This document shows positions 1-64,000 of a stretch of DNA of 64,000 bases, piece after piece. The position numbers were made by a program, and so were the translations under genes. The DNA is from Bacteroidetes bacterium ADurb.Bin012. GTDB lineage: Bacteria > Bacteroidota > Bacteroidia > Bacteroidales > TTA-H9. Location of the stretch: contig MWFC01000001.1 in the NCBI GenBank assembly GCA_002071415.1, positions 186,001-250,000 of the forward strand. The letters run 5' to 3'. Under the pieces are notes generated by a model. It searched no databases. It was not told the origin of the DNA and saw nothing but the letters and a program-made list of their open reading frames with translations. Numbering within the stretch: the first letter of the stretch is position 1; each line of letters opens with the position of its first letter.

Positions 1-504
1 GCATCCCTGCGACCTTTACACAATACTACCGATATTACCGACCGAGCTCGTTTAATTCGTGCCATCGAAATAGAAACTTGGAAACTTTCACATCCCCGAG
101 AAGAAACCTTCGTACCTCCCAATTTTATTCTTGGCATTACATTACCCCGAGAAGAGCTTCGAATGAGGATTACCCAAAGACTTCACAAACGAATAGAGCA
201 AGGCATGATAGAAGAAGTAGAGCAGCTCAAGAAGCTTGGCATAAGTCACGAAAATCTCGATTCCTATGGATTGGAATATCGCTTTATAAGCCGTTACCTG
301 AAAGGGCAGATGTCGAAAAATGAAATGGTAGAATCGTTAAATACGGCTATTCATCAGTTTGCGAAACGGCAAATGACGTGGTTCAGAAGGATGGAACGCA
401 AGGGATTTCGGATTCACTGGTTAGATGGAATGCAATTAGCTGAAGAAGTCGTGAAAAAGGCTATGCAGGTTCTCGATAGCCATCCAGATCAATGGAAGGA
501 ATGA
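1..504 (+). CDS. miaA: tRNA dimethylallyltransferase MiaA, C-terminal part (paralogue 1, cut by window edge)
   Basis: The frame is open from base 1, so the gene begins before the window. The visible 167 residues are the C-terminal half of MiaA, which transfers a dimethylallyl group to A37 of tRNAs reading UNN codons. Family marks are the RLIRAIEI helix near the start, the RGMIEEV-like stretch (QGMIEEVEQL), GLEYRFISRYL, and the terminal QFAKRQMTWFRR motif. A second complete miaA lies at 5395-6312, so the strain has two copies; this is known in Bacteroidota. The ATP-binding P-loop lies outside the window. The stop overlaps the ATG-rich start region of the epimerase that follows, implying co-transcription. 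Confidence 0.93.
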   Translation, partial: ASLRPLHNTTDITDRARLIRAIEIETWKLSHPREETFVPPNFILGITLPREELRMRITQRLHKRIEQGMIEEVEQLKKLGISHENLDSYGLEYRFISRYLKGQMSKNEMVESLNTAIHQFAKRQMTWFRRMERKGFRIHWLDGMQLAEEVVKKAMQVLDSHPDQWKE

Positions 505-509
505 TTAAA

Positions 510-1529
510 ATGACAAAGAATATGAACGAAAGAAAAAATATTATCATTACAGGAGCTACGGGTTTTATTGGAAGTTTTCTTACCGAAATTGGCGTCGAAA
601 AAGGATGGCAGGTAACCGCCTGGGTAAGGGAAACAAGTAATACCGAACATCTCCCTTCTGGAGTAAATCTCATAAAAGCGGGTTTTTCTAATCGACAGAA
701 GATGATGGAAGCATTACAGATGATCGAGCGCCAGAATGGTTCCATCGATTATATCGTTCATAATGCTGGAGTTACAAAAACAACTCATCCTGAGGACTTT
801 GATAGGGTGAATGCAGAAAATACCGGCAGATTTATCGAAGCTATTCAGGAAAGTGGTATTTCAATTGCAAAATTTATTCTGATGAGTAGTTTGGCAGCCT
901 TGGGGCCAGGCAATCCCCAAACCCTCGAACCACTTCATCCTGATGATGTTCCAAAACCCGATACCTTGTATGGAAAAAGCAAGTTAAAGGCTGAAAAAAT
1001 TGTTCGCCAATCGTCTTTACCCTGGAATATCATGCGACCCACAGGAGTGTATGGCCCACGAGAAACCGATTATTACCTCATGCTCCGCACAATAAAGAAA
1101 GGACTGGCTCCAGTTACTGGCTGCAAGCCTCATTTCCTTTCTTTTGTCTATGTAAAAGACTTGGTAAAAGCCGTTTTTTTAGCTCTCGAAACACCTATTA
1201 CACAACAAACATTTCATGTTTCTGACGGTAAAACCTATACCGATCGTGAATATAGGGATTTATGCTGCAAAATTCTCAATACAAACGCCTTGAAGGTAAC
1301 GGTACCGCATTGGGTTTTAAAAGCCGTTAGTTTTATTTCGGAAACCTTTGCCCGACCTTTTAAGATTACACCTACCCTCAATAAGGATAAATATTTAACT
1401 ATGAGAGCAATAAACTGGAAATCCGATATCAGCAATACCATCGAAATGCTTCATTATTCTCCTGAATACGATCTGCAACGTGGTTTGGACGAATCTATCC
1501 AATGGTATAGAAAAGAGGGTTGGCTGTAA
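510..1529 (+). CDS. NAD(P)-dependent epimerase/dehydratase family protein
   Basis: An extended short-chain dehydrogenase of about 339 residues. It has the dinucleotide-binding GATGFIGSF loop at the N-terminus, an NAG segment (VHNAGVTKT), a catalytic-type YGKSK (Tyr-x-x-x-Lys), and the RPTGVYGPRE segment typical of sugar epimerases and 3-beta-HSD-like enzymes. The substrate cannot be read from sequence. Start: ATGs exist at 492, 501 and 510; 510 is preferred because GGAAGGA (494-500) sits 9 bases upstream. An ATG at 501 would overlap the miaA stop as ATGA. The gene probably shares a transcript with miaA. Confidence 0.85.
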   Translation: MTKNMNERKNIIITGATGFIGSFLTEIGVEKGWQVTAWVRETSNTEHLPSGVNLIKAGFSNRQKMMEALQMIERQNGSIDYIVHNAGVTKTTHPEDFDRVNAENTGRFIEAIQESGISIAKFILMSSLAALGPGNPQTLEPLHPDDVPKPDTLYGKSKLKAEKIVRQSSLPWNIMRPTGVYGPRETDYYLMLRTIKKGLAPVTGCKPHFLSFVYVKDLVKAVFLALETPITQQTFHVSDGKTYTDREYRDLCCKILNTNALKVTVPHWVLKAVSFISETFARPFKITPTLNKDKYLTMRAINWKSDISNTIEMLHYSPEYDLQRGLDESIQWYRKEGWL

Positions 1530-1626
1530 AATGGGGGATGGGGAATGGTGAATTATAAGTTAAAATAATGAAAATGAATATGTTAGTATTAAAAAATACT
1601 CCCTGAAATCCCCCTCGCTCATTCTC

Positions 1627-1660
1627 CCCGTCTCTTCGTCTCCTCGTCCCGTCGTCCCGC
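1627..1660. repeat. CGTC-rich low-complexity repeat
   Basis: A pyrimidine-rich run built from near-octamers beginning CGTC (at 1629, 1637, 1645, 1650 and 1653), in the 246-base gap between the epimerase and the histidine kinase. No coding frame is credible here. Its role is unknown. Confidence 0.6.
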
Positions 1661-1735
1661 AATCTCTTCATAATCTTAAAGGCATCCTCGCATTACGTAT
1701 TGCATATCAATTTTCACTTTTCATCTTGGATGTCG

Positions 1736-1743
1736 TACTTTTG
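1736..1743 (+). promoter_or_regulatory. -7 promoter box for the histidine kinase/hemW pair
   Basis: TACTTTTG matches the Bacteroidota -7 consensus TAnnTTTG, 33 bases before the kinase ATG. No clear -33 TTTG is seen. Confidence 0.45.
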
Positions 1744-1775
1744 TTTCACTTTATCTTTTTTCATGCTTACATCTT

Positions 1776-3290
1776 ATGAATCTCTATTCGCGTAAGAGAA
1801 AATGGAAATGGTTATTGGGTTTATTTGCTCTGTTGATCTTCGGGAGTACAATTTTTTATACGGATCATCTTGTAAGGCAAATTAAAGAAGCCGACCAGAA
1901 GAATCTTCGTATATGGGCTGATGCTGTGAATCGCAAAGCTGCATTAGTTAATTATACCGATAATTTTTTCCGACAAATTCAGGAAGAAGAACGCCGACGG
2001 GTTGAACTTTTAGCAGAAGCTTACAAACGATTGATAGTAACCGACGATCAGGCCGATCTGACCTTTTACCTCAACATGCTCGAAAAGAATAAAACTATCC
2101 CTGTGCTTCTTACCGATGAAAACTATAACATACTGAGTGCTACTAACATAGATATCGACCTATCAACTACAAAAAAATTAGAAGGAGCCTTGCTGCAGGA
2201 ATTTACAAAATACCCTCCCATCGAAGTCCCCTATATGAAAGGGAAAAAAAATTTTCTCTTTTATACCGACAGTCGATTATTTAGTGAACTGCATGAAGTC
2301 CTCAACGACCTCAACCAGTCCTTTATTTCCGAAGTAGTACTTAATTCCGCTTCAGTACCGGCCTTGATCATCGACAGTACCAAAAGTCAAATTCTTGCTT
2401 TCGGAAATATCGATAGTATATTGCTTGCCGATTCAGCTTCGCGCAATAAAATTATCCAGGAACTTTCGGTAGCCAATGTACCCATTCCCATCACACTTTC
2501 CGAACATGGGAAATGTCTGGTGATTTATCGTAATTCGTTCCTGATGAATCAGTTGAAATATTATCCTTTTATTCAACTGGGCATTATAGGTTTGTTTCTG
2601 CTGGTAGCCTATTCTCTGTTCAGTTCTGCTCGCAAGTCGGAAGAAGACCAGGTATGGGTAGGGATGGCCAAAGAAACTGCTCATCAATTAGGAACACCGA
2701 TGTCGTCGATGCTAGCATGGATGGAACTCATGCGGATGGATGGATTGGAACATCCCGCCATCAGTGAGATGGAGAAAGACTTAATCCGCTTGGAGACTAT
2801 TACGGAAAGATTTTCTAAAATAGGGTCACAGCCTTATCTGGAGGCTGCCAATATTCTCGAAGTTATTTCCGAAACTTTCGATTATCTCGAACCACGTACT
2901 TCGAGAAAAATTCAATTTCGAGTCAATAATCAAACCAATAAGGATGAGTTGTATATACCTTTAAATGTTCCTCTTTTTGAATGGGTTATAGAAAATCTGG
3001 TTAAAAATGCCATTGATGCTATGGGAGGAGTGGGTACTTTCACCATTACGATACAGGAGGATCATAAACATGTAATTCTTGATTTTACCGATACAGGGAA
3101 AGGAATTCCACGTTCTCAGCAACGAGTGATTTTCAAACCCGGATTCACCAATAAGAAGAGAGGGTGGGGGCTAGGCCTTTCGCTTGCCCGTCGTATTGTA
3201 CATTCCTACCATAAGGGAAGGATTTTTGTAAAATCGTCCCAGCCTAATGTTGGGACCACTTTCAGAGTGATCCTTAATAAGAAGAAATGA
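1776..3290 (+). CDS. membrane sensor histidine kinase
   Basis: A 504-residue kinase. A transmembrane helix at about 12-30 and another at about 262-283 bracket an extracytoplasmic sensor region of some 230 residues. The cytoplasmic part has a dimerisation box with phospho-acceptor His303 (KETAHQLGTPMSS), an N-box (ENLVKNAIDAM), a G1 box (DTGKGIP) and a G2 region (GWGLGLSLARRI). The H-box followed directly by GTP is typical of a Bacteroidota kinase group. No response regulator is adjacent, so it is an orphan here. Its stop overlaps the hemW start (ATGA at 3287-3290), so the two are translationally coupled. The signal is unknown. Confidence 0.9.
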   Translation: MNLYSRKRKWKWLLGLFALLIFGSTIFYTDHLVRQIKEADQKNLRIWADAVNRKAALVNYTDNFFRQIQEEERRRVELLAEAYKRLIVTDDQADLTFYLNMLEKNKTIPVLLTDENYNILSATNIDIDLSTTKKLEGALLQEFTKYPPIEVPYMKGKKNFLFYTDSRLFSELHEVLNDLNQSFISEVVLNSASVPALIIDSTKSQILAFGNIDSILLADSASRNKIIQELSVANVPIPITLSEHGKCLVIYRNSFLMNQLKYYPFIQLGIIGLFLLVAYSLFSSARKSEEDQVWVGMAKETAHQLGTPMSSMLAWMELMRMDGLEHPAISEMEKDLIRLETITERFSKIGSQPYLEAANILEVISETFDYLEPRTSRKIQFRVNNQTNKDELYIPLNVPLFEWVIENLVKNAIDAMGGVGTFTITIQEDHKHVILDFTDTGKGIPRSQQRVIFKPGFTNKKRGWGLGLSLARRIVHSYHKGRIFVKSSQPNVGTTFRVILNKKK

Positions 3291-4429
3291 CTGGCCTCTA
3301 TATTCATATCCCTTTCTGCAAATCGAAATGCCTCTATTGTAATTTTTATGCTGTGGCTTCTAAAAAATTAGCTCAGGGTTTTGTAGAAGCTTTGCTACAG
3401 GAGATAGAAACCCGTTCTCACCAGTGGAAAGATCCTCATCTGCGAACCGTTTATATGGGAGGAGGTACCCCTTCATTGCTCCTTCCTGGTGATATTGAAA
3501 ATATTTTAGATTTCATAAAGCGATATTTTATTCTCGAGCCTTCCTGTGAAATTACCCTCGAAGCCAATCCCGATGACATCAGTATGCAAAATCTTGAATC
3601 CTGGTCGAAGGCTGGAATAAATAGGCTGAGCATCGGCATTCAATCTCAAAATGAAACTATTTTAAAATTTTTAGGCCGACATCACACTGCCGAACAAGCT
3701 TTGGAAGCTTATGCGATGGCCAGAAAAGCGGGTTTTAACAATATTTCGGTCGATCTTATTTATGGTATCCAGGGTTTGAATAATGAAGAATGGGAAAATG
3801 CTCTTCTTAAAATCTTATCACTTGAACCTGAACATTTTTCTTGCTATGCTCTTACACTTGAAGAAAAAACTCCTTATGATTTTCAGGTGAAAAAAGGGAA
3901 GCTAAGTCTGCCCGACGAAGAACTTGTTGCCCAGCAATATGAGATTTTACAAGAAATTTCCTCGCATAAGGGTTACATTCAGTATGAAATTTCGAATTTC
4001 TGTTTGCCGGGATATTATTCGAGGCACAATACTGCCTACTGGCAGGGAATTCCATATTTGGGACTAGGCCCATCTGCCCATTCGTACGATGGCATCAAAC
4101 GATGGTGGAACCCTTCATGTATAGAGGAATGGAAGAAATTGACTACTCTCGACATCGGTGCATGTCCCTGTGAGATCCTAACATCTATCAACCAGTACAA
4201 TGAGTACATCATAACTTCTCTCCGAACCTCTTGGGGCTTGAGCATTTCTCACATCAACAAACGTTTTGGTGAAAAATTCACCCGACACACCCTTCAAATT
4301 GCGAATTCTTTAACAAGTATCTATTTAAAGAAAATTGGTACTGACAGAATCGCAATTAAGTCACAGGCCTATATTCTGGCCGATTGTATCCTCGAAAGAT
4401 TTATTCTCATGGATGATTCTAAGATATAA
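3287..4429 (+). CDS. hemW: heme chaperone / radical SAM protein HemW
   Basis: A 380-residue radical SAM protein with the Fe-S motif CKSKCLYC (Cys11, Cys15, Cys18), a GGGTPS loop and the LEANPDD strand, the pattern of HemW (formerly called HemN-like). HemW binds heme and SAM and is thought to deliver heme to respiratory proteins; it lacks coproporphyrinogen oxidase activity in characterised cases. The first Cys spacing (C-x3-C-x2-C) without a fourth nearby Cys fits HemW better than true HemN. Translation appears coupled to the upstream kinase by a 4-base overlap. Confidence 0.92.
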   Translation: MTGLYIHIPFCKSKCLYCNFYAVASKKLAQGFVEALLQEIETRSHQWKDPHLRTVYMGGGTPSLLLPGDIENILDFIKRYFILEPSCEITLEANPDDISMQNLESWSKAGINRLSIGIQSQNETILKFLGRHHTAEQALEAYAMARKAGFNNISVDLIYGIQGLNNEEWENALLKILSLEPEHFSCYALTLEEKTPYDFQVKKGKLSLPDEELVAQQYEILQEISSHKGYIQYEISNFCLPGYYSRHNTAYWQGIPYLGLGPSAHSYDGIKRWWNPSCIEEWKKLTTLDIGACPCEILTSINQYNEYIITSLRTSWGLSISHINKRFGEKFTRHTLQIANSLTSIYLKKIGTDRIAIKSQAYILADCILERFILMDDSKI

Positions 4430-4469
4430 ACTCCAGACCAAGAGATTAATAATTTTATATTTTGATTTT

Positions 4470-4499
4470 ATTGAGGTTTGATTCATTCCCTTAACTTTG
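4470..4499 (+). promoter_or_regulatory. promoter (-33 ATTG, -7 TAACTTTG)
   Basis: ATTG at 4470-4473 and TAACTTTG at 4492-4499 are separated by 18 bases, matching the Bacteroidota two-box promoter. The expected start near 4506 leaves a leader of about 50 bases before the gene at 4558. Confidence 0.6.
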
Positions 4500-4557
4500 C
4501 ACGCTATTTTCTATAAATGTTTTTATTGATTTTTACCTTCTTTTAAATCAATCAGTT

Positions 4558-5364
4558 ATGCATATTTATCGTTTTCGGATTACTTCTGATTCCATCGAAG
4601 ATTTTGTAAGAGAGATCGATATTTCGCCCAATCAGACTTTCGAAGATTTTCAAAGGGTTTTTCTCCAAGCTGCTCCTTTATCGGCAGAAGAGAAAACATA
4701 TTTCTATAAAGCCAATGCACGTTGGGTAAAACAATATGAGATAGCAGAACAACCCCTGTTATCCATTTCGAAAGAAAAAGAAGGCGATGATGTTAGACTC
4801 GAAGAGCATCGTTTGAAAATTCCCTATACGCATATCAGTCTTGCACGTTTTAGGGATTTTGTGGATGACCCTCATCAAAAGTTTATCATCGAATATCGAG
4901 GTCCTGATATTTATTTGTTTTTTATGGAAATGGTAAAAATACTGGAAACCGATTCTTTAGCAAACTATCCAAAGTGTGTAACACAAAAAGGAGAAATACC
5001 CGTAAAACCCATCATCATACCTGAAGAAATTCAGGAAAAGACACGTAAACAACGAGAAGAAAGGCTTACCATTACTTCTTTGAATGATGATATTCCGGAA
5101 GAAATGATAGAGGAACAGATGAAAGAATTAATGGAAGATGAGGTTTTTGGTGCGATAATGAGTGGGAAGGAAGTCCCTCCATCTTCCAATATTTCACGCA
5201 AGATGACAGCCAGAGAAATTGCCGAAGAATTTGGACCCGAGTTTGCCGATATGATGTCGACTGATGCAGATGAAAAATTCGATGACGAAGATATTACCGA
5301 TGAAGACATAGATGACGAATTTGCCGACGATAAATCGGGCGAAGACTTCGATGACGATTTCTAA
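4558..5364 (+). CDS. pRiA4b ORF-3-like protein with long acidic tail
   Basis: 268 residues. The N-terminal 180 resemble the plasmid pRiA4b ORF-3 / IS1096 TnpR-passenger family (MHIYRFRITS opening, DISPNQTFEDF), a widespread domain without an agreed biochemical role. Despite the family name nothing transposon-like surrounds it. After about residue 175 the sequence becomes strongly acidic and ends in an Asp/Glu run (for example DEDIDDEFADDKSGEDF). The acidic tail produces long spurious Ser-rich frames on the other strand. It lies 30 bases upstream of the second miaA and probably shares its transcript. The family call rests on remembered pattern. Confidence 0.75.
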   Translation: MHIYRFRITSDSIEDFVREIDISPNQTFEDFQRVFLQAAPLSAEEKTYFYKANARWVKQYEIAEQPLLSISKEKEGDDVRLEEHRLKIPYTHISLARFRDFVDDPHQKFIIEYRGPDIYLFFMEMVKILETDSLANYPKCVTQKGEIPVKPIIIPEEIQEKTRKQREERLTITSLNDDIPEEMIEEQMKELMEDEVFGAIMSGKEVPPSSNISRKMTAREIAEEFGPEFADMMSTDADEKFDDEDITDEDIDDEFADDKSGEDFDDDF

Positions 5365-5394
5365 TGTGTCTTCAATTTTCTCTACATCCAAATC

Positions 5395-6312
5395 ATGAAA
5401 CTTCAGAAACCTTTATTGGTTGTGATTGCAGGGCCGACTGCTTCGGGGAAAACTGAGCTTGCGATAGAACTTGCCTGTAAATACAATACGGAGATTATTT
5501 CAGCCGATTCACGGCAGTTTTATAAAGAACTCCCTATAGGTTCGGCTACGCCTTCTGAGGAACAATTGGCAAAAGTTAAGCATTATTTTATTGGCAACCG
5601 GACTATTCATCATCCTTGTAATGTAGCTGAATATGAAGAAGAAGTTATAGCTCTTTTGAGTAGATTATTTACATCCCAGCCTATGGTAATCATGGCTGGA
5701 GGTTCGGGTTTATACATCGATGCTGTTTGCAATGGCCTCGATATTTTGCCTGAACCTGACCTATTACTCCGCCATCATTTACATGCTTTGTACCACGAAC
5801 AGGGGATCGAAGCCCTGAGAACCCAATTACGCCTCCTCGATACCGAATTCTATCATCAGGTTGACTTGAAAAATCCGATACGATTGATGAGAGCGATAGA
5901 AGTGTGTATGTTATCTGGCCAGCCTTATTCGAGCCTTCGTACTGGAAAATCGAAATTGCGTAGTTTTCATATCCTTAAGCTTGCGCTTGATGTACCCAAG
6001 CCTTTATTGATCGAAAGAATCAATCATCGTGTCGATGAAATGATGCAAAGAGGGCTGCTCGAAGAAGCTCAGAGATTGTTACCCTTCAGAAATCTTCAGC
6101 CTTTGCGCAGCCTGGGTTATAAGGAATTGTTTGCTTATATGGAAGGACAATTTACTCTGGAAAAAGCTATCGAAAAAATAAAAATCAATACTCGAAAATT
6201 CGCTAAAAGACAAATCACTTGGTTTAAAAAAGACCCACTCTATCATTGGATTCCTCCGAATGACCTCCAGCATATCGACCAATTGATCGAAAATGCATTG
6301 CAACAATCTTGA
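5395..6312 (+). CDS. miaA: tRNA dimethylallyltransferase MiaA (paralogue 2)
   Basis: A complete 305-residue MiaA. It has the P-loop GPTASGKTE (residues 13-21), the substrate motif SADSRQFYKELPIGSA, the GGSGLYIDAV helix, NPIRLMRAIEV, and the C-terminal KFAKRQITWFKK. It isopentenylates A37 of UNN-reading tRNAs. It is clearly diverged from the copy ending at 504 (for example QRGLLEEAQRLL here against QGMIEEVEQLKK there), so this is an old duplication rather than a recent one. Whether the two copies split tRNA substrates cannot be seen. Confidence 0.95.
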   Translation: MKLQKPLLVVIAGPTASGKTELAIELACKYNTEIISADSRQFYKELPIGSATPSEEQLAKVKHYFIGNRTIHHPCNVAEYEEEVIALLSRLFTSQPMVIMAGGSGLYIDAVCNGLDILPEPDLLLRHHLHALYHEQGIEALRTQLRLLDTEFYHQVDLKNPIRLMRAIEVCMLSGQPYSSLRTGKSKLRSFHILKLALDVPKPLLIERINHRVDEMMQRGLLEEAQRLLPFRNLQPLRSLGYKELFAYMEGQFTLEKAIEKIKINTRKFAKRQITWFKKDPLYHWIPPNDLQHIDQLIENALQQS

Positions 6313-6445
6313 TTTTTTACCGAAAATAAATTAAAAATCAGTTTTTTTTATTTTTAAATGTGATCTCCATATTATAAGTCGAAAAATATATTTTTTGTGA
6401 TTTCTTTTTTTATATTTATTCATATACTTTCAATTTGAATCGATT

Positions 6446-8308
6446 GTGAAAAAAATAATCATCAATCTTTTACGTCATTTAACCTTTTGGCTGTTGATCT
6501 TTGCTTCTGGAAGAATATTTTTTCTGATTTATTATCATGGAATTATTGCTCATTCTCACATAAAATTTACGGAGATAGCCGGCCTGTTCTTTCATGCTTT
6601 GCGGCTTGATGTGGCCACATTTTGCTATATTGCTTCATTATTCCTTTTTTTATATGTAATTGAAAGTATAACTAAATGGAGGGCAATTAATCAAATTGTG
6701 AAGTACTTGAATTTTTTATTGATTGGAATTTATTTTTTGATTGTTGCCGGTGAAACGGGTTTGTATGATGAATGGCATACAAAGCTCAACATGAAGGCGC
6801 TTGCGTATCTGAAGCATCCTGCAGAAGTGATAGCTTCAGCCCAAACACTGACGCTCGTGATAATGATACTTTTCTGGCTAGTATCGGTTTTTACTGCTTG
6901 CTGGCTATATAATAAGTTTATCTTCCAGGCTTCAACAAAGCAATCATCTCCAAAGGCATGGAAGGCAGTTATAACTTACATTGTGTTACAACCCATTCTC
7001 ATTATTGGTTCCAGAGGTGGCATTCAGCAAATACCTATCAATCAGAGTCAAAGCTATTTTTCGAAACATGCTATCTTGAATCATGCTGCCGTAAACCCAG
7101 CTTTCAATCTTTACATCAGTTGGTTCGAAAACCGTCAGTTCAAGGATAGGAATCCTTTTATTTATATGGATCAGGCCGAAGCCAGGCACATTGTAGATAG
7201 CTTATTTGCCAAGCCCACGACTAATGGGATGGACATATTGACAATATATAAACCCAATATAGTGATGTTGATTCTCGAGAGCTGGTCAGCCGATCTGATC
7301 GAGAGCCTTGGCGGAGAACCTGGCATAACGCCCGAATTTCGAAAACTCGAAATGGAAGGGATTCTTTTCACACAGGCGTATGCTGGTGGAAAACGTTCCG
7401 AACAAGGCTTGGCAGCTATTTTTAGCGGTTTTCCCCCACATCCCTATACTTCGATAACCGTTCAACCCGATAAATATCAACATCTTCCCAGCATTGTCAA
7501 AAAAATAAATGCGCAAGGCTATCATTCTTCATTTTATTTTGGAGGGCAGTTGATTTATGGAAACATCAAAAGCTATATCATCTTCAATCAATTTGACCGT
7601 ATCAAGGAAATTTATGATTTCAAACTTCCCAATGTGAAGGGGAAACTTGGCATACATGACGAATATACCCTTAACGAGCTTCTTCATGATCTTGCCGTTG
7701 AACCTGCACCTTTTTTCAGCGCTCTTTTTACGCTTAGCAGTCATTCGCCATACGATCAGCCCATGGAAGAAAAACTCTTCTGGGGTGATAACGAACGCAA
7801 TTACATCAATTCAGCCTATTACACCGACTGGTGTTTGGGAAAGTTTTTCGAACAGGCACGCCATCAGATTTGGTATCCGAATACGCTTTTTATCCTTGTG
7901 GCCGATCATAGCCATAATTCTTACCGAAATTGGCATCCAAACTCTTTCGAATACAATCGAATCCCTATTCTCTTTTATGGTGATGTAATTCGTGAAGATT
8001 TACGAGGAACGCAAATTGACTGGTTGGTATCACAAACGGATTTAGGTACTACTTTGCTTGAAATCCTTAAAATTTCCACCCACGAATTTTATTGGGGGCG
8101 CAATATGTTTCACTCTGGCTTTCATGAGTTTACCTATCTCACCTTCGATTATGGGGTAGGATGGAAAGTACCCGAAGGAGAATACATCTGGGACGATCAT
8201 CTAAAAATTCCTTTTAAAATGACAATTCCCGGTGAGATACATTTAAAACATGAAAAAAACGCCAAAGCTTTTCTTCAGGTTTTGTTCGATGAATACCTGA
8301 ATCAATGA
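6446..8308 (+). CDS. LTA synthase-like membrane sulfatase/phosphotransferase
   Basis: 620 residues starting at GTG. About five hydrophobic helices fill residues 5-190, followed by an exported alkaline-phosphatase-superfamily domain. The metal site begins at NIVMLILESWS; the nucleophile region reads GGKRSEQGLAAIFSG, so Ser replaces the Thr of lipoteichoic acid synthase. Later ligands are in HSPYD and LVADHSHNS. Members of this family in Gram-negatives transfer phospho-groups to envelope glycolipids or periplasmic glucans; the substrate here is unknown. The 3' end overlaps the end of the convergent pdxB by 7 bases. Confidence 0.85.
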   Translation: MKKIIINLLRHLTFWLLIFASGRIFFLIYYHGIIAHSHIKFTEIAGLFFHALRLDVATFCYIASLFLFLYVIESITKWRAINQIVKYLNFLLIGIYFLIVAGETGLYDEWHTKLNMKALAYLKHPAEVIASAQTLTLVIMILFWLVSVFTACWLYNKFIFQASTKQSSPKAWKAVITYIVLQPILIIGSRGGIQQIPINQSQSYFSKHAILNHAAVNPAFNLYISWFENRQFKDRNPFIYMDQAEARHIVDSLFAKPTTNGMDILTIYKPNIVMLILESWSADLIESLGGEPGITPEFRKLEMEGILFTQAYAGGKRSEQGLAAIFSGFPPHPYTSITVQPDKYQHLPSIVKKINAQGYHSSFYFGGQLIYGNIKSYIIFNQFDRIKEIYDFKLPNVKGKLGIHDEYTLNELLHDLAVEPAPFFSALFTLSSHSPYDQPMEEKLFWGDNERNYINSAYYTDWCLGKFFEQARHQIWYPNTLFILVADHSHNSYRNWHPNSFEYNRIPILFYGDVIREDLRGTQIDWLVSQTDLGTTLLEILKISTHEFYWGRNMFHSGFHEFTYLTFDYGVGWKVPEGEYIWDDHLKIPFKMTIPGEIHLKHEKNAKAFLQVLFDEYLNQ

Positions 8309-9426
8309 TTCCATTCCTTGAAACCAAGCCTCATGGCTATATTTTTCTCTGACTCGTTCTTGATTTTTACCTCGAAATGAGGAAATTCATGACGAAAATT
8401 ATAAGAACTCCTCAACTGTTCAAATAAGCCGGAGTTTTTTCTCAAGGCCTCATCATCCTGAAAAATATCGTATGTCGCTCTAACGGCTTCGATAAGATGT
8501 TCTACCAGCAGCCTGGCATGAGGAGGAGGTCCAATTTCTGGCAAAACAGGCTGCTTATCCCAATGATAAAACTCAGCAAGCCGTGTAAAGATTTGTTGTG
8601 AGGCATTGCGTTTCCCATCGAGACTATAACCCGCAATATGTGGAGTGGCAATCAAAGCTCGTTCCATTAAGCGCAATTCAATTTCGGGTTCATTTTCCCA
8701 AACATCCAGTATGTAGCTAAATTTTTCATGAGCCAATGCGAATCGATAAAGAGCCGATTCATCCACTATGCTTCCTCTAGAAGTGTTGATGAGGCAAGCA
8801 TCTGGTTTCATTTTCAGAATATTCTGGGAATGGATGAGATAATGGGTTGGATAAAAACCAGTGGTTGTGTAAGGCACGTGTAAGGTAAGAATGTCGGAAT
8901 TTGCCATGATTTCATCCAAAGAATTCTGAACCCTCAGAATGCCTTTCTCGAAGAGGGGAGGATCGTTAATAAGAACCTCCATTCCAAGCAAAGAGCCCAA
9001 ATGAACGATTTTTTCGCCTACATGTCCTCTGCCGATAACTCCCATGATTAATCCCTTCAAATTTTTCCTTTTTACCTCGGCATATTCAAGGATGGCGCAG
9101 CTTATATATTGAAAAACAGCACCCGAATTACTTCCGGGTGCACTAAAAACCACGATTCCAGCCTGTGAACAATAATTCTGGTCGATATGATCGACTCCAC
9201 TGGTAGCCGTACCTATGAATTTTATCTCAGTCCCATCGAGAAGCTGTTCGTTGCATAGCGTTCGTGTGCGAATAAGAAGAGCTTCCGCATTCTGTTCAAT
9301 CAATAGATTTTTTGTAATCTTAGAGGCAGGATAAGACTTCAGATGGATGGGAAATTCACCCAGAAAATCCAAATAAGGGATTTTTTCATCTGCAACGATG
9401 GTTGGGATTTGGCTTTTCATATTCAA
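8302..9426 (-). CDS. pdxB: erythronate-4-phosphate dehydrogenase PdxB
   Basis: 374 residues. It oxidises 4-phosphoerythronate in the DXP-dependent pathway to pyridoxal phosphate. Features: IVADEKIPYL opening, the GTATSGVDHID stretch, the NAD-binding GVIGRGHVGEKIV glycine loop, an Arg-containing NTSRGSIVDE segment, the Glu of WENEPEI and catalytic His in ATPHIAGYS. The C-terminal dimerisation extension of PdxB (absent from ordinary 2-hydroxyacid dehydrogenases) is present after about residue 270. Monocistronic, convergent with the sulfatase. Confidence 0.93.
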   Translation of the reverse strand: MNMKSQIPTIVADEKIPYLDFLGEFPIHLKSYPASKITKNLLIEQNAEALLIRTRTLCNEQLLDGTEIKFIGTATSGVDHIDQNYCSQAGIVVFSAPGSNSGAVFQYISCAILEYAEVKRKNLKGLIMGVIGRGHVGEKIVHLGSLLGMEVLINDPPLFEKGILRVQNSLDEIMANSDILTLHVPYTTTGFYPTHYLIHSQNILKMKPDACLINTSRGSIVDESALYRFALAHEKFSYILDVWENEPEIELRLMERALIATPHIAGYSLDGKRNASQQIFTRLAEFYHWDKQPVLPEIGPPPHARLLVEHLIEAVRATYDIFQDDEALRKNSGLFEQLRSSYNFRHEFPHFEVKIKNESEKNIAMRLGFKEWNH

Positions 9427-9689
9427 AACAATATAGAGAGAGAGTCGAAAGGTATGAACAAAAATTATTTTTTCTCAGTTTTCGGAAAATCACTTTCCCC
9501 ACTTTTCGAAGAAGAATTTTCCTTAGGTTGGGGTAAAATACAACACAAAGGCTTTGTGGTTTTATTAAATCCTATAAAACTTCGAGAGCCTATGAAGACA
9601 CAATTAAAAGAAGGAATGATGTGCCAAAAAATTAAAATTATCGAGAAAATGCAAAGGCATCCGTGCTATGAGCAGAAAAATTTGCTATG

Positions 9690-9762
9690 AGCGGAAAACG
9701 GGATTCGAACCCGCGACCCTCAGCTTGGGAAGCTGATGCTCTGCCAACTGAGCTACTTCCGC
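9690..9762 (-). tRNA. tRNA-Gly (anticodon CCC)
   Basis: Cloverleaf on the minus strand. The 7-bp acceptor GCGGAAG pairs with TTTCCGC (one G-T pair), the D-arm contains AGCTCAGTTGG, the anticodon stem TCAGC/GCTGA encloses loop TTCCCAA, and the T-loop is TTCGAAT. Reading position 34-36 gives CCC, decoding GGG. The discriminator is U, as usual for tRNA-Gly. CCA is not encoded. Confidence 0.95.
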
Positions 9763-9939
9763 ATTTTTTTGTTCCGCAAAATTATATCTTTCGTCATTTT
9801 TATGCAAATTTGCCTAAAAACGAATTATAAACTATTTTTACTCCGTGAAGTTGAATTATCAGAATTCGGAAAAGAAAGTCATTCGCAAGATCGAACATCA
9901 TTTTGTGATTCATTAAATTTCAACATTATAGAAATCATT

Positions 9940-10521
9940 ATGGATTTTACGAAAGCACGCGATTTTATTCTCAACGAGCTACGAACCGGTCTGAGGCCTA
10001 AATTTCATTATCATAGCACCGATCGCACCCTCGATGTTTATGATTCGGCCATGTGTTTAGCAAGGCTCGAAAATCTCGATGCCTTGGAAAGCGATTTATT
10101 GAAAACAGCCACCATATTGAATGATGCTGGAATGATGAACACCTATAAAGGTCATGAGGAAACTTCAGCTGAACTCGCCAGGTTATGGTTGCCTCGATTC
10201 GGTTATACAAAACAAAAAACCGAATGGATTTGCGAAATGATTATGGCTAGCAAAACACCTCACAAAACCTCTACTTTGTCTTCCAAAATCCTTTGCGATG
10301 CCGATCTCGATTACCTTGGCCGTGATGATTTCTTCATGATTTTGCATAAATTACGGATAGAATGGATTCAATTGAACCTCATCAATCTTAACCTGAAGGA
10401 ATGGCATCATCTTCAATTAGAGTTTTTATCCACTCATCAATATTTTAGCAACGCAGCGCGCGAATCCCGGCAAAAGGGCAAAGAAGAAAATATCTGGCAA
10501 ATCAGTAATCTTTTGTCGTAA
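9940..10521 (+). CDS. HD-domain-like protein with altered metal site (possible pseudoenzyme)
   Basis: 193 residues from the ATG at 9940, although the frame stays open upstream to 9736. The fold is that of the small Bacteroidota HD hydrolases: YHSTDRTLDVYDSA, then TILNDAGMM, then YKGHEETS, then LCDADLDYLGRDDF. In active relatives the first segment usually reads YHSxxHT and the second HD; here these are Arg and Asn-Asp, so two metal-ligand histidines appear lost while the later HE and D are kept. It may be a binding or scaffold protein. It stands alone between tRNA-Gly and a glycosyltransferase. Confidence 0.75.
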   Translation: MDFTKARDFILNELRTGLRPKFHYHSTDRTLDVYDSAMCLARLENLDALESDLLKTATILNDAGMMNTYKGHEETSAELARLWLPRFGYTKQKTEWICEMIMASKTPHKTSTLSSKILCDADLDYLGRDDFFMILHKLRIEWIQLNLINLNLKEWHHLQLEFLSTHQYFSNAARESRQKGKEENIWQISNLLS

Positions 10522-10550
10522 TTTTCCATAAAAATCAGTTTATCAGTAAG

Positions 10551-10580
10551 TTGACTACAACGACATAACGAATAACTTTA
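10551..10580 (+). promoter_or_regulatory. candidate promoter for the glycosyltransferase gene
   Basis: TTG at 10551-10553 and TAACTTTA at 10573-10580 (one mismatch to TAnnTTTG) are 19 bases apart. A start near 10587 would lie upstream of the coding region that begins around 10604. Confidence 0.35.
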
Positions 10581-10666
10581 AATTTTTTACCACCATACTA
10601 CCCATTGTAAGATTTTTTCGTATCAAGATCCACAGTTACTTTCGTCGCAATCCTTTTGGATTTATT

Positions 10667-12091
10667 TTGACGGGAGCGGTGGTTATCAGGCTGATAGCAG
10701 CTTATTTCTCCGTAGGTTATGTGTTTGCCTTTGAACACTTCGACGTGATAGAACCGACTTATAATTTGCATCCGGGTTTTGATGTACAAAAACCTTATCC
10801 TTTTTACTTTATGCTGCATCAAGGTTTATTTTCGGTGATGAGTTCGATGAATATTCTTACACCCCGGACTCAAATGCTCATCATTAGAATCATTCATGCA
10901 ATTTTTTCTATCATTACCGTGTTGTTTGGATACAGCCTGGCAAAGGCATCGGGTAACAAAAGAGGAGCATATCTGGCTTTTGCTCTTTTGGCCTTCGCCT
11001 GGATTATTCCTTTTATCTCGGTAAGAAATTATGCATTTAACCTTGCTATGCCTTTTATCGTCATGGCTGTCTGGTTGGCTCGGGTTTCTTTACAAAAATA
11101 TTACTATTTGTCGTTTTTGGGGGGATTGGCCGGCGGATTGAGTATAGCCATCTATCCACATGCAGCAGTTTATTGGCTCATTTTTATCTTATTCACTCTG
11201 TTTATTAAAAAACCCATTCGTTTTTTACTTCTTGCCCTAGGTACATGGATCTCCCTATTGCTTAGCTTATGGTATATTCACCAGGTTCCTATAAGTTCTC
11301 CTCTAACGGTTTGGACTTATTTATGGCAAAATCTTTACCCCGAACAAATTGCGTTGAATACTTCCGGATGGATTGGACCACTTATTCTTGCCCTTGTTTT
11401 GGGTCCTCCTTTGGGTTTTTTTGTATTATTCGGATTTTTACGCCTCAGAAAGGAAACTATTCGTATCGCTGCTCCTGCTTTGGTTTGTTTTCTGATAGGC
11501 ACCTTTCTTCAGAATCGATACCATCAACTTTTTATTGCCTTCCCATTTATTGTTCTAACCGGCAGTCATGGCTGGACTGATTTTATCGAAAAGAGCAAAT
11601 CATGGTCGAGCCGTTACCGATCCTTATACTATGCCATGCTAGGATATTTCTGGACAGCAAACAGTATTTTATTGATCTGGATTTCGACGGTTGCACCTCA
11701 TCAACCTCTTATCGATGCCTTAGAATATATTGGAAAAAATCCAAAAGTGAATGTTATTGTCGCCGTAGAACCAACATCTGATTTCTTCGAACCTGTTCCA
11801 GTGTATTATGCCGCTAAGTCTATTCAAGTAAAATATATTTCGAATGCCAAAGACATTGATTCGTTGAGAAATCACATTCGAATGCATTCGAGAGATTCTT
11901 TGCCTGGCTATGTTTTGTTTTTAGGAGAAAAAAATTTGAAACAAAGAATTAAAACCGTTTCTGAAATAATGCCTTCATTGAGTGTTAATGCAATTTTCAA
12001 GGCAGGATTTACCGAACGAAATATTCGCCGAATTTTACATCAACCTACTTCGGGAAGCGTTATCGTTTATAAGAATGATTATTTTTATTAA
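10667..12091 (+). CDS. polytopic GT-C-type glycosyl/mannosyltransferase
   Basis: At least 474 residues with about ten membrane helices and a C-terminal soluble part. An early acidic segment (FEHFDVIEPTY, with D and E close to the first helix) fits the catalytic loop of GT-C enzymes that use lipid-linked sugars; GPI-mannosyltransferase-like proteins of Bacteroidota look similar. The start is uncertain. TTG at 10667 is the first conventional start, but the frame is open and protein-like back to about 10604 (basic residues FFRIKIHSYFRRNPFG precede the first helix). No ATG exists there, so translation may begin at ATT 10604. Followed by ligA after 15 bases. Confidence 0.7.
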   Translation: MTGAVVIRLIAAYFSVGYVFAFEHFDVIEPTYNLHPGFDVQKPYPFYFMLHQGLFSVMSSMNILTPRTQMLIIRIIHAIFSIITVLFGYSLAKASGNKRGAYLAFALLAFAWIIPFISVRNYAFNLAMPFIVMAVWLARVSLQKYYYLSFLGGLAGGLSIAIYPHAAVYWLIFILFTLFIKKPIRFLLLALGTWISLLLSLWYIHQVPISSPLTVWTYLWQNLYPEQIALNTSGWIGPLILALVLGPPLGFFVLFGFLRLRKETIRIAAPALVCFLIGTFLQNRYHQLFIAFPFIVLTGSHGWTDFIEKSKSWSSRYRSLYYAMLGYFWTANSILLIWISTVAPHQPLIDALEYIGKNPKVNVIVAVEPTSDFFEPVPVYYAAKSIQVKYISNAKDIDSLRNHIRMHSRDSLPGYVLFLGEKNLKQRIKTVSEIMPSLSVNAIFKAGFTERNIRRILHQPTSGSVIVYKNDYFY

Positions 12092-14167
<2,076 letters not shown>

Positions 14168-14229
14168 TTCATCCTTATCCCATTCACTTCAATTCCTATA
14201 CAATAATTCCTCTGTAGAAAGAATGTGTT

Positions 14230-16380
14230 TTATTGTAAAGGAGTTATTACTTCGATGAGTTCGGGTAGATCCATGTTGATTTTTTTTAGATGTTCGATGG
14301 TAGGCACGCCATTCTTGTTCCAACCTCTCCGTTCATACACTGCATCGAGCAGCTTTTCGTATTGTGCTTCACGATATTTGCGAAGAGCGGCCATTTTTTC
14401 TTTTGTAGTCATTACGTTAGGATCGAGATGAAGTATTTCACGAAGTTGATTATCATAACGTTCTTGTCGGCTTTCGTATTCTTCGATGGTTACTGGCCCT
14501 GCGGCGCGATAAGGTTGAGCATCGTATTTACGGATTCCATAACCTCGCCGAATATTAAAAATCCGTTGATAGTTATACACTCGCTCTGACATGCGGATGA
14601 GCTCGTGTTTATCGATTTTGCGACCAGTAACGGCATTGAAGATTGTTACATAATTATCTACATGCTCTGGAACCTTGGCAGGTTCGTCTGTTAGATGGTT
14701 GTTTTCGGGTTCCACATCATTCCATGGAAGTTTGCATAAACCGTTTAGGCCAAACCATGTCCTGAACATAGGAAAATAGTGTAAGGCTTCGGCCTTGTCG
14801 GTGAATGTAGGGATTTGATTATTAACCATATCCATGAAAATTAGCCAGGCCTCATCATGTTGGGGGCCTTTATTGGTCATAGCATAGCCTCCTTGCTGAG
14901 CTAGAGATTCTTTCGAGACATATTGAGAATATTCGAGGTTTTTGTTAATCATGCCAATATCGTCGAGGAATTGTTGATCGGCACCAAAATGCTCTACAAA
15001 GTAGCGTTTGCAGCCTGCTATGCCCAATCCTGCAATCTTTCCAAATCCTTCACTGCGAGCTACTTGATGAAGCAGTTCAAGGGCGTCGAGACCGTTCCCC
15101 CATGATAAATCCAATCCTCCCGTACGTTTTTTGTTGAGGATACCATTTTCCCAGCATTCCATCAAAAAAGCCGTTAAGGTGCCCCAGCTAATCGTACAAA
15201 CACCATAAGTATCACAATAAAAATTCAATTCGATAATAATGTCAGGGTCGAAAATACCTGAGTTGGAACCCAAACCTGCGGCATTTTCATATTCAGGTCC
15301 ATCCACAAGAACTTTGGTACCCTTGTAAGGTCCGGTTTGTAGTTCAAAACCATCTACTCCCTTTGCGCAGGCCATATTACAGCCTACCCAGCATCCATCT
15401 GGAATATTTTGAGTAAATTTTCTCGTCCATACGTTCGAATCGATCTTATAGGCCTCAGGGTGCGAACCGAACTTGAAATTATGCGTGGGAAGCAGATCAT
15501 AATCATTCATTATCTCCATAAGGTGGGCAGTTCCTACTTTGCGCATGCGGTTTTGCTTGTCGTCCAACTCGCGCATTTCACGATTGAATCTTCTGCCACA
15601 TTCCTGAATAGCCTCTAAATCGACTACATTGTTCAAATTTCCACTGATACCAGGCACTTTCGCCACCAAAGCCCTGATGTTCTTATGGCGAAAAACAGTT
15701 CCTATGCCACCTCTGCCAGCTTGCTTCAAACGTACTTCCTTTCGTCTTTTATCGTAAAAACTAAAATTCAGCATGCCAATTAAACTGTGTTCGGCCGCCT
15801 GACCTGTCGAAACAACCGAAACGTTGAATTTATCGTTCTCATCACTGGCAAAAATTTCATGCAACTGAGCTGCCAATAAATGACTGTTGAACTCGAGACC
15901 ATTGGCATCAAAGACTTCAATTTTATGATTGATGCCATCAAAATAAATGATAATGTCTTGTTTTGAAATCCCTTGAAGCTCTAAAGCATCGAAGCCACAA
16001 AATTTGAGAAAGGGACCGAAAAAACCTCCCACATTGCTGTCCATTACAAAATTCGTAGGCGAAATGCTTACCACCAGTGATTTCCCCGTACCTGAGTACT
16101 GTGTAATACCCGCAATTGGGCCAGGTGAAATAACGACTTCATTTTCAGGATCATTCCATTTTGTGGTAGGTAAAGTGCCTTCCCATAAGAGTTTTAAACC
16201 AAATCCCTTACCACCGGTAAATTTTTCTTTCATCTCCTCGTTTACAGGCTTTTCCTTGAATTCGAGAGTATCTACATTGATATACAAAGTGCGATTGTTG
16301 TAACCTCTATAAATGGGATGCCATTCGTGAACATATTCCTTCAATAATCTGTGCGTTTTCCGAAAATCTTCAATATTCAT
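14230..16380 (-). CDS. aldehyde:ferredoxin oxidoreductase family tungsto/molybdo-enzyme
   Basis: 716 residues. Seen: GGKGFGLKLLWEG near residue 57, SPGPIAGITQYSGTGKSLV, GRGGIGTVF (222-230), DGPEYEN (360-366), and four candidate Fe4S4 cysteines: 330, 334, 338 and 549 (GLCKLPWND). Classic AOR has C-x2-C-x3-C; here the first three are C-x3-C-x3-C. The family binds a bis-pyranopterin tungsten or molybdenum cofactor and oxidises aldehydes with ferredoxin, or reduces acids or aromatic thioesters in relatives. No ferredoxin or partner subunit is adjacent. A minus-strand -7 box TATATTTG lies at 16423-16430. Substrate unknown. Confidence 0.9.
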   Translation of the reverse strand: MNIEDFRKTHRLLKEYVHEWHPIYRGYNNRTLYINVDTLEFKEKPVNEEMKEKFTGGKGFGLKLLWEGTLPTTKWNDPENEVVISPGPIAGITQYSGTGKSLVVSISPTNFVMDSNVGGFFGPFLKFCGFDALELQGISKQDIIIYFDGINHKIEVFDANGLEFNSHLLAAQLHEIFASDENDKFNVSVVSTGQAAEHSLIGMLNFSFYDKRRKEVRLKQAGRGGIGTVFRHKNIRALVAKVPGISGNLNNVVDLEAIQECGRRFNREMRELDDKQNRMRKVGTAHLMEIMNDYDLLPTHNFKFGSHPEAYKIDSNVWTRKFTQNIPDGCWVGCNMACAKGVDGFELQTGPYKGTKVLVDGPEYENAAGLGSNSGIFDPDIIIELNFYCDTYGVCTISWGTLTAFLMECWENGILNKKRTGGLDLSWGNGLDALELLHQVARSEGFGKIAGLGIAGCKRYFVEHFGADQQFLDDIGMINKNLEYSQYVSKESLAQQGGYAMTNKGPQHDEAWLIFMDMVNNQIPTFTDKAEALHYFPMFRTWFGLNGLCKLPWNDVEPENNHLTDEPAKVPEHVDNYVTIFNAVTGRKIDKHELIRMSERVYNYQRIFNIRRGYGIRKYDAQPYRAAGPVTIEEYESRQERYDNQLREILHLDPNVMTTKEKMAALRKYREAQYEKLLDAVYERRGWNKNGVPTIEHLKKINMDLPELIEVITPLQ

Positions 16381-16422
16381 AACTCGATATTTTTTTAAAG
16401 AACTTTTATCCTAAAAATTTTA

Positions 16423-16430
16423 CAAATATA
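16423..16430 (-). promoter_or_regulatory. -7 promoter box for the aldehyde oxidoreductase
   Basis: Minus-strand TATATTTG matches TAnnTTTG, 42 bases upstream of the ATG. The 307-base gap 16381-16687 between the divergent genes is very AT-rich and otherwise holds only the opposing promoter at 16654. Confidence 0.5.
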
Positions 16431-16653
16431 TAAGCAATTTTCCTGTTTTAAAATAGAATAATTAATTAAAGCATTTATTTTTTTGAAAAATTATAATTTA
16501 AAATATGGCATAGTGAACTAAAACAGTTAGTTATAAATTTCGATTTGAAAAATTTTTCAACTTGCTTTTTTTAATTTTATCATTGAAAAACCTGATTCGA
16601 CTTAACATATTTTATTTCGAAAGAACTTTCAGCTTTAAAACCATAAAAACTTA

Positions 16654-16661
16654 TACCTTTG
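16654..16661 (+). promoter_or_regulatory. -7 promoter box for the small winged-helix gene
   Basis: TACCTTTG, a TAnnTTTG match, lies 26 bases before the ATG at 16688. A weak TTTC at 16627-16630 could be the -33 element (23-base spacer). Confidence 0.5.
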
Positions 16662-16687
16662 CATTAAACAATAAATAAGAAGACTAT

Positions 16688-16867
16688 ATGGATACAGAGG
16701 AAAAACTCATTGAAACCTTAACTCGAGCGGGAAAACCCATGCGTTCTGGTGAAATTGCCCAGGCTACCAAACTCGATAAAAAAGAAGTAGAAAAGGCCAT
16801 CAAGGTATTGGTGAAGCAAGGCAAGCTATTCTCTCCGGTTCGTTGCTTCTATGATATAAAGAAATAG
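16688..16867 (+). CDS. small winged-helix DNA-binding protein (59 aa)
   Basis: Begins MDTEEKLIETLTRAGK and ends CFYDIKK. It is a single winged helix: helix 1 (EEKLIETLTRAG), helix 2 (SGEIAQATKL), recognition helix (DKKEVEKAIKVLVKQ) and wing (GKLFSPVRCFYDI). This resembles the very short HTH proteins common in anaerobes. It lies between the divergent oxidoreductase and a convergent thioredoxin (9-base gap), so it could be a local regulator. A promoter box stands just upstream, supporting expression. Regulation of the oxidoreductase is inference only. Confidence 0.8.
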   Translation: MDTEEKLIETLTRAGKPMRSGEIAQATKLDKKEVEKAIKVLVKQGKLFSPVRCFYDIKK

Positions 16868-16876
16868 AATCATCGA

Positions 16877-17368
16877 CTAAAGAGTATAGAGAGAAGGATC
16901 GAATGCCCGCGGCGACCAGTTTCGGAGAAAATGGATGACCTTCCCCTCATCATAACCTTCACCCGATTCTAAAAGGCCGGAGTCTTGCGTATGAATTCTC
17001 TGACCATTCTTGTCGAGAATCACGAACACCGGAAATCCGAAACGCTGAGGGTATTCAAGAAGCTTTAATACTTCCTGATTTTTGTTTTCCTTGCTGTAAT
17101 TCACCAGACAAATTATGTAATCAGCCTTCAGAAGTGAGTCAACCTTGGCATTTTCATGAATAAAGCTATGAAATTTTATACACCATGGACACCAGTTTCC
17201 ACCAATTTGAACAAAAACATGTTTATTCTCTTTGGCTGCCTTTTGAATAGCTTGCTGAAGATCGGCCAGGGCATTGGCCTCGGGATGATATATCTGAACT
17301 CTATGTTGGGAATAAGATGGGATAGACAATACTAAAAAAATAAAAAATAACAGGTTCAATCTGTTCAT
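16877..17368 (-). CDS. secreted thioredoxin-fold protein (WCPWC)
   Basis: 163 residues: a signal peptide (about residues 1-20, ending SYSQ), then a thioredoxin-like fold with the redox motif WCPWC after VFVQIGGN, and a cis-Pro region (GFPVFVILDKNG). It should act in the periplasm, either as a disulfide reductase or as a chaperone for thiols. A minus-strand box TAATTTTG at 17400-17407 stands 32 bases upstream of the ATG. Convergent with the 59-residue winged-helix gene; divergent from thiF. Confidence 0.87.
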   Translation of the reverse strand: MNRLNLLFFIFLVLSIPSYSQHRVQIYHPEANALADLQQAIQKAAKENKHVFVQIGGNWCPWCIKFHSFIHENAKVDSLLKADYIICLVNYSKENKNQEVLKLLEYPQRFGFPVFVILDKNGQRIHTQDSGLLESGEGYDEGKVIHFLRNWSPRAFDPSLYTL

Positions 17369-17399
17369 GCGTAAGATTTTTCGAGTTTGTTATTGGCCA

Positions 17400-17407
17400 C
17401 AAAATTA
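17400..17407 (-). promoter_or_regulatory. -7 promoter box for the thioredoxin-like gene
   Basis: Minus-strand TAATTTTG, an exact TAnnTTTG match, 32 bases from the ATG at 17368. Confidence 0.5.
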
Positions 17408-17481
17408 GGACTTCGGTTTGAACGAAGAGATGATGCAAAGGAATGCAATTCATGCAATGAAGAATTCAATTGTTTTTTCGA

Positions 17482-18090
17482 ATGAAAATGGATGTAAGTC
17501 AACAGATTAGTAAATACTTAAAGAAAGCCAGAGTCGGGATTGCTGGCGTAGGTGGCTTAGGTTCTAATGCTGCTGTAGCATTGGCCAGAGTAGGGGTGGG
17601 TACACTCATAGTAGCCGATTTTGATGTGATAGAAATTGGCAACCTCAACCGCCAATACTACTTTTTTCATCAGGTTGGATTGCCAAAGGTAATGGCCTTG
17701 AAAGAAAATATCCATCAGATCGATGCTCAAATTCGCGTAGTTTCCCATCATGTGAAGTTAAATCAGCAGAACTCGATTCTCATTTTTCGTGATTGTGATG
17801 TTCTCATAGAAGCCCTCGATAACGCCCAGATGAAACAGATGTTCATTGAAACTGCTCTTAGCGAATGGCCTTACAGGCCTTTGATCGTTGGTTCGGGACT
17901 TGCTGGATGGGGAAAAAATGAAATTATCAAAGTTCAACAATATGATAATCTGGCAATTTGTGGCGACGAAATGTTCGAAGTAAGTGATAGCTTGCCACCT
18001 TTAGCACCACGTGTAGCTGTGGTGGCAAATTTACAAGCTAATGCCGCCCTCGAATTTTTACTGAAAGACTTTAAGTTTAAAAATGAATAA
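17482..18090 (+). CDS. thiF: ThiF-family adenylyltransferase for a ThiS-type sulfur carrier
   Basis: About 202 residues from ATG 17482; a TTG at 17470 or ATG at 17488 are alternatives. An E1-like Rossmann fold with VGIAGVGGLGSNAAV at the N-terminus, the ADFDVIEIGNLNRQYY segment containing the conserved Asp, Asn-x-x-Arg and Gln, and VLIEALDNAQMK. The short length and lack of a CxxC zinc pair match the 'family 2' ThiF. It adenylates the C-terminal Gly-Gly of ThiS. thiS follows after 11 bases, but thiG and thiH are absent, so the pair may serve thiamine synthesis elsewhere on the genome or another sulfur-transfer route. Confidence 0.85.
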   Translation: MKMDVSQQISKYLKKARVGIAGVGGLGSNAAVALARVGVGTLIVADFDVIEIGNLNRQYYFFHQVGLPKVMALKENIHQIDAQIRVVSHHVKLNQQNSILIFRDCDVLIEALDNAQMKQMFIETALSEWPYRPLIVGSGLAGWGKNEIIKVQQYDNLAICGDEMFEVSDSLPPLAPRVAVVANLQANAALEFLLKDFKFKNE

Positions 18091-18101
18091 GATATACAAT
18101 C

Positions 18102-18305
18102 ATGAAAATAATTCTCAATCATAAGGAAGAAACCATCGATGCCGACACTCTGACTTTAGCCGAACTCATTCGGTTGAAAAAATTCACCTTTCGCATTTTG
18201 GTCACCAAAGTGAACGGCCGGGTGGTGAAAGCTGAAGATCGCGACAACATTTGGATTAAGGATGGAGATAATGTAGAAGTAATTCACCTGATTAGCGGAG
18301 GATAA
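18102..18305 (+). CDS. thiS: sulfur carrier protein ThiS
   Basis: 67 residues with a beta-grasp pattern (MKIILNHKEETID ... VTKVNGRVV ... GDNVEVIHLISGG) ending in the obligatory Gly-Gly that becomes a thiocarboxylate. VNGRVV and the final IxxGG fit ThiS better than MoaD, but the two folds are close and a MoaD-like role in pterin-cofactor synthesis for the nearby oxidoreductase cannot be excluded from sequence. It is the second gene of a two-gene unit with the E1-like protein. Confidence 0.87.
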   Translation: MKIILNHKEETIDADTLTLAELIRLKKFTFRILVTKVNGRVVKAEDRDNIWIKDGDNVEVIHLISGG

Positions 18306-18375
18306 AAACCTACCTCCCTTAAAATCGTTTCTTCAATCATTTCTTCAGGTATTAACTGAAATAGATCGACAAAGC

Positions 18376-19041
18376 TTAATCTGAAGCTGGAAATCCTGCA
18401 AACTCCATCACGGTAATGTAGTCGAAAATTTTCTGACTTCCCAGGTTTAAGCCAATATGGGTGAAAGACCTGTCCAGCAAATTCCTGCGGTGTCCATAAT
18501 CTGCTACTCCTTCGTCGATAAGAAGCGACATCACGACGATGAAGGGATCATCGTCGCCGGCTTGAATGTTTTCACCCGCCGACAGTCCTCCTGCCTTGAA
18601 TATCTCATCAAATCTTTCATCAGCTCCCGAATGCGAAATATAAGATTCATTCTTCAATGAAAGCGTTTTTTCTTTAGCCAGTTGGTTTAATAAAGGATGA
18701 ACCAGAAAAGGAGGCAATTCTTCGAGTAATACGAGTTCACGCAATAAACTTCTGAAATACTCCGATTCCATGTTTACATAAGGATTGTAATGGATATAAA
18801 GTGGAATGATCTCCTTTGCAAAGCGTTTCCCATCTATTCGTGCCAGATTGATATACAACACCATTCGTTTTTCCGTATCGCTCAGTTCGTCGCTATCGAT
18901 GGCGGTATTGCAGTTCGCTACTTTTTCCTCAGGCCAATATGCCAGAACAGAATCTATTCTTTCATAAAACTTTGCAGATTCCATCTGGCTGAAAACTGAA
19001 AGCTGGCACGAAAGAAACATTGCCAATAGTTTGAGTTTCAT
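18376..19041 (-). CDS. secreted CAP/SCP-domain protein
   Basis: 221 residues. A signal peptide of about 18 residues (ending SVFS) precedes a helical region and a CAP (cysteine-rich secretory/PR-1) domain: LNQLAKEKTLSL, SHSGADERFDEI, GENIQAG, and GHRRNLLDRSFTHIGLN. His residues of the CAP cavity are in SHSG and GHRR; GENI carries the Glu. Bacterial CAP proteins are extracellular and mostly unassigned. It is convergent with thiS with a 70-base gap and stands alone. Confidence 0.85.
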   Translation of the reverse strand: MKLKLLAMFLSCQLSVFSQMESAKFYERIDSVLAYWPEEKVANCNTAIDSDELSDTEKRMVLYINLARIDGKRFAKEIIPLYIHYNPYVNMESEYFRSLLRELVLLEELPPFLVHPLLNQLAKEKTLSLKNESYISHSGADERFDEIFKAGGLSAGENIQAGDDDPFIVVMSLLIDEGVADYGHRRNLLDRSFTHIGLNLGSQKIFDYITVMEFAGFPASD

Positions 19042-19211
19042 TTCGATGAATTTTAATGGTCAAAAAAATAAATCTGTTACAATACAATCATTACGTTTTT
19101 AGAATAGAAATATTGCTTCCCAATGTAAGGATATTTCATTCTTAAAAATCAGGTTATTCTGGGTTTATATCATTCAGTCGAGTGCTGATCAACATGTTTG
19201 AAAAGCTGGAT

Positions 19212-19385
19212 TTACTTTATCAAAATTATTTTCCTTACGAACAACTTATCGTCGGTAAGCAATTGATAAAAATATATTCCCGCAGGCATGCTGTTGGCCT
19301 TTCATTCAAGCTGGTGATAGCCTGCAGGCTGATGCCCTTCGATAAATGTTTCTACGATTTGTCCTTTCAATTGGTTTAGTTTAGA
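19212..19385 (-). pseudogene. relic of a T9SS C-terminal sorting domain
   Basis: The minus strand encodes LNQLKGQIVETF, then EGHQPAGYHQLE, then a TGA (19302-19304) where a Trp codon is expected, then KANSMPAGIYFYQL and a tail ending RKIILIK followed at once by TAA. This is the canonical type A sorting domain of type IX secretion cargo (GQ...QPAGYH..W....PAGIYFY.....KK..L.K). Upstream reading meets stop codons within a few codons, so the cargo part is gone. The surrounding 647-base gap 19042-19688 is otherwise AT-rich and holds no other gene that I can see. Confidence 0.75.
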
Positions 19386-19688
19386 TGGAAATTATTATTC
19401 GATGAGATGATGGTAAATAATATAAATTCCTGAACTCCAATTTATAATATCTATACAAATGAATAAATTTTTTATGCATTCGTCAAGACCTGAAGGTTTT
19501 TTTTAGAAATAGTTCAAATTTTGAGAAATAGTTTTAAGCAGTTTTGACTTTTAAACTTTTATGTTTGCTTAGAAATTCTCATTCCAAGCCATTCTGATAA
19601 ATTTTCTTTTTATGACAGGGAAAAGGTGTTAAACCAGAAATTTCTGATTTAAAGCAACAATAAGCAATTAACCGAATATTATTGGAAA

Positions 19689-20273
19689 TCATTCCCCTGA
19701 ATTTTTCCTTAAGTGATGTGTAAAGCCATATTCCCCAATTTCGGGACCGACAGTCTGGTACAAATCATGATTATAAACAAACCATTTGGCTTTCAAGGGC
19801 TGGAATTTTCCTTTTTCATCCACAAGTGACCTATCTGAATGAACCTGAACAATTTCTGCTATGAACATATCATGAGAACCCAGAGTTTTTATTTCTTTCA
19901 CCTTGCACTCAATATTAATGAGAGCCTCTTTCACTAAAGGAGCTTCAACCTTGACGGCTCGTAAAGCACTTAGATTCATTTCCTTGAACTTATCTACTTT
20001 TCGTCCTGAATGAATGCCACACCAATCCAGCATTTCCAGCATGGATTCATCGCAAAGGTTGATCACAAAATCCCCTGTTTCCTTAATTAAATGGTGAGAA
20101 TATCTTTCGGGTCGCACAGAGATATAACACATTGGTGGTTTAGAGCAAATCGTTCCTGTCCATGCAATCGTAATCGCATTTGGATGTTGCAATGTACCAC
20201 ATGAAACCAAAACTGCAGGAAGAGGATAGATCATGTGCGAAGGTGGAAGTAAGATTTTATCAGATTCATTCAT
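19689..20273 (-). CDS. flavin reductase-like FMN-binding split-barrel protein
   Basis: 194 residues. PLPAVLVSCGT, NAITIAWTGTICSKPPMCYISVRPERYSH and the TGDFVINLC segment are the flavin-reductase-like domain, followed by KFKEMNLS and later ECKVKEIKTLGSHDMFIAEI. Such proteins bind FMN and act as NAD(P)H:flavin oxidoreductases or electron carriers in anaerobes. CNxR-type specificity cannot be told. It is monocistronic and diverges from guaA. Confidence 0.88.
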   Translation of the reverse strand: MNESDKILLPPSHMIYPLPAVLVSCGTLQHPNAITIAWTGTICSKPPMCYISVRPERYSHHLIKETGDFVINLCDESMLEMLDWCGIHSGRKVDKFKEMNLSALRAVKVEAPLVKEALINIECKVKEIKTLGSHDMFIAEIVQVHSDRSLVDEKGKFQPLKAKWFVYNHDLYQTVGPEIGEYGFTHHLRKNSGE

Positions 20274-20309
20274 TGCATCGAAGTTTTAGATAGTACAATA
20301 TAAAATGAA

Positions 20310-20341
20310 TTGGTTTTTCAACCACAAGATATGTAATTTTG
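20310..20341 (+). promoter_or_regulatory. guaA promoter (-33 TTG, -7 TAATTTTG)
   Basis: TTG at 20310-20312 and TAATTTTG at 20334-20341 with a 21-base spacer; guaA starts at 20376. Confidence 0.6.
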
Positions 20342-20375
20342 CGCAAATTTCGGGTTTCTCAATTAATTATTTTAC

Positions 20376-21905
20376 ATGCACGAAACCATAGTCATTCTGG
20401 ATTTTGGTTCACAATATACTCAATTGATTGCGAGGCGAATACGTGAATTGAATGTATATTGTGAAATTTTTCCTTTCCATATAATTCCAAAGCTGAACCC
20501 TTCTATAAAAGGCGTAATTCTCAGTGGTAGTCCATATTCGGTGAATCAATCTGGTGCACCCTCACCCGATTTATCGGGGATCAGAGGCAAGGTTCCTATT
20601 CTGGGAATATGTTATAGTGCTCAATACATCTCAAAAATCTCGGGAGGCTGCGTCGAAGTATGCGATACTCGTGAATATGGGAGGGCAAATCTTCATTATA
20701 TCAACCCGAATAATCCTTTAATGCGTGGCCTAAGCCCAAATACTCAGGTCTGGATGTCGCATGGAGACACAATACTCGAAGTCCCTGACAATTTCGAAAT
20801 CATTGCATCGACAGCCGATGTAAAGGTAGCTGGTTTTGAAATAAGGAATGAAAAAATTTGGGGCATACAGTTTCATCCAGAAGTTATTCATACGGTTGAA
20901 GGCAAAACTTTGCTGAAAAATTTTGTAGTTGATATTTGTCATTGCTCCCAAGATTGGACTCCGGCGTCCTTTGTCGATGAAACCGTACAGTATTTGAAGA
21001 ACCTTATCGGCAATGATGAAGTCATCATGGGTTTGTCGGGCGGAGTGGATTCCACAGTAGCCGGAATGCTTTTACATCATGCAATAGGCAATCATCTGCA
21101 TTGTATTTTTATCGATAATGGATTATTGCGAAAGAATGAGTTTGGTCATGTTTTGGAATCCTATAAGCGGATGCATCTCAATGTTAAAGGTGTAGATGCT
21201 TCGGGAAGATTTTTACGAGCTCTTGAAGGAATCTCCGATCCTGAGGCAAAACGCAAAATCATTGGAAGGACTTTTATAGACACTTTCGACGAAGAAGCCG
21301 CTAAGTTAGAAGGAATAAAATGGTTAGGACAAGGAACGATTTATCCCGATGTAATCGAGTCGGTTTCGGTGAATGGTCCTTCGGCCACCATTAAGTCGCA
21401 TCATAACGTTGGAGGCCTTCCCGATATGATGAATCTGAAAATAGTCGAACCTCTGCGAAACCTTTTTAAAGATGAAGTTCGTTTGGTAGGCAGAGAGCTT
21501 GGCATTGATAAAGAATTTCTGAGTCGCCATCCTTTCCCCGGGCCTGGACTGGGTATTAGAGTTATAGGTGAAATTACCCGTGAGAGGCTTGAGATTTTAC
21601 GTGAAGCCGATGCCATTTTCGTCGATGCGCTTAAACAAGCTGGGCTCTACGACAAAGTTTGGCAGGCTTTTGTGGTATTACTCCCCGTAAAAGCCGTTGG
21701 CGTAATGGGAGATGAGCGAACATACGAAAATGTGCTGGCTATTCGTTCAGTACAGTCAACCGACGGTATGACCGCCGACTGGACGCATCTTCCCTACGAT
21801 TTTCTGGCTCAGGTCTCGAGCTCTCTAATCAATCACGTAAATGGGATCAATCGCGTGGTCTACGATATTAGTTCGAAACCCCCTGCTACCATCGAGTGGG
21901 AATAA
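20376..21905 (+). CDS. guaA: GMP synthase (glutamine-hydrolysing)
   Basis: 509 residues with both domains. The amidotransferase part has the catalytic Cys in LGICYSAQ and the His/Glu pair in QFHPEV; the synthetase part has the P-loop [12 protein letters not shown], the [12 protein letters not shown] motif and the HHNVGGLP loop, and the C-terminal dimerisation part ending PPATIEWE. It converts XMP to GMP. The Cys nucleophile is followed by Tyr-Ser rather than the usual Tyr-Gly, a small variation. The following LysM gene starts 11 bases after the stop. Confidence 0.98.
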
Positions 21906-21916
21906 TTATCGAAATC

Positions 21917-24085
21917 ATGAAGCAAAGATTTTTCATTATCGCTTTTCTTCTGGGATTCTTTTTCATTACTTCAAAGGCTCAGGAACCTGCTGAGGTTGTG
22001 GTATCTCAACAGAAAATCACTGAAAATGGCATGACTTTCTGGCTGCATACCGTCGAAGCCGGTCAAACACTTTACCGGATTTCACTTGCTTATAAGGTGC
22101 CAATTAGTGATATTCTTCAATATAACCCCGAAGCAGCCAAAGTATTGAAAACAGGGCAACAATTGAAGATTCCTGCGACGCCTTCAGAAATTAGCCCTTA
22201 CACGAATATTGATTTTATATATCATGTAACCAAAGCAGGCGAAACCTTGCAAAGTATATCGAACATTTATAGCGTTCCCATCGAAACCATCCAAAAATTG
22301 AACCCCGGTATTGGTAAAGACAAACTTCCTGCGGATCAGGTAATCAAAATTCCCCTCGATTATTCAGCATTGCTGAAAAATCAGCCAATTCCCGATACGT
22401 CAAGGAGAACCTCTAAAGGAGGTTTTCTTACCTATACAGTAAAAGAAAAAGAAACATTATATGCCATCAGCCGGAAATTTGGAGTAACTATTGCTGATAT
22501 CATCGAATGGAATCCTCAGGTGAAGGAAGGACTCAAGGCAGGTGAGGAGATATTGATTGGGAAGCCAGGCATAAAGCCTCAGGAAAGAGGATTCATTGAG
22601 TATAAGATACAGAAACACGAAAGTCTTTATGGAATCGCCCGTAAAAACCGCATCAGTATAGATTCGTTGAAAATGTTTAACCAGGGCCTTACCGAAAATA
22701 TCAAAGAAGGACAAATTATCCTCATTCCTAAACGAAGAGCAGCTTCTTATATTACTCATGTGGCCGAACCGAAGGAAAATTTACAAAAAATTGCCGACAA
22801 ATATGAAGTAGGAGAGGAGGAGCTTAAAAAAGCCAATCCTCACATCGATAAAAAAATTGAAGAAAATGCTCCTATCAAAATTCCTATCCAGTCCGAAAAC
22901 AAGAAAGAACATGAAATGGCTCAGCTTCCTGCCGAAACCGAAAATATTGCATCAACATCATTGTGCAATCCCGATTATAAATTCAAACACGAGGAATTTA
23001 AAATTGCCATCATTGTCCCTTTCATGCTGAATACTCCCTTGAATGTTCGTAGCCAGAGCTCAGCTTATGGTAAAAAGCCAGGTGAATCACCCTTGTTCAA
23101 GTATCTGCCATTTTACGAAGGTGCTCTTCTGGCTCTTGATTCACTCAAGAAGATAGGTTTTAATGCAAAAGTGTATGTGTACGATCTGGGAAACGATATG
23201 AGTGGAACCCATAGGTTATTGCAAAAACCCGAGATGAAATCCATGGATTTGATAATTAGCCTGGCTTTCAGCAAGAATTTCGAGCTAATTGCCGACTTTG
23301 CAAAACGCCATAAAATTCCTACTATCAATGCTATATCTAAAAGAGATGAAATATTGTCGAACAACGAATACATCATTAAGCCTTATCCATCCGAAGATTT
23401 TCAGGCCGAAGCAGTTGCCCAATTCTTAAGCTCGAGGCCTGGTAAACAAAACATCATCATTCTGCGCAACAATAAAAATTTATACACGAATACCATCGAT
23501 AAACTCCTCACAATGCTCGATCAGCATCTCCAAGAAGGCCATTTTACCAAGGGAAGTCGAATACACTTTCTCAACGATAGTGTAACAAAAGTTAAATCAG
23601 CTATCAAGCCGGGTTATTCCAATTATTTGATCGTACTTTCAGAAAATGAAGCATTCAATATCAATCTTTTACGGAATCTGCGTACTTTGAACGATACCCT
23701 GAGATTTTCCCTCATCGGTATGCCTTCGTGGGCCAATATGAAAAATGCTGAGATTTCTTCACTCATTCAGAATAATGTGCATTTTCTTTCTCCTTTTATG
23801 GTAGATTACTACGATGAAAAGGTTCAAGATTTTTTATATAAATACCGTGACCGTTACTTGGCCGAACCCAACGAACTCGCCTTTACTGGATTCGACATCA
23901 CATGGTTTTTTTGCAATGCCTTGATGAATTATGGAAAAGATTTCCGCGAATGCCTACCTTATTTGCGTATATCCAACATTCAATCCAGTTATCGCTATAA
24001 ATGGTTAAAACCAAATGGTTTGGTGAATACTTTCTGGAACATTTACCAATATATTGGCTACCGGCCTGTCATTGTCAACCTATAA
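21917..24085 (+). CDS. five-LysM protein with periplasmic receptor-like domain
   Basis: 722 residues from ATG 21917 (a GTG at 21896 inside guaA is less likely because the signal peptide starts at MKQRFFIIAF). After the signal peptide (cut near KAQ) come five LysM repeats: residues about 35-85, 95-150, 170-220, 230-280 and 285-335. The rest (FKIAIIVPFML ... GALLALDSLKKIGF ... YDLGND) is a type 1 periplasmic-binding/ABC-receptor fold, a common Bacteroidota architecture. It likely binds peptidoglycan in the periplasm; the ligand of the receptor part is unknown. The link with guaA is frequent in the phylum. Confidence 0.87.
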   Translation: MKQRFFIIAFLLGFFFITSKAQEPAEVVVSQQKITENGMTFWLHTVEAGQTLYRISLAYKVPISDILQYNPEAAKVLKTGQQLKIPATPSEISPYTNIDFIYHVTKAGETLQSISNIYSVPIETIQKLNPGIGKDKLPADQVIKIPLDYSALLKNQPIPDTSRRTSKGGFLTYTVKEKETLYAISRKFGVTIADIIEWNPQVKEGLKAGEEILIGKPGIKPQERGFIEYKIQKHESLYGIARKNRISIDSLKMFNQGLTENIKEGQIILIPKRRAASYITHVAEPKENLQKIADKYEVGEEELKKANPHIDKKIEENAPIKIPIQSENKKEHEMAQLPAETENIASTSLCNPDYKFKHEEFKIAIIVPFMLNTPLNVRSQSSAYGKKPGESPLFKYLPFYEGALLALDSLKKIGFNAKVYVYDLGNDMSGTHRLLQKPEMKSMDLIISLAFSKNFELIADFAKRHKIPTINAISKRDEILSNNEYIIKPYPSEDFQAEAVAQFLSSRPGKQNIIILRNNKNLYTNTIDKLLTMLDQHLQEGHFTKGSRIHFLNDSVTKVKSAIKPGYSNYLIVLSENEAFNINLLRNLRTLNDTLRFSLIGMPSWANMKNAEISSLIQNNVHFLSPFMVDYYDEKVQDFLYKYRDRYLAEPNELAFTGFDITWFFCNALMNYGKDFRECLPYLRISNIQSSYRYKWLKPNGLVNTFWNIYQYIGYRPVIVNL

Positions 24086-24122
24086 ATTTATTTTTTAGTC
24101 TATTTATTGAAAAGGCTATTTA

Positions 24123-24130
24123 TACCTTTG
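24123..24130 (+). promoter_or_regulatory. -7 promoter box for gcvT
   Basis: TACCTTTG (TAnnTTTG), 57 bases before the ATG. TTG at 24107-24109 is a possible but closely spaced -33 element. I see no glycine riboswitch in the leader. Confidence 0.5.
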
Positions 24131-24187
24131 CATAACGTTTTCTTTTTTTTGTAAAATTCTATAAAACATATTAAAATATTTAAAAAC

Positions 24188-25297
24188 ATGAAAAATACTC
24201 CTTTTACAAAATTTCACATTGCCTTAGGAGCAAAGATGGTGCCTTTTGCTGGTTATAATATGCCCATTCAATATGAAGGAGTTATATCCGAACATCTTAC
24301 CGTAAGGAAAAGCGTAGGTGTTTTCGATGTATCTCACATGGGTGAGATATGGGTGAAAGGCCCTAAAGCTTTCGATCTGCTTCAGTATATTACTTCCAAT
24401 GATGTTTCAAAACTTTACGATGGCAAGATACAATATTCGTGCATGCCCAACGGAAGAGGTGGGATAGTGGATGATATTCTGGTTTACAGAATTACTGCAG
24501 AATCTTATCTTCTTGTGGTTAATGCAGCCAATATGGAGAAGGATTGGAATTGGATTACCCAGCATGCTTCAGATAGGGGTATGAAAATTGGAACTGATGT
24601 TTACAATGCTTCCGAAGAAACCGGGCAGCTTGCCATACAAGGCCCACTGGCCATGAAATCCATGCAAAAACTCACCTCCGAATCCATTCTCGACATGGAA
24701 TATTATTCATGGAAAAATCTTGAATTTGCCGGAGTGAAAAATATTTTGTTTTCTACAACAGGATATACTGGAAGTGGCGGATGTGAAATTTATATGCCCA
24801 ACGAAGCAGCCGATACGATTTGGAATGCCGTTTTCGAAGCAGGTAAGGAATTTGGGATAAAACCTATCGGCTTGGGAGCTCGCGACACTTTGAGACTCGA
24901 AATGGGATTTTGCCTATATGGCAATGATATCGACGATACCACTTCCCCTCTGGAAGCTGGTCTGGGATGGATTACAAAATTTACCGATACAAAGAACTTC
25001 ATCGATAAAGAATATCTCCTTCAGCAAAAGAAGGAAGGCGTGAAACGCAAATTAGTTGGTTTTGTATTGAAAGAAAAAGGAATTCCCCGTCAACATTACT
25101 CCATTTGTAACGCTGCCGGAAACAAAATCGGAGAAGTTACTTCTGGAACCATGTCGCCTTCGCTCAATATCCCAATCGGAATGGGCTATGTGCCTGCCGA
25201 ATTATCCCAACCGGGAAGTGAGATTTTTATCGAAATCAGAGGAAAACTTATTAAGGCAGAAGTAGTAAAACTACCCTTTTATAAGGGAGAACAATAA
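24188..25297 (+). CDS. gcvT: glycine cleavage system T protein (aminomethyltransferase)
   Basis: 369 residues. Hallmarks: [26 protein letters not shown], the folate-site region [42 protein letters not shown] and LEAGLGW. It moves the methylene group of the aminomethyl-lipoyl H protein to tetrahydrofolate. gcvH and gcvP are not in the window. Transcription appears monocistronic, bounded by a promoter box and a terminator hairpin. Confidence 0.96.
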
Positions 25298-25310
25298 ACC
25301 AGAATTTTAA

Positions 25311-25336
25311 AGAGCAAAATAGCGTTTTTTTGCTCT
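25311..25336. terminator. hairpin terminator after gcvT
   Basis: AGAGCAAAA pairs with TTTTGCTCT across an 8-base loop, 13 bases after the gcvT stop. A/T-rich stem ends could let it work in both directions, though the next gene runs the same way. Confidence 0.65.
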
Positions 25337-25360
25337 CATGTTTTCATTCATTATGTCACA

Positions 25361-26518
25361 ATGGCTAATTTCGATTCGATTATTCCACGAGAAGGTACCT
25401 CATGCGTGAAATATGATTTACGCAATCAAGTTTTTGGTACCGAGGAGGTAGTACCAATGTGGGTAGCCGATATGGATTTTGCTACCCCCGAATTTATTTT
25501 GCAAGCCTTGCATCGGCGTTTGAATCATCCGTTATTGGGTTATTCTTTTCGAGCGCAAGAATTCAATGAAAGCCTTGCTAATTGGTTATTCCGCCGTCAT
25601 GCCCTATCTATCGATCCCCAAATTGTGAGCTTTAGTCCAGGAGTAGTCACAGGCCTTATGGTTCTAACTCTGGCTTTTACCAATCCAGGTGATAAAATCA
25701 TAGTTCAACCTCCTGTCTATCCGCCATTTTTCGAAGTTCCCAGAGCTCACGAACGAATTGTCATAAACAATCCATTGAAATTCGATGGGGAAAGATATTC
25801 GATGGATTTCGATGACTTGCGCGAAAAAGCCCCAGGCGTCAGAATGCTTATCCTGTCGAATCCACATAATCCTGTTGGACGTGCATGGGAGAGACGAGAA
25901 TTAGAACAGCTTTCCGAGATTTGTATACAAAACGATATCATGATTGTTTCGGACGAGATTCATTCCGATATTATATTTCCGGGCTATCGCCATACTCCCT
26001 TACTCTCGCTGGACAAGGAGATTGGCATGCGTTCTGCTAGCTGCTTTGCACCCAGCAAGACTTTCAATATAGCCGGACTCTCCACCAGTGCCATTTTGAT
26101 CCCTGATCCTCAAAAACGCAAAATTTACAACGACACCCTCGAACGCTTCCATTTGCAAATGGGAAACCTTTTAGGGAATATTGCATTCGAAGCTGCATAC
26201 AACCAAGGCGAAGACTGGCTCGAAGAATTACTCGATTATCTTCATCAATCGGTGAGGATAGCAACACATTACTTCGAAGAACATCTTTCACCCATTCACC
26301 TCGTACAACCCGAAGCTACCTATTTGCTGTGGCTCGATTTTCGGGGTCTTCATATTCCTGACGATGAACTTCATGCACACCTGATTCATAAGGCTCATCT
26401 AGGATTAAACCGGGGAGAAGAATTCGGAATCGAAGGGAAAGGATTTATGCGCATGAATATTGCCTGTCCACATGCAATTCTTGAAAAGGCTCTCGAAAGT
26501 TTAAAAAACATCTTATAA
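25361..26518 (+). CDS. PatB/MalY-type PLP-dependent C-S lyase
   Basis: 385 residues, aspartate-aminotransferase fold. MWVADMDFATPEFI near the N-terminus and FSPGVVTGL are typical of the MalY/PatB group; the PLP lysine is in APSKTFNIAGL, Asn in LSNPHNPVGR, and Asp in IVSDEIHSDI. It splits C-S bonds of cystathionine or cysteine conjugates; aminotransferase side activity is possible. A HAD phosphatase gene follows after 7 bases. Confidence 0.92.
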   Translation: MANFDSIIPREGTSCVKYDLRNQVFGTEEVVPMWVADMDFATPEFILQALHRRLNHPLLGYSFRAQEFNESLANWLFRRHALSIDPQIVSFSPGVVTGLMVLTLAFTNPGDKIIVQPPVYPPFFEVPRAHERIVINNPLKFDGERYSMDFDDLREKAPGVRMLILSNPHNPVGRAWERRELEQLSEICIQNDIMIVSDEIHSDIIFPGYRHTPLLSLDKEIGMRSASCFAPSKTFNIAGLSTSAILIPDPQKRKIYNDTLERFHLQMGNLLGNIAFEAAYNQGEDWLEELLDYLHQSVRIATHYFEEHLSPIHLVQPEATYLLWLDFRGLHIPDDELHAHLIHKAHLGLNRGEEFGIEGKGFMRMNIACPHAILEKALESLKNIL

Positions 26519-26525
26519 TAACAGA

Positions 26526-27206
26526 ATGAACTCATTTCAGGCAGCTATTTTCGACCTCGATGGCCTGTTGATCGATTCGGAACCCTTATGGGAAGAAGCC
26601 GAAATAAACGTATTTGCACGTCTTGGGGTAAAAATTACTTCACAAATGTGCCAGAAGGTGAAAGGATTTCGTGTGGATGAAACAATTAGATTTTTTTGCC
26701 AGTGTACATCTTTTGATGCCCTCGACCCTGACTTGATCGAACAACAAATTATTTCCGAGGTAAAACGATCGATTTATGAAAAAGCCAGGGGTTTACCGGG
26801 TTGCGTATATATATTGCATTTCTTCCAGTCGCGTGATATTCCTCTTGCTCTTGCTTCGGCTTCACCCTACGATATTATCGATCTGGCTCTAAGAAAATTG
26901 AGCATTCATCAGCACTTTAAAATCATTTATAGTGCCACGGAAGAAAAATATGGCAAACCTCATCCTGGAATATTTTTTACCACTGCTGAGCAATTGCAGG
27001 TTGAACCACAAAATTGTATCGTATTCGAAGATGCGCTCAATGGCATCATTGCAGCCAAAGCTGCCAGAATGAAGGCAGTGGCCGTTCCTGCTGACCAAAC
27101 CTCGATGGATTTGCGATTTGTGTTGGCCGATCTAATCCTCCCGTCCTTACTCCAATTCAAAGAAGATCATCTCGAATATTTGATAAACCCACATCATGGA
27201 GGATGA
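26526..27206 (+). CDS. HAD-superfamily sugar-phosphate phosphatase (beta-phosphoglucomutase-like)
   Basis: 226 residues. Motif I FDLDGLLIDSEPLW holds the nucleophile Asp and acid/base Asp, a helical cap follows, motif II Ser is in LALASASPYD, motif III Lys in YGKPHPGIF, motif IV in FEDALNGIIAAKAA. LLIDSEPLW and the RVDE cap segment resemble 2-deoxyglucose-6-phosphatase/hexitol phosphatase (YniC/HxpB). Specificity is not fixed by sequence. Co-transcribed with the C-S lyase. Confidence 0.88.
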   Translation: MNSFQAAIFDLDGLLIDSEPLWEEAEINVFARLGVKITSQMCQKVKGFRVDETIRFFCQCTSFDALDPDLIEQQIISEVKRSIYEKARGLPGCVYILHFFQSRDIPLALASASPYDIIDLALRKLSIHQHFKIIYSATEEKYGKPHPGIFFTTAEQLQVEPQNCIVFEDALNGIIAAKAARMKAVAVPADQTSMDLRFVLADLILPSLLQFKEDHLEYLINPHHGG

Positions 27207-27299
27207 GTTTAATAAATCTTTAAGTTTTCTTTTAGAAAACATTTATTAACTGTATTTTAACTTGTTTTGCAGGCTGATTTCTCAAAGCCGTTTCATTCG

Positions 27300-28988
27300 A
27301 TGGTTATAAATATATTGTCTATCATCGGAGCCTTATGCTTGTTTCTATTCGGCATGAAGCTGATGAGCGAAGCTTTGCAGAAGATGGCCGGACAAAACCT
27401 GAGGAATTTTATTTCGGGTTTGGCTCAGAATCCCGTAAAGGGTGTGCTGTCTGGTCTGGTAATCACCGCAGCACTCCAATCCTCATCAGCTACTACGGTA
27501 ATGATTATAGGATTATGTACAGCAAATCTTTTGACTTTCCCTCAGGCATTTTCCCTTATCATGGGAGCAAATATCGGCACTACCCTCAAAGCTTGGATTA
27601 TTGCATTCATTGGCTATAATTTCGACCTTTCTCAATTTGCTCTACCTATCATTGCCTTATGTTTCATTCTACTATTTTCGAAAAAAGCTACCATTAGGGC
27701 CTTAGGAGAATTCTTCATGGGTTTTGCCCTTTTGTTTATGGGAATGAATTTTTTAATGATGCAAAGCCAAAGCCTAACTACTCATCCTGAATGGATTGGT
27801 TGGATACAATCTCACAATCATCGGGGATTTAGCTCTATTCTTTTTTTTGTGACCATGGGTTTTGTATTGACTGCTGTTTTGCAATCTTCATCGGCTATGC
27901 TGGTGTTTACTTTTGCCCTGTGTGCTTCGGGAATCGTTGGTTATGAAAATGCTGCAGCTATGGTAATTGGCGAGAATGTAGGAACTACCATAACGGCTAA
28001 TGCGGCGGCAATTGTGGGAAATTACAAGGCCAGACGTGCAGCACTTTCACATTTTTTGTTCAATGTTTCATTGATGATTTTAGCCCTTGCTTTTTTCCCT
28101 TTTATCATCCAAATGATGACAAGTTTTACAAAAGGACTTACCGGACAGAATCCGTCCTCTGATTCTCAGTCCATTCCATTTGCTCTCTCAGCCTTCCATA
28201 CGTTTTTGAACCTCATTACTACGGCAATCTGGATCAATTTCATTCCTCAAATGTCGGCTATAGTAAATACTATTATTCCAGTAAAATATTCCACCCCATA
28301 TCAAATAAGATATTTCAATCCTTTCTTTATTTCGACTTCTGAGTTCAATCTTTTACACTTAAAGCATGAAATAGCTGTCTTAAGTTCTGAAGTAATAGAG
28401 CTTTTTCGCTTCGTAATCTCTTCGGTCGTCCCCGGAGATACTTCGAATCTGATTCAGCAAAATGAAGATGCTGAGCGTCTTTATCAGAAAATTCAATTCC
28501 ACCACACTGAAATTTTAAATTACATCCAAACCATTTCTTTCGATGAAATGAGTGCTGATGGACAGGTGCGTTACCGAACCATGCTCCTTACACTGGAAAA
28601 TTTTCAGGTAATTGTAAAAGTCAACCAAAAATTGCTGCAAACGATACAGGAAAAATCGAAAGAAAAGATATGGTTCTCACCCAAACAACACAGAGACCTC
28701 ATGGGCTTGTTAGATGAAGTAGATTCGGCCTTCCAATTGCTTGTCAATAACCTCAATGGAGAATATCATAAGGTAAATATTGCCGAATCTCAACTTATTG
28801 AAGAAAAAATCAATAAAATGAGAGATAAAATCAAGGAAAAACTCCCAAGAAAAATTGAACAGGGAAAGATTAATCCTCTCTCGGTCGATTATTATAAATC
28901 TCTGGTCGATGCGGCCGAAAACTTAGGGGACCTTATGATGGAGATCAATCGGAAGTTGGCCGAATGTGGGAAGAAAACAATGCCATAA
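27300..28988 (+). CDS. Na+/phosphate cotransporter family protein with PhoU-like tail
   Basis: About 562 residues from ATG 27300 (a TTG at 27267 would add 11 residues lacking membrane character). Two Na/Pi repeats each carry the QSSS motif (TAALQSSSATTV and AVLQSSSAMLV). Eight or nine membrane helices span residues 1-330; residues about 360-550 are a helical PhoU-like domain. It should be an inner-membrane Na+-driven phosphate carrier or a related solute exporter. It follows the HAD gene by 93 bases. Confidence 0.9.
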   Translation: MVINILSIIGALCLFLFGMKLMSEALQKMAGQNLRNFISGLAQNPVKGVLSGLVITAALQSSSATTVMIIGLCTANLLTFPQAFSLIMGANIGTTLKAWIIAFIGYNFDLSQFALPIIALCFILLFSKKATIRALGEFFMGFALLFMGMNFLMMQSQSLTTHPEWIGWIQSHNHRGFSSILFFVTMGFVLTAVLQSSSAMLVFTFALCASGIVGYENAAAMVIGENVGTTITANAAAIVGNYKARRAALSHFLFNVSLMILALAFFPFIIQMMTSFTKGLTGQNPSSDSQSIPFALSAFHTFLNLITTAIWINFIPQMSAIVNTIIPVKYSTPYQIRYFNPFFISTSEFNLLHLKHEIAVLSSEVIELFRFVISSVVPGDTSNLIQQNEDAERLYQKIQFHHTEILNYIQTISFDEMSADGQVRYRTMLLTLENFQVIVKVNQKLLQTIQEKSKEKIWFSPKQHRDLMGLLDEVDSAFQLLVNNLNGEYHKVNIAESQLIEEKINKMRDKIKEKLPRKIEQGKINPLSVDYYKSLVDAAENLGDLMMEINRKLAECGKKTMP

Positions 28989-29000
28989 GACCTATTTTCA

Positions 29001-29008
29001 TAATTTTG
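29001..29008 (+). promoter_or_regulatory. -7 promoter box for argS
   Basis: TAATTTTG, 19 bases before the argS ATG and just after the transporter stop, so argS would have a very short leader. Confidence 0.5.
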
Positions 29009-29027
29009 TCGCTCCAAGCTTTTATAC

Positions 29028-30806
29028 ATGTTTGCTCAACTTCTTGCTCAACAAACGGGCTATGCTATCGAAGCCCTATATCACCACATCGTTCAACCCA
29101 ACCAAGTCCCCGTGAATAAAACAAAAAAAGAATTCACAGGAGATTTTACTATTATAACTTTCCCTTTTGCAAAAATCTCGAAAAAATCTCCCGAACTTAC
29201 TGCTCGTGAAATCGGTGAATGGCTTAAAAATGCTCTTCCCGAAATCGAAAGTTTCAACGTAATAAAAGGTTATCTCAATATTATTCTGAAAGATGATTTC
29301 TGGATGGAATTTCTCGATAAGAATTATCGAAATCACAGTTTTGGTTTAAATCCTCAAAAACAAGGGCAGGCACCAGTATTGATCGAATTCTCATCGCCCA
29401 ATACCAATAAACCTCTTCATCTTGGTCATATTCGGAACAATCTTTTGGGGCATTCGGTTGCCGAAATCCTCGAAGCTACGGGTTTGCCCGTAGTAAGAGT
29501 AAACCTGGTAAACGATCGCGGCATTCACGTATGCAAATCCATGCTGGCATGGAAAAAATGGAGTAATGGTGAAACTCCTGAATCCAGTGGCCTTAAAGGC
29601 GATCACCTGGTAGGTAATTATTATGTTCTTTTCGAGAAAAAATATAAAGAAGAAGTTAATCAGCTGAAGGCAAACGGTTTGGACGAAGAAACGGCACTTC
29701 GCACGGCTCCATTAATGCTCGAAGCACAGGAAATGCTAAGAAAATGGGAAGCGGGAGATGCCGAAACGCATTCACTTTGGGAAATGATGAACTCTTGGGT
29801 GTATGAGGGCTTCAATGAAACATATAAACGCCTGGGCATTTCATTCGATAAAATTTATTATGAATCGGAAACCTATTCTTTGGGAAAGAAAATTGTGGAA
29901 GAAGGATTTAAAGCAGGCGTTTTTTACCAAAAAGAAGATGGCTCGGTTTGGGTCGATTTAACTTCAGATAATTTAGACCATAAACTGCTCCTTCGCTCCG
30001 ATGGTACTTCGGTTTACATTACTCAAGACCTCGGCTGTGCTGAATTACGATATCAGGAATTCTCACCACAAAAAATGATTTATGTGGTTGGGAATGAGCA
30101 AAATTACCACTTCGAAGTTCTAAAACTCATCCTACAGCGTTTGGGCCGAACTTATGCCGACAAAATCTTCCATCTTTCTTATGGAATGGTAGATTTGCCT
30201 GAGGGAAAAATGAAATCTCGCGAAGGAACAGTGGTGGATGCCGACGATTTGATAGAGGAAATAATTTTGACTGCCCGGGAAATTACCCTCGAACTTGGAA
30301 AAGCAACCGACCTTGACGAATATGAGGCTCATGAACTCTTCAGCATGATTGGTCTGGCTGCACTGAAATATTTTATTCTGAAGGTCGATCCTCGGAAGAA
30401 TATCTTGTTCAATCCCACCGAATCGATCGATTTTGATGGGAATACCGGACCTTTTATCCAATATACTCATGCCCGCATCCGCTCGGTACTCCGAAAAGCC
30501 AATCCGTGGAGCTTTACTCCCCAAAAGAATATGACATTCTATGAAGAAGAAAAAGAAATCTTGAAGATTTTATATGATTTCCCTTCAGTAATCAAGCAAT
30601 CGGCCAAAGAACTCGATCCCTCTCAAATAGCCAATTTTGCCTACGAACTAGCACGAAGTTACAATCAATTCTATCATAATTTGAGCATATTGCACGAACC
30701 CGATGAACAACGCATGCTTACCCGTCTTGCTATTTCACAATTTACTGCCCAGGTTATTCGCATTAGCATGCATCTTCTGGGAATAGACGTCCCCGAACGA
30801 ATGTAA
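29028..30806 (+). CDS. argS: arginyl-tRNA synthetase
   Basis: 592 residues, normal length. N-terminal Add-1 domain, class I signature HLGH (SSPNTNKPLHLGHIRN), the RVNLVNDRGIHV strand, SYGMVDLPEGKMKSREGTVVDADDL at the KMSK position (KMKSR), and the DALR anticodon-binding domain (YTHARIRSVLRKA). It charges tRNA-Arg; a tRNA-Arg gene lies at 35939. Confidence 0.98.
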   Translation: MFAQLLAQQTGYAIEALYHHIVQPNQVPVNKTKKEFTGDFTIITFPFAKISKKSPELTAREIGEWLKNALPEIESFNVIKGYLNIILKDDFWMEFLDKNYRNHSFGLNPQKQGQAPVLIEFSSPNTNKPLHLGHIRNNLLGHSVAEILEATGLPVVRVNLVNDRGIHVCKSMLAWKKWSNGETPESSGLKGDHLVGNYYVLFEKKYKEEVNQLKANGLDEETALRTAPLMLEAQEMLRKWEAGDAETHSLWEMMNSWVYEGFNETYKRLGISFDKIYYESETYSLGKKIVEEGFKAGVFYQKEDGSVWVDLTSDNLDHKLLLRSDGTSVYITQDLGCAELRYQEFSPQKMIYVVGNEQNYHFEVLKLILQRLGRTYADKIFHLSYGMVDLPEGKMKSREGTVVDADDLIEEIILTAREITLELGKATDLDEYEAHELFSMIGLAALKYFILKVDPRKNILFNPTESIDFDGNTGPFIQYTHARIRSVLRKANPWSFTPQKNMTFYEEEKEILKILYDFPSVIKQSAKELDPSQIANFAYELARSYNQFYHNLSILHEPDEQRMLTRLAISQFTAQVIRISMHLLGIDVPERM

Positions 30807-30832
30807 TTCATCGAATAATTAGCTCCTGATAA

Positions 30833-32284
30833 TTATCTCTTACCCCCAGAATAATCTGGCTCGTAAGCTCCAAGAGCTGGCCTCTGCATATCTCGCTGGC
30901 GACCTAAAATATCCTGCAGAACTCCTGCGGATTTACCTGCGTGAAGTACAGGCGATAAGCTGTCGGGTTCGAGTTTGGGCTTTTCTATATCTACAAATAA
31001 TGGGTCGATATTGATGAGACATGAAGGAAATATACTCTCGTCCGTTGTGTTGAGACTGGTTTTGAGTAAACAATGATCGAAAATATAGGGGAAGCCAGTT
31101 CCCTGCTCACCCTGATCGATCGAGATCTCTTCGTACTGATTTCCAAAAATGATACTATTCGTGAAATTGAAGCTTGTGGGTTCGATATTTATCTGATTTT
31201 CACCATCCATGTAATAATTTGTCAACAATAGGGAAGGAGACATGCGTATGCCCGAAGTCCAGAAATTTCCAATTGATAAATGAATGAATTCGTGAATGCC
31301 ACCTTCGAGTTGAAGTGCATACGAACCACAATTTACGATGACGCAGTTCACTGAATATAGATTACAACCCGTGCTTCTTAATCCACCTTTCTTCATGTTC
31401 CTGATAAGGGTTTCTGTGATTTCGAATCGAGCCCTTCGATTGTTGTTTCTTTGCTCGATCATAAGTCCTGTTGTACCATTTAGAATCTCAGCGTAATGTA
31501 TATAACTTTCAGGACTTCCGTCGGCAAAATAAATCCCTTCCCATTGACCGGGCAAATCCTTGTAAAATTGATCGAGTCTGTCGTTTCTAAAAATTACTTT
31601 ATTTTCGGCTTCACCATTTACCTTTAGGCTAGCTTCTTTTTTTACGAGTAAACCGGCTCCATGATGAAAATAAACCCTCGTCCCGCCTTCCATCACAAGG
31701 GTAGAAGCCGAATCCACTATAGCCCATCCATAGATCAGATGCGGTTTGTCGCTAGTCCACGTTTGAGAACATTCTATGATAGAATAAGGTGGTAGATCGG
31801 CCGGAAAATGATCTGGAGTGTGATAATAAGCATTTTGTCCATAAGCTATAAGTTTGATGTTTTGATAGTTGCCATTGGTTAGAAATTCAATCGAATCGCT
31901 TACTAGAAAGGGAGAATTTTTATCGTTTGGATTAATCCGAACACGAACAAAAATAAAAAGGCTATCATCTTTGTCGAGTTCCACGTCATTTTTTATCCAG
32001 GTATTTTGTCCATCTATGTTTAAACGATAAGCCGATTGTTCTCCACCTGCAAGCCGTAGATAACTGATCTTTATTTTTTTATTATTCTTATTGTATATTC
32101 TAAGTTCTTGAGTTACAGAACCAATGGTAGTAAAAACCGTATCGAAAACAACCGAATCGTTCGAAAAAGTCAATTGATAGGAGGAGTCTGTCGAGGGTTC
32201 GTCTTTTGTGCACGAAAAAAAAGAAAAGACCAAAAAAATGACTAAAACAGATGGAAAAAATAATGAATACCGACTGAATTTCAT
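30833..32284 (-). CDS. lipoprotein with right-handed beta-helix
   Basis: 483 residues. Signal peptide with lipobox FSFFSC (lipidated Cys at about residue 25), then a beta-sandwich-like segment (YQLTFSNDSVVFDTVFTTIGS) and repeated short strands typical of a pectate-lyase-like parallel beta-helix (from about residue 190). Closely similar proteins are common in Bacteroidota and have no agreed role. A minus-strand -7 box lies at 32326. Monocistronic, convergent with argS (26-base gap). Confidence 0.8.
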   Translation of the reverse strand: MKFSRYSLFFPSVLVIFLVFSFFSCTKDEPSTDSSYQLTFSNDSVVFDTVFTTIGSVTQELRIYNKNNKKIKISYLRLAGGEQSAYRLNIDGQNTWIKNDVELDKDDSLFIFVRVRINPNDKNSPFLVSDSIEFLTNGNYQNIKLIAYGQNAYYHTPDHFPADLPPYSIIECSQTWTSDKPHLIYGWAIVDSASTLVMEGGTRVYFHHGAGLLVKKEASLKVNGEAENKVIFRNDRLDQFYKDLPGQWEGIYFADGSPESYIHYAEILNGTTGLMIEQRNNNRRARFEITETLIRNMKKGGLRSTGCNLYSVNCVIVNCGSYALQLEGGIHEFIHLSIGNFWTSGIRMSPSLLLTNYYMDGENQINIEPTSFNFTNSIIFGNQYEEISIDQGEQGTGFPYIFDHCLLKTSLNTTDESIFPSCLINIDPLFVDIEKPKLEPDSLSPVLHAGKSAGVLQDILGRQRDMQRPALGAYEPDYSGGKR

Positions 32285-32325
32285 TCTTCTTATCGAATTT
32301 AATAATGTTGATCACTAAAAACGGG

Positions 32326-32333
32326 CAAATTTA
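32326..32333 (-). promoter_or_regulatory. -7 promoter box for the beta-helix lipoprotein
   Basis: Minus-strand TAAATTTG (TAnnTTTG) 41 bases upstream of the ATG at 32284. Confidence 0.45.
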
Positions 32334-32461
32334 CAAATATTGCAAAGGTCATTCCTTCTCATTTTTCAATATCTCATTGCCAATCTTGGGCAAAATAAAT
32401 CGTCTAAAATCAAAAAACCGCTCTTTACGAACTTTAATCCATTTAGTTTGTTAAAAATATC

Positions 32462-32541
32462 TAATTTTGCAGCTTCTTTCCGGATGAAGTTTAAAAATTA
32501 TGTCTAACCAGGTTATACGGGTTTATCCATCCGGAGGGTAA
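32462..32541 (+). promoter_or_regulatory. rpsA promoter box and structured leader
   Basis: The -7 box TAATTTTG (32462-32469) predicts a start near 32476. The leader then opens with CCGGATG (32480-32486), which can pair perfectly with CATCCGG (32528-32534) around a 41-base loop. Inside lies a 13-codon reading frame (ATG 32500 to TAA 32541, MSNQVIRVYPSGG). Autoregulation of S1 through its leader is known in Proteobacteria; here it is inference. Confidence 0.45.
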
Positions 32542-32568
32542 CACCGGTTTAACCACAATTAAAATTGA

Positions 32569-34863
32569 ATGTCAGATTTTGAAGAAAATGCCGAAATTGG
32601 CATGCAACCAACCGAGGAAACTACTCCTGAGGAAGAAACTCCAGTAACAGTCGAACCCGAGCAAAAAAATTTCCCTGAAAACATTGTGGAGTCTAAAGTA
32701 TCTGTGATAAAACCCTCAAGAATGGAAAAGAAACAGAAGCCTCTCCCAATGGAAGATTTCGACTGGGAAGACACGGGCAAAAAAGCCCATTATAGCAAAG
32801 AAGAACTCAATCGCCTCGAAGAACTTTATGGAAGGACTTTTAACACCGTTGTGGAGCAGGAAGTGGTAGAAGGAACGATTGTGGCCATGAATCCCCGTGA
32901 AGTAGTCGTTAACATTGGTTTTAAATCGGATGGAGTAATTCCTCTATCGGAATTTCGGTACGATCCCGACTTGAAGATGGGCGATAAAGTGGAAGTTTAT
33001 GTCGAAAATCAGGAAGACAGTACGGGGCAGCTCATTCTTTCGCATAAGAAGGCCAGGCTTTTACGCGCATGGGAACGTGTCAACCAGGCTTACGATAATC
33101 AGGAAATCATTAAAGGGTATGTAAAATGCCGCACCAAGGGAGGCCTAATCGTTGATGTATTTGGAATCGAGGCCTTTTTGCCCGGATCTCAGATCGATGT
33201 AAAACCCATACGCGATTATGATGTTTTCGTGGATAAGGTGATGGAGTTCAAAGTGGTAAAAATCAATCAGGAATATAAGAATGTCGTCGTTTCTCACAAA
33301 GCCCTCATCGAAGATGAACTCGAAGCTCAAAAAGCCGAAATTATTGCCAAACTCGAAAAAGGTCAGATCCTCGAAGGGACAGTTAAAAATATTACCACTT
33401 ATGGCGTCTTTGTTGACTTGGGCGGAGTAGATGGCCTCATCCATATTACCGACCTTTCATGGGGAAGAATTAATCATCCCGAAGAAGTAGTTCAACTCGA
33501 TCAAAAAATAAAAGTGGTTATTCTCGATTTCGACGACAACAAGAAAAGAATCGCCCTTGGATTGAAACAACTTACACCTCACCCGTGGGATTCTTTGGAT
33601 CCAAACCTGAAAGTAGGCGATAAGGTAAAAGGCAAGGTAGTTGTAATTGCAGATTATGGTGCATTTATCGAAATCGCTCCCGGAGTCGAGGGTTTAATTC
33701 ATGTATCGGAAATGTCGTGGTCGCAGCATTTACGCACTGCCCATGATTTCATGAAAGTTGGAGATGAAGTAGAAGCCGTTATTTTAAGCCTCGATCGCGA
33801 ACAGCGCAAAATGTCATTAGGCATTAAACAGCTTATTCCCGATCCCTGGATCAACATTAAGGAAAAATATCCTATCAATTCGAGGCATATTGCCAATGTT
33901 CGCAATTTTACCAATTTCGGCATCTTTGTCGAACTCGAAGAAGGTGTAGACGGTTTGATCCACATCAGCGATCTTTCATGGTCGAAAAAAATAAAACACC
34001 CGGCCGAGTTTACCAAAATTGGCGAACAAATCGAAGTGGTAGTCTTAGACGTAGATGTTGAATCACGTAGGCTTAGCCTTGGGCATAAACAGCTCGAAGA
34101 AAATCCATGGGATGTATTCGAAACCATTTTCATCCCAGGCTCCATTCATAAAGGAACCATCATCGAAAAAGTTGACAAAGGATATGAGGTTTCTTTGCCT
34201 TATGGAGTTGAAGCTTACCTGCCTTCACGTCAGGCCATTAAAGAAAATAACGAAGAAGCCCAACTGGATGAAACCCTCGATGTAAAAGTTACCGAGTTTT
34301 CGAAGGATAATAAACGAATTGTAGTTTCACACAGCAAGGTTTATCAGGATGCTCAGGCAGCCGAAAAAGCCAAAGAAGCAAAAGAAACCGAAAAGCCAGC
34401 TAAAACCCCTAAGAGCACCAAGGCTTCTTTGAAGAAAATTCAAGAAACCCTCGAAAAAAGTACTTTGGGTGATATAGAAGCCCTCGCCAACCTTAAAGAA
34501 GAAATGCTGGAAGTTGAAAAAGCAAAACTCGAAAACTTATCCAAACGAAAAAAATCACCTAAATCGAAAAAAACAGAAAAGGTTAAAACTTCTGAACTCA
34601 CCCCAGAACCGGAACTCTCTCATGACACAGAAGAACATGCTGTCCCTCCATCCTCAGATGAAACACCCGCTCTGCCTTCTGATGAAATCACTAAAAAATC
34701 TTCCGAAGAAACTGTTGCCGAAACAATAGAAGAACTCCAAAAACCTAAGGAAGAAAATGCAGAAGCCATAGAACAATCTGCAGGTGAAGATTTGGAACAA
34801 ACCAGCAATCCAAAAGAAGAGAATACTTCCGAACCCTCTGGAGAGATTTCTGATAAGAATTGA
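32569..34863 (+). CDS. rpsA: 30S ribosomal protein S1
   Basis: 764 residues. An acidic N-terminal extension (about 90 residues) precedes six S1/OB repeats, at roughly 105-170, 190-255, 265-340, 350-425, 440-510 and 525-595; repeats 3 to 5 have the strongest GVFVDLGGVDGLIHITDLSW pattern. The last 170 residues are a charged Lys/Glu/Pro/Ser-rich tail, so the protein is longer than usual. S1 brings mRNA to the 30S subunit, which matters in a phylum with weak Shine-Dalgarno use. A strong terminator follows. Confidence 0.96.
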   Translation: MSDFEENAEIGMQPTEETTPEEETPVTVEPEQKNFPENIVESKVSVIKPSRMEKKQKPLPMEDFDWEDTGKKAHYSKEELNRLEELYGRTFNTVVEQEVVEGTIVAMNPREVVVNIGFKSDGVIPLSEFRYDPDLKMGDKVEVYVENQEDSTGQLILSHKKARLLRAWERVNQAYDNQEIIKGYVKCRTKGGLIVDVFGIEAFLPGSQIDVKPIRDYDVFVDKVMEFKVVKINQEYKNVVVSHKALIEDELEAQKAEIIAKLEKGQILEGTVKNITTYGVFVDLGGVDGLIHITDLSWGRINHPEEVVQLDQKIKVVILDFDDNKKRIALGLKQLTPHPWDSLDPNLKVGDKVKGKVVVIADYGAFIEIAPGVEGLIHVSEMSWSQHLRTAHDFMKVGDEVEAVILSLDREQRKMSLGIKQLIPDPWINIKEKYPINSRHIANVRNFTNFGIFVELEEGVDGLIHISDLSWSKKIKHPAEFTKIGEQIEVVVLDVDVESRRLSLGHKQLEENPWDVFETIFIPGSIHKGTIIEKVDKGYEVSLPYGVEAYLPSRQAIKENNEEAQLDETLDVKVTEFSKDNKRIVVSHSKVYQDAQAAEKAKEAKETEKPAKTPKSTKASLKKIQETLEKSTLGDIEALANLKEEMLEVEKAKLENLSKRKKSPKSKKTEKVKTSELTPEPELSHDTEEHAVPPSSDETPALPSDEITKKSSEETVAETIEELQKPKEENAEAIEQSAGEDLEQTSNPKEENTSEPSGEISDKN

Positions 34864-34884
34864 TCGGAAGAAATACTTTGTATA

Positions 34885-34927
34885 ATTCACCCAAACTTTC
34901 TTTTATGTGAGTTTGGGTGAATTTTTA
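34885..34927 (+). terminator. rho-independent terminator after rpsA
   Basis: TTCACCCAAACT (34886-34897) pairs with AGTTTGGGTGAA (34910-34921), a 12-bp stem with a 12-base loop, followed by a T-run. Confidence 0.9.
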
Positions 34928-34959
34928 AATGAAAATTGTTTTTTACGTAAAATTCAAAA

Positions 34960-35874
34960 ATGGGTTTTTCAATAACTTTCTTGGGAACTGGAGCTGCTAC
35001 TCCAACGCTTCGAAGAGGATTGAGCGCTACTGTAGCCAATGTTGACGAAAAACTCTGCCTTTTCGATTGTGGAGAAGCAACTCAAATACAAATGAAACGG
35101 TTCAAAGTAAAAGCCTTGCATATCCAACATATTTTTATTTCCCATCTCCACGGCGATCATTTCTTTGGATTAGTAGGCCTGCTTTTTACCTATCACATCG
35201 GTAAACGCAAAAATGAGCTCCATGTTTATGGACCTCCTCTGCTCGAAGAGATTCTTAGGATTCAAATGGGAATCAGCGTCAAGGAACTCAATTATCCACT
35301 TGTTTTTCATCCCTTAAGTTCACAAAATCTTGAAATGGTTTGTGAAGAAGATAATTTTACCGTTTCTGCCTTCCCCCTCCAACACCGTTTGCCAGCTTAT
35401 GGCTTTTTACTCAAGGAAAAAGAACGCCCTCGAAAAGTTTTGCATCAATTTATCGAAGATTATCATCCGCATTATACAGATATAGTACGTATAAAATCAG
35501 GTGAGGACTACGTTTTGCCCGATGGCCGTATCCTCTCCAACGAAGAAATTACTTTTCCCGATCCACCGATTTCGTTTGCATACTGCTTCGATACGGCATT
35601 TTATGCTCCCATAGCCGAAGTATTGAAAAATGTCGACCTTCTTTATCATGAAGCAACATTTATGCACGACAAGGCCGAATTAGCAGCCGAAAAAGGGCAT
35701 ACCACAACCATACAAGCTGCTACTATTGCGAAAAAGGCTTTGGCTAAACGCCTGATGTTGGGACATATCTCTTCGAGATATCGCAACCTCGACAGCTTTC
35801 TGAACGAAGCTCGAAACATCTTTTCCGAAACCTATCTTGCTGAAGATGGAATGACAATCACTCTTAGAAAATAA
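34960..35874 (+). CDS. rnz: ribonuclease Z
   Basis: 304 residues. Metallo-beta-lactamase fold with FLGTGAATPTLRRG at the start, the zinc motif SHLHGDHFFGLVG, a flexible-arm region (LKEKERPRKV), Asp in FDTAF, HEATF with a catalytic His, and a late HTT/GHISSRY motif. It trims tRNA 3' ends; both tRNAs in this window lack encoded CCA, consistent with need for this enzyme and CCA-adding enzyme. Confidence 0.95.
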   Translation: MGFSITFLGTGAATPTLRRGLSATVANVDEKLCLFDCGEATQIQMKRFKVKALHIQHIFISHLHGDHFFGLVGLLFTYHIGKRKNELHVYGPPLLEEILRIQMGISVKELNYPLVFHPLSSQNLEMVCEEDNFTVSAFPLQHRLPAYGFLLKEKERPRKVLHQFIEDYHPHYTDIVRIKSGEDYVLPDGRILSNEEITFPDPPISFAYCFDTAFYAPIAEVLKNVDLLYHEATFMHDKAELAAEKGHTTTIQAATIAKKALAKRLMLGHISSRYRNLDSFLNEARNIFSETYLAEDGMTITLRK

Positions 35875-35913
35875 AATTCTTATTGATATATCATATCTTC
35901 TTCAAAAATTTTA

Positions 35914-35921
35914 TAATTTTG
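35914..35921 (+). promoter_or_regulatory. -7 promoter box for tRNA-Arg
   Basis: TAATTTTG ends 17 bases before the tRNA 5' end; the start would fall near 35928. Confidence 0.5.
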
Positions 35922-35938
35922 CAAATGCATTATACAAA

Positions 35939-36012
35939 GGCTCCGTAGCTTAACTGAATAGAGCATCTGACTACGGATCAGAAGGTTGCAGGTTTGAATC
36001 CTGCCGGAGTCA
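35939..36012 (+). tRNA. tRNA-Arg (anticodon ACG)
   Basis: Acceptor GGCTCCG pairs with CGGAGTC (one G-T), D-arm AGCTTAACTGAATAGAGC, anticodon stem TCTGA/TCAGA around loop CTACGGA, T-loop TTTGAATC region. Anticodon ACG, read as ICG after deamination. Discriminator A; no encoded CCA. Confidence 0.95.
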
Positions 36013-36017
36013 CAACA

Positions 36018-36047
36018 ACACATCTTTTCCATGAGGTGTGTTTTTTT
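36018..36047 (+). terminator. terminator after tRNA-Arg
   Basis: ACACATC (36018-36024) pairs with GGTGTGT (36035-36041, one T-G pair), followed by seven T's. It starts six bases after the tRNA. Confidence 0.8.
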
Positions 36048-36256
36048 GTTTCCTGAGTTTTCTTTTTTAGCCTCAATCAATTGAATTTAAACATTCAACC
36101 AATGGATCGTGGGTAGGAAATTCAGCAGAAGAGAAGATAAAAAATTCAGGAATTCTTGAATTTACTATCCATCAATAAATCAACCAAATGATGAAAACAT
36201 TCCGAAAGCCAAAGTTAAAATGGAAGATACATGGAACATTGAATGCCGATTCATTT

Positions 36257-36264
36257 TAAATTTG
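36257..36264 (+). promoter_or_regulatory. -7 promoter box for the MFS gene
   Basis: TAAATTTG, 44 bases before the ATG; TTG at 36239-36241 may be the -33 element (15-base spacer). The remainder of the 260-base gap upstream shows nothing recognisable. Confidence 0.45.
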
Positions 36265-36307
36265 CCGCAACTAATTCATAAAATTATCAACCACTAAACA
36301 TTAAAGG

Positions 36308-37705
36308 ATGGAAAAGGTAAGACAGACTTTGCGCGATTCAGCCGTAGCTCGGTGGACTGCTTTGGCACTTGTGGCATTTACCATGTTAACGGGCTACTAC
36401 CTCACCGATGTAATGGCTCCACTAAAAGGTTTGCTCGAGCAGCAGTTATCATGGACGAGTACTGAATATGGCATATTTACCAGTGCTTATGGCTGGTTTA
36501 ACGTGTTTCTACTCATGCTCATCATTGGAGGAATCATCCTCGATAAAATGGGCGTGAGGTTTACGGGGCTTGCATCTACTATAGTCATGATTACGGGTAC
36601 GGCCATCAAATACTGGGCTGTATCGACCCATTCACTCGATGGCCAGGTTTGGAATTTTCTTGGCCTCTTCCAGATCAAAGCTCAGGTAGTTATGGCTGCG
36701 TTAGGATATGCAACATTTGGAGTAGGAGTGGAAACGGCTGGAATTACCGTATCGAAAATCATCGTAAAATGGTTCAAAGGAAAGGAATTAGCTCTTGCTA
36801 TGGGTTTGGAAATGGCTACTGCCCGCATAGGAACGGCTTTGGCTTTGTCCACTTCCGTACCTATTGCCCAAAAATTGGGTCATGTTTCGAAACCTATTCT
36901 TATCTGTTTGATTATGCTTTGCATCGGTTTTATCTCTTTTTTCATCTTTACTTTCATGGATAAAAAACTCGATGCTTCTCAAGAAGCCTATGACAAAGAT
37001 AATGAGGTAGTAGCCAACGAAGAATCATTCAAAGTTTCTGATATTCTGAAAATCATCAGTAACCGTGGATGGTGGTTTATTGCTATTCTCTGCGTGCTCT
37101 TCTATTCGGCAGTTTTCCCTTTCCTTAAATATGCAGCCGACATGATGGTAAATAAATTCGGAATAGATCAATCTATCGCCGGCACAATTCCAGCAGTATT
37201 ACCTTTTGGCACAATCCTGCTAACACCTTTATTTGGCAATCTATACGACCGTAAAGGGAAAGGTGCTACAATCATGATTATTGGTGCAATTTTACTTATC
37301 TTTGTACATGCCATATTTTCATTGCCCTTCATTAACCAATGGATCATTGCCGTGCTTTTAATCATTGTTCTTGGAATAGGCTTCTCTTTGGTGCCTTCAG
37401 CTATGTGGCCTTCCGTTCCTAAAATCATCCCCGAACATCAACTGGGTACAGCCTATGCCTTGATATTCTGGGTTCAAAACTGGGGCTTGATGGGCGTTCC
37501 TGCATTAATTGGCTGGGTACTCGATAAATATTGCGTTACAGGTCAAAAATTAGTGGAAGGAACTTTGGTAAATACATACAATTATACTCTCCCCATGATC
37601 ATCTTTACTACTCTGGGTGTTTTAGCTCTTATTTTCGGTTTTCTCCTCAAAGCTGAAGACAAACGAAAAGGCTATGGTCTCCAACTTCCAAATATCCAAA
37701 AATAA
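36308..37705 (+). CDS. major facilitator superfamily transporter
   Basis: 465 residues with about twelve membrane helices and a central charged loop (about residues 220-245, DASQEAYDKDNE). The loop after helix 2 reads GGIILDKMGVRFTG, the usual MFS motif A position (GxLxDRxGxR). MVNKFGIDQSIAG and NLYDRKGKGA provide the second-half equivalent. The substrate is not predictable; close relatives in Bacteroidota are annotated only as MFS transporters. It has its own promoter box and a strong terminator. Confidence 0.88.
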   Translation: MEKVRQTLRDSAVARWTALALVAFTMLTGYYLTDVMAPLKGLLEQQLSWTSTEYGIFTSAYGWFNVFLLMLIIGGIILDKMGVRFTGLASTIVMITGTAIKYWAVSTHSLDGQVWNFLGLFQIKAQVVMAALGYATFGVGVETAGITVSKIIVKWFKGKELALAMGLEMATARIGTALALSTSVPIAQKLGHVSKPILICLIMLCIGFISFFIFTFMDKKLDASQEAYDKDNEVVANEESFKVSDILKIISNRGWWFIAILCVLFYSAVFPFLKYAADMMVNKFGIDQSIAGTIPAVLPFGTILLTPLFGNLYDRKGKGATIMIIGAILLIFVHAIFSLPFINQWIIAVLLIIVLGIGFSLVPSAMWPSVPKIIPEHQLGTAYALIFWVQNWGLMGVPALIGWVLDKYCVTGQKLVEGTLVNTYNYTLPMIIFTTLGVLALIFGFLLKAEDKRKGYGLQLPNIQK

Positions 37706-37717
37706 CTATCATAAAAT

Positions 37718-37753
37718 AGGAGAGGGGTATTCATCGAATGACCCCTCTCTTTC
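37718..37753 (+). terminator. terminator after the MFS gene
   Basis: GAGAGGGGT (37720-37728) pairs with ACCCCTCTC (37741-37749) across a 12-base loop; TTTC follows. Confidence 0.75.
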
Positions 37754-37818
37754 TCCATTTTCATGTATATGTTTTTTAGAAACCTTATTTCCAAAATAAC
37801 CAAATGGAGGCTACGACA

Positions 37819-38937
37819 ATGAAAAAATTATTTCTTGCCATTATGGCGTTTAGCGTTAACTTAATTACGGGATTTCATCTCGAAGCCCAAAACTATCAGC
37901 ATTTCGAAACACCTGATAACTCATCTCCGAAATGTTATGTTGATTTGATTATTCTAGAGAATGATAATGCCCAACTCGTCCTAGATATGCCCTCATCAGC
38001 AGAATTAGACTTCAACTCCCCAACCATTTTCTATGGAAAGATAGATAAAAATACGGGTGAAGCTTCTCTTCAATCAATGAACGAAAAACTTTGGCTGAAT
38101 TTTTTATATACCCAAAAACAATTGAAGAATCCTAAATTAAACCAGGGTCAAAAACAGTTGTATCTGCCTTCTTTTAACCTGACATGGGATCGCGGTAACT
38201 TACCACTTAAAGTTATCCACCAAAACAAGAAGCAACCATTATTTAGCATGAAAGAAACCCCTAAGGCCGTTGTCGATATCATTTTCCCTTTGCCTCAGTA
38301 TTCCATAAATCCACGAATAAATGATTCTATCATGTTTCATTTGTTCATGAGCTATTTTGGTCAAGAATATCCAAAAGGTAAAACTATCTTACAAGCCATT
38401 GATAATCAAATAGATAAATTTTGTAAATCATATATTACAGAAAATCAGGAATATTATGATAGATCTTTACCCGATGCTGCTTTTAATTGGGAAAGAACTT
38501 ATTCATTTCAAGTAATGTGTAACAGTAGAGATATATTTTGTATCAGAATCTTAAATTATGCCTTTACAGGAGGAGCTCATGGAATGGAAGTATCGAAATA
38601 TCAGACTTTCAATTTAAAAAATGGTTCGGTAATCCATCTTGCCGAACAGTTAGACCTTGAGAAACAAGACCTAATCATTGATTTGATTACTAAAAATTTA
38701 GCAAAAACTTATGCAGAAGAAACCCGCGGAAATCTCCTGGAAGCTGGATTTTTCAGCGATCATATAGAATTGAGTAACGAAATCTATATTACAACTAACG
38801 GTTTGGGATTTGTTTATCAACCTTATGAAATTGCACCTTACTCGTTTGGATCCATCGAAGTTTTTCTGGAAAAAGAAAAAATTCTGCCATTTTTGAAACA
38901 AAATTCTTTTCTGATAAATTGGTTCAATAAGCATTAA
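37819..38937 (+). CDS. secreted DUF4163/DUF3298 (RsiV-like) protein
   Basis: About 372 residues from ATG 37819 (ATG 37804 would put five residues before the signal peptide MKKLFLAIMA). The signal peptide ends near HLEAQ. The C-terminal half contains VMCNSRDIFCIRILNYAFTGGAHGMEV, the TGGAHG turn typical of DUF3298, followed by the AxQLxL segment (LAEQLDLEKQDL). This fold occurs in the lysozyme-binding anti-sigma factor RsiV, but no membrane anchor or sigma factor is present here, so only the fold is claimed. Confidence 0.78.
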   Translation: MKKLFLAIMAFSVNLITGFHLEAQNYQHFETPDNSSPKCYVDLIILENDNAQLVLDMPSSAELDFNSPTIFYGKIDKNTGEASLQSMNEKLWLNFLYTQKQLKNPKLNQGQKQLYLPSFNLTWDRGNLPLKVIHQNKKQPLFSMKETPKAVVDIIFPLPQYSINPRINDSIMFHLFMSYFGQEYPKGKTILQAIDNQIDKFCKSYITENQEYYDRSLPDAAFNWERTYSFQVMCNSRDIFCIRILNYAFTGGAHGMEVSKYQTFNLKNGSVIHLAEQLDLEKQDLIIDLITKNLAKTYAEETRGNLLEAGFFSDHIELSNEIYITTNGLGFVYQPYEIAPYSFGSIEVFLEKEKILPFLKQNSFLINWFNKH

Positions 38938-39114
38938 CTTCATTCTGAATTTCTTTGCTTTGATTCTTGCTCCTTTCATTTTTTCTGACGAAAACAAAGA
39001 GGGGGAATGTTTTATTTAATCACGAGTTTATATAAGGGGACGATATAATGAAATAGTCTATTTAACATAATATAAATTATATTACAAATTAACTTTTAAG
39101 AAAAGAACCCAAAA

Positions 39115-40653
39115 CTACTTTAAGAAAAGTTTCTTTTCCCCATCGGCACCGATAATAAAATATTGGTTACATTCAATAAGCAAAGCTTGCGGTGTATACA
39201 TGCTGTGATAAAATGGAACGTTGATAGCAATGACTTTCCCATTGTACCTCGAGTTGATCTCTGGTATTTCGGAATGCCCTATAATGATATGAGAAACTTC
39301 ATAAAAGCTAAGCACACTATCAATGTAGGACTCAGACAAAGTCTGGAAATAACTGTATTCATGCAGTAAATCTCTGAACCATAATGGTCCATCATCTAAT
39401 AGCATAAATATTTCTAATTCATTTAATTTACGTTTATTATCCGATAAAGTATTATAGATGACATCATTTATTTCATTTATTGACAGCATTTTAGAAAGAT
39501 GTTCCGGCCCAATTCCAGCATGTACAAAGAGTATATCGCCTATTTTCAAAATTGCAGGTTTGCTTCTGATAAATCTGCCCAACTCGCTATCGGGAGTATA
39601 AAATTCCCAATAGTTCATCGAAAAATATTCACAAATATTACGATATTTTTCGTTCAAGTACCTATGATCGCCAATAAGTGCCATAATTTCGTGATTTCCT
39701 AAAATAAGGTGGACTCGTCCGCCATTTATTTGTGCTTGGCTTTCAAAGTGTTGAACGAACCAAATCAGTTCCGTAACTTGGCAGCCTCTATCGAACAAAT
39801 CGCCGATAAACACGATTTGACCATTTCCCCATATCCAATTGAATGCGGCATCGATGATTTTGTTTCCTATCATTAAACTAAGGAGTGATTGTAAATTGCC
39901 ATGTAAATCACCAATGGCCAGTAAGCGCTCGGGCATGTCACAAATACCCGGTGAGCGATCATAATGTCGTTTTATCTCAACGGGATGAAAAAGGATGGAT
40001 GATTTTAATACAAAAGGGAGTTTAACGGAATGGAATAATTCCGATTTTTCACACAAGCGACGATCTCGAGTATAGAAATACTTTAGCTCAAAAGAGGACG
40101 AATCTTTCCACTCCACAAAGGGTCCGTCGGTATATTCAGGCCAATGGAGTGCTTTTTCTTGCATCAAAGTAGCATGTTGGAGATAGATTGCAAGGTTTTG
40201 ATCGGTCGACGAATGAATGTAATCTATAGGCCGCTTCCCGAATTTATCTTTTGCATGCAGATTAGCCCCAGCTTTTACAAGATAGGTCAAAATAAGCAGT
40301 TGATTTCTTTTAATGGAAAGCGCAACAGGCGTATTTCCATTATCGTCGCTTACATCAGATAGGGCATCATGATCGAGTAATAGTTTTACTATTTCGGGCT
40401 CATCGCTGAGTATGGCCAAAATCAATAGTGTTTCCGATCGAACACATAGGTTAGGATTGGCACCAGATTGAAGTAAAAATGCAACCATATCTTTCTGTTT
40501 CAGTTTAATGGCAATACTCAAGGCTGTTTCCGATTTTTCAGTGTCGAGAAAATCGTCGATCCCCAAATGATAGTTATGCATTGCTTTTATGAGAGATGCC
40601 GAATCATTGGTTGAAATATAACGTTTTATTTCCTCGACAAGTGTTGCATCCAT
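39115..40653 (-). CDS. ankyrin-repeat / PPP-family metallophosphatase fusion
   Basis: 512 residues, no signal peptide, so cytoplasmic. Residues about 10-160 hold four ankyrin repeats (SETALSIAIKLKQKDMVAFL, then LLQSGANPN; GNTPVALSIKRNQ; KAGANLHAKDKFGKRPIDYI). Residues about 240-500 are a PPP-type phosphatase: GDLHG (248-252), GDLFDRG (284-290), GNHE (319-322), HAG (378-380) and GHSE near 462, i.e. a complete metal site. The stretch between them is shared with stand-alone Bacteroidota phosphatases. Targets are unknown; the ankyrin part suggests protein-protein recruitment. A 12-bp palindrome lies 75 bases upstream. Stands alone. Confidence 0.87.
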   Translation of the reverse strand: MDATLVEEIKRYISTNDSASLIKAMHNYHLGIDDFLDTEKSETALSIAIKLKQKDMVAFLLQSGANPNLCVRSETLLILAILSDEPEIVKLLLDHDALSDVSDDNGNTPVALSIKRNQLLILTYLVKAGANLHAKDKFGKRPIDYIHSSTDQNLAIYLQHATLMQEKALHWPEYTDGPFVEWKDSSSFELKYFYTRDRRLCEKSELFHSVKLPFVLKSSILFHPVEIKRHYDRSPGICDMPERLLAIGDLHGNLQSLLSLMIGNKIIDAAFNWIWGNGQIVFIGDLFDRGCQVTELIWFVQHFESQAQINGGRVHLILGNHEIMALIGDHRYLNEKYRNICEYFSMNYWEFYTPDSELGRFIRSKPAILKIGDILFVHAGIGPEHLSKMLSINEINDVIYNTLSDNKRKLNELEIFMLLDDGPLWFRDLLHEYSYFQTLSESYIDSVLSFYEVSHIIIGHSEIPEINSRYNGKVIAINVPFYHSMYTPQALLIECNQYFIIGADGEKKLFLK

Positions 40654-40726
40654 TACTTCAACAGATATATTATATAAAATTCATAATCAGGATACTGTAA
40701 TTAATTAACATTCTTCTTATCTGAAC

Positions 40727-40738
40727 GCTCATATGAGC
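40727..40738. promoter_or_regulatory. perfect palindrome GCTCATATGAGC upstream of the ankyrin-phosphatase
   Basis: A 12-bp exact inverted repeat in the 236-base AT-rich gap before the phosphatase gene (ATG at 40653). It has operator geometry but no identified factor. Confidence 0.35.
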
Positions 40739-40889
40739 TTATATCGAACGAATAAGATTATAAAAATACATACAAAACCTTTTATATTGATAAATCATTT
40801 ATAATCAATCAATTATTCCACGTATTCGATAGGTTCAAGTTAGTTGAATTATACCAAACCAGAATGAATTCTTGCATAAAAGTCTTAAC

Positions 40890-41159
40890 TTATTCATTAT
40901 GATTATATTTTGCAGAAAGGAAGGCTATATATATGGCCTTGATGAGTTTTGCGAAAATATTTAATGAAGGAATGCAACCCCGCTGTTCAAAATCCTCGTG
41001 AATACAGTAATTATGGTTCGAAGAAAGGGGTTCTATGGACTTATTCTGTAGTGATTTGTCGTTTTCATGTCCATCGAGCTCTTTATCTTTGAGTTTGCTT
41101 AATTCGTCCAGATATTTTTCTCTGGCATGTTGTATTTCATAGAAAAATTCACTGCGCAT
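40890..41159 (-). CDS. hypothetical 89-residue protein
   Basis: Begins MRSEFFYEIQHAREKYLDEL with a predicted charged coiled helix (to about residue 30), a polar middle and a C-terminal helix (IFAKLIKAIYIAFLSAKY) that is hydrophobic enough to be amphipathic or membrane-associated. I do not recognise a family. Reality is supported by a minus-strand -7 box TAAATTTG (41195-41202) 36 bases upstream and by the divergent arrangement with the gene at 41366 around shared palindromes. Confidence 0.5.
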   Translation of the reverse strand: MRSEFFYEIQHAREKYLDELSKLKDKELDGHENDKSLQNKSIEPLSSNHNYCIHEDFEQRGCIPSLNIFAKLIKAIYIAFLSAKYNHNE

Positions 41160-41194
41160 GGTATGAATAACTTAAATTCTTAAAGAGTAAAATC

Positions 41195-41202
41195 CAAATT
41201 TA
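41195..41202 (-). promoter_or_regulatory. -7 promoter box for the 89-residue orphan
   Basis: Minus-strand TAAATTTG, an exact TAnnTTTG match at a normal distance from the ATG at 41159. Confidence 0.45.
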
Positions 41203-41228
41203 TAGTTTAAATTACCTGTTTTATAATA

Positions 41229-41323
41229 AATTAAGTAAAAAAATCTGCTTAATTTAATAATTAAGCAAAACTTAAACAAATTAAATTTTATTGAATTAAG
41301 GAAAAGTATTGACTTAATTAAGT
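41229..41323. promoter_or_regulatory. cluster of CTTAA/TTAAG inverted repeats between divergent orphan genes
   Basis: TTAAGT at 41231; TGCTTAATT/AATTAAGCA as a 9-bp inverted repeat at 41246-41267; ACTTAA at 41270; TTAAG at 41296; and a perfect 12-bp palindrome ACTTAATTAAGT at 41312-41323. A further ACTTAA lies at 41170. The last palindrome fills the spacer of the promoter at 41309-41339, a classic operator position. Confidence 0.55.
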
Positions 41324-41339
41324 AAATGAAATATTTTTG
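41309..41339 (+). promoter_or_regulatory. promoter (-33 TTG, -7 TATTTTTG) of the 383-residue orphan
   Basis: TTG at 41309-41311 and TATTTTTG at 41332-41339 are 20 bases apart; the ATG at 41366 follows a short leader. The palindrome ACTTAATTAAGT sits between the boxes. Confidence 0.65.
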
Positions 41340-41365
41340 CCATTCTCATCAGGTCATTTTTTTTC

Positions 41366-42517
41366 ATGAATTCATTTGTTTCGTTTACTGACGCTCCTCC
41401 TCTTCGTTTACTCCGGTTTGCTGCTGATGCTATCGATGGAATCGAAAAGGGCCTTATAGTATTTTATCAAATGCCAGGCAACAAACTTATTGCCCAAAGT
41501 GTCGAAAGAAACCATGATGAAGGTTGGGAAGTGAGGAGTGTATTAGTGGAAGATTTCTATGAATTTTTCCGGAGTGAACGTCAGCGTAAAGGGGCCTACC
41601 AATGGTTAGGGAAGGATGATTTACCTTTCGAGGTACACAATCAGGCTTTTTCTCATACCATATTCGATGAGTTCGACCGCACCATTCTTTTGCTCAGATT
41701 TTTAGATGAAACCAATCAGGGATATGACCTGCTCTATTTGTATTTTAATCCAAGATTCAAATCCGCCTTTTTATCTTCTGAAAAACAATCTTTTAGCACT
41801 AGCGAGAAAGCACTTACTGCACAAATCCTCCATCGTTTGTTAGCAACATTTTTAGTATTGATGAGAGAAGAAAGGGAATCATTCGGGCAATTGATGAATA
41901 ATACTCGTCAGTTGGCCAATAGATTTCAGAATGAGCGAAATAAGACAGAACTGCTTGAAAAGCAGGCTGGGCAGAGCCTCGTGGAATATTCGAAGGATAT
42001 ATTGAATGAATTAGCCTGCAAGTATAATAGGAAAGCCTTACTTTCTCCTGAAGCCGAGACATTAATCAGGAATTTTTCCGGAAAGCTTTCTCACCTCAAA
42101 GAATTATTAACCAACGCATTTCATTTTTCACTGATTTTAAATGAGCCTAATCAGGAGCTAATGATTCAGGATTGGCACATGGATATAGAAAAGTCGCCAT
42201 TAAAATCCGATAAGCGAAGAAAGGAAAAATATGAACATTTGGGACGCACGGGTGATTTGCTGAATCGTTTGGAATTTGCTGCTCGAAGCGTGTTGAATGA
42301 TCGATTGCCTCTAACGGGGAAAAATGTTGGCAGCCATTGTGATAAACCCATATCGGCTCCGGCTATAAGCGATGCATTAAAAAAACACCGTTCAGAAATC
42401 ATCGCCTTATTCGAGCAATATCCTGATCAATGGCCCATCATACGCAAAGATTTTGCTCCTATAAGAAACATTCTCATAGCGTCGGGCGAGAAAGGGAAAA
42501 ACCGAAGAGTCGGGTGA
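41366..42517 (+). CDS. hypothetical 383-residue cytoplasmic protein
   Basis: I do not recognise the family. The N-terminal 160 residues are mixed alpha/beta (GLIVFYQMPGNKLIAQS; LLYLYFNPRFKSAF). Residues about 165-270 look helical or coiled-coil (LMREERESFGQLMNNTRQLANRFQ...). The C-terminus (AISDALKKHRSEIIALFEQYPDQWPIIRKDF) is a compact helical motif that could bind DNA or protein. There is no signal peptide or membrane helix. It has its own promoter with an embedded palindrome and lies tail-to-tail with the radical SAM/two-component genes. Confidence 0.7.
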   Translation: MNSFVSFTDAPPLRLLRFAADAIDGIEKGLIVFYQMPGNKLIAQSVERNHDEGWEVRSVLVEDFYEFFRSERQRKGAYQWLGKDDLPFEVHNQAFSHTIFDEFDRTILLLRFLDETNQGYDLLYLYFNPRFKSAFLSSEKQSFSTSEKALTAQILHRLLATFLVLMREERESFGQLMNNTRQLANRFQNERNKTELLEKQAGQSLVEYSKDILNELACKYNRKALLSPEAETLIRNFSGKLSHLKELLTNAFHFSLILNEPNQELMIQDWHMDIEKSPLKSDKRRKEKYEHLGRTGDLLNRLEFAARSVLNDRLPLTGKNVGSHCDKPISAPAISDALKKHRSEIIALFEQYPDQWPIIRKDFAPIRNILIASGEKGKNRRVG

Positions 42518-42686
42518 ACCATATCCTGTGTCAACGTAAAAGTGTCAGGCCATAAAACGGAGCAGATCGAATACTTATCATGTATTACCAACTCATAGGG
42601 CTCAAGCAAAAATTGACGATTTTCTTGAATTGACCTCTCGTCAATACTATTCTGGCATTGGTACTCACATTCTCCATTTTCTCTAC

Positions 42687-43619
42687 TCAGCTCATTTCAA
42701 AAGGATGTTCTTGTTCAAAATCTGGATTGTAGGTTTTATGACTCTCCAATTCCTGTATCCAGCCATTATGAAATCCAAGCTCATAAAATCGCTGTACTAC
42801 CATTTCGTATTCTTGCAAATCGATTGGACGTTGTAAAGCCACATCCATTTTCTGGTAAAATTGAGGATTGTATTGTGACATCAGGCTTATATAAACATTC
42901 GTAGAAATTTCGTCGGCTATGGTTTCGAGCACTTTTATACTATTTTCGATATAACCCGGTAATACCAAATGCCGAATGATCAATCCCGACTCGGCCTGAC
43001 CTTCTTTATTCACAATCACATTAGAACCTTTCTGCCGAAACATTTCCCTGATGGCCTTCAAGGCAACTTCGGGATAATTACTCGCCATGGAAAGTCTTCT
43101 GGCTAATGATCGATCAGCATATTTGAAGTCAGGTAGCCAAACATCAACCCATTCTTCCAGTTCTTTCAACTGCTCTGTGTTTTCATAACCGCTGGTATTA
43201 TAAACGAAAGGGGGATGATAACCATTAGATTTAAGCTCAGAAATTATTGCCTTTACATGGGGGATATAATGAGTTGGGCTCACAAAACCAACGGCTTTAC
43301 AACCCTCTTCCAGTAGTTTCATTACTCTTGCCGTAACTTCATGAACACGATAGAGATAAGGATCCAGAACCATCTTATTTTGGCTAATTTGCATATTCTG
43401 ACAGAATTGGCATTGCAAAGTACAGTGCATGAAAAAGATATTTGCTATACCATATTGACCACTGATGGGGGGTTCTTCTCCGGTGTGCCTGCAAATAGAG
43501 CCTATTGCAAGTCTATCGTTGGCATGGCAAAATCCCGATGCCTCTTTCGAACGATCTACTCCGCAGTTTCTTGGGCATAATTTGCACTTTGTATATTCAG
43601 TAAAATCGAATTCACTCAT
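42687..43619 (-). CDS. PflA-like radical SAM protein
   Basis: 310 residues. The radical SAM motif is CTLQCQFC (C-x3-C-x2-C). Before it are more cysteines: CKLCPRNCGVDR and GFC, the pattern of the 'PflX' or putative pyruvate-formate-lyase-activating group with an extra N-terminal Fe-S-type site. GFVSPTHYIPHV and LPDFKYAD are group landmarks. These enzymes probably activate a glycyl-radical or related target, but none is present here. It follows the response regulator by 68 bases on the same strand and may be co-transcribed. Confidence 0.85.
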   Translation of the reverse strand: MSEFDFTEYTKCKLCPRNCGVDRSKEASGFCHANDRLAIGSICRHTGEEPPISGQYGIANIFFMHCTLQCQFCQNMQISQNKMVLDPYLYRVHEVTARVMKLLEEGCKAVGFVSPTHYIPHVKAIISELKSNGYHPPFVYNTSGYENTEQLKELEEWVDVWLPDFKYADRSLARRLSMASNYPEVALKAIREMFRQKGSNVIVNKEGQAESGLIIRHLVLPGYIENSIKVLETIADEISTNVYISLMSQYNPQFYQKMDVALQRPIDLQEYEMVVQRFYELGFHNGWIQELESHKTYNPDFEQEHPFEMS

Positions 43620-43687
43620 TTTTCTAATGATGTTCTATAAAACGGCATGCTGTGATGGCGAAAATATGTTCGATACGATGATGAAAT

Positions 43688-45079
43688 TCAACCCAGCCGT
43701 TTTTCAAAGACCAGATGATATTTTTTTATTCTTCGGTCTAATGCCTGAAAAGAAATGTTCAAAAGTTTTGCGGCGGCTGATTTGTTGAAATTTGACTGGT
43801 GGATTGCTTTAATGATGGCGTTGCGTTCGAGGATCTCCAGATCGAGAACCTCGAGATTATTATTTGTGCGAGAAATTTTTTTCGATATCTTGTCGAATTG
43901 AAAGTCATCGGCAACCAGCCGGTCTCCTTCCGATAGAATGATCGCTCTTTCGACCATGTTGCGCAATTCTCTCACATTGCCAGGGAATGAATAGTCAATA
44001 AGAGTATCCACGACTTCCTTGTCGATGCGGGTGATTTTTTTATTCATTTTTTTTGAAAAATCATCAATAAAATAATTGATTAGCAATGGGATATCTTCTT
44101 TGCGTTCTCGCAGAGGTGGGATATGGATAATGAATGCGCTGAGGCGGTGATATAAATCGAGGCGGAATTGTTTTTCTTCGGTAAGTTTTTCGAGGTCTTG
44201 ATTGGTTGCTGCAATGATTCTGACGTCGATACCAATTTCTTGAGTCCCTCCTACTCTGCTGATTTTACGTTCTTCGAGTACGCGCAGAAATTTAGTCTGC
44301 AGGCTCAGAGGCAAATCGCCAATTTCGTCTAAAAACAAAGTGCCTTTGTTGGCTACTTCGAACCATCCGGTTTTATTTTCATTTGCGCCAGTAAACGAAC
44401 CCTTGGTGTGTCCAAAGAATTCCGATTCAAACAGTGTTTCGGTGATAGCCGAAGAGTTTACTGCATAGAAGTAATGATCCTTGCGAGGGCTCATGTAGTG
44501 TATAGCTCTGGCGACTAGTTCTTTGCCTGTGCCGCTTTCACCCATGATCAACACATTGGTAGGATCGCTCTTAGCAACTTTACTTACAAGTTCAGATACC
44601 TTTTTCATGGCCTGACTCTGCGCAATAAAACCTTGTCCAAGTTCTTTCCTAATGTTGTCTTTAAATAGATTGAATGAATTTTCAACTTCTTTGAGTCGGT
44701 TGTTCAAATCGATAAATCGGCGCGTTCGTTCGATAGCCGAAATTACTTCGGTCAACGAAAAAGGTTTGGGCAAATAATCGCATGCTCCGCTTCGCATAGC
44801 TTCGATAACGCTTTGCATTTCCCCATGGCCCGAAATCATAATCACTTCTTTTTCAGGATATTCCATCTTTATGATTTTCAAAAGTTCGAGCCCATTTATA
44901 CCTGGCAAACGAATATCGAGAAAAACAACATCAACGCGATTGGCCTTCAATACCTCCAAGGCTTCGGTGGAGGCTTCGGCCAAAAAAACATTGAAATTGT
45001 TATTTTGAAGATACTCGGCTAATTCGTTACGAATAATCTCTTCATCGTCAACAATAAGAATATTTAGTTGCTCAGCCAT
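43688..45079 (-). CDS. sigma-54-dependent response regulator (NtrC family)
   Basis: 463 residues: receiver domain with phospho-acceptor Asp55 (VVFLDIRLPG), AAA+ domain with Walker A GESGTGKE (180-187), the sigma-54 contact loop GSFTGA (227-232, usual GAFTGA with Ser for Ala), Walker B GTLFLDEIGD, and a Fis-type helix-turn-helix at the C-terminus (FNKSAAAKLLNISFQALDRRI). It activates sigma-54 promoters upon phosphorylation. The hybrid kinase is 70 bases upstream on the same strand, but a separate -7 box at 45125 suggests the regulator also has its own promoter. Confidence 0.95.
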   Translation of the reverse strand: MAEQLNILIVDDEEIIRNELAEYLQNNNFNVFLAEASTEALEVLKANRVDVVFLDIRLPGINGLELLKIIKMEYPEKEVIMISGHGEMQSVIEAMRSGACDYLPKPFSLTEVISAIERTRRFIDLNNRLKEVENSFNLFKDNIRKELGQGFIAQSQAMKKVSELVSKVAKSDPTNVLIMGESGTGKELVARAIHYMSPRKDHYFYAVNSSAITETLFESEFFGHTKGSFTGANENKTGWFEVANKGTLFLDEIGDLPLSLQTKFLRVLEERKISRVGGTQEIGIDVRIIAATNQDLEKLTEEKQFRLDLYHRLSAFIIHIPPLRERKEDIPLLINYFIDDFSKKMNKKITRIDKEVVDTLIDYSFPGNVRELRNMVERAIILSEGDRLVADDFQFDKISKKISRTNNNLEVLDLEILERNAIIKAIHQSNFNKSAAAKLLNISFQALDRRIKKYHLVFEKRLG

Positions 45080-45124
45080 TCTTAAGCAAATTCGTTTTAA
45101 TGTTCTATGAGAAGGAATTTTTGC

Positions 45125-45132
45125 AAAGTTAT
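45125..45132 (-). promoter_or_regulatory. -7 promoter box for the NtrC-type regulator
   Basis: Minus-strand TAACTTTG in the 70-base gap between kinase and regulator, 45 bases before the regulator ATG. Confidence 0.45.
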
Positions 45133-45149
45133 AAATTCCGACTGGCTTA

Positions 45150-48122
45150 TCAATTGTTGGTATTCATGTAAGAAGGAAATTCACAGGTAAAGCATGTGCC
45201 TTCCCCAAATTCGCTTTTAACTTCGATGTTTCCCTTTAATTCCTCTATAATACCATAAACGATGGATAAACCTAATCCTGTACCCTTATTGATTTCTTTA
45301 GTTGTGAAAAAGGGTTCGAAGATATGATCAAGCAGTTGAGGTGGAATGCCTGTACCATTATCTTCGATTTCCATTCCTATGTTATTGGAGTTTATTATAA
45401 AGCTGCGAATGGCAATTGTTTTATTAAAATTAAGGCTTTGGTTATGGGCTTTTTGTTCCAAAGCATCTTTCGAATTGTTAAGCAAATTGATGACGACTTG
45501 TTCCACTTTGAAGCGGTCGCCCAAAAAATATAAAGGTTCTGGATGAAGTTGCAGATTAAAATGAATATTTCGCTCGGAAAATTGACTCTTCAATAGCAAC
45601 AAGGCTCCCTGTATGGCCTCATTCAGATTCATGCGGGTAAACCGGGCATTTTGTTGGTTGCGTGAAAAGGTTTTTACGTGGTCGATTATGCGGTTGATGC
45701 GTTGAATATTCTCTAAGATGGTTCCTATTTTGTTTTCGAGATAGTGCTTTGTGATGTCTTCTGATTTCAAGTGGAAAAGAATATTTTCGAGTCCCATGGT
45801 TATGGCAGTAAGGGGCTGATTCATTTCATGAGTAATTCCAGCTGCGAGCTGACCCAATGATTCGAGTTTGGATTTCTGAATAAGCATTTGCCTCTGTTTT
45901 TCGACTTTCTTAAGCTCTTCGCTAACCCTCTTGTTCAATTGTATATTCCATTGTTCGAGTTCGTGCTGTATCTGCTTTATTTCACTGATATCGATCATGA
46001 TTCCAACCAAGCCCCCTAAAGTACCATCGCTTTGGGAAAAGGGAGATTGATTGATAATTATATTGTGTATAAGTCCATCAGCATATTGAAATTCCAGTTC
46101 AAAGCTCTGGATTTGCTTCGAAATAATTATTTCCTCATCTTTTTGGATAATTTGGCGGCAATTTTCTATCGAAAAAATTTCACAAATCTTCTTTCCTATA
46201 ATATCGGTTGAAGTTTTTCCGAAGGCTTGTAAGAAAGCATTGTTGCATCCCAGAAAAACCCCTTTAGTATCTTTATAGAACACAGGATTAGGGATATTGT
46301 CCAAAAGAGCACGTAAGAAATGATTATGGTTGGTAATAGCTTCTTGATTTGCAAGTATATCAGTAATATCTCTACTGAAAATAGCAACTCTTTTAATGGT
46401 TTTATTGAGATTTGATGCAGGGTAAAAGGTAAGATCATAATGTCGGTTCAACAGGGTATCGTAATGAGAATATCTTCTTCCATCGCTTACAACCTTTTTG
46501 AAAATCTTCTGACGGGCCGTTCTGATAGGTTCGGGAAGAAGGTCGAAGTAATTTGGTTTTTGATTATTTACGGTGGAACCACCGATCAATTCAGCTGCTT
46601 TTTCATTAATATCGAGTATATTACCATTAGATTCGAGTAAAACAATTGCATCGGGTACGACATTCAATAATGCCCGGGCTTTTTCTTCACTGTCGATCAA
46701 TTTTTCGGTGGTATCCTTTCGGTATTGTGCATCTAAAAAAACCTTACCAGCGATTTTTAGCATAAATACAATATCCTCGTTGATATGCGCACAGGAAACT
46801 GAAGCCAGTCCAATAACTCCGGCTAATTTTTCTTCATTTACCAAAGGTACGAACACAAAGGATTGCAAATGGTAAAGTCGCATGAATTTCTTTTCCCTCG
46901 TATTGTCTGTCAATAGTCTTCTATCATTCACTACGACAGCTTGATGTTTTATTAGATGACTATATGCAAACTCGAGATCTTTCAAATCGAAGTCGTCAGA
47001 GAATATCACTTTTTTGACGTGCCGAGGTGCGCTCCAGATATATTTTCGTTCTATTTCGGAAGAATTCTCCTTTAAAATAAACAGACAGGCTTGATCCATT
47101 CCTGCAGTCGAAGTAATTTGAGAAAGGCTTTTTATGATTTCTTCTTCTAAAAACTCGTCTTGAAGTCTTATGAATGAACTCGATATTCCCGAAAGAACTT
47201 TCTCTATCTGTACTTTAAATGCCAGATCGATTTGAGCAGCTTTGCGTTGTTGAATCTCATTTTCCAGTTTTTCTACGGTATTTTGCAGTTGGTAGGTACG
47301 TTCCTCGACCAGAAGTTCGAGTTTGTTTTTATACTGATTGAGGGCTTCTTCGGCTTTTTTCCGCTCGGTAAGATTACTAAAGATGGCAAGACAAAGATTT
47401 TGGCCAGTAAATGAAATCCTATTGTAGGAAACTTCAACGGGTATAGATTCTCCAAATTTCGAATAAAGATCCAATTCATATGGTTTGGCATTAGGTTCAA
47501 GAGTCGCTTTCGACCATGAAGTATCCGACATAAGGGTATCGAGAGACATTTTACGGGTTTCATTGACATCGTAACCCAGTAGCTTTACTGCCGAAGCATT
47601 CATATCCACAATTTTGGATGTATTTGCATCGATCACCATGATGCTTTCGGGAGCTTTTTCGAATAATAGCCTGAAACGAGCCTCGCTTTCGGTAAGTTCA
47701 GCTTCGGCTCGCTTACGGGCTTCTTCTTCCTTCAGCAGCTTCTGCTCATTCAATATGATGTTTGCTAATTCATGAATGGTTTTGTTCAACAAATCCCTAT
47801 CGAAAGGTTTCAATAAAAACTTATCCACTCCTATTTCAATGGCGTCGATAAAATAACTCGTTTCTTCGTAGGAGGTGGTAATGATAGATCTTATGGAAGG
47901 TTTTTCTCTTTTTATGCTTCGAATCATCTTTAAGCCGCTTAGGCCAGGCATGGCAATATCGGCTACTACTAAGTCGGCTCCGTGTTTATGAAATAGTTGC
48001 ATACCCGAATTTCCATTATCGGCCACATGAACTTCTTCGGCCAAATCCTTCAGAAAATCGGTCATCATCTCACGAAACAAACGCTCATCTTCTGCATACA
48101 ATATTTTTATAGGGAACTTCAC
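45150..48122 (-). CDS. receiver-first, multi-PAS/GAF soluble histidine kinase
   Basis: 990 residues. N-terminal receiver with Asp55 (LVVADIAMPG), coiled-coil linker, PAS 1 (about 145-255), long coiled coil, GAF domain (about 310-480, with LVNEEKLAGVIGLASVS), PAS 2 (about 490-610), PAS 3 (about 620-740), then the H-box with His765 (AAGITHEMNQPLTA) and an ATPase domain (NLLNNSKDAL, EDNGTGIP, GTGLGLSIV). No membrane helix, so it reads a cytoplasmic signal. A receiver placed first suggests input from another kinase. It probably phosphorylates the sigma-54 regulator next to it. Confidence 0.93.
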   Translation of the reverse strand: MKFPIKILYAEDERLFREMMTDFLKDLAEEVHVADNGNSGMQLFHKHGADLVVADIAMPGLSGLKMIRSIKREKPSIRSIITTSYEETSYFIDAIEIGVDKFLLKPFDRDLLNKTIHELANIILNEQKLLKEEEARKRAEAELTESEARFRLLFEKAPESIMVIDANTSKIVDMNASAVKLLGYDVNETRKMSLDTLMSDTSWSKATLEPNAKPYELDLYSKFGESIPVEVSYNRISFTGQNLCLAIFSNLTERKKAEEALNQYKNKLELLVEERTYQLQNTVEKLENEIQQRKAAQIDLAFKVQIEKVLSGISSSFIRLQDEFLEEEIIKSLSQITSTAGMDQACLFILKENSSEIERKYIWSAPRHVKKVIFSDDFDLKDLEFAYSHLIKHQAVVVNDRRLLTDNTREKKFMRLYHLQSFVFVPLVNEEKLAGVIGLASVSCAHINEDIVFMLKIAGKVFLDAQYRKDTTEKLIDSEEKARALLNVVPDAIVLLESNGNILDINEKAAELIGGSTVNNQKPNYFDLLPEPIRTARQKIFKKVVSDGRRYSHYDTLLNRHYDLTFYPASNLNKTIKRVAIFSRDITDILANQEAITNHNHFLRALLDNIPNPVFYKDTKGVFLGCNNAFLQAFGKTSTDIIGKKICEIFSIENCRQIIQKDEEIIISKQIQSFELEFQYADGLIHNIIINQSPFSQSDGTLGGLVGIMIDISEIKQIQHELEQWNIQLNKRVSEELKKVEKQRQMLIQKSKLESLGQLAAGITHEMNQPLTAITMGLENILFHLKSEDITKHYLENKIGTILENIQRINRIIDHVKTFSRNQQNARFTRMNLNEAIQGALLLLKSQFSERNIHFNLQLHPEPLYFLGDRFKVEQVVINLLNNSKDALEQKAHNQSLNFNKTIAIRSFIINSNNIGMEIEDNGTGIPPQLLDHIFEPFFTTKEINKGTGLGLSIVYGIIEELKGNIEVKSEFGEGTCFTCEFPSYMNTNN

Positions 48123-48164
48123 GAGCTAAATTTCAATTATTTCGTCATATATGAGTGGGTTTGA

Positions 48165-48209
48165 TAAATTTGCAGGTTCTACTAAAAGAGCAAAATTTTT
48201 ACAAAAATA
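48165..48209. promoter_or_regulatory. overlapping divergent promoter boxes for trmD (+) and the hybrid kinase (-)
   Basis: Plus strand: TAAATTTG at 48165-48172, 80 bases before trmD. Minus strand: TATTTTTG (complement of 48202-48209), 79 bases before the kinase ATG. The two transcripts would overlap at their 5' ends. Confidence 0.35.
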
Positions 48210-48252
48210 AAACTTTCATTCCAATTATGGTTATTTTTCGAAAAATTTTTTT

Positions 48253-48948
48253 ATGCGAATAGATATTCTAACCTTATTTCCCGGAATGTTCGAAGGGCCT
48301 TTCTCCGAATCCATTCTCAAAAGAGCAACCGAAAAAAAGTTGGTAGAAATTCATGTACACAACATACGAGACTACTCGACTGATAAACACCGGCGTGTGG
48401 ATGATTATCCCTTTGGGGGTGATGCGGGTATGGTAATGATGATCGAACCAATTTACAAAGCAATAAAAACTTTGAAGAAGGAAAGAGCATACGACAGGGT
48501 CATTTTTACTACACCCGATGGTGAACTTTTCGATCAAAAGATGGCCAATTATTTTTCGACCTTGCAGAACATCATCATTTTATGTGGGCATTACAAGGGA
48601 ATCGATCAAAGGATACGAGATCATTTGATCGACCAGGAAGTTTCGATAGGAAATTATGTATTGACTGGTGGAGAGCTTGCTGCTGCAGTAATGACCGATG
48701 CCATCGTCAGACTGATTCCGGGAGTTTTGCACGACGAAACTTCGGCACTTACCGATTCGTTTCAGGATGATTTGCTTTCGCCGCCGGTTTATACGCGTCC
48801 TTGCAATTTTAAAGGATGGAGAGTACCGGAAATTCTCTTATCGGGCGACGATGGAAAAATTCAGCAATGGAAGCTCGAGAAGGCTATTGAGCGGACTAAA
48901 AAACGACGTCCTGACTTGCTCGACGAAGAAAATACCGGAAAAGATTAA
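48253..48948 (+). CDS. trmD: tRNA (guanine-N1)-methyltransferase TrmD
   Basis: 231 residues. Opens [13 protein letters not shown]; has the knot region [28 protein letters not shown] and the C-terminal [20 protein letters not shown] segment. It methylates G37 next to the anticodon, preventing frameshifts. It is diverged from the kinase operon and not in the usual ribosomal operon with rpsP and rplS. Confidence 0.97.
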
Positions 48949-48977
48949 AATAGGGCTATAATTTTTAAGATTTATAT

Positions 48978-48985
48978 TAACTTTG
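48978..48985 (+). promoter_or_regulatory. -7 promoter box for the coiled-coil/zapA unit
   Basis: TAACTTTG, 35 bases before the ATG at 49021. Confidence 0.5.
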
Positions 48986-49020
48986 CAAAGTGTACATCGT
49001 ATCGAAATGTTTAAACCGAA

Positions 49021-49329
49021 ATGCCTGAAAGCGAAACACTTGATATGCTTCGTTCTCTTCGAATCAAAGTAGAACATTTTGTGGAGCAATATCAGGTAAT
49101 GGTCGAAAAGATGAAGGTCATAGAAACCATCAATTCCGATCTGCTAAAAAAGAATCAGGAATTTCAAAAGCATTTCGAGCAGATGAACAACGAACTTAAA
49201 ATACAAAACTTAACCGAATTATTAACCCAAGGAAAAGGAAAAACAGAAGTCAAAGCCATTATCGATAGGATTGTGCGGGACATTGACAAATGTATTGGTT
49301 TAATCAACCAACCTGACCTGAAGGAGTAA
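49021..49329 (+). CDS. coiled-coil protein encoded upstream of zapA
   Basis: 102 residues, almost wholly helical and coiled-coil: heptad-like LRSLRIKVEHFVEQYQVMVEKMKVIETIN and KNQEFQKHFEQMNNELKIQN, then a short helix (VKAIIDRIVRDIDKCIGLIN). No signal peptide or membrane segment. A small coiled-coil gene directly before zapA recurs in Bacteroidota. The zapA gene begins 21 bases after the stop. A role with ZapA at the division ring, analogous to ZapB, is inference from position and shape. Confidence 0.75.
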   Translation: MPESETLDMLRSLRIKVEHFVEQYQVMVEKMKVIETINSDLLKKNQEFQKHFEQMNNELKIQNLTELLTQGKGKTEVKAIIDRIVRDIDKCIGLINQPDLKE

Positions 49330-49350
49330 GTCGAGAACTGACATTCAACA

Positions 49351-49635
49351 ATGGATGAAATCTCAATATCCCTACTTATAGGAGAAAGAACATATCGTTT
49401 AACTATTAAAAAGGAGGAAGAAGAAACCATTCGTAAAGTAGCCCATGATATCAACCAGAGGTTGCAAGATTATGCGCAAATTTACGCATATCGCGATAAA
49501 CAGGATTTGCTTGCAATGATAGTTCTGGAGCTTGCCACTCAGTTAGAAGCAAATAAAAACCTCATGGAATACCATAATCTCGAAATACAAAACAGAATCA
49601 GGGAAATAGAAGGTATGATAGACCAGTATATTTGA
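49351..49635 (+). CDS. zapA: cell division protein ZapA
   Basis: 94 residues. MDEISISLLIGERTYRLTI matches the ZapA beta-strand head, EEETIRKVAHDINQRLQDYAQ and DKQDLLAMIVLELATQLEANKN are the helices, and the tail is coiled-coil. ZapA cross-links FtsZ filaments. The 6S RNA candidate begins directly downstream; its promoter box overlaps the zapA stop. Confidence 0.9.
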   Translation: MDEISISLLIGERTYRLTIKKEEEETIRKVAHDINQRLQDYAQIYAYRDKQDLLAMIVLELATQLEANKNLMEYHNLEIQNRIREIEGMIDQYI

Positions 49636-49661
49636 ACGTTCTTTGACATCCAAATGATATT

Positions 49662-49855
49662 ACCCGCAGCAATTCCATTCGGTTTGCAAACTCAACATTA
49701 AACACTTAAGGGGAGTCTTTCTGTTTTGGCAAACAGGCCACGACTCCGCTCGGCGGAGTTCCTTTCAGGATAACAGTGGAAGTTTAAAGAAGCAGGGCAA
49801 CCCTAAACCTATAGAATGGGGTTTCAAAACTCCAGGAATTGTTTGCGGGTTTTTC
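49662..49855 (+). ncRNA. ssrS: 6S RNA (SsrS) candidate
   Basis: The 247-base gap between zapA and rny folds as a long rod. ACCCGCA plus GCAATTCC (49662-49676) pairs with GGAATT plus TTTGCGGGT (49835-49850) to close the molecule. Internal hairpins include CTGTTT/AAACAG (49721-49736) and ACTCCGC/GCGGAGT (49743-49759), and AAACC/GGTTT near 49805-49823. A T-rich tail follows at 49850. A -7 box TATATTTG at 49627-49634 predicts a precursor start near 49641. Length of about 190 nt and the location beside zapA fit 6S RNA, which binds RNA polymerase holoenzyme. The assignment is from position and fold, not from a covariance search. Confidence 0.75.
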
Positions 49856-49882
49856 TTTTCCGTTTAAAAACCACCTATCTGC

Positions 49883-51424
49883 ATGAGTACGCTATATATT
49901 ATCTTATTGGTAGTAATAGGTATGGCACTGGCCAGTTTCATTACTGCACTTGCTATTCGAAAGAATGCAAACTCAAACGCCAATCGCATTCTTCGCGAAG
50001 CCGAAGAAAAAGCGGAAATGCTCAAGAAAGAAAAAATCGTTCAAGCCAAAGAAGAAATCCTACAATTTAAATTGAAAAACGAACAGGAAATCATCGAGAA
50101 AAACAACAGTCTGCTTCGTTTGGAAACACGTTTGAAGCAGCGTGAACAGCAAATAAACCAGCGTTCTGAGGAACTCCAGAAACGACAAAGAGAGGTAGAA
50201 GCAAAAAATTCTATGCTTAATGAAAAATTGGAATGGGTTACCCAAAAGGAAACCGAATTAGAAAAAGCCTTACGTCAAAAAACCGACATACTCGAAAAGA
50301 TTTCGGGCATGACCAGTAAAGAGGCTCGTAATCAACTCATCGAAAGCATGAAGGAAGAAGCCCGAAACGATGCTATTACATATATTAAGGACATCATGGA
50401 CGAGGCTAAAATCACTGCTCAAAACGAAGCCAAGAAAATTGTCATTGAGTCGATCCAACGAACAGCAGTCGAAAATGCTATTGAAAATGCCGTTTCGGTT
50501 TTCAATATCGAAAGTGATGAGATCAAAGGCCGCATCATAGGCCGCGAAGGAAGAAATATCCGAACACTCGAAGCTCTCACTGGCGTAGAAATCATCATCG
50601 ACGATTCCCCTGATGCCATTCTTTTATCGAGTTTCGATCCCATACGTAGAGAGATAGCTCGTTTATCGCTGCAAAAATTAGTTACTGATGGTCGTATTCA
50701 CCCAGCAAGAATTGAAGAAGTAGTAGCTAAAACCGAAAAACAGATCGAACAGGAAATCATCGAAGTGGGCAAACGTACAGTGGTTGAACTGGGGATTCAT
50801 GGAATGCATCCTGAACTCATTCGCCTGATAGGCAAAATGAAATACCGTTCCTCTTATGGGCAGAATCTTTTACATCACTCGAAGGAAGTTTCACGTTTAT
50901 GTGCAAATATGGCTGCCGAACTAGGACTGAATGCTCAAAAGGCCAAACGTGCAGGTTTACTTCACGATATTGGCAAAGTAGCCGAAAATGAAAGCGACCT
51001 GCCACATGCCATTCTAGGAATGAACCTTGCCGAGAAATACAAGGAAAAACCCGAAATATGCAATGCCATCGGTTCTCATCATGAAGATATAGAAATGAAT
51101 ACACTGATTGCTCCTATTATACAGGTCTGTGATGCAATTTCGGGTGCAAGACCAGGAGCTCGTCGAGAAGTGGTTGAGGCCTACATGCAACGGCTGCATA
51201 AACTTGAAGAACTTGCCCTCTCCTACCCTGGTGTGGTAAAAACTTACGCAATTCAAGCTGGACGTGAGTTGAGAGTCATTGTGGGAGCCGATAAGGTTTC
51301 TGACGATGAGGTTAACCGCATTTCTTATGAACTCTCACGAAAAATTCAAGAGGAAATGACCTATCCAGGGCAAATCAAAATCACTGTTATTCGAGAAACC
51401 CGGGTCATCAATTACGCAAAGTAA
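49883..51424 (+). CDS. rny: ribonuclease Y
   Basis: 513 residues. One N-terminal membrane helix ([20 protein letters not shown]), a long coiled coil (about 30-190), a KH domain ([27 protein letters not shown]), and an HD domain ([17 protein letters not shown] ... [12 protein letters not shown]). It starts mRNA decay at the membrane. The start ATG at 49883 lies 28 bases after the end of the 6S candidate's T-rich tail. Confidence 0.97.
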
Positions 51425-51648
51425 TCATCTTATTTCTCTATTGACTGTTTGCTTGATTGATAGATAAATTGCATGCAACGGTTAAGACTGAGAAATTGGA
51501 GAACTAAAATCCTCTTTCGTGCTAATCTTGTAGATTGCAAAAAATACAGTTTTCCCATTCATTCCTCTCTCTTGTCGTCTCTATTTCCCCTATATTTTCC
51601 CAACCCGCTACGGGCGACAAATTTTAGGATTTTAAGAATCAAAATTTC

Positions 51649-51656
51649 TAATTTTG
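51649..51656 (+). promoter_or_regulatory. -7 promoter box for transketolase
   Basis: TAATTTTG, 34 bases before the ATG at 51690. This argues against the in-frame TTG start at 51654, which the box overlaps. The rest of the 265-base gap has pyrimidine-rich sequence and no gene. Confidence 0.55.
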
Positions 51657-51689
51657 CCCGTGTCTTTCAATCACGAAAATAAAACCTCG

Positions 51690-53771
51690 ATGAATCTGAC
51701 AACCAATATAGACAGGCGGGCGGCCGACAATTTGCGGGCTCTTATTGTTGCCATGGTCGAAAAAGCCAAATCTGGCCATCCGGGCGGAGCGATGGGAGCA
51801 GCCGATTTTATCCATATTCTTTATAGTGAATATCTGCGTTTCGATCCTTCCGATCCCAATTGTATTCCGAACGATCCGAATTGGATTGCTCGGGATCGTT
51901 TCTTCCTCGACCCTGGCCACTTGTCAGCCTTGTTGTATGCTGTTCTAACCTTATGCGGAAAATTCTCACTCGACGATTTGCAAAATTTTCGCCAATTAGG
52001 AGGCAGTACGCCAGGCCATCCAGAAAAGAATATACAAAGAGGCATCGAAAACACCTCGGGTCCTTTGGGACAAGGGCATGCCATGGCCGTGGGAGCAGCT
52101 ATTGCCGAACGATTTTTAGCCGCACGATTCGGAAAAGTGGTAGAGCATAAAACCATTGCTCTTATTTCGGACGGCGGTATACAGGAAGAAATTTCACAAG
52201 GAGCAGGTCGCTTGGCCGGGCATCTGGGATTGCATAACCTTATCATGTTTTATGATGCCAATAATGTTCAGCTTTCGACAAAAGTAGATGAAGTTTCATC
52301 GGAAAATACGGCCATGAAATATCGGGCTTGGGGTTGGAAAGTGCTCGAGATAGACGGGAATGACCCCGAAGAAATACGTCAAGCATTGGATGCTGCTTGG
52401 GCTGAAACTAAGTCCCCTACCCTTATTATTGGCCATACCATCATGGGAAAAGGAATCAAAAATAAGGAAGGAAAATCCATGGAAGGACTTGTATCTACAC
52501 ATGGAAAGCCTATCAGCAAAGCCGGAGCCGATGTTACGATTACTTTGAGAGGACTCGGAGCCGATCCTCAGCATCCTTTTGCCATTTTTCCCGACGTTGA
52601 AGAACATTATCTAAAAGTTTTAAACAGGAAAAAAGAGGAAGCCCGCAAAGCGAAGGAAACCTTTGACGAATGGAAAGAACAAAATCCCAAACTGGCTGAT
52701 GAGCTTAGACAATACTTTGATAAGATTCAACCCGAAATAAACTGGGATGCGATACATTTGAGCATGAATGTAGCTACTCGTGTCAGCTCGGCCGAGGTAC
52801 TCTCTGTTTTTAGCCAAACCCTTGGAAATATGCTGGTAATGTCGGCCGACCTTGCTAATAGTGATCGAACCGACGGATTTCTTAGTCATACCCAACCTAT
52901 TGTGCTGGGAGATTTCAATGGGGCCTTTCTGCATGTTGGGGTATCGGAACTCACCATGGCTTCATTGGCCAACGGAATGGCTCTGCATGGAGGTGTAATT
53001 CCTGTATGTGGCACTTTTATGGTTTTTTCCGACTATATGAAGCCAGCCATTCGCTTGGCGGCCTTAATGGAACTTCGGGTCATCTATGTTTGGTCGCACG
53101 ATTCATTTCGTGTGGGAGAAGATGGTCCGACTCATCAACCCGTGGAACAGGAAGCACAGATTCGCTTGTTGGAACAATTAAAAAACCATTCTAACCAGAG
53201 AAGTTTCATAGCTCTTCGTCCGGCCGATCAGGCAGAAACGCTCGAAGCATGGAAATTTGCCCTTCAAAATAAAAATCGCCCCACGGGCATTCTGTTAAGC
53301 CGGCAAAACGTTAAAACCTTACCCCCTCTGCCTTTCGAAAGACGTCGTAAAGAAGCCGTAAATCTTCATCATGGTGCTTATCTGATTCGTAAAATAAGCG
53401 ACTCACCCGATATCATCCTTTTGGGAAATGGCTCTGATGTGGCTTTGCTTTTGGAGGCAAGCGATATTCTTTTTAATCAATATCAAATAAAAACAAACCT
53501 GATTTCTGCCCCCAGCGAAGGCTTATTTCGTGAACAATCCACAGAATATCAACATTCTATTTTGCCTGAAGAAATTCCGATCTTTGTGCTTACCTCTGGC
53601 TTGCCATCTACCTTTCAAACCCTTGCCGGATCAAAAGGCAGAATATTTGGACTCGAACAATTCGGATATTCGGCACCCGCTGAAATCCTAGAGACTCATT
53701 TTGGATTCACTCCTCAAAATATTGCAAAAGAAGTGATGAATTTACTCGACGAAATAAATAACAATGAATAA
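51690..53771 (+). CDS. tkt: transketolase
   Basis: 693 residues from ATG 51690. KAKSGHPGGAMGAADF, SGPLGQGHAMAVG, the TPP motif GDGGIQE-like (ISDGGIQEEISQGAG ... DANNVQLS), STHGKP, then the second half with SADLANSDRT, GVSELTMASLANGMALHGG and HDSFRVGEDGPTHQPVE. The usual GDGC...G...A is varied to SDGGIQ...G. It links pentose phosphates to glycolysis using thiamine diphosphate. The next gene starts inside its last codons (8-base overlap). Confidence 0.95.
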   Translation: MNLTTNIDRRAADNLRALIVAMVEKAKSGHPGGAMGAADFIHILYSEYLRFDPSDPNCIPNDPNWIARDRFFLDPGHLSALLYAVLTLCGKFSLDDLQNFRQLGGSTPGHPEKNIQRGIENTSGPLGQGHAMAVGAAIAERFLAARFGKVVEHKTIALISDGGIQEEISQGAGRLAGHLGLHNLIMFYDANNVQLSTKVDEVSSENTAMKYRAWGWKVLEIDGNDPEEIRQALDAAWAETKSPTLIIGHTIMGKGIKNKEGKSMEGLVSTHGKPISKAGADVTITLRGLGADPQHPFAIFPDVEEHYLKVLNRKKEEARKAKETFDEWKEQNPKLADELRQYFDKIQPEINWDAIHLSMNVATRVSSAEVLSVFSQTLGNMLVMSADLANSDRTDGFLSHTQPIVLGDFNGAFLHVGVSELTMASLANGMALHGGVIPVCGTFMVFSDYMKPAIRLAALMELRVIYVWSHDSFRVGEDGPTHQPVEQEAQIRLLEQLKNHSNQRSFIALRPADQAETLEAWKFALQNKNRPTGILLSRQNVKTLPPLPFERRRKEAVNLHHGAYLIRKISDSPDIILLGNGSDVALLLEASDILFNQYQIKTNLISAPSEGLFREQSTEYQHSILPEEIPIFVLTSGLPSTFQTLAGSKGRIFGLEQFGYSAPAEILETHFGFTPQNIAKEVMNLLDEINNNE

Positions 53772-54627
53772 AATAAAAAACCTATTTTTTATTGTTATTA
53801 TTTTATTTTATTCAAGTAAAATTTTTTCACAACAGAATATCGAATATGTGCAACAGGCCGACAGTTTACGCAAGGGCTGGTATTTTGGCATTAATATGGG
53901 TGCTGCTTTCCCTTCTAATTTTTCGGCCAATTTTTACAACGGAAGTTCCGAAAATATCAATAAAATATCATTAATTCTCGATAATCAATATTATAAACCT
54001 ATAATCGTACAACAAATTGGATACAATTATCTTTTCTATGAATTGCCACATAAAATGTCTTATCAGCCTAATCTTACGGTAGGCGGATATGTGCGTTATC
54101 AATTTTCGAAAAGATCATCTTTTCTTTTACAGGCCAATTATGCGCGATTAACAGCCAGCGATGTGTTTCTTCTTTATCTTGAAATTCCCGAAGGTTATTC
54201 TTTCGATGCCAACTACCTCCAATGCCAAATCATGGGACAGGAAGAAAGAACTTACATTGATCTGGGCTATCGGTTCGACCTGAGAAATCATGAAAGATAT
54301 TTCCCTTTTATAGAGACAGGTGTGAATATCAATAATACCAAAGTGTTAAAGAACATGATTCGCATCGAGAATCAGGAATACAGCATAAAATATTCTGGAG
54401 AACATCCTATTGGGCCTTATTCGCAAGATTATTACGATATTTATGAAGGTGGTATAGGAGTCGGAGGATTCTTTACATTAGGTTATGCATTGAATTTCAA
54501 TGCAAATATTTCAATTGATCCCAGTTTAACTTTTTATTTTACAAGCACCCATCTTGAAGGTTATACGAATATGAAACCTGGCTTCAATCTTCTTGTCAGA
54601 TTGATGTTCAGAAATTTCGATTTTTAA
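53764..54627 (+). CDS. outer-membrane beta-barrel-type protein
   Basis: 287 residues. Signal peptide (MNKIKNLFFIVIILFYSSKIFSQ), then repeating amphipathic strands rich in Tyr and Asn (GWYFGINMGAAFPS, LTVGGYVRYQF, SFLLQANYARL, RTYIDLGYRFDL, GVGGFFTLGYALNFNANISIDPSLTFYF) and a terminal strand ending RNFDF with aromatic last residue, the mark of a BAM substrate. A porin-like or PorT-like small barrel is likely; the specific family is not recognised. Coupled to transketolase by an 8-base overlap, an odd pairing. Confidence 0.72.
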   Translation: MNKIKNLFFIVIILFYSSKIFSQQNIEYVQQADSLRKGWYFGINMGAAFPSNFSANFYNGSSENINKISLILDNQYYKPIIVQQIGYNYLFYELPHKMSYQPNLTVGGYVRYQFSKRSSFLLQANYARLTASDVFLLYLEIPEGYSFDANYLQCQIMGQEERTYIDLGYRFDLRNHERYFPFIETGVNINNTKVLKNMIRIENQEYSIKYSGEHPIGPYSQDYYDIYEGGIGVGGFFTLGYALNFNANISIDPSLTFYFTSTHLEGYTNMKPGFNLLVRLMFRNFDF

Positions 54628-54671
54628 ACACATTGGGAAAAATATTGTTGAATTGAAGAAAAGTGCGAGTT

Positions 54672-55250
54672 ATGAAAACATGCGAAGCTTTGAAACTCAT
54701 CGAGAAGTATTATCCTCAAGATTCGGAAGCCAGTCGGTATTATCGTATTCATGTAAATGCCGTGGCAAAGGCTGCTGAATTGATTGTACTAAATAACCCT
54801 CACTTAAATGTCGACATTGAAAAAGTAAAGGTTATGGCGCTGTTACACGACATAGGGATTTTTATGACCGATGCTCCGGCTATTGGGTGTTACGGGAAAT
54901 ACCCCTACCTGGCACATGGATATTTAGGAAGAGAACTTTTAGAAAAGGAAGGTTTACTCGATATAGCGCCTGTTTGCGAGCGACATGTTGGCATAGGCTT
55001 GTCGTTAACCGATATCGAGAAGAACCTATTGCCTCTGCCCCATCGTGATATGCAGCCACAGACAATAGAGGAAAAAATTGTTTGTTATGCCGATAAATTT
55101 TTTTCGAAGTCTTCGCCCCGCCCCGAAATGCCCAAACCTGTCGAAAAAATTATCAATAATCTGAAAAAATATGGTAATGATAAGATTGAAAAATTCTTAG
55201 AAATGGAAAAAATGTTTGGCTCTGGATATATTTACGAAAATTTTCGTTAA
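54672..55250 (+). CDS. HD-domain phosphohydrolase
   Basis: 192 residues from ATG 54672 (GTG 54663 possible). HVNAVAKAAELIV supplies the first His, LLHDIG the HD pair, later AHGYLGREL and ERHVGIG more His ligands, and YADKFFSK the final Asp. This is a complete HD metal site, unlike the degenerate protein at 9940. Similar proteins are annotated as HDIG-domain hydrolases with unknown nucleotides or phosphoesters as substrate. It probably belongs to the transketolase transcript (44-base gap). Confidence 0.87.
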   Translation: MKTCEALKLIEKYYPQDSEASRYYRIHVNAVAKAAELIVLNNPHLNVDIEKVKVMALLHDIGIFMTDAPAIGCYGKYPYLAHGYLGRELLEKEGLLDIAPVCERHVGIGLSLTDIEKNLLPLPHRDMQPQTIEEKIVCYADKFFSKSSPRPEMPKPVEKIINNLKKYGNDKIEKFLEMEKMFGSGYIYENFR

Positions 55251-55278
55251 AATTTTTATATAAAACTTCAAACTAAAT

Positions 55279-55325
55279 TATCACAAATTTGGCAATAAAA
55301 AATCATTGTTGCCAAAAATGTGATA
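55279..55325. terminator. large inverted repeat after the HD gene
   Basis: A 17-base arm at 55279-55295 (TATCACA then TTTGGCAA) pairs with 55309-55325 (TTGCCAAA then TGTGATA) with two central mismatches and a 13-base loop. It lies 28 bases after the stop. No T-run follows on the plus strand, so it may be a transcript-end stabiliser or a weak bidirectional terminator. Confidence 0.5.
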
Positions 55326-55422
55326 AAAAATCTTACACGCTTTATCCTGCCATCGCATATCGATCCTGTCAATTACAAATACTCTTTTTACATACATTAA
55401 AAAAATTTGATGCAATTCTCTG

Positions 55423-55517
55423 CTTCGTGTGCTATTTTTTCTCACAAAGACGCCAAGAACGCTAAGAAAAATTGATTCAATCCTTTACCCCTTCGCGTGC
55501 TATTTTTTCTCGCAAAG
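55423..55517. repeat. 27-bp imperfect direct repeat pair
   Basis: 55423-55449 and 55491-55517 share CTTCG[T/C]GTGCTATTTTTTCTC[A/G]CAAAG, two mismatches in 27 bases, offset by 68. The second copy supplies the last codons and lies at the broken 3' end of the pseudogene that reads on the minus strand. Confidence 0.8.
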
Positions 55518-56229
55518 TAATGTCGCCGTTATAATATTGATCATATTCGATAAAAATATAAAACTCTCCTTCTGCTCTGCCAGCCTGAAAACCTAAACGG
55601 TAAATCGCGTTGATATACAAAAAAGGTAGCCGGTATCTGAATGAAAAATGCTGCCCATAATCCGTACTGCTGAAAAGGCTGTAGCAGTAACCCGTATCAA
55701 ATGCAGCAATGTACACTTCACCTGGTGCACCACCCGGACACATATAGGATAAATGGAAAAATTATAATGTGGCAACTGACTTTTGTATTCAAAACTATTG
55801 CCTGTATCGCTGCTTACATATAAATCAATCGGGCTGTATGGCGGTTGAGGCAGATTCAGACCAATTACTTCACCTTCAATGGTACCCGATAAAAAACTAA
55901 AGTCATTAGGAGTAAACAGGGTGTCAAAATCTACTCCATTGTTATAAGGAACGGAGAACTCTTGTGCCTCCAGTTATCTTACAAGGAGAATAAATTAATC
56001 CGTTAATCTTATCTTTATAAATATTCTGATCAAATGAATCTTTTTAATAACTGATAAACTGACCATAATCATTGCTGTATATTAAACCATATTCCCACCC
56101 AAAATTATAGGTGATAAATGTTGTAACATAATAAAATTCCCCCAGCACCGTCCCTTTTGAATAATGTTGCGAAAAGAGAGGATTCATACAATAACAAATG
56201 ATAAAAAGTAACAAAAATATTTTTTTCAT
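55477..56229 (-). pseudogene. decayed secreted protein (T9SS-cargo-like, DYGQ repeats)
   Basis: The minus strand opens with a good signal peptide (MKKIFLLLFIICYCMNPLFS) and YSNDYGQFISY, then meets TAA at 56044-56046. Protein-like sequence goes on in the same frame (KDKINGLIYSP), then shifts near 55965 to EFSVPYNNGVDFDTLF and IEGEVIGLNLPQPPYS, and shifts again near 55745 to CPGGAPGEVYIAAFDTGY, SSTDYGQHF and RAEGEFYIF. GEVYI and S-x-DYGQ repeats resemble Asp-box/sialidase-like cargo proteins of Bacteroidota. At least one stop and two frameshifts, plus loss of the C-terminal sorting domain, mark it as dead. Confidence 0.75.
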
Positions 56230-56341
56230 GGTTGTTTGATTTTAAAGTTTTACAATTGGATAACAAACTTGATAATTTGGAGTACTAACTTTTAAAAATT
56301 GAGACCTGCAGAGAAAGATAAATTTCTCGAACTGAAGGTAA

Positions 56342-56476
56342 ATGAAAAATTATTTAAACCCTTTAGTGCCCTCAGCTTATGATAGATTTGTTATGGATAA
56401 CTACTGGGAACAGGAACCCATGCAGCCTGACTATAGATTCTATAGATGGGGAATATACCCATTATTAAAGAAGTAA
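56342..56476 (+). CDS. possible 44-residue ORF or gene fragment
   Basis: ATG 56342 to TAA 56476 encodes a protein-like, aromatic-rich sequence (SAYDRFVMDNYWEQEP, DYRFYRWGIYP) ending LLKK. Composition is more protein-like than the AT-rich surroundings. I recognise no family. It may be a relic in this decayed zone. The rest of 56230-56741 is AT-rich with nothing recognisable. Confidence 0.25.
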   Translation: MKNYLNPLVPSAYDRFVMDNYWEQEPMQPDYRFYRWGIYPLLKK

Positions 56477-56741
56477 AAAGTAAACAAATTCTTTTTATGG
56501 CAGTTTAGATTAAAGATATTTATTATAACCAACATACGGTTTCATTATTATTTCGTTTTGCAGCTAAACATTACATAAAATTTAGTAGTCTGATTGAAAA
56601 TTCTATTTTTCAGTTAATCATATAAATAGTCTTACTAAAATACTAAAAATTACACTTTTACCAAAAATGTAAGAATTGTTGATTTAGGAATAACAGATAT
56701 TAGAGAGGTGTTAGGCTTAAAGAGTTAACTGATACGAAATT

Positions 56742-57875
56742 TTATCCCAGACAATACAGTTTAAGTCCACCGAACCATATTTTCCCCTCTTCTATGCAGG
56801 CCGAACTCCGGATAACATCGCGGGTTATATAATCCCATTCTATATGGCCATTAGAAAGCTGCAGGCAATAGAATTTTCCATCGTCGCAGCCAAAATATAC
56901 ATTTTCTCCACAAATAACTGGAGAGGAATGAATTGCTCTATCAAATCTGATTTGCCATAAAATTTCTCCATTCAAAGGACAGAGGGAATATAAAATTCCT
57001 GATCTTGAGCCAAAAACAAGATGATTAGTATCGATAGCAGCGGAAGAGAATATGGGAGAAGCAAGAGTTTCTTGCCAGATAATATTCCCTTGGTCTCCAT
57101 TCAAACAATAAAAATTATTACCCAAAGTACCCACAAAAACATGACCTTTGAAAATAGCTGCCGTAGCATGAATGGCTGCATCCAATCGAGTTTTCCACAG
57201 AAGACTTCCACTGTGTATATCCAACGCATAAATCCATCCATCACGGCTTCCCACAATTAATTTTCCATTGGTAAAAGCTGGAGATGCCACTACCCATCCT
57301 TCGGTTTCATAGTTCCATTTCAATTTTCCCGAATAAGCATCCAGCGCATAAATATTTCCATCTATTCCTGAGATATATAAGATACCATTCAAGACTGCAG
57401 GCGATGAAAAAACCCAGTCTTTGGTTTCGAAACTCCATTTCATTCGTCCGTTGTTGGCATTCAGGCAATAGACATGATGGTCGAAACTGCCAAACCAAAG
57501 CAAACCATCGTTTATAGCGGCCGTTGACCTTATTTCACGTCCCGTCTTGAATTGCCAGATGAGCGAACCATCCTGCGCATCTAAACAGAAAAAACTATGG
57601 CTGTCGGAGCCGAAATATACTTTCCCTTCGGCCATCACCGGACTGGCATAAACGCCGGCAAGTTCATGAAAGGTATAAAGGACTTTTGGATATTGATTTA
57701 TAGACTTTGTTTTGGCAATTCCTGTTCTGGAATAATTACCGCGGAACATGGGCATAAACGAAGGATTCCTTTCTTCGGCCTTCATGATGAGCTTCTGCGT
57801 TACATCCAACAACATGCTGGCTTGTTTTACGATTCCTTCATTTCTTTTCCGTTCTAACTTTCCTAAGTTGCTCAT
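56742..57875 (-). CDS. cytoplasmic PQQ-type beta-propeller protein
   Basis: 377 residues. After a charged N-terminal helix (residues 1-40) come about eight blades of the PQQ/quinoprotein repeat, each with a core like GxxYxLDAxxGxLxWxxxT (for example GNIYALDAYSGKLKWNYET, DGWIYALDIHSGSLLWKT). Repeats resemble BamB, but there is no signal peptide or lipobox, so a cytoplasmic binding platform is more likely. Its first 38 bases overlap the end of the J-domain gene, so the two are almost certainly translated together. Function unknown; there are no visible PQQ-dehydrogenase catalytic residues. Confidence 0.85.
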   Translation of the reverse strand: MSNLGKLERKRNEGIVKQASMLLDVTQKLIMKAEERNPSFMPMFRGNYSRTGIAKTKSINQYPKVLYTFHELAGVYASPVMAEGKVYFGSDSHSFFCLDAQDGSLIWQFKTGREIRSTAAINDGLLWFGSFDHHVYCLNANNGRMKWSFETKDWVFSSPAVLNGILYISGIDGNIYALDAYSGKLKWNYETEGWVVASPAFTNGKLIVGSRDGWIYALDIHSGSLLWKTRLDAAIHATAAIFKGHVFVGTLGNNFYCLNGDQGNIIWQETLASPIFSSAAIDTNHLVFGSRSGILYSLCPLNGEILWQIRFDRAIHSSPVICGENVYFGCDDGKFYCLQLSNGHIEWDYITRDVIRSSACIEEGKIWFGGLKLYCLG

Positions 57876-58776
57876 GTTCGGTTTTCAAAAATTGATATTC
57901 AGCATTCAACTTCATTTTTGTCTGCTCAAAATATTCATCCCAATCGCGAATATTCATCAGAGTATGATAAACTTGACTTTCTTCGAGTTCACGGATTTCG
58001 GACTGCAAAATTTTTAAATCGGCCTGCAGGCGTGCTAAACGAGCCTCCAGAAGTTCCCTTTCTTCACTAGGAGTACGTAGCCTACTAAACATCCTGCTCC
58101 GTGTAAGTAATTTATGTATCTCTTCTACTTTTTGAATGTCGTTAATCATATAGGCGCGATTGAGTTCTATGAAAACCTTTCGAGCTTCTTCACGAAAGTC
58201 GTCGTTCACGATATCGGGGTGACACAGTTTACTGGCTTCACGATACATTTTTTTCATGCTTTCGCGCTGCTTTTCATCAAGAATTTGTAAAGGCTGAATT
58301 TTTTCCAAGCTGCGCCTTTGATGCTGATAAGCAGTATAATCCTTTTTGGCTTCTTGGTAATTTGCCTGATATGAGGAATCTACATCCTGAAGTAAATAAA
58401 ATATCTCCATCTGTATTTTCAAAATCTTTCCGATAAGCCATCCCAAGTCACTGTTATGACGAATACGAAACCGATCAATCTCCTTGAGTATTTCTGTTTT
58501 CTTATATTGGACCACCGAAAGCTGGGTTTCAAGAATTCTTATTTGAGTTTTAATTCCTTGAATGTTAATGTCGGAAGGAACAATATGCTGGGTTTTTTGC
58601 AATACATCTTGAATCTCATGGGTCAATTCTGTGAATAGCTTTTGACGAAAGAGATGGTAAAGATATTTCACTTCTTCGCTATGATCTTCGAGGAGAATGG
58701 CATCAAACTCGAGCTGGAGTTCGGTCAATTTGCGCTGTTCCAATAAATGTAAAATGGTTCGCAGACGGCGGTGCAT
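57838..58776 (-). CDS. coiled-coil protein with internal J domain
   Basis: 312 residues. Two coiled-coil regions (about 70-105 and 235-310) flank a J domain at about 165-220, recognised by the HPD tripeptide (186-188) in MYREASKLCHPDIVNDD and the following helix FIELNRAYMIND. No Gly/Phe or zinc region, so it is a class C-type J protein that would recruit DnaK to a special client or site. The obvious partner is the beta-propeller encoded next, overlapping by 38 bases. It is 9 bases from the upstream amidohydrolase gene. Confidence 0.82.
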   Translation of the reverse strand: MHRRLRTILHLLEQRKLTELQLEFDAILLEDHSEEVKYLYHLFRQKLFTELTHEIQDVLQKTQHIVPSDINIQGIKTQIRILETQLSVVQYKKTEILKEIDRFRIRHNSDLGWLIGKILKIQMEIFYLLQDVDSSYQANYQEAKKDYTAYQHQRRSLEKIQPLQILDEKQRESMKKMYREASKLCHPDIVNDDFREEARKVFIELNRAYMINDIQKVEEIHKLLTRSRMFSRLRTPSEERELLEARLARLQADLKILQSEIRELEESQVYHTLMNIRDWDEYFEQTKMKLNAEYQFLKTEHEQLRKVRTEKK

Positions 58777-58785
58777 CAGCAGCTG

Positions 58786-60438
58786 TTATTTATGAAAAAC
58801 ACATTTACCATTAATCCAAGTTTGTTCTACCACAATATGAGGTATGCTGTCGTCGGGAAGCTGCATCAAATCATCGGAAGTTACGATAAAATCGGCTTTT
58901 TTACCTGGTTCTATCGAGCCGATTTCATTTTCGAGGAATGTTGATTTTGCAGCCCAAAGCGTCATGCCATACAAGGTTTCGCGTCGTGAGAGTTTGTTTT
59001 GGGGTAAAAAACCGCCTGGAGGTCGATGTTGCAAATTTTTTCGGGTAGTGGCTGCATAAAAGGTGAATATGGGATTTACCTCTTCTATGGGGAAATCGGT
59101 CCCCAAAGCTATCCATCCGTTTTGGGTGAGAAGATCGTGGTAAGTATAAGCATATTGGAGGCGTTGGGGTCCAAGGCGTTTTTCAGCCCAATCCATATCG
59201 GAAGTTGCGTGAGTTGGCTGAACGGAAGGAATGATGGAAAATTGACCAAATTTCATCAAATCTTCAGGATCGACTACCTGAGCATGCTCTATACGCCAGC
59301 GACGATCATTCTTACCTTTCAATATTTCGGAATAAATATCCAGCATCAATCGGTTGGCCGAATCGCCAATGGCATGTGTACACACCTGAAAATCAGAATT
59401 ATATGCTTTAAGACAGATTTCTTTCAGTATTTGGGGAGATTCAACAAGAAGTCCATGAGTATTGGGGTCATCGGAATAAGGACTTTTTAAAAGAGCACCT
59501 CGACTGCCCAAAGCTCCATCGGCATAAAGTTTTATAGCGTTTACCAACAAACGATCGGTTTTGTATATGCCATGATGCATAAATTCAGAAATTGTGAGCG
59601 AATCAGGATTGATCATGGCAACAATCCTGATCTTTAGAACTCCATTTTTTTGTAATTCATCTATCGTATGAATGACATGAGTCGGCAGTCCTGCGTCATT
59701 TACCGCAGTCAATCCATACGAAATGCAAATAGCTTCAGCCTTTTGCAGGGCATGTTTCAGCAATTGTTCATCCATGGCGGGGATGGCTTCCATCAATTTT
59801 TCCTTGGCATTATCCAGAAGCAATCCAGTGGGTTTTCCCTGAGAAATTAAAATTTCTCCACCGTCTATTTTAGTATCGGAAGATATACAGGCGAGTCGAA
59901 GTGCCATGTCGTTGGCCAGAGCTGCATGACCATCCACCCGAACTATAACTACTGGGATATTGGGAAAATTTTTCTCAAGTAAGGAATTATCGGGAAACTT
60001 ATTATCAGGGAAGAGATTTTGGTCCCATCCCCTACCCAGCAACCATGTTTGAGGATTTTCTGCTATAAACGACTTCAAGCGTTCGATGATTTCATCCATG
60101 GAACGAGTGCCTTTTAAGTTAGCCCATCTTATCATGGTTTCACCCAATCCCAAAAAATGGCAGTGTGCATCCATAAAGCCTGGGTAAACGGTTTTCCCGT
60201 GTAAATCGAGTGTATCACGGGCCGAAAACTTCTTCAGAATCTCTTTGGTTTTGCCTGTTGATAGAATTCGCCCTTCCTTGATGGCAAAGGCCTCCTGTTG
60301 GCTGAAATGTTCATCGAGTGTATAAACATTCGCATGAATGACAATGAGGTCGGCTTCCTGTTTTTGCTCGTGGCAACTACTCAATACTAGAAATATCATA
60401 GGAAAAATAGATAAAGAAAAGATTTTTTTCATAGACAA
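58786..60438 (-). CDS. lipoprotein amidohydrolase (YtcJ-like)
   Basis: 550 residues. Lipoprotein signal with lipobox VLSSC (Cys at about 22). Amidohydrolase fold: DLHGKTVYPGFMDAHCHF (His-x-His metal ligands), CTHAIGDSANRL, WRIEHAQVV, and LGTDFPIE with a late Asp. YtcJ-like members act on formyl, urea or related amide compounds; the natural substrate is unknown. Placement between transport and J-domain genes in one run suggests shared expression. ATG at 60432 is an alternative start. Confidence 0.87.
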   Translation of the reverse strand: MSMKKIFSLSIFPMIFLVLSSCHEQKQEADLIVIHANVYTLDEHFSQQEAFAIKEGRILSTGKTKEILKKFSARDTLDLHGKTVYPGFMDAHCHFLGLGETMIRWANLKGTRSMDEIIERLKSFIAENPQTWLLGRGWDQNLFPDNKFPDNSLLEKNFPNIPVVIVRVDGHAALANDMALRLACISSDTKIDGGEILISQGKPTGLLLDNAKEKLMEAIPAMDEQLLKHALQKAEAICISYGLTAVNDAGLPTHVIHTIDELQKNGVLKIRIVAMINPDSLTISEFMHHGIYKTDRLLVNAIKLYADGALGSRGALLKSPYSDDPNTHGLLVESPQILKEICLKAYNSDFQVCTHAIGDSANRLMLDIYSEILKGKNDRRWRIEHAQVVDPEDLMKFGQFSIIPSVQPTHATSDMDWAEKRLGPQRLQYAYTYHDLLTQNGWIALGTDFPIEEVNPIFTFYAATTRKNLQHRPPGGFLPQNKLSRRETLYGMTLWAAKSTFLENEIGSIEPGKKADFIVTSDDLMQLPDDSIPHIVVEQTWINGKCVFHK

Positions 60439-60444
60439 AAGTTA

Positions 60445-61206
60445 TTAATTGGGTGAAGCTGCCAAGGCGAAATCGCTGACCAATTGAAGATGATCGGAAC
60501 AAAAATGCAAATCCAGCGGATTCAAACCATACTTTTCAAGCCAATTTTCATTCAGATAAAGAAGGTGAAAGACAAAGGAATAAACCGCATTGAGTAAAGG
60601 GGAGTAAAAAATAAAATCGAGGCGGTTAGGACTGAATGCCTTGGAATAATCACGCCAAGTAAAGGCTAAAGGTCGGTCGATTTGATGGGGTGCCAGATCG
60701 GTAAACCAAGGCTTTTGAGCTTGGGTGAGCTGGATAGTAATGATGTTGTAGTAAGGAATTTCAGAGCCCACCATATTAAAATCTCCTGTTATCACGACTG
60801 GCAGCCGCAATATCGTATCTTCCTTTCTCCAAACAGAATAATTTTTTTCTAAATAATACATGATGGCTTGAGTTTCGGCTATACGTTCCTTGTCTAATGA
60901 ACAACAGGAAAGATGAACAGGAATCAAAATAAGTGTATCCGGATAAGGCAAATCTGTTTGGATGGAACAGGCGGCAATATTATGGTTGTCGCCAACGATA
61001 ATTGCAGAGAAATTTCTATGAAGGCCATCATGCAAGCTAAATTCCCTTAAGAACTCAGCGTTTGTTCCATTCACACGGCAGCCTGTGGCTGGATTATCAT
61101 CGCCATCCATAATAATCGGGTTTCTATAACTTTGACAAAAAAGCCAGGAAGTGGTAAAAAACGAACCGACAAAAAGCCAAACGCTCAGAAGATTATTTTT
61201 TTGCAT
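60445..61206 (-). CDS. secreted EEP-fold (endonuclease/exonuclease/phosphatase) protein lacking the N-terminal half
   Basis: 253 residues. Signal peptide (MQKNNLLSVWLFVGSFFTTSWLFCQ), then directly the second half of an EEP domain: VHLSCC, VITGDFNMVGSE, RLDFIFYS and CSDHLQLVSDF. The early Asn and the QE metal-ligand strand of normal EEP enzymes are not found, so catalysis may be lost or altered. It may be an in-frame deletion product or a special subfamily. It overlaps the ATPase gene end by 14 bases and is 6 bases from the amidohydrolase start. Confidence 0.7.
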   Translation of the reverse strand: MQKNNLLSVWLFVGSFFTTSWLFCQSYRNPIIMDGDDNPATGCRVNGTNAEFLREFSLHDGLHRNFSAIIVGDNHNIAACSIQTDLPYPDTLILIPVHLSCCSLDKERIAETQAIMYYLEKNYSVWRKEDTILRLPVVITGDFNMVGSEIPYYNIITIQLTQAQKPWFTDLAPHQIDRPLAFTWRDYSKAFSPNRLDFIFYSPLLNAVYSFVFHLLYLNENWLEKYGLNPLDLHFCSDHLQLVSDFALAASPN

Positions 61207-62221
61207 TTTTCAAAAATAAATCGAGTTCTTCTAAATTATGAAATGTATATACCTGTTGATAAAGAGAAAATCGTATTTCCCAGTTCGCATCGATTCGTAG
61301 CCAATGTTGACTATTTTCGGCTTTCGCAACCGGGAGAAATCCTCTTCGTTTAATGAACGCCGCGATGAGAGGATGAAGTTCTTCATTTACATCGATAAAA
61401 ACAGGAAGCCCTTGAGTTTGTTCAACCCCATAGTCGAAGGAAAAAGGGTTGAATTTTTTTCCGTTGTGCTCGAAATAATCCTCGAGCAGGGAACTGGCGA
61501 AAATTTCGTTGGGCACTCCCGAAACTATGGGTTTATCGGTGGCCATAAGTATGATTTCATCGGCCTGCCGAAAAGCCAAAGGCACGTCATGCGTAGAAAT
61601 TAGAATGGTTTTGTTTTGCTGATGAGAGATGTTTGCAAGCAGTTGCATAATTTCGATTCGGCTCGGGAAATCGAGAAAAGCGGCTGGTTCATCTAAAAAG
61701 ATATAGGGCGTTTGTTGAGCCAAAGCTTTGGCTATCATTACTTTTTGCTTTTCTCCATCACTGAGGTGGTCAAAAAATTCGGCAGCCTTGCAGTGGATAC
61801 CCACCATCTGGAGTACATCGTGCACAACAGCTTTATCGGAAGGTGTAAGATGACCCCAAAAGCCGGTATATGGTTGGCGACCCATAGCTACTACTTCGTA
61901 AACTGTAAGCAAAGGCAGTGCAGGTTGTTTGGTTAGTACAATGCTGATGCAAGTCGATAGACTCGATGGCGAAAATTGCGATAATATCTTGCCCGAAATG
62001 GTGATTTGGCCGGCCAGAGGCTTCAAGAAACCCGACAACGTGCGAAGCAATGTAGTCTTGCCTGAACCATTGGGTCCGATAATACAATACAAACGACCCC
62101 GCCTGAAATTTAAATTGATATCCGACGCAATTACAGACTTTGGATTCAAATATCCAATGCTAAGATGATTCGTTGTTAAAGCATCTTCATGAATGGGGAA
62201 GACTCTTCTGTTGAATTTCAT
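61193..62221 (-). CDS. cobalamin/Fe(III)-siderophore-type ABC transporter ATPase
   Basis: 342 residues. Walker A GPNGSGKTTLL, Q-loop, ABC signature LSDGEKQKV, Walker B PYIFLDEPAAFLD, H-loop STHDVPLA: the FepC/BtuD group. About 80 residues beyond the usual domain (from about 260, ending LDLFLKNAKK) form an extra C-terminal domain of unknown role. It lies 13 bases from the permease gene. Confidence 0.92.
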   Translation of the reverse strand: MKFNRRVFPIHEDALTTNHLSIGYLNPKSVIASDINLNFRRGRLYCIIGPNGSGKTTLLRTLSGFLKPLAGQITISGKILSQFSPSSLSTCISIVLTKQPALPLLTVYEVVAMGRQPYTGFWGHLTPSDKAVVHDVLQMVGIHCKAAEFFDHLSDGEKQKVMIAKALAQQTPYIFLDEPAAFLDFPSRIEIMQLLANISHQQNKTILISTHDVPLAFRQADEIILMATDKPIVSGVPNEIFASSLLEDYFEHNGKKFNPFSFDYGVEQTQGLPVFIDVNEELHPLIAAFIKRRGFLPVAKAENSQHWLRIDANWEIRFSLYQQVYTFHNLEELDLFLKNAKK

Positions 62222-62234
62222 TCACACATTGATT

Positions 62235-63284
62235 TTAATTTTTTAAACGCAGAATCACCCCGATCATCACTGGAGCGCCAATCAGCGAAGTGATGGCATT
62301 AATGGGCAGTGCACCTCCAAACACTGGCAAACGAGCAATAAAGTTACATATTAAAGAAAGAATCGCGCCTGTTAGCATGCTCACAGGTAACAAAATATGA
62401 TGGTCGTGCGTTGCCAGAAGACCTCGACAAAGATGTGGAACAGCCAATCCGATAAAAGCTATAGGACCACACCAGGCAGTTATAATCGAGGTTAAAAATC
62501 CAGCCACAAATATGATAAGGGTACGAGCTAAACTTAGCTTCAATCCAAGGTTCTGGGCATATTCATCTCCTAAGAGCATAAGGTTGAGAGATTTTGCTAA
62601 TAAAAGCGAAAAAACAAGTCCAATCATTACTGCTGGAGTAATTATCTTCAATTGTTCCATGCTTACTTCCGAAAAGCTTCCCATTCCCCAAATCACGTAA
62701 TGCTGAAGGTCGTCTTTCAGGCTGTAAAATTTGAGCAAACTCACCAACGAATAGCTCAGATAACCCAACATCAGTCCAAGAATAAGCAGTTGGCCGATGT
62801 TTTTCAGACGTGCCGAAAAAAATAGAAGAAGCATCAACACACTCAAAGAGCCGATTAGAGCAGCCAGCGTAATGCCAATATATCCCCATGAACCTGATGA
62901 AAATATGGAAACTCCGCTAATATGGCCGGCTGCCATAGTTACGAGGGCTACACCCAGACTTGCTCCAGAACTGATACCCAGAATGGAGGGATCGGCCAAA
63001 GGATTGCGGAACAAAGCCTGCATAAGTAGGCCTCCAATGGCCAGTGAAGCCCCTGCCAATATGGCCATTAAAGCCTGAGGTAATCGAAATTCATATACTA
63101 CCAGAGCATTCTGATTCAAACCTCTTCCCTTCCCTGCAAAAATTTGCATTATTTCCGAAAAACTTACTTTTACTGTACCCACCGAAAGATTAGCAAAAAA
63201 CAATATCACAAAAGCCAGAAGTAAAAAGATACCGATAAAGATGCGGAAAGCCGGAGTATGACGTGAGATGTCTAAGGTATGCAT
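62235..63284 (-). CDS. FecCD/BtuC-family ABC transporter permease
   Basis: 349 residues, about ten membrane helices. GASLAIGGLLMQALFRNPLADPSILGISSGASLGVA is represented by its conserved core (NPLADPSILGISSGA), and GPIAFIGLAVPHLCR is the second family mark. It forms the membrane channel for cobalamin or a ferric siderophore. Its start overlaps the stop of the binding-protein gene as TAATG. Confidence 0.95.
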   Translation of the reverse strand: MHTLDISRHTPAFRIFIGIFLLLAFVILFFANLSVGTVKVSFSEIMQIFAGKGRGLNQNALVVYEFRLPQALMAILAGASLAIGGLLMQALFRNPLADPSILGISSGASLGVALVTMAAGHISGVSIFSSGSWGYIGITLAALIGSLSVLMLLLFFSARLKNIGQLLILGLMLGYLSYSLVSLLKFYSLKDDLQHYVIWGMGSFSEVSMEQLKIITPAVMIGLVFSLLLAKSLNLMLLGDEYAQNLGLKLSLARTLIIFVAGFLTSIITAWCGPIAFIGLAVPHLCRGLLATHDHHILLPVSMLTGAILSLICNFIARLPVFGGALPINAITSLIGAPVMIGVILRLKN

Positions 63285-64000
63285 TACTCGATGATTTGAT
63301 AATACCGGGGTATATAATCAGGCAGAAGTTCAGGTCGAGTAAGATAGACCAAATCGGAGAGAATCAGTTCGGGATGGGCTACTCCTTCTTCATATAGAGG
63401 CACATGCGAAGCATTACAAACTACGACTTTTTGTTTTCGAGCTGACTCGAAAAGAACATAACGTTTATCGAGATTCAACAAATCCTGCAGGCTAAAATTT
63501 TCTTTCTGGCTAACCACTATCCGCCAATAATCAGCATCATGAGCTCTTGAGAATACCTCTTCGAAACCAAGGCCTTTGCTTGCGGTTTCGTTCAGGTCGG
63601 AAAAAACATAACTCAAACCGGCATCTTTGTATAATTGAGCCATATAACTTCTTCCTCCCGAAACATACCATACCCCAGAATTCATGAATCCATCGAATAT
63701 ACGCGCAGGTCGATCATTGTGAGAAACTTTCTTCTGAACACTTGAATACTCAGAGGCAATTTGACGAAAGATGCTGTCGGCTTCCTTTTCCTTTCCCACG
63801 AAATATCCGACAAAACGAATCCATTCGGCTCTTCCTAAGGGGTGATTTTCCATATAATCGGCTAAAGGCACGATTTGAAGCCCCATTTGTTGAAAACGAC
63901 TGTAATCCTGACCAGCATACAGCGTAATAAAAGACAAATCAGGTCGGCAGGCAATCAGTGATTCGGCTTCGATACGATCGCCTCGAGCAATTTCTTGAAC
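63284..64000 (-). CDS. ABC transporter periplasmic binding protein, C-terminal part (cut by window edge)
   Basis: The frame is open to base 64000, giving 238 residues of a type III (BtuF/FhuD-like) binding protein: ESLIACRPDLSFITLY, GLQIVPLADYMENHPLGRAEWIRFVGYFVGKE and a long linker helix are typical. The ligand, cobalamin or an iron chelate, cannot be told. It is the first visible gene of a seven-gene run; the promoter and signal peptide lie outside. Confidence 0.9.
   Translation of the reverse strand, partial: VQEIARGDRIEAESLIACRPDLSFITLYAGQDYSRFQQMGLQIVPLADYMENHPLGRAEWIRFVGYFVGKEKEADSIFRQIASEYSSVQKKVSHNDRPARIFDGFMNSGVWYVSGGRSYMAQLYKDAGLSYVFSDLNETASKGLGFEEVFSRAHDADYWRIVVSQKENFSLQDLLNLDKRYVLFESARKQKVVVCNASHVPLYEEGVAHPELILSDLVYLTRPELLPDYIPRYYQIIE

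What the first reader, a model, noticed from the sequence alone, without database searches (positions are those of the whole stretch)
56742..58776. J-domain coiled-coil protein translationally coupled to a cytoplasmic beta-propeller
The J gene end and the propeller gene start overlap by 38 bases. The J protein has HPD at 186-188 and no standard client-binding region; the propeller has BamB-like repeats but no export signal. I know of no described system with this pair. A reasonable model is a DnaK-recruiting complex whose propeller reads or holds a client.
Basis: partly seen in the sequence, partly recalled or inferred. Interest (0 to 1): 0.68.

Follow-up and report, generated by a model that had tools for sequence, protein, structure and literature searches.

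The report
J-protein scaffold with dockable sensor proteins
A chaperone-recruiting (J-domain) coiled-coil protein is made together with a beta-propeller that seems to plug into it by a short N-terminal helix; relatives swap the propeller for other recognition modules and often add a nuclease domain, so this looks like an undescribed modular recognition system of one bacterial phylum.

Summary
In detail: a 312-aa J protein (HPD at 186-188) and a BamB-like 8-bladed propeller without signal peptide overlap by 38 bases. It is not chance: in the same order, 10 of 10 short J homologues found are followed by this propeller (overlaps 4-38 bases), and the five propellers of this type among 60 relatives all sit beside J.

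Following the J family further gives a broader picture. Elsewhere in the class the J protein often carries an N-terminal PLD nuclease domain. The gene beside it changes module (TPR, LRR, WD40, PQQ propeller, gyrase-A-type propeller, WG repeats, Fib_succ_major) but starts with the same ~30-aa segment (L-x-K-V-x-N-x-I-A-I-T-N-K-L-L). In 395 genomes that motif rang only beside J genes. The window propeller carries a diverged copy, visible at family level. Most J loci without such a partner carry a TerY-P triad, a published antiphage module.

Best reading: a J/coiled-coil scaffold with a docked, interchangeable sensor; the J-domain hands what the sensor holds to DnaK, and nuclease-bearing versions cut. 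Docking, DnaK use and a conflict role are inferred.

The parts
57838..58776 (-). J-domain coiled-coil protein, 312 aa (scaffold)
   Evidence: ORF; PF00226 27.6-30.7 bits; all-helical model pLDDT 88.9; homologues in 28-row alignment A5
58591..58776 (-). N-terminal four-helix segment (residues 1-62), begins with a conserved R-L; in long relatives a PLD nuclease domain lies N-terminal of this segment
   Evidence: model; alignments A4, A5; PLDc_2 in relatives
58300..58575 (-). long coiled coil (residues 68-159)
   Evidence: model
58144..58290 (-). J-domain core (residues 163-211)
   Evidence: PF00226 match; PDB profile matches at 169-212
58213..58221 (-). HPD tripeptide, residues 186-188
   Evidence: sequence; invariant in 28 homologues
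57844..58071 (-). C-terminal coiled coil (residues 236-311) with conserved YF (282-283)
   Evidence: model; conservation
57838..57875 (-). 38-base overlap of J gene end and propeller gene start
   Evidence: overlaps of 4-38 bases in all ten order-level pairs
56742..57875 (-). cytoplasmic BamB/PQQ-like beta-propeller, 377 aa (proposed sensor subunit)
   Evidence: ORF; Pfam; model and Foldseek; no signal sequence
57768..57845 (-). N-terminal amphipathic helix (residues 11-36), proposed docking segment, diverged copy of the partner motif
   Evidence: helix in model; profile alignment to the partner motif at family level; the window sequence alone does not score
56748..57683 (-). propeller blades (residues 65-376)
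   Evidence: model
58786..60438 (-). upstream lipoprotein-type amidohydrolase, 9 bases from the J gene; shared by seven of ten order-level pairs, so associated but not obligatory

Best explanation
The two genes make a dedicated complex. The J protein is a coiled-coil scaffold; the propeller is its recognition subunit and docks on the scaffold through its N-terminal helix (residues about 11-36). When the propeller holds its target, the J-domain presents it to the cell's DnaK for remodelling or removal. In relatives the same scaffold takes other recognition modules bearing the same N-terminal segment, and often carries a PLD nuclease domain as effector, so the family most likely serves recognition of foreign or abnormal molecules. 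The window form lacks the nuclease and must rely on DnaK or another host effector. Shown: conserved adjacency and overlap, shared N-terminal motif at family level, module swapping, J and PLD domains, absence of an export signal. Inferred: physical docking, DnaK stimulation, the target, the conflict role.
For: Ten of ten short J proteins of the order are followed by this propeller with overlapping genes. Reverse search: propellers above 630 bits occur only beside J; the next best is 210 bits. Partner genes of distant J relatives have different modules but one N-terminal motif; in 395 genomes the motif rang 16 times, always beside J; later, independent loci show it again. Window-type propeller N-termini align to it in register, 0 of 200 column shuffles reach the score. 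HPD invariant. Two full-length Hsp70 genes in this genome. PLDc_2 domain with intact HxK...D...GSxN in long relatives. TerY-P, pAgo and restriction neighbours of relatives. Precedent: DnaJ mediates phage sensing by bNACHT25 (PMC12169576).
Against: No direct evidence for docking or for DnaK stimulation. The window propeller's own N-terminus scores no better than background; the link is through family members. The window form lacks a nuclease and lies among ordinary chromosomal genes. Two core J loci have neither a motif partner nor a TerY-P triad. Defence neighbours were read locus by locus, not tested for enrichment.
Confidence: 0.55

Rival explanations
1. A specialised class C J protein with a dedicated client adaptor: housekeeping chaperone work on one class of native client, without any conflict role.
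For: The window and order-level forms lack the PLD domain and form one clade with the propeller; ordinary chromosomal surroundings; seven of ten share the amidohydrolase gene; in L144 a dnaK gene lies two genes upstream.
Against: Patchy distribution, 12 of 295 genomes of the order match the J profile; homologous scaffolds swap modules and carry nuclease domains or sit with TerY-P.
Confidence: 0.27
2. The J-domain no longer works with DnaK and the protein is only a coiled-coil scaffold for sensor and effector; DnaK plays no part.
For: Pfam score for the J-domain is borderline, often below cut-off in relatives; the rest is coiled coil.
Against: HPD is invariant in 28 diverse homologues and neighbouring helix residues are conserved; the profile finds bona fide J-domains.
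Confidence: 0.13
3. The propeller is an exported BamB-like envelope protein and its place beside the J gene is incidental.
For: BamB is among its nearest solved natural folds; the upstream gene encodes a lipoprotein-type amidohydrolase.
Against: No signal sequence in any of ten window-type propellers, all overlapping a J gene, whereas three inspected propellers elsewhere in relatives have one; BamB equivalog cut-off not met (154 against 285 bits).
Confidence: 0.03

Closest known systems
Class C J-domain proteins (e.g. auxilin, and J proteins with partner-specific targeting)
   Same: HPD J-domain without DnaJ zinc-finger and client-binding domains, joined to a targeting region; profile matches the auxilin J-domain.
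   Different: Paired with a separate, co-translated propeller; relatives carry a PLD nuclease domain and exchange partner proteins.
BamB / PQQ-type beta-propellers
   Same: Same fold (Foldseek TM about 0.76 to BamB) and PQQ repeats.
   Different: No export signal, a free N-terminal helix in its place, gene overlaps a J gene; below the BamB equivalog cut-off.
TerY-P triad (TerY vWA, PP2C, Ser/Thr kinase), reported as antiphage (PMC7699616, PMC11090510)
   Same: PLD-bearing J relatives lie directly beside such triads (L046, L047, L166).
   Different: The window and the motif-partner loci have no triad; I found no text in the held library that links a J-PLD protein to it.
Conflict systems with adaptor domains and variable repeat modules (PMC7159879, PMC8195603)
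   Same: A constant core combined with interchangeable repeat or propeller modules through a short adaptor.
   Different: Those papers mention no J-PLD protein or this motif; the one DnaJ case there is a fusion to FNIII repeats near GAP1-N2 GTPases.
DnaJ-dependent phage sensing by bNACHT25 (PMC12169576)
   Same: A J protein takes part in sensing infection, and J-domain function is needed.
   Different: It uses the host's general DnaJ with an NLR-like protein; there is no dedicated J scaffold or docked sensor.

Membership tests
J-domain proteins | HPD tripeptide between two helices in a J-domain fold | tested here: met
   HPD invariant; helices 168-185 and 192-210 around it in the model; profile matches to solved J-domains; Pfam 27.6-30.7 bits
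J-domain proteins | stimulation of DnaK ATPase | not testable with these tools
   two full-length Hsp70 genes are present in the genome
Class A/B DnaJ | Gly/Phe region, zinc finger, C-terminal client-binding domains | tested here: not met
   only the J region matches the DnaJ models
BamB | equivalog score and lipoprotein export signal | tested here: not met
   154 against 285.2 bits; no signal sequence
TerY-P triad system | TerY, PP2C and kinase genes beside it | tested here: not met
   not at the window locus; present at some relatives
Known anti-phage systems (PADLOC-DB 2.0.0) | match to a system protein | tested here: not met
   no significant match for either window protein; PLD parts of relatives match DrmC models weakly
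J-scaffold/docked-sensor family proposed here | homology to the CHPD coiled-coil J protein | tested here: met
J-scaffold/docked-sensor family proposed here | adjacent partner gene with the N-terminal L-x-K-V...ITNKLL segment | tested here: met
   at family level; the window sequence alone is too diverged to score
J-scaffold/docked-sensor family proposed here | N-terminal PLD nuclease domain (present in many members, not all) | tested here: not met
   the window protein starts at the helical segment; other short members also lack it

The most novel reading that the evidence does not exclude
A previously undescribed class of prokaryotic immune or surveillance system: a J-domain scaffold, often with a PLD nuclease, that accepts swappable sensor proteins through a common short docking helix and so couples recognition by propeller, LRR, TPR, WD40 or WG modules to DnaK-driven remodelling and nucleic-acid cleavage.
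Probability: 0.4. Interest if true: 0.88.

Novelty: new variant of a known kind. Interest (0 to 1): 0.7.

Why it matters
It would show J-domain proteins used as a plug-in platform for interchangeable recognition proteins, with the chaperone system as part of the response. It gives a sharp signature (a CHPD coiled-coil J protein beside a gene that starts with an ITNKLL segment) for finding such systems, and the docking and DnaK steps can be tested at once with small soluble proteins.

Tried and rejected
Export/BamB role for the propeller: rejected for lack of a signal sequence and a low equivalog score. Incidental neighbourhood: rejected by the ten conserved pairs and the reverse search. Obligatory amidohydrolase partner: rejected, three of ten pairs lack it. 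The collection scan with the propeller found only weak matches (20-27% identity) in endosymbiont genomes and led nowhere. A weak coiled-coil similarity just outside the window (L009, E 7e-4) was judged chance. Hits of 35-60 bits in other classes and the enterobacterial ~390-aa DnaJ-family proteins (L127, L128) are distant J proteins without a motif partner and were not counted as core family. Foldseek on the J model gave only coiled coils, none significant. Literature searches found no description of a J-domain/PLD protein with such partners; subscription papers are not held, among them (from memory) the original analysis of Ter systems of 2012.

Full report
1. What is there. On the minus strand a 312-aa J protein (57838-58776) is followed, with a 38-base overlap, by a 377-aa beta-propeller (56742-57875); a lipoprotein-type amidohydrolase (58786-60438) ends 9 bases upstream. 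HPD is at residues 186-188, as reported. Pfam gives DnaJ at 27.6-30.7 bits (cut-off 27.8). The family profile finds auxilin and DNAJB6 J-domains at residues 169-212. The model is all helical: four short helices, a long coiled coil (68-159), J-domain helices around the HPD loop, and a C-terminal coiled coil (pLDDT 88.9, pTM 0.54). The propeller is BamB-like, eight-bladed by my reading of the strand list, with a low-confidence helix at residues 11-36 that is not part of the propeller.

2. Is the pair more than chance? J homologues were found in 4 genomes among 60 relatives (G001, G004, G007, G047), each followed by the propeller. A wider draw in the order gave five more short J proteins (G986, G796, G942, G846, G903), again each followed by the propeller. 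With the window this makes ten pairs, all overlapping by 4-38 bases. Upstream genes differ (amidohydrolase in seven, a HydE-like radical-SAM gene in two, an IspD-like gene in one; these two names from sequence inspection), so the pair is the conserved unit. In reverse, propellers above 630 bits occur only in the five J-bearing genomes of that set; the next best scores 210 bits. Three of the next-best propellers were inspected and carry a signal sequence, which the J-linked ones lack.

3. The wider family. A class-wide search found J relatives in 19 of 395 genomes. Many are 450-500 aa with an N-terminal PLDc_2 domain (E 1e-22 to 1e-24 in four of the five checked, degenerate in L048; HxK...D...GSxN intact in most), weakly matching DrmC models. 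CHPD is invariant throughout.

4. The partner motif. The gene next to these J genes differs in its main module: TPR, LRR, WD40, Fib_succ_major, PQQ propeller, gyrase-A C-terminal propeller, WG repeats, and a W-rich repeat that Pfam does not name. Yet all begin with a common segment, consensus L-x-K-V-x-N-x-I-A-I-T-N-K-L-L. A profile of it rang 16 times in 395 genomes, every time beside the J gene. That profile was trained on loci in these same genomes, so the absence of hits elsewhere is the informative part. Loci fetched later, not used in training, gave the motif again in the gene adjacent to J: L103, L104, L107, L108 (the top four hits, two of them with E above 0.1) and L141-L143. By my count about 28 of 34 core J loci have such a partner, four have a TerY-P triad instead (L046, L047, L165, L166) and two have neither (L039, L050). 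Two more distant members (L051, L052) also lie beside a vWA gene with PP2C- and kinase-like genes.

5. Does the window propeller carry the motif? Its own N-terminus does not score alone (-1.6). The ten window-type propellers taken as a profile align to the motif of the others in register, residues 10-39, P 4.7e-4, and 0 of 200 column shuffles reach the score (observed 21.3, shuffled maximum 13.9). Three members (L055, L144, L145) score 16-21 against a maximum of 10.2 in 183 control proteins, and in six of ten the best site of the whole protein is the aligned N-terminal one. The nearly invariant Thr (T26) matches the invariant Thr of ITNKLL. So the motif belongs to the family, with the window copy diverged.

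6. Relationships. In a tree of J proteins the ten propeller-paired short forms make one clade (support 96/91), while short and PLD forms mix elsewhere. L045, a PLD-J with an upstream PQQ propeller carrying a strong motif, lies far from that clade, next to an LRR-paired sister (99/92). Module exchange is therefore frequent, and a propeller was probably taken up more than once. Several branches are long and the deep order is unsure.

7. Company. L046 has the PLD-J protein, TerY, PP2C, kinase and DUF4407 genes after a pAgo and a type I restriction gene. L047, L165 and L166 have a similar order. L037 has an FRG-domain gene. Two members lie on IMG/VR contigs, one near lysozyme- and tail-like genes by my reading. 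TerY-P has been reported as antiphage (PMC11090510, PMC7699616). The window copy itself is in ordinary chromosomal surroundings, and enrichment of defence genes was not tested statistically.

8. Mechanism and verdict. Best supported is a J/coiled-coil scaffold with a docked, exchangeable sensor, DnaK recruitment through HPD, and in long forms a nuclease. Docking, DnaK use and the target are inferred; a conflict role is plausible for the family and unproven for the window form. The literature tools found no description of this arrangement. I file it as a new variant of a known kind (class C J proteins; modular conflict systems), with a fair chance that the wider family is a new class.

Noticed in passing
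L046 (G192:C6), 403-11783: A J-PLD protein sits between a type I restriction gene plus pAgo and a TerY, PP2C, kinase, DUF4407 cluster: a dense defence locus in which the J-PLD gene is not described.
   Followed up: partly
L107 4022-4999 (G605): A partner gene whose main module is the DNA gyrase A C-terminal beta-propeller (PF03989), used apart from gyrase, after the shared N-terminal segment.
   Followed up: partly
L040 4686-6005 and L108 708-2048: Two J-partner proteins built of a W-rich repeat of about 35-40 residues (like LPWS-x-EL...W-x-W) that has no Pfam family.
   Followed up: no
L127 7428-8597; L128 8001-9176: Enterobacterial plasmid-borne DnaJ-family proteins of about 390 aa score above 200 bits with the J profile but stand alone, without motif partner or TerY-P genes.
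   Followed up: partly
L144 3875-9023 (G986): Gene order dnaK, HydE-like radical-SAM gene, J gene, propeller gene on one strand: a possible direct genomic link of the pair to DnaK.
   Followed up: no
L129 5950-6775 (Hymenobacter canadensis plasmid): Split PLD-like reading frames with a short TPR gene and a SIR2-family gene nearby, possibly a decayed relative.
   Followed up: no
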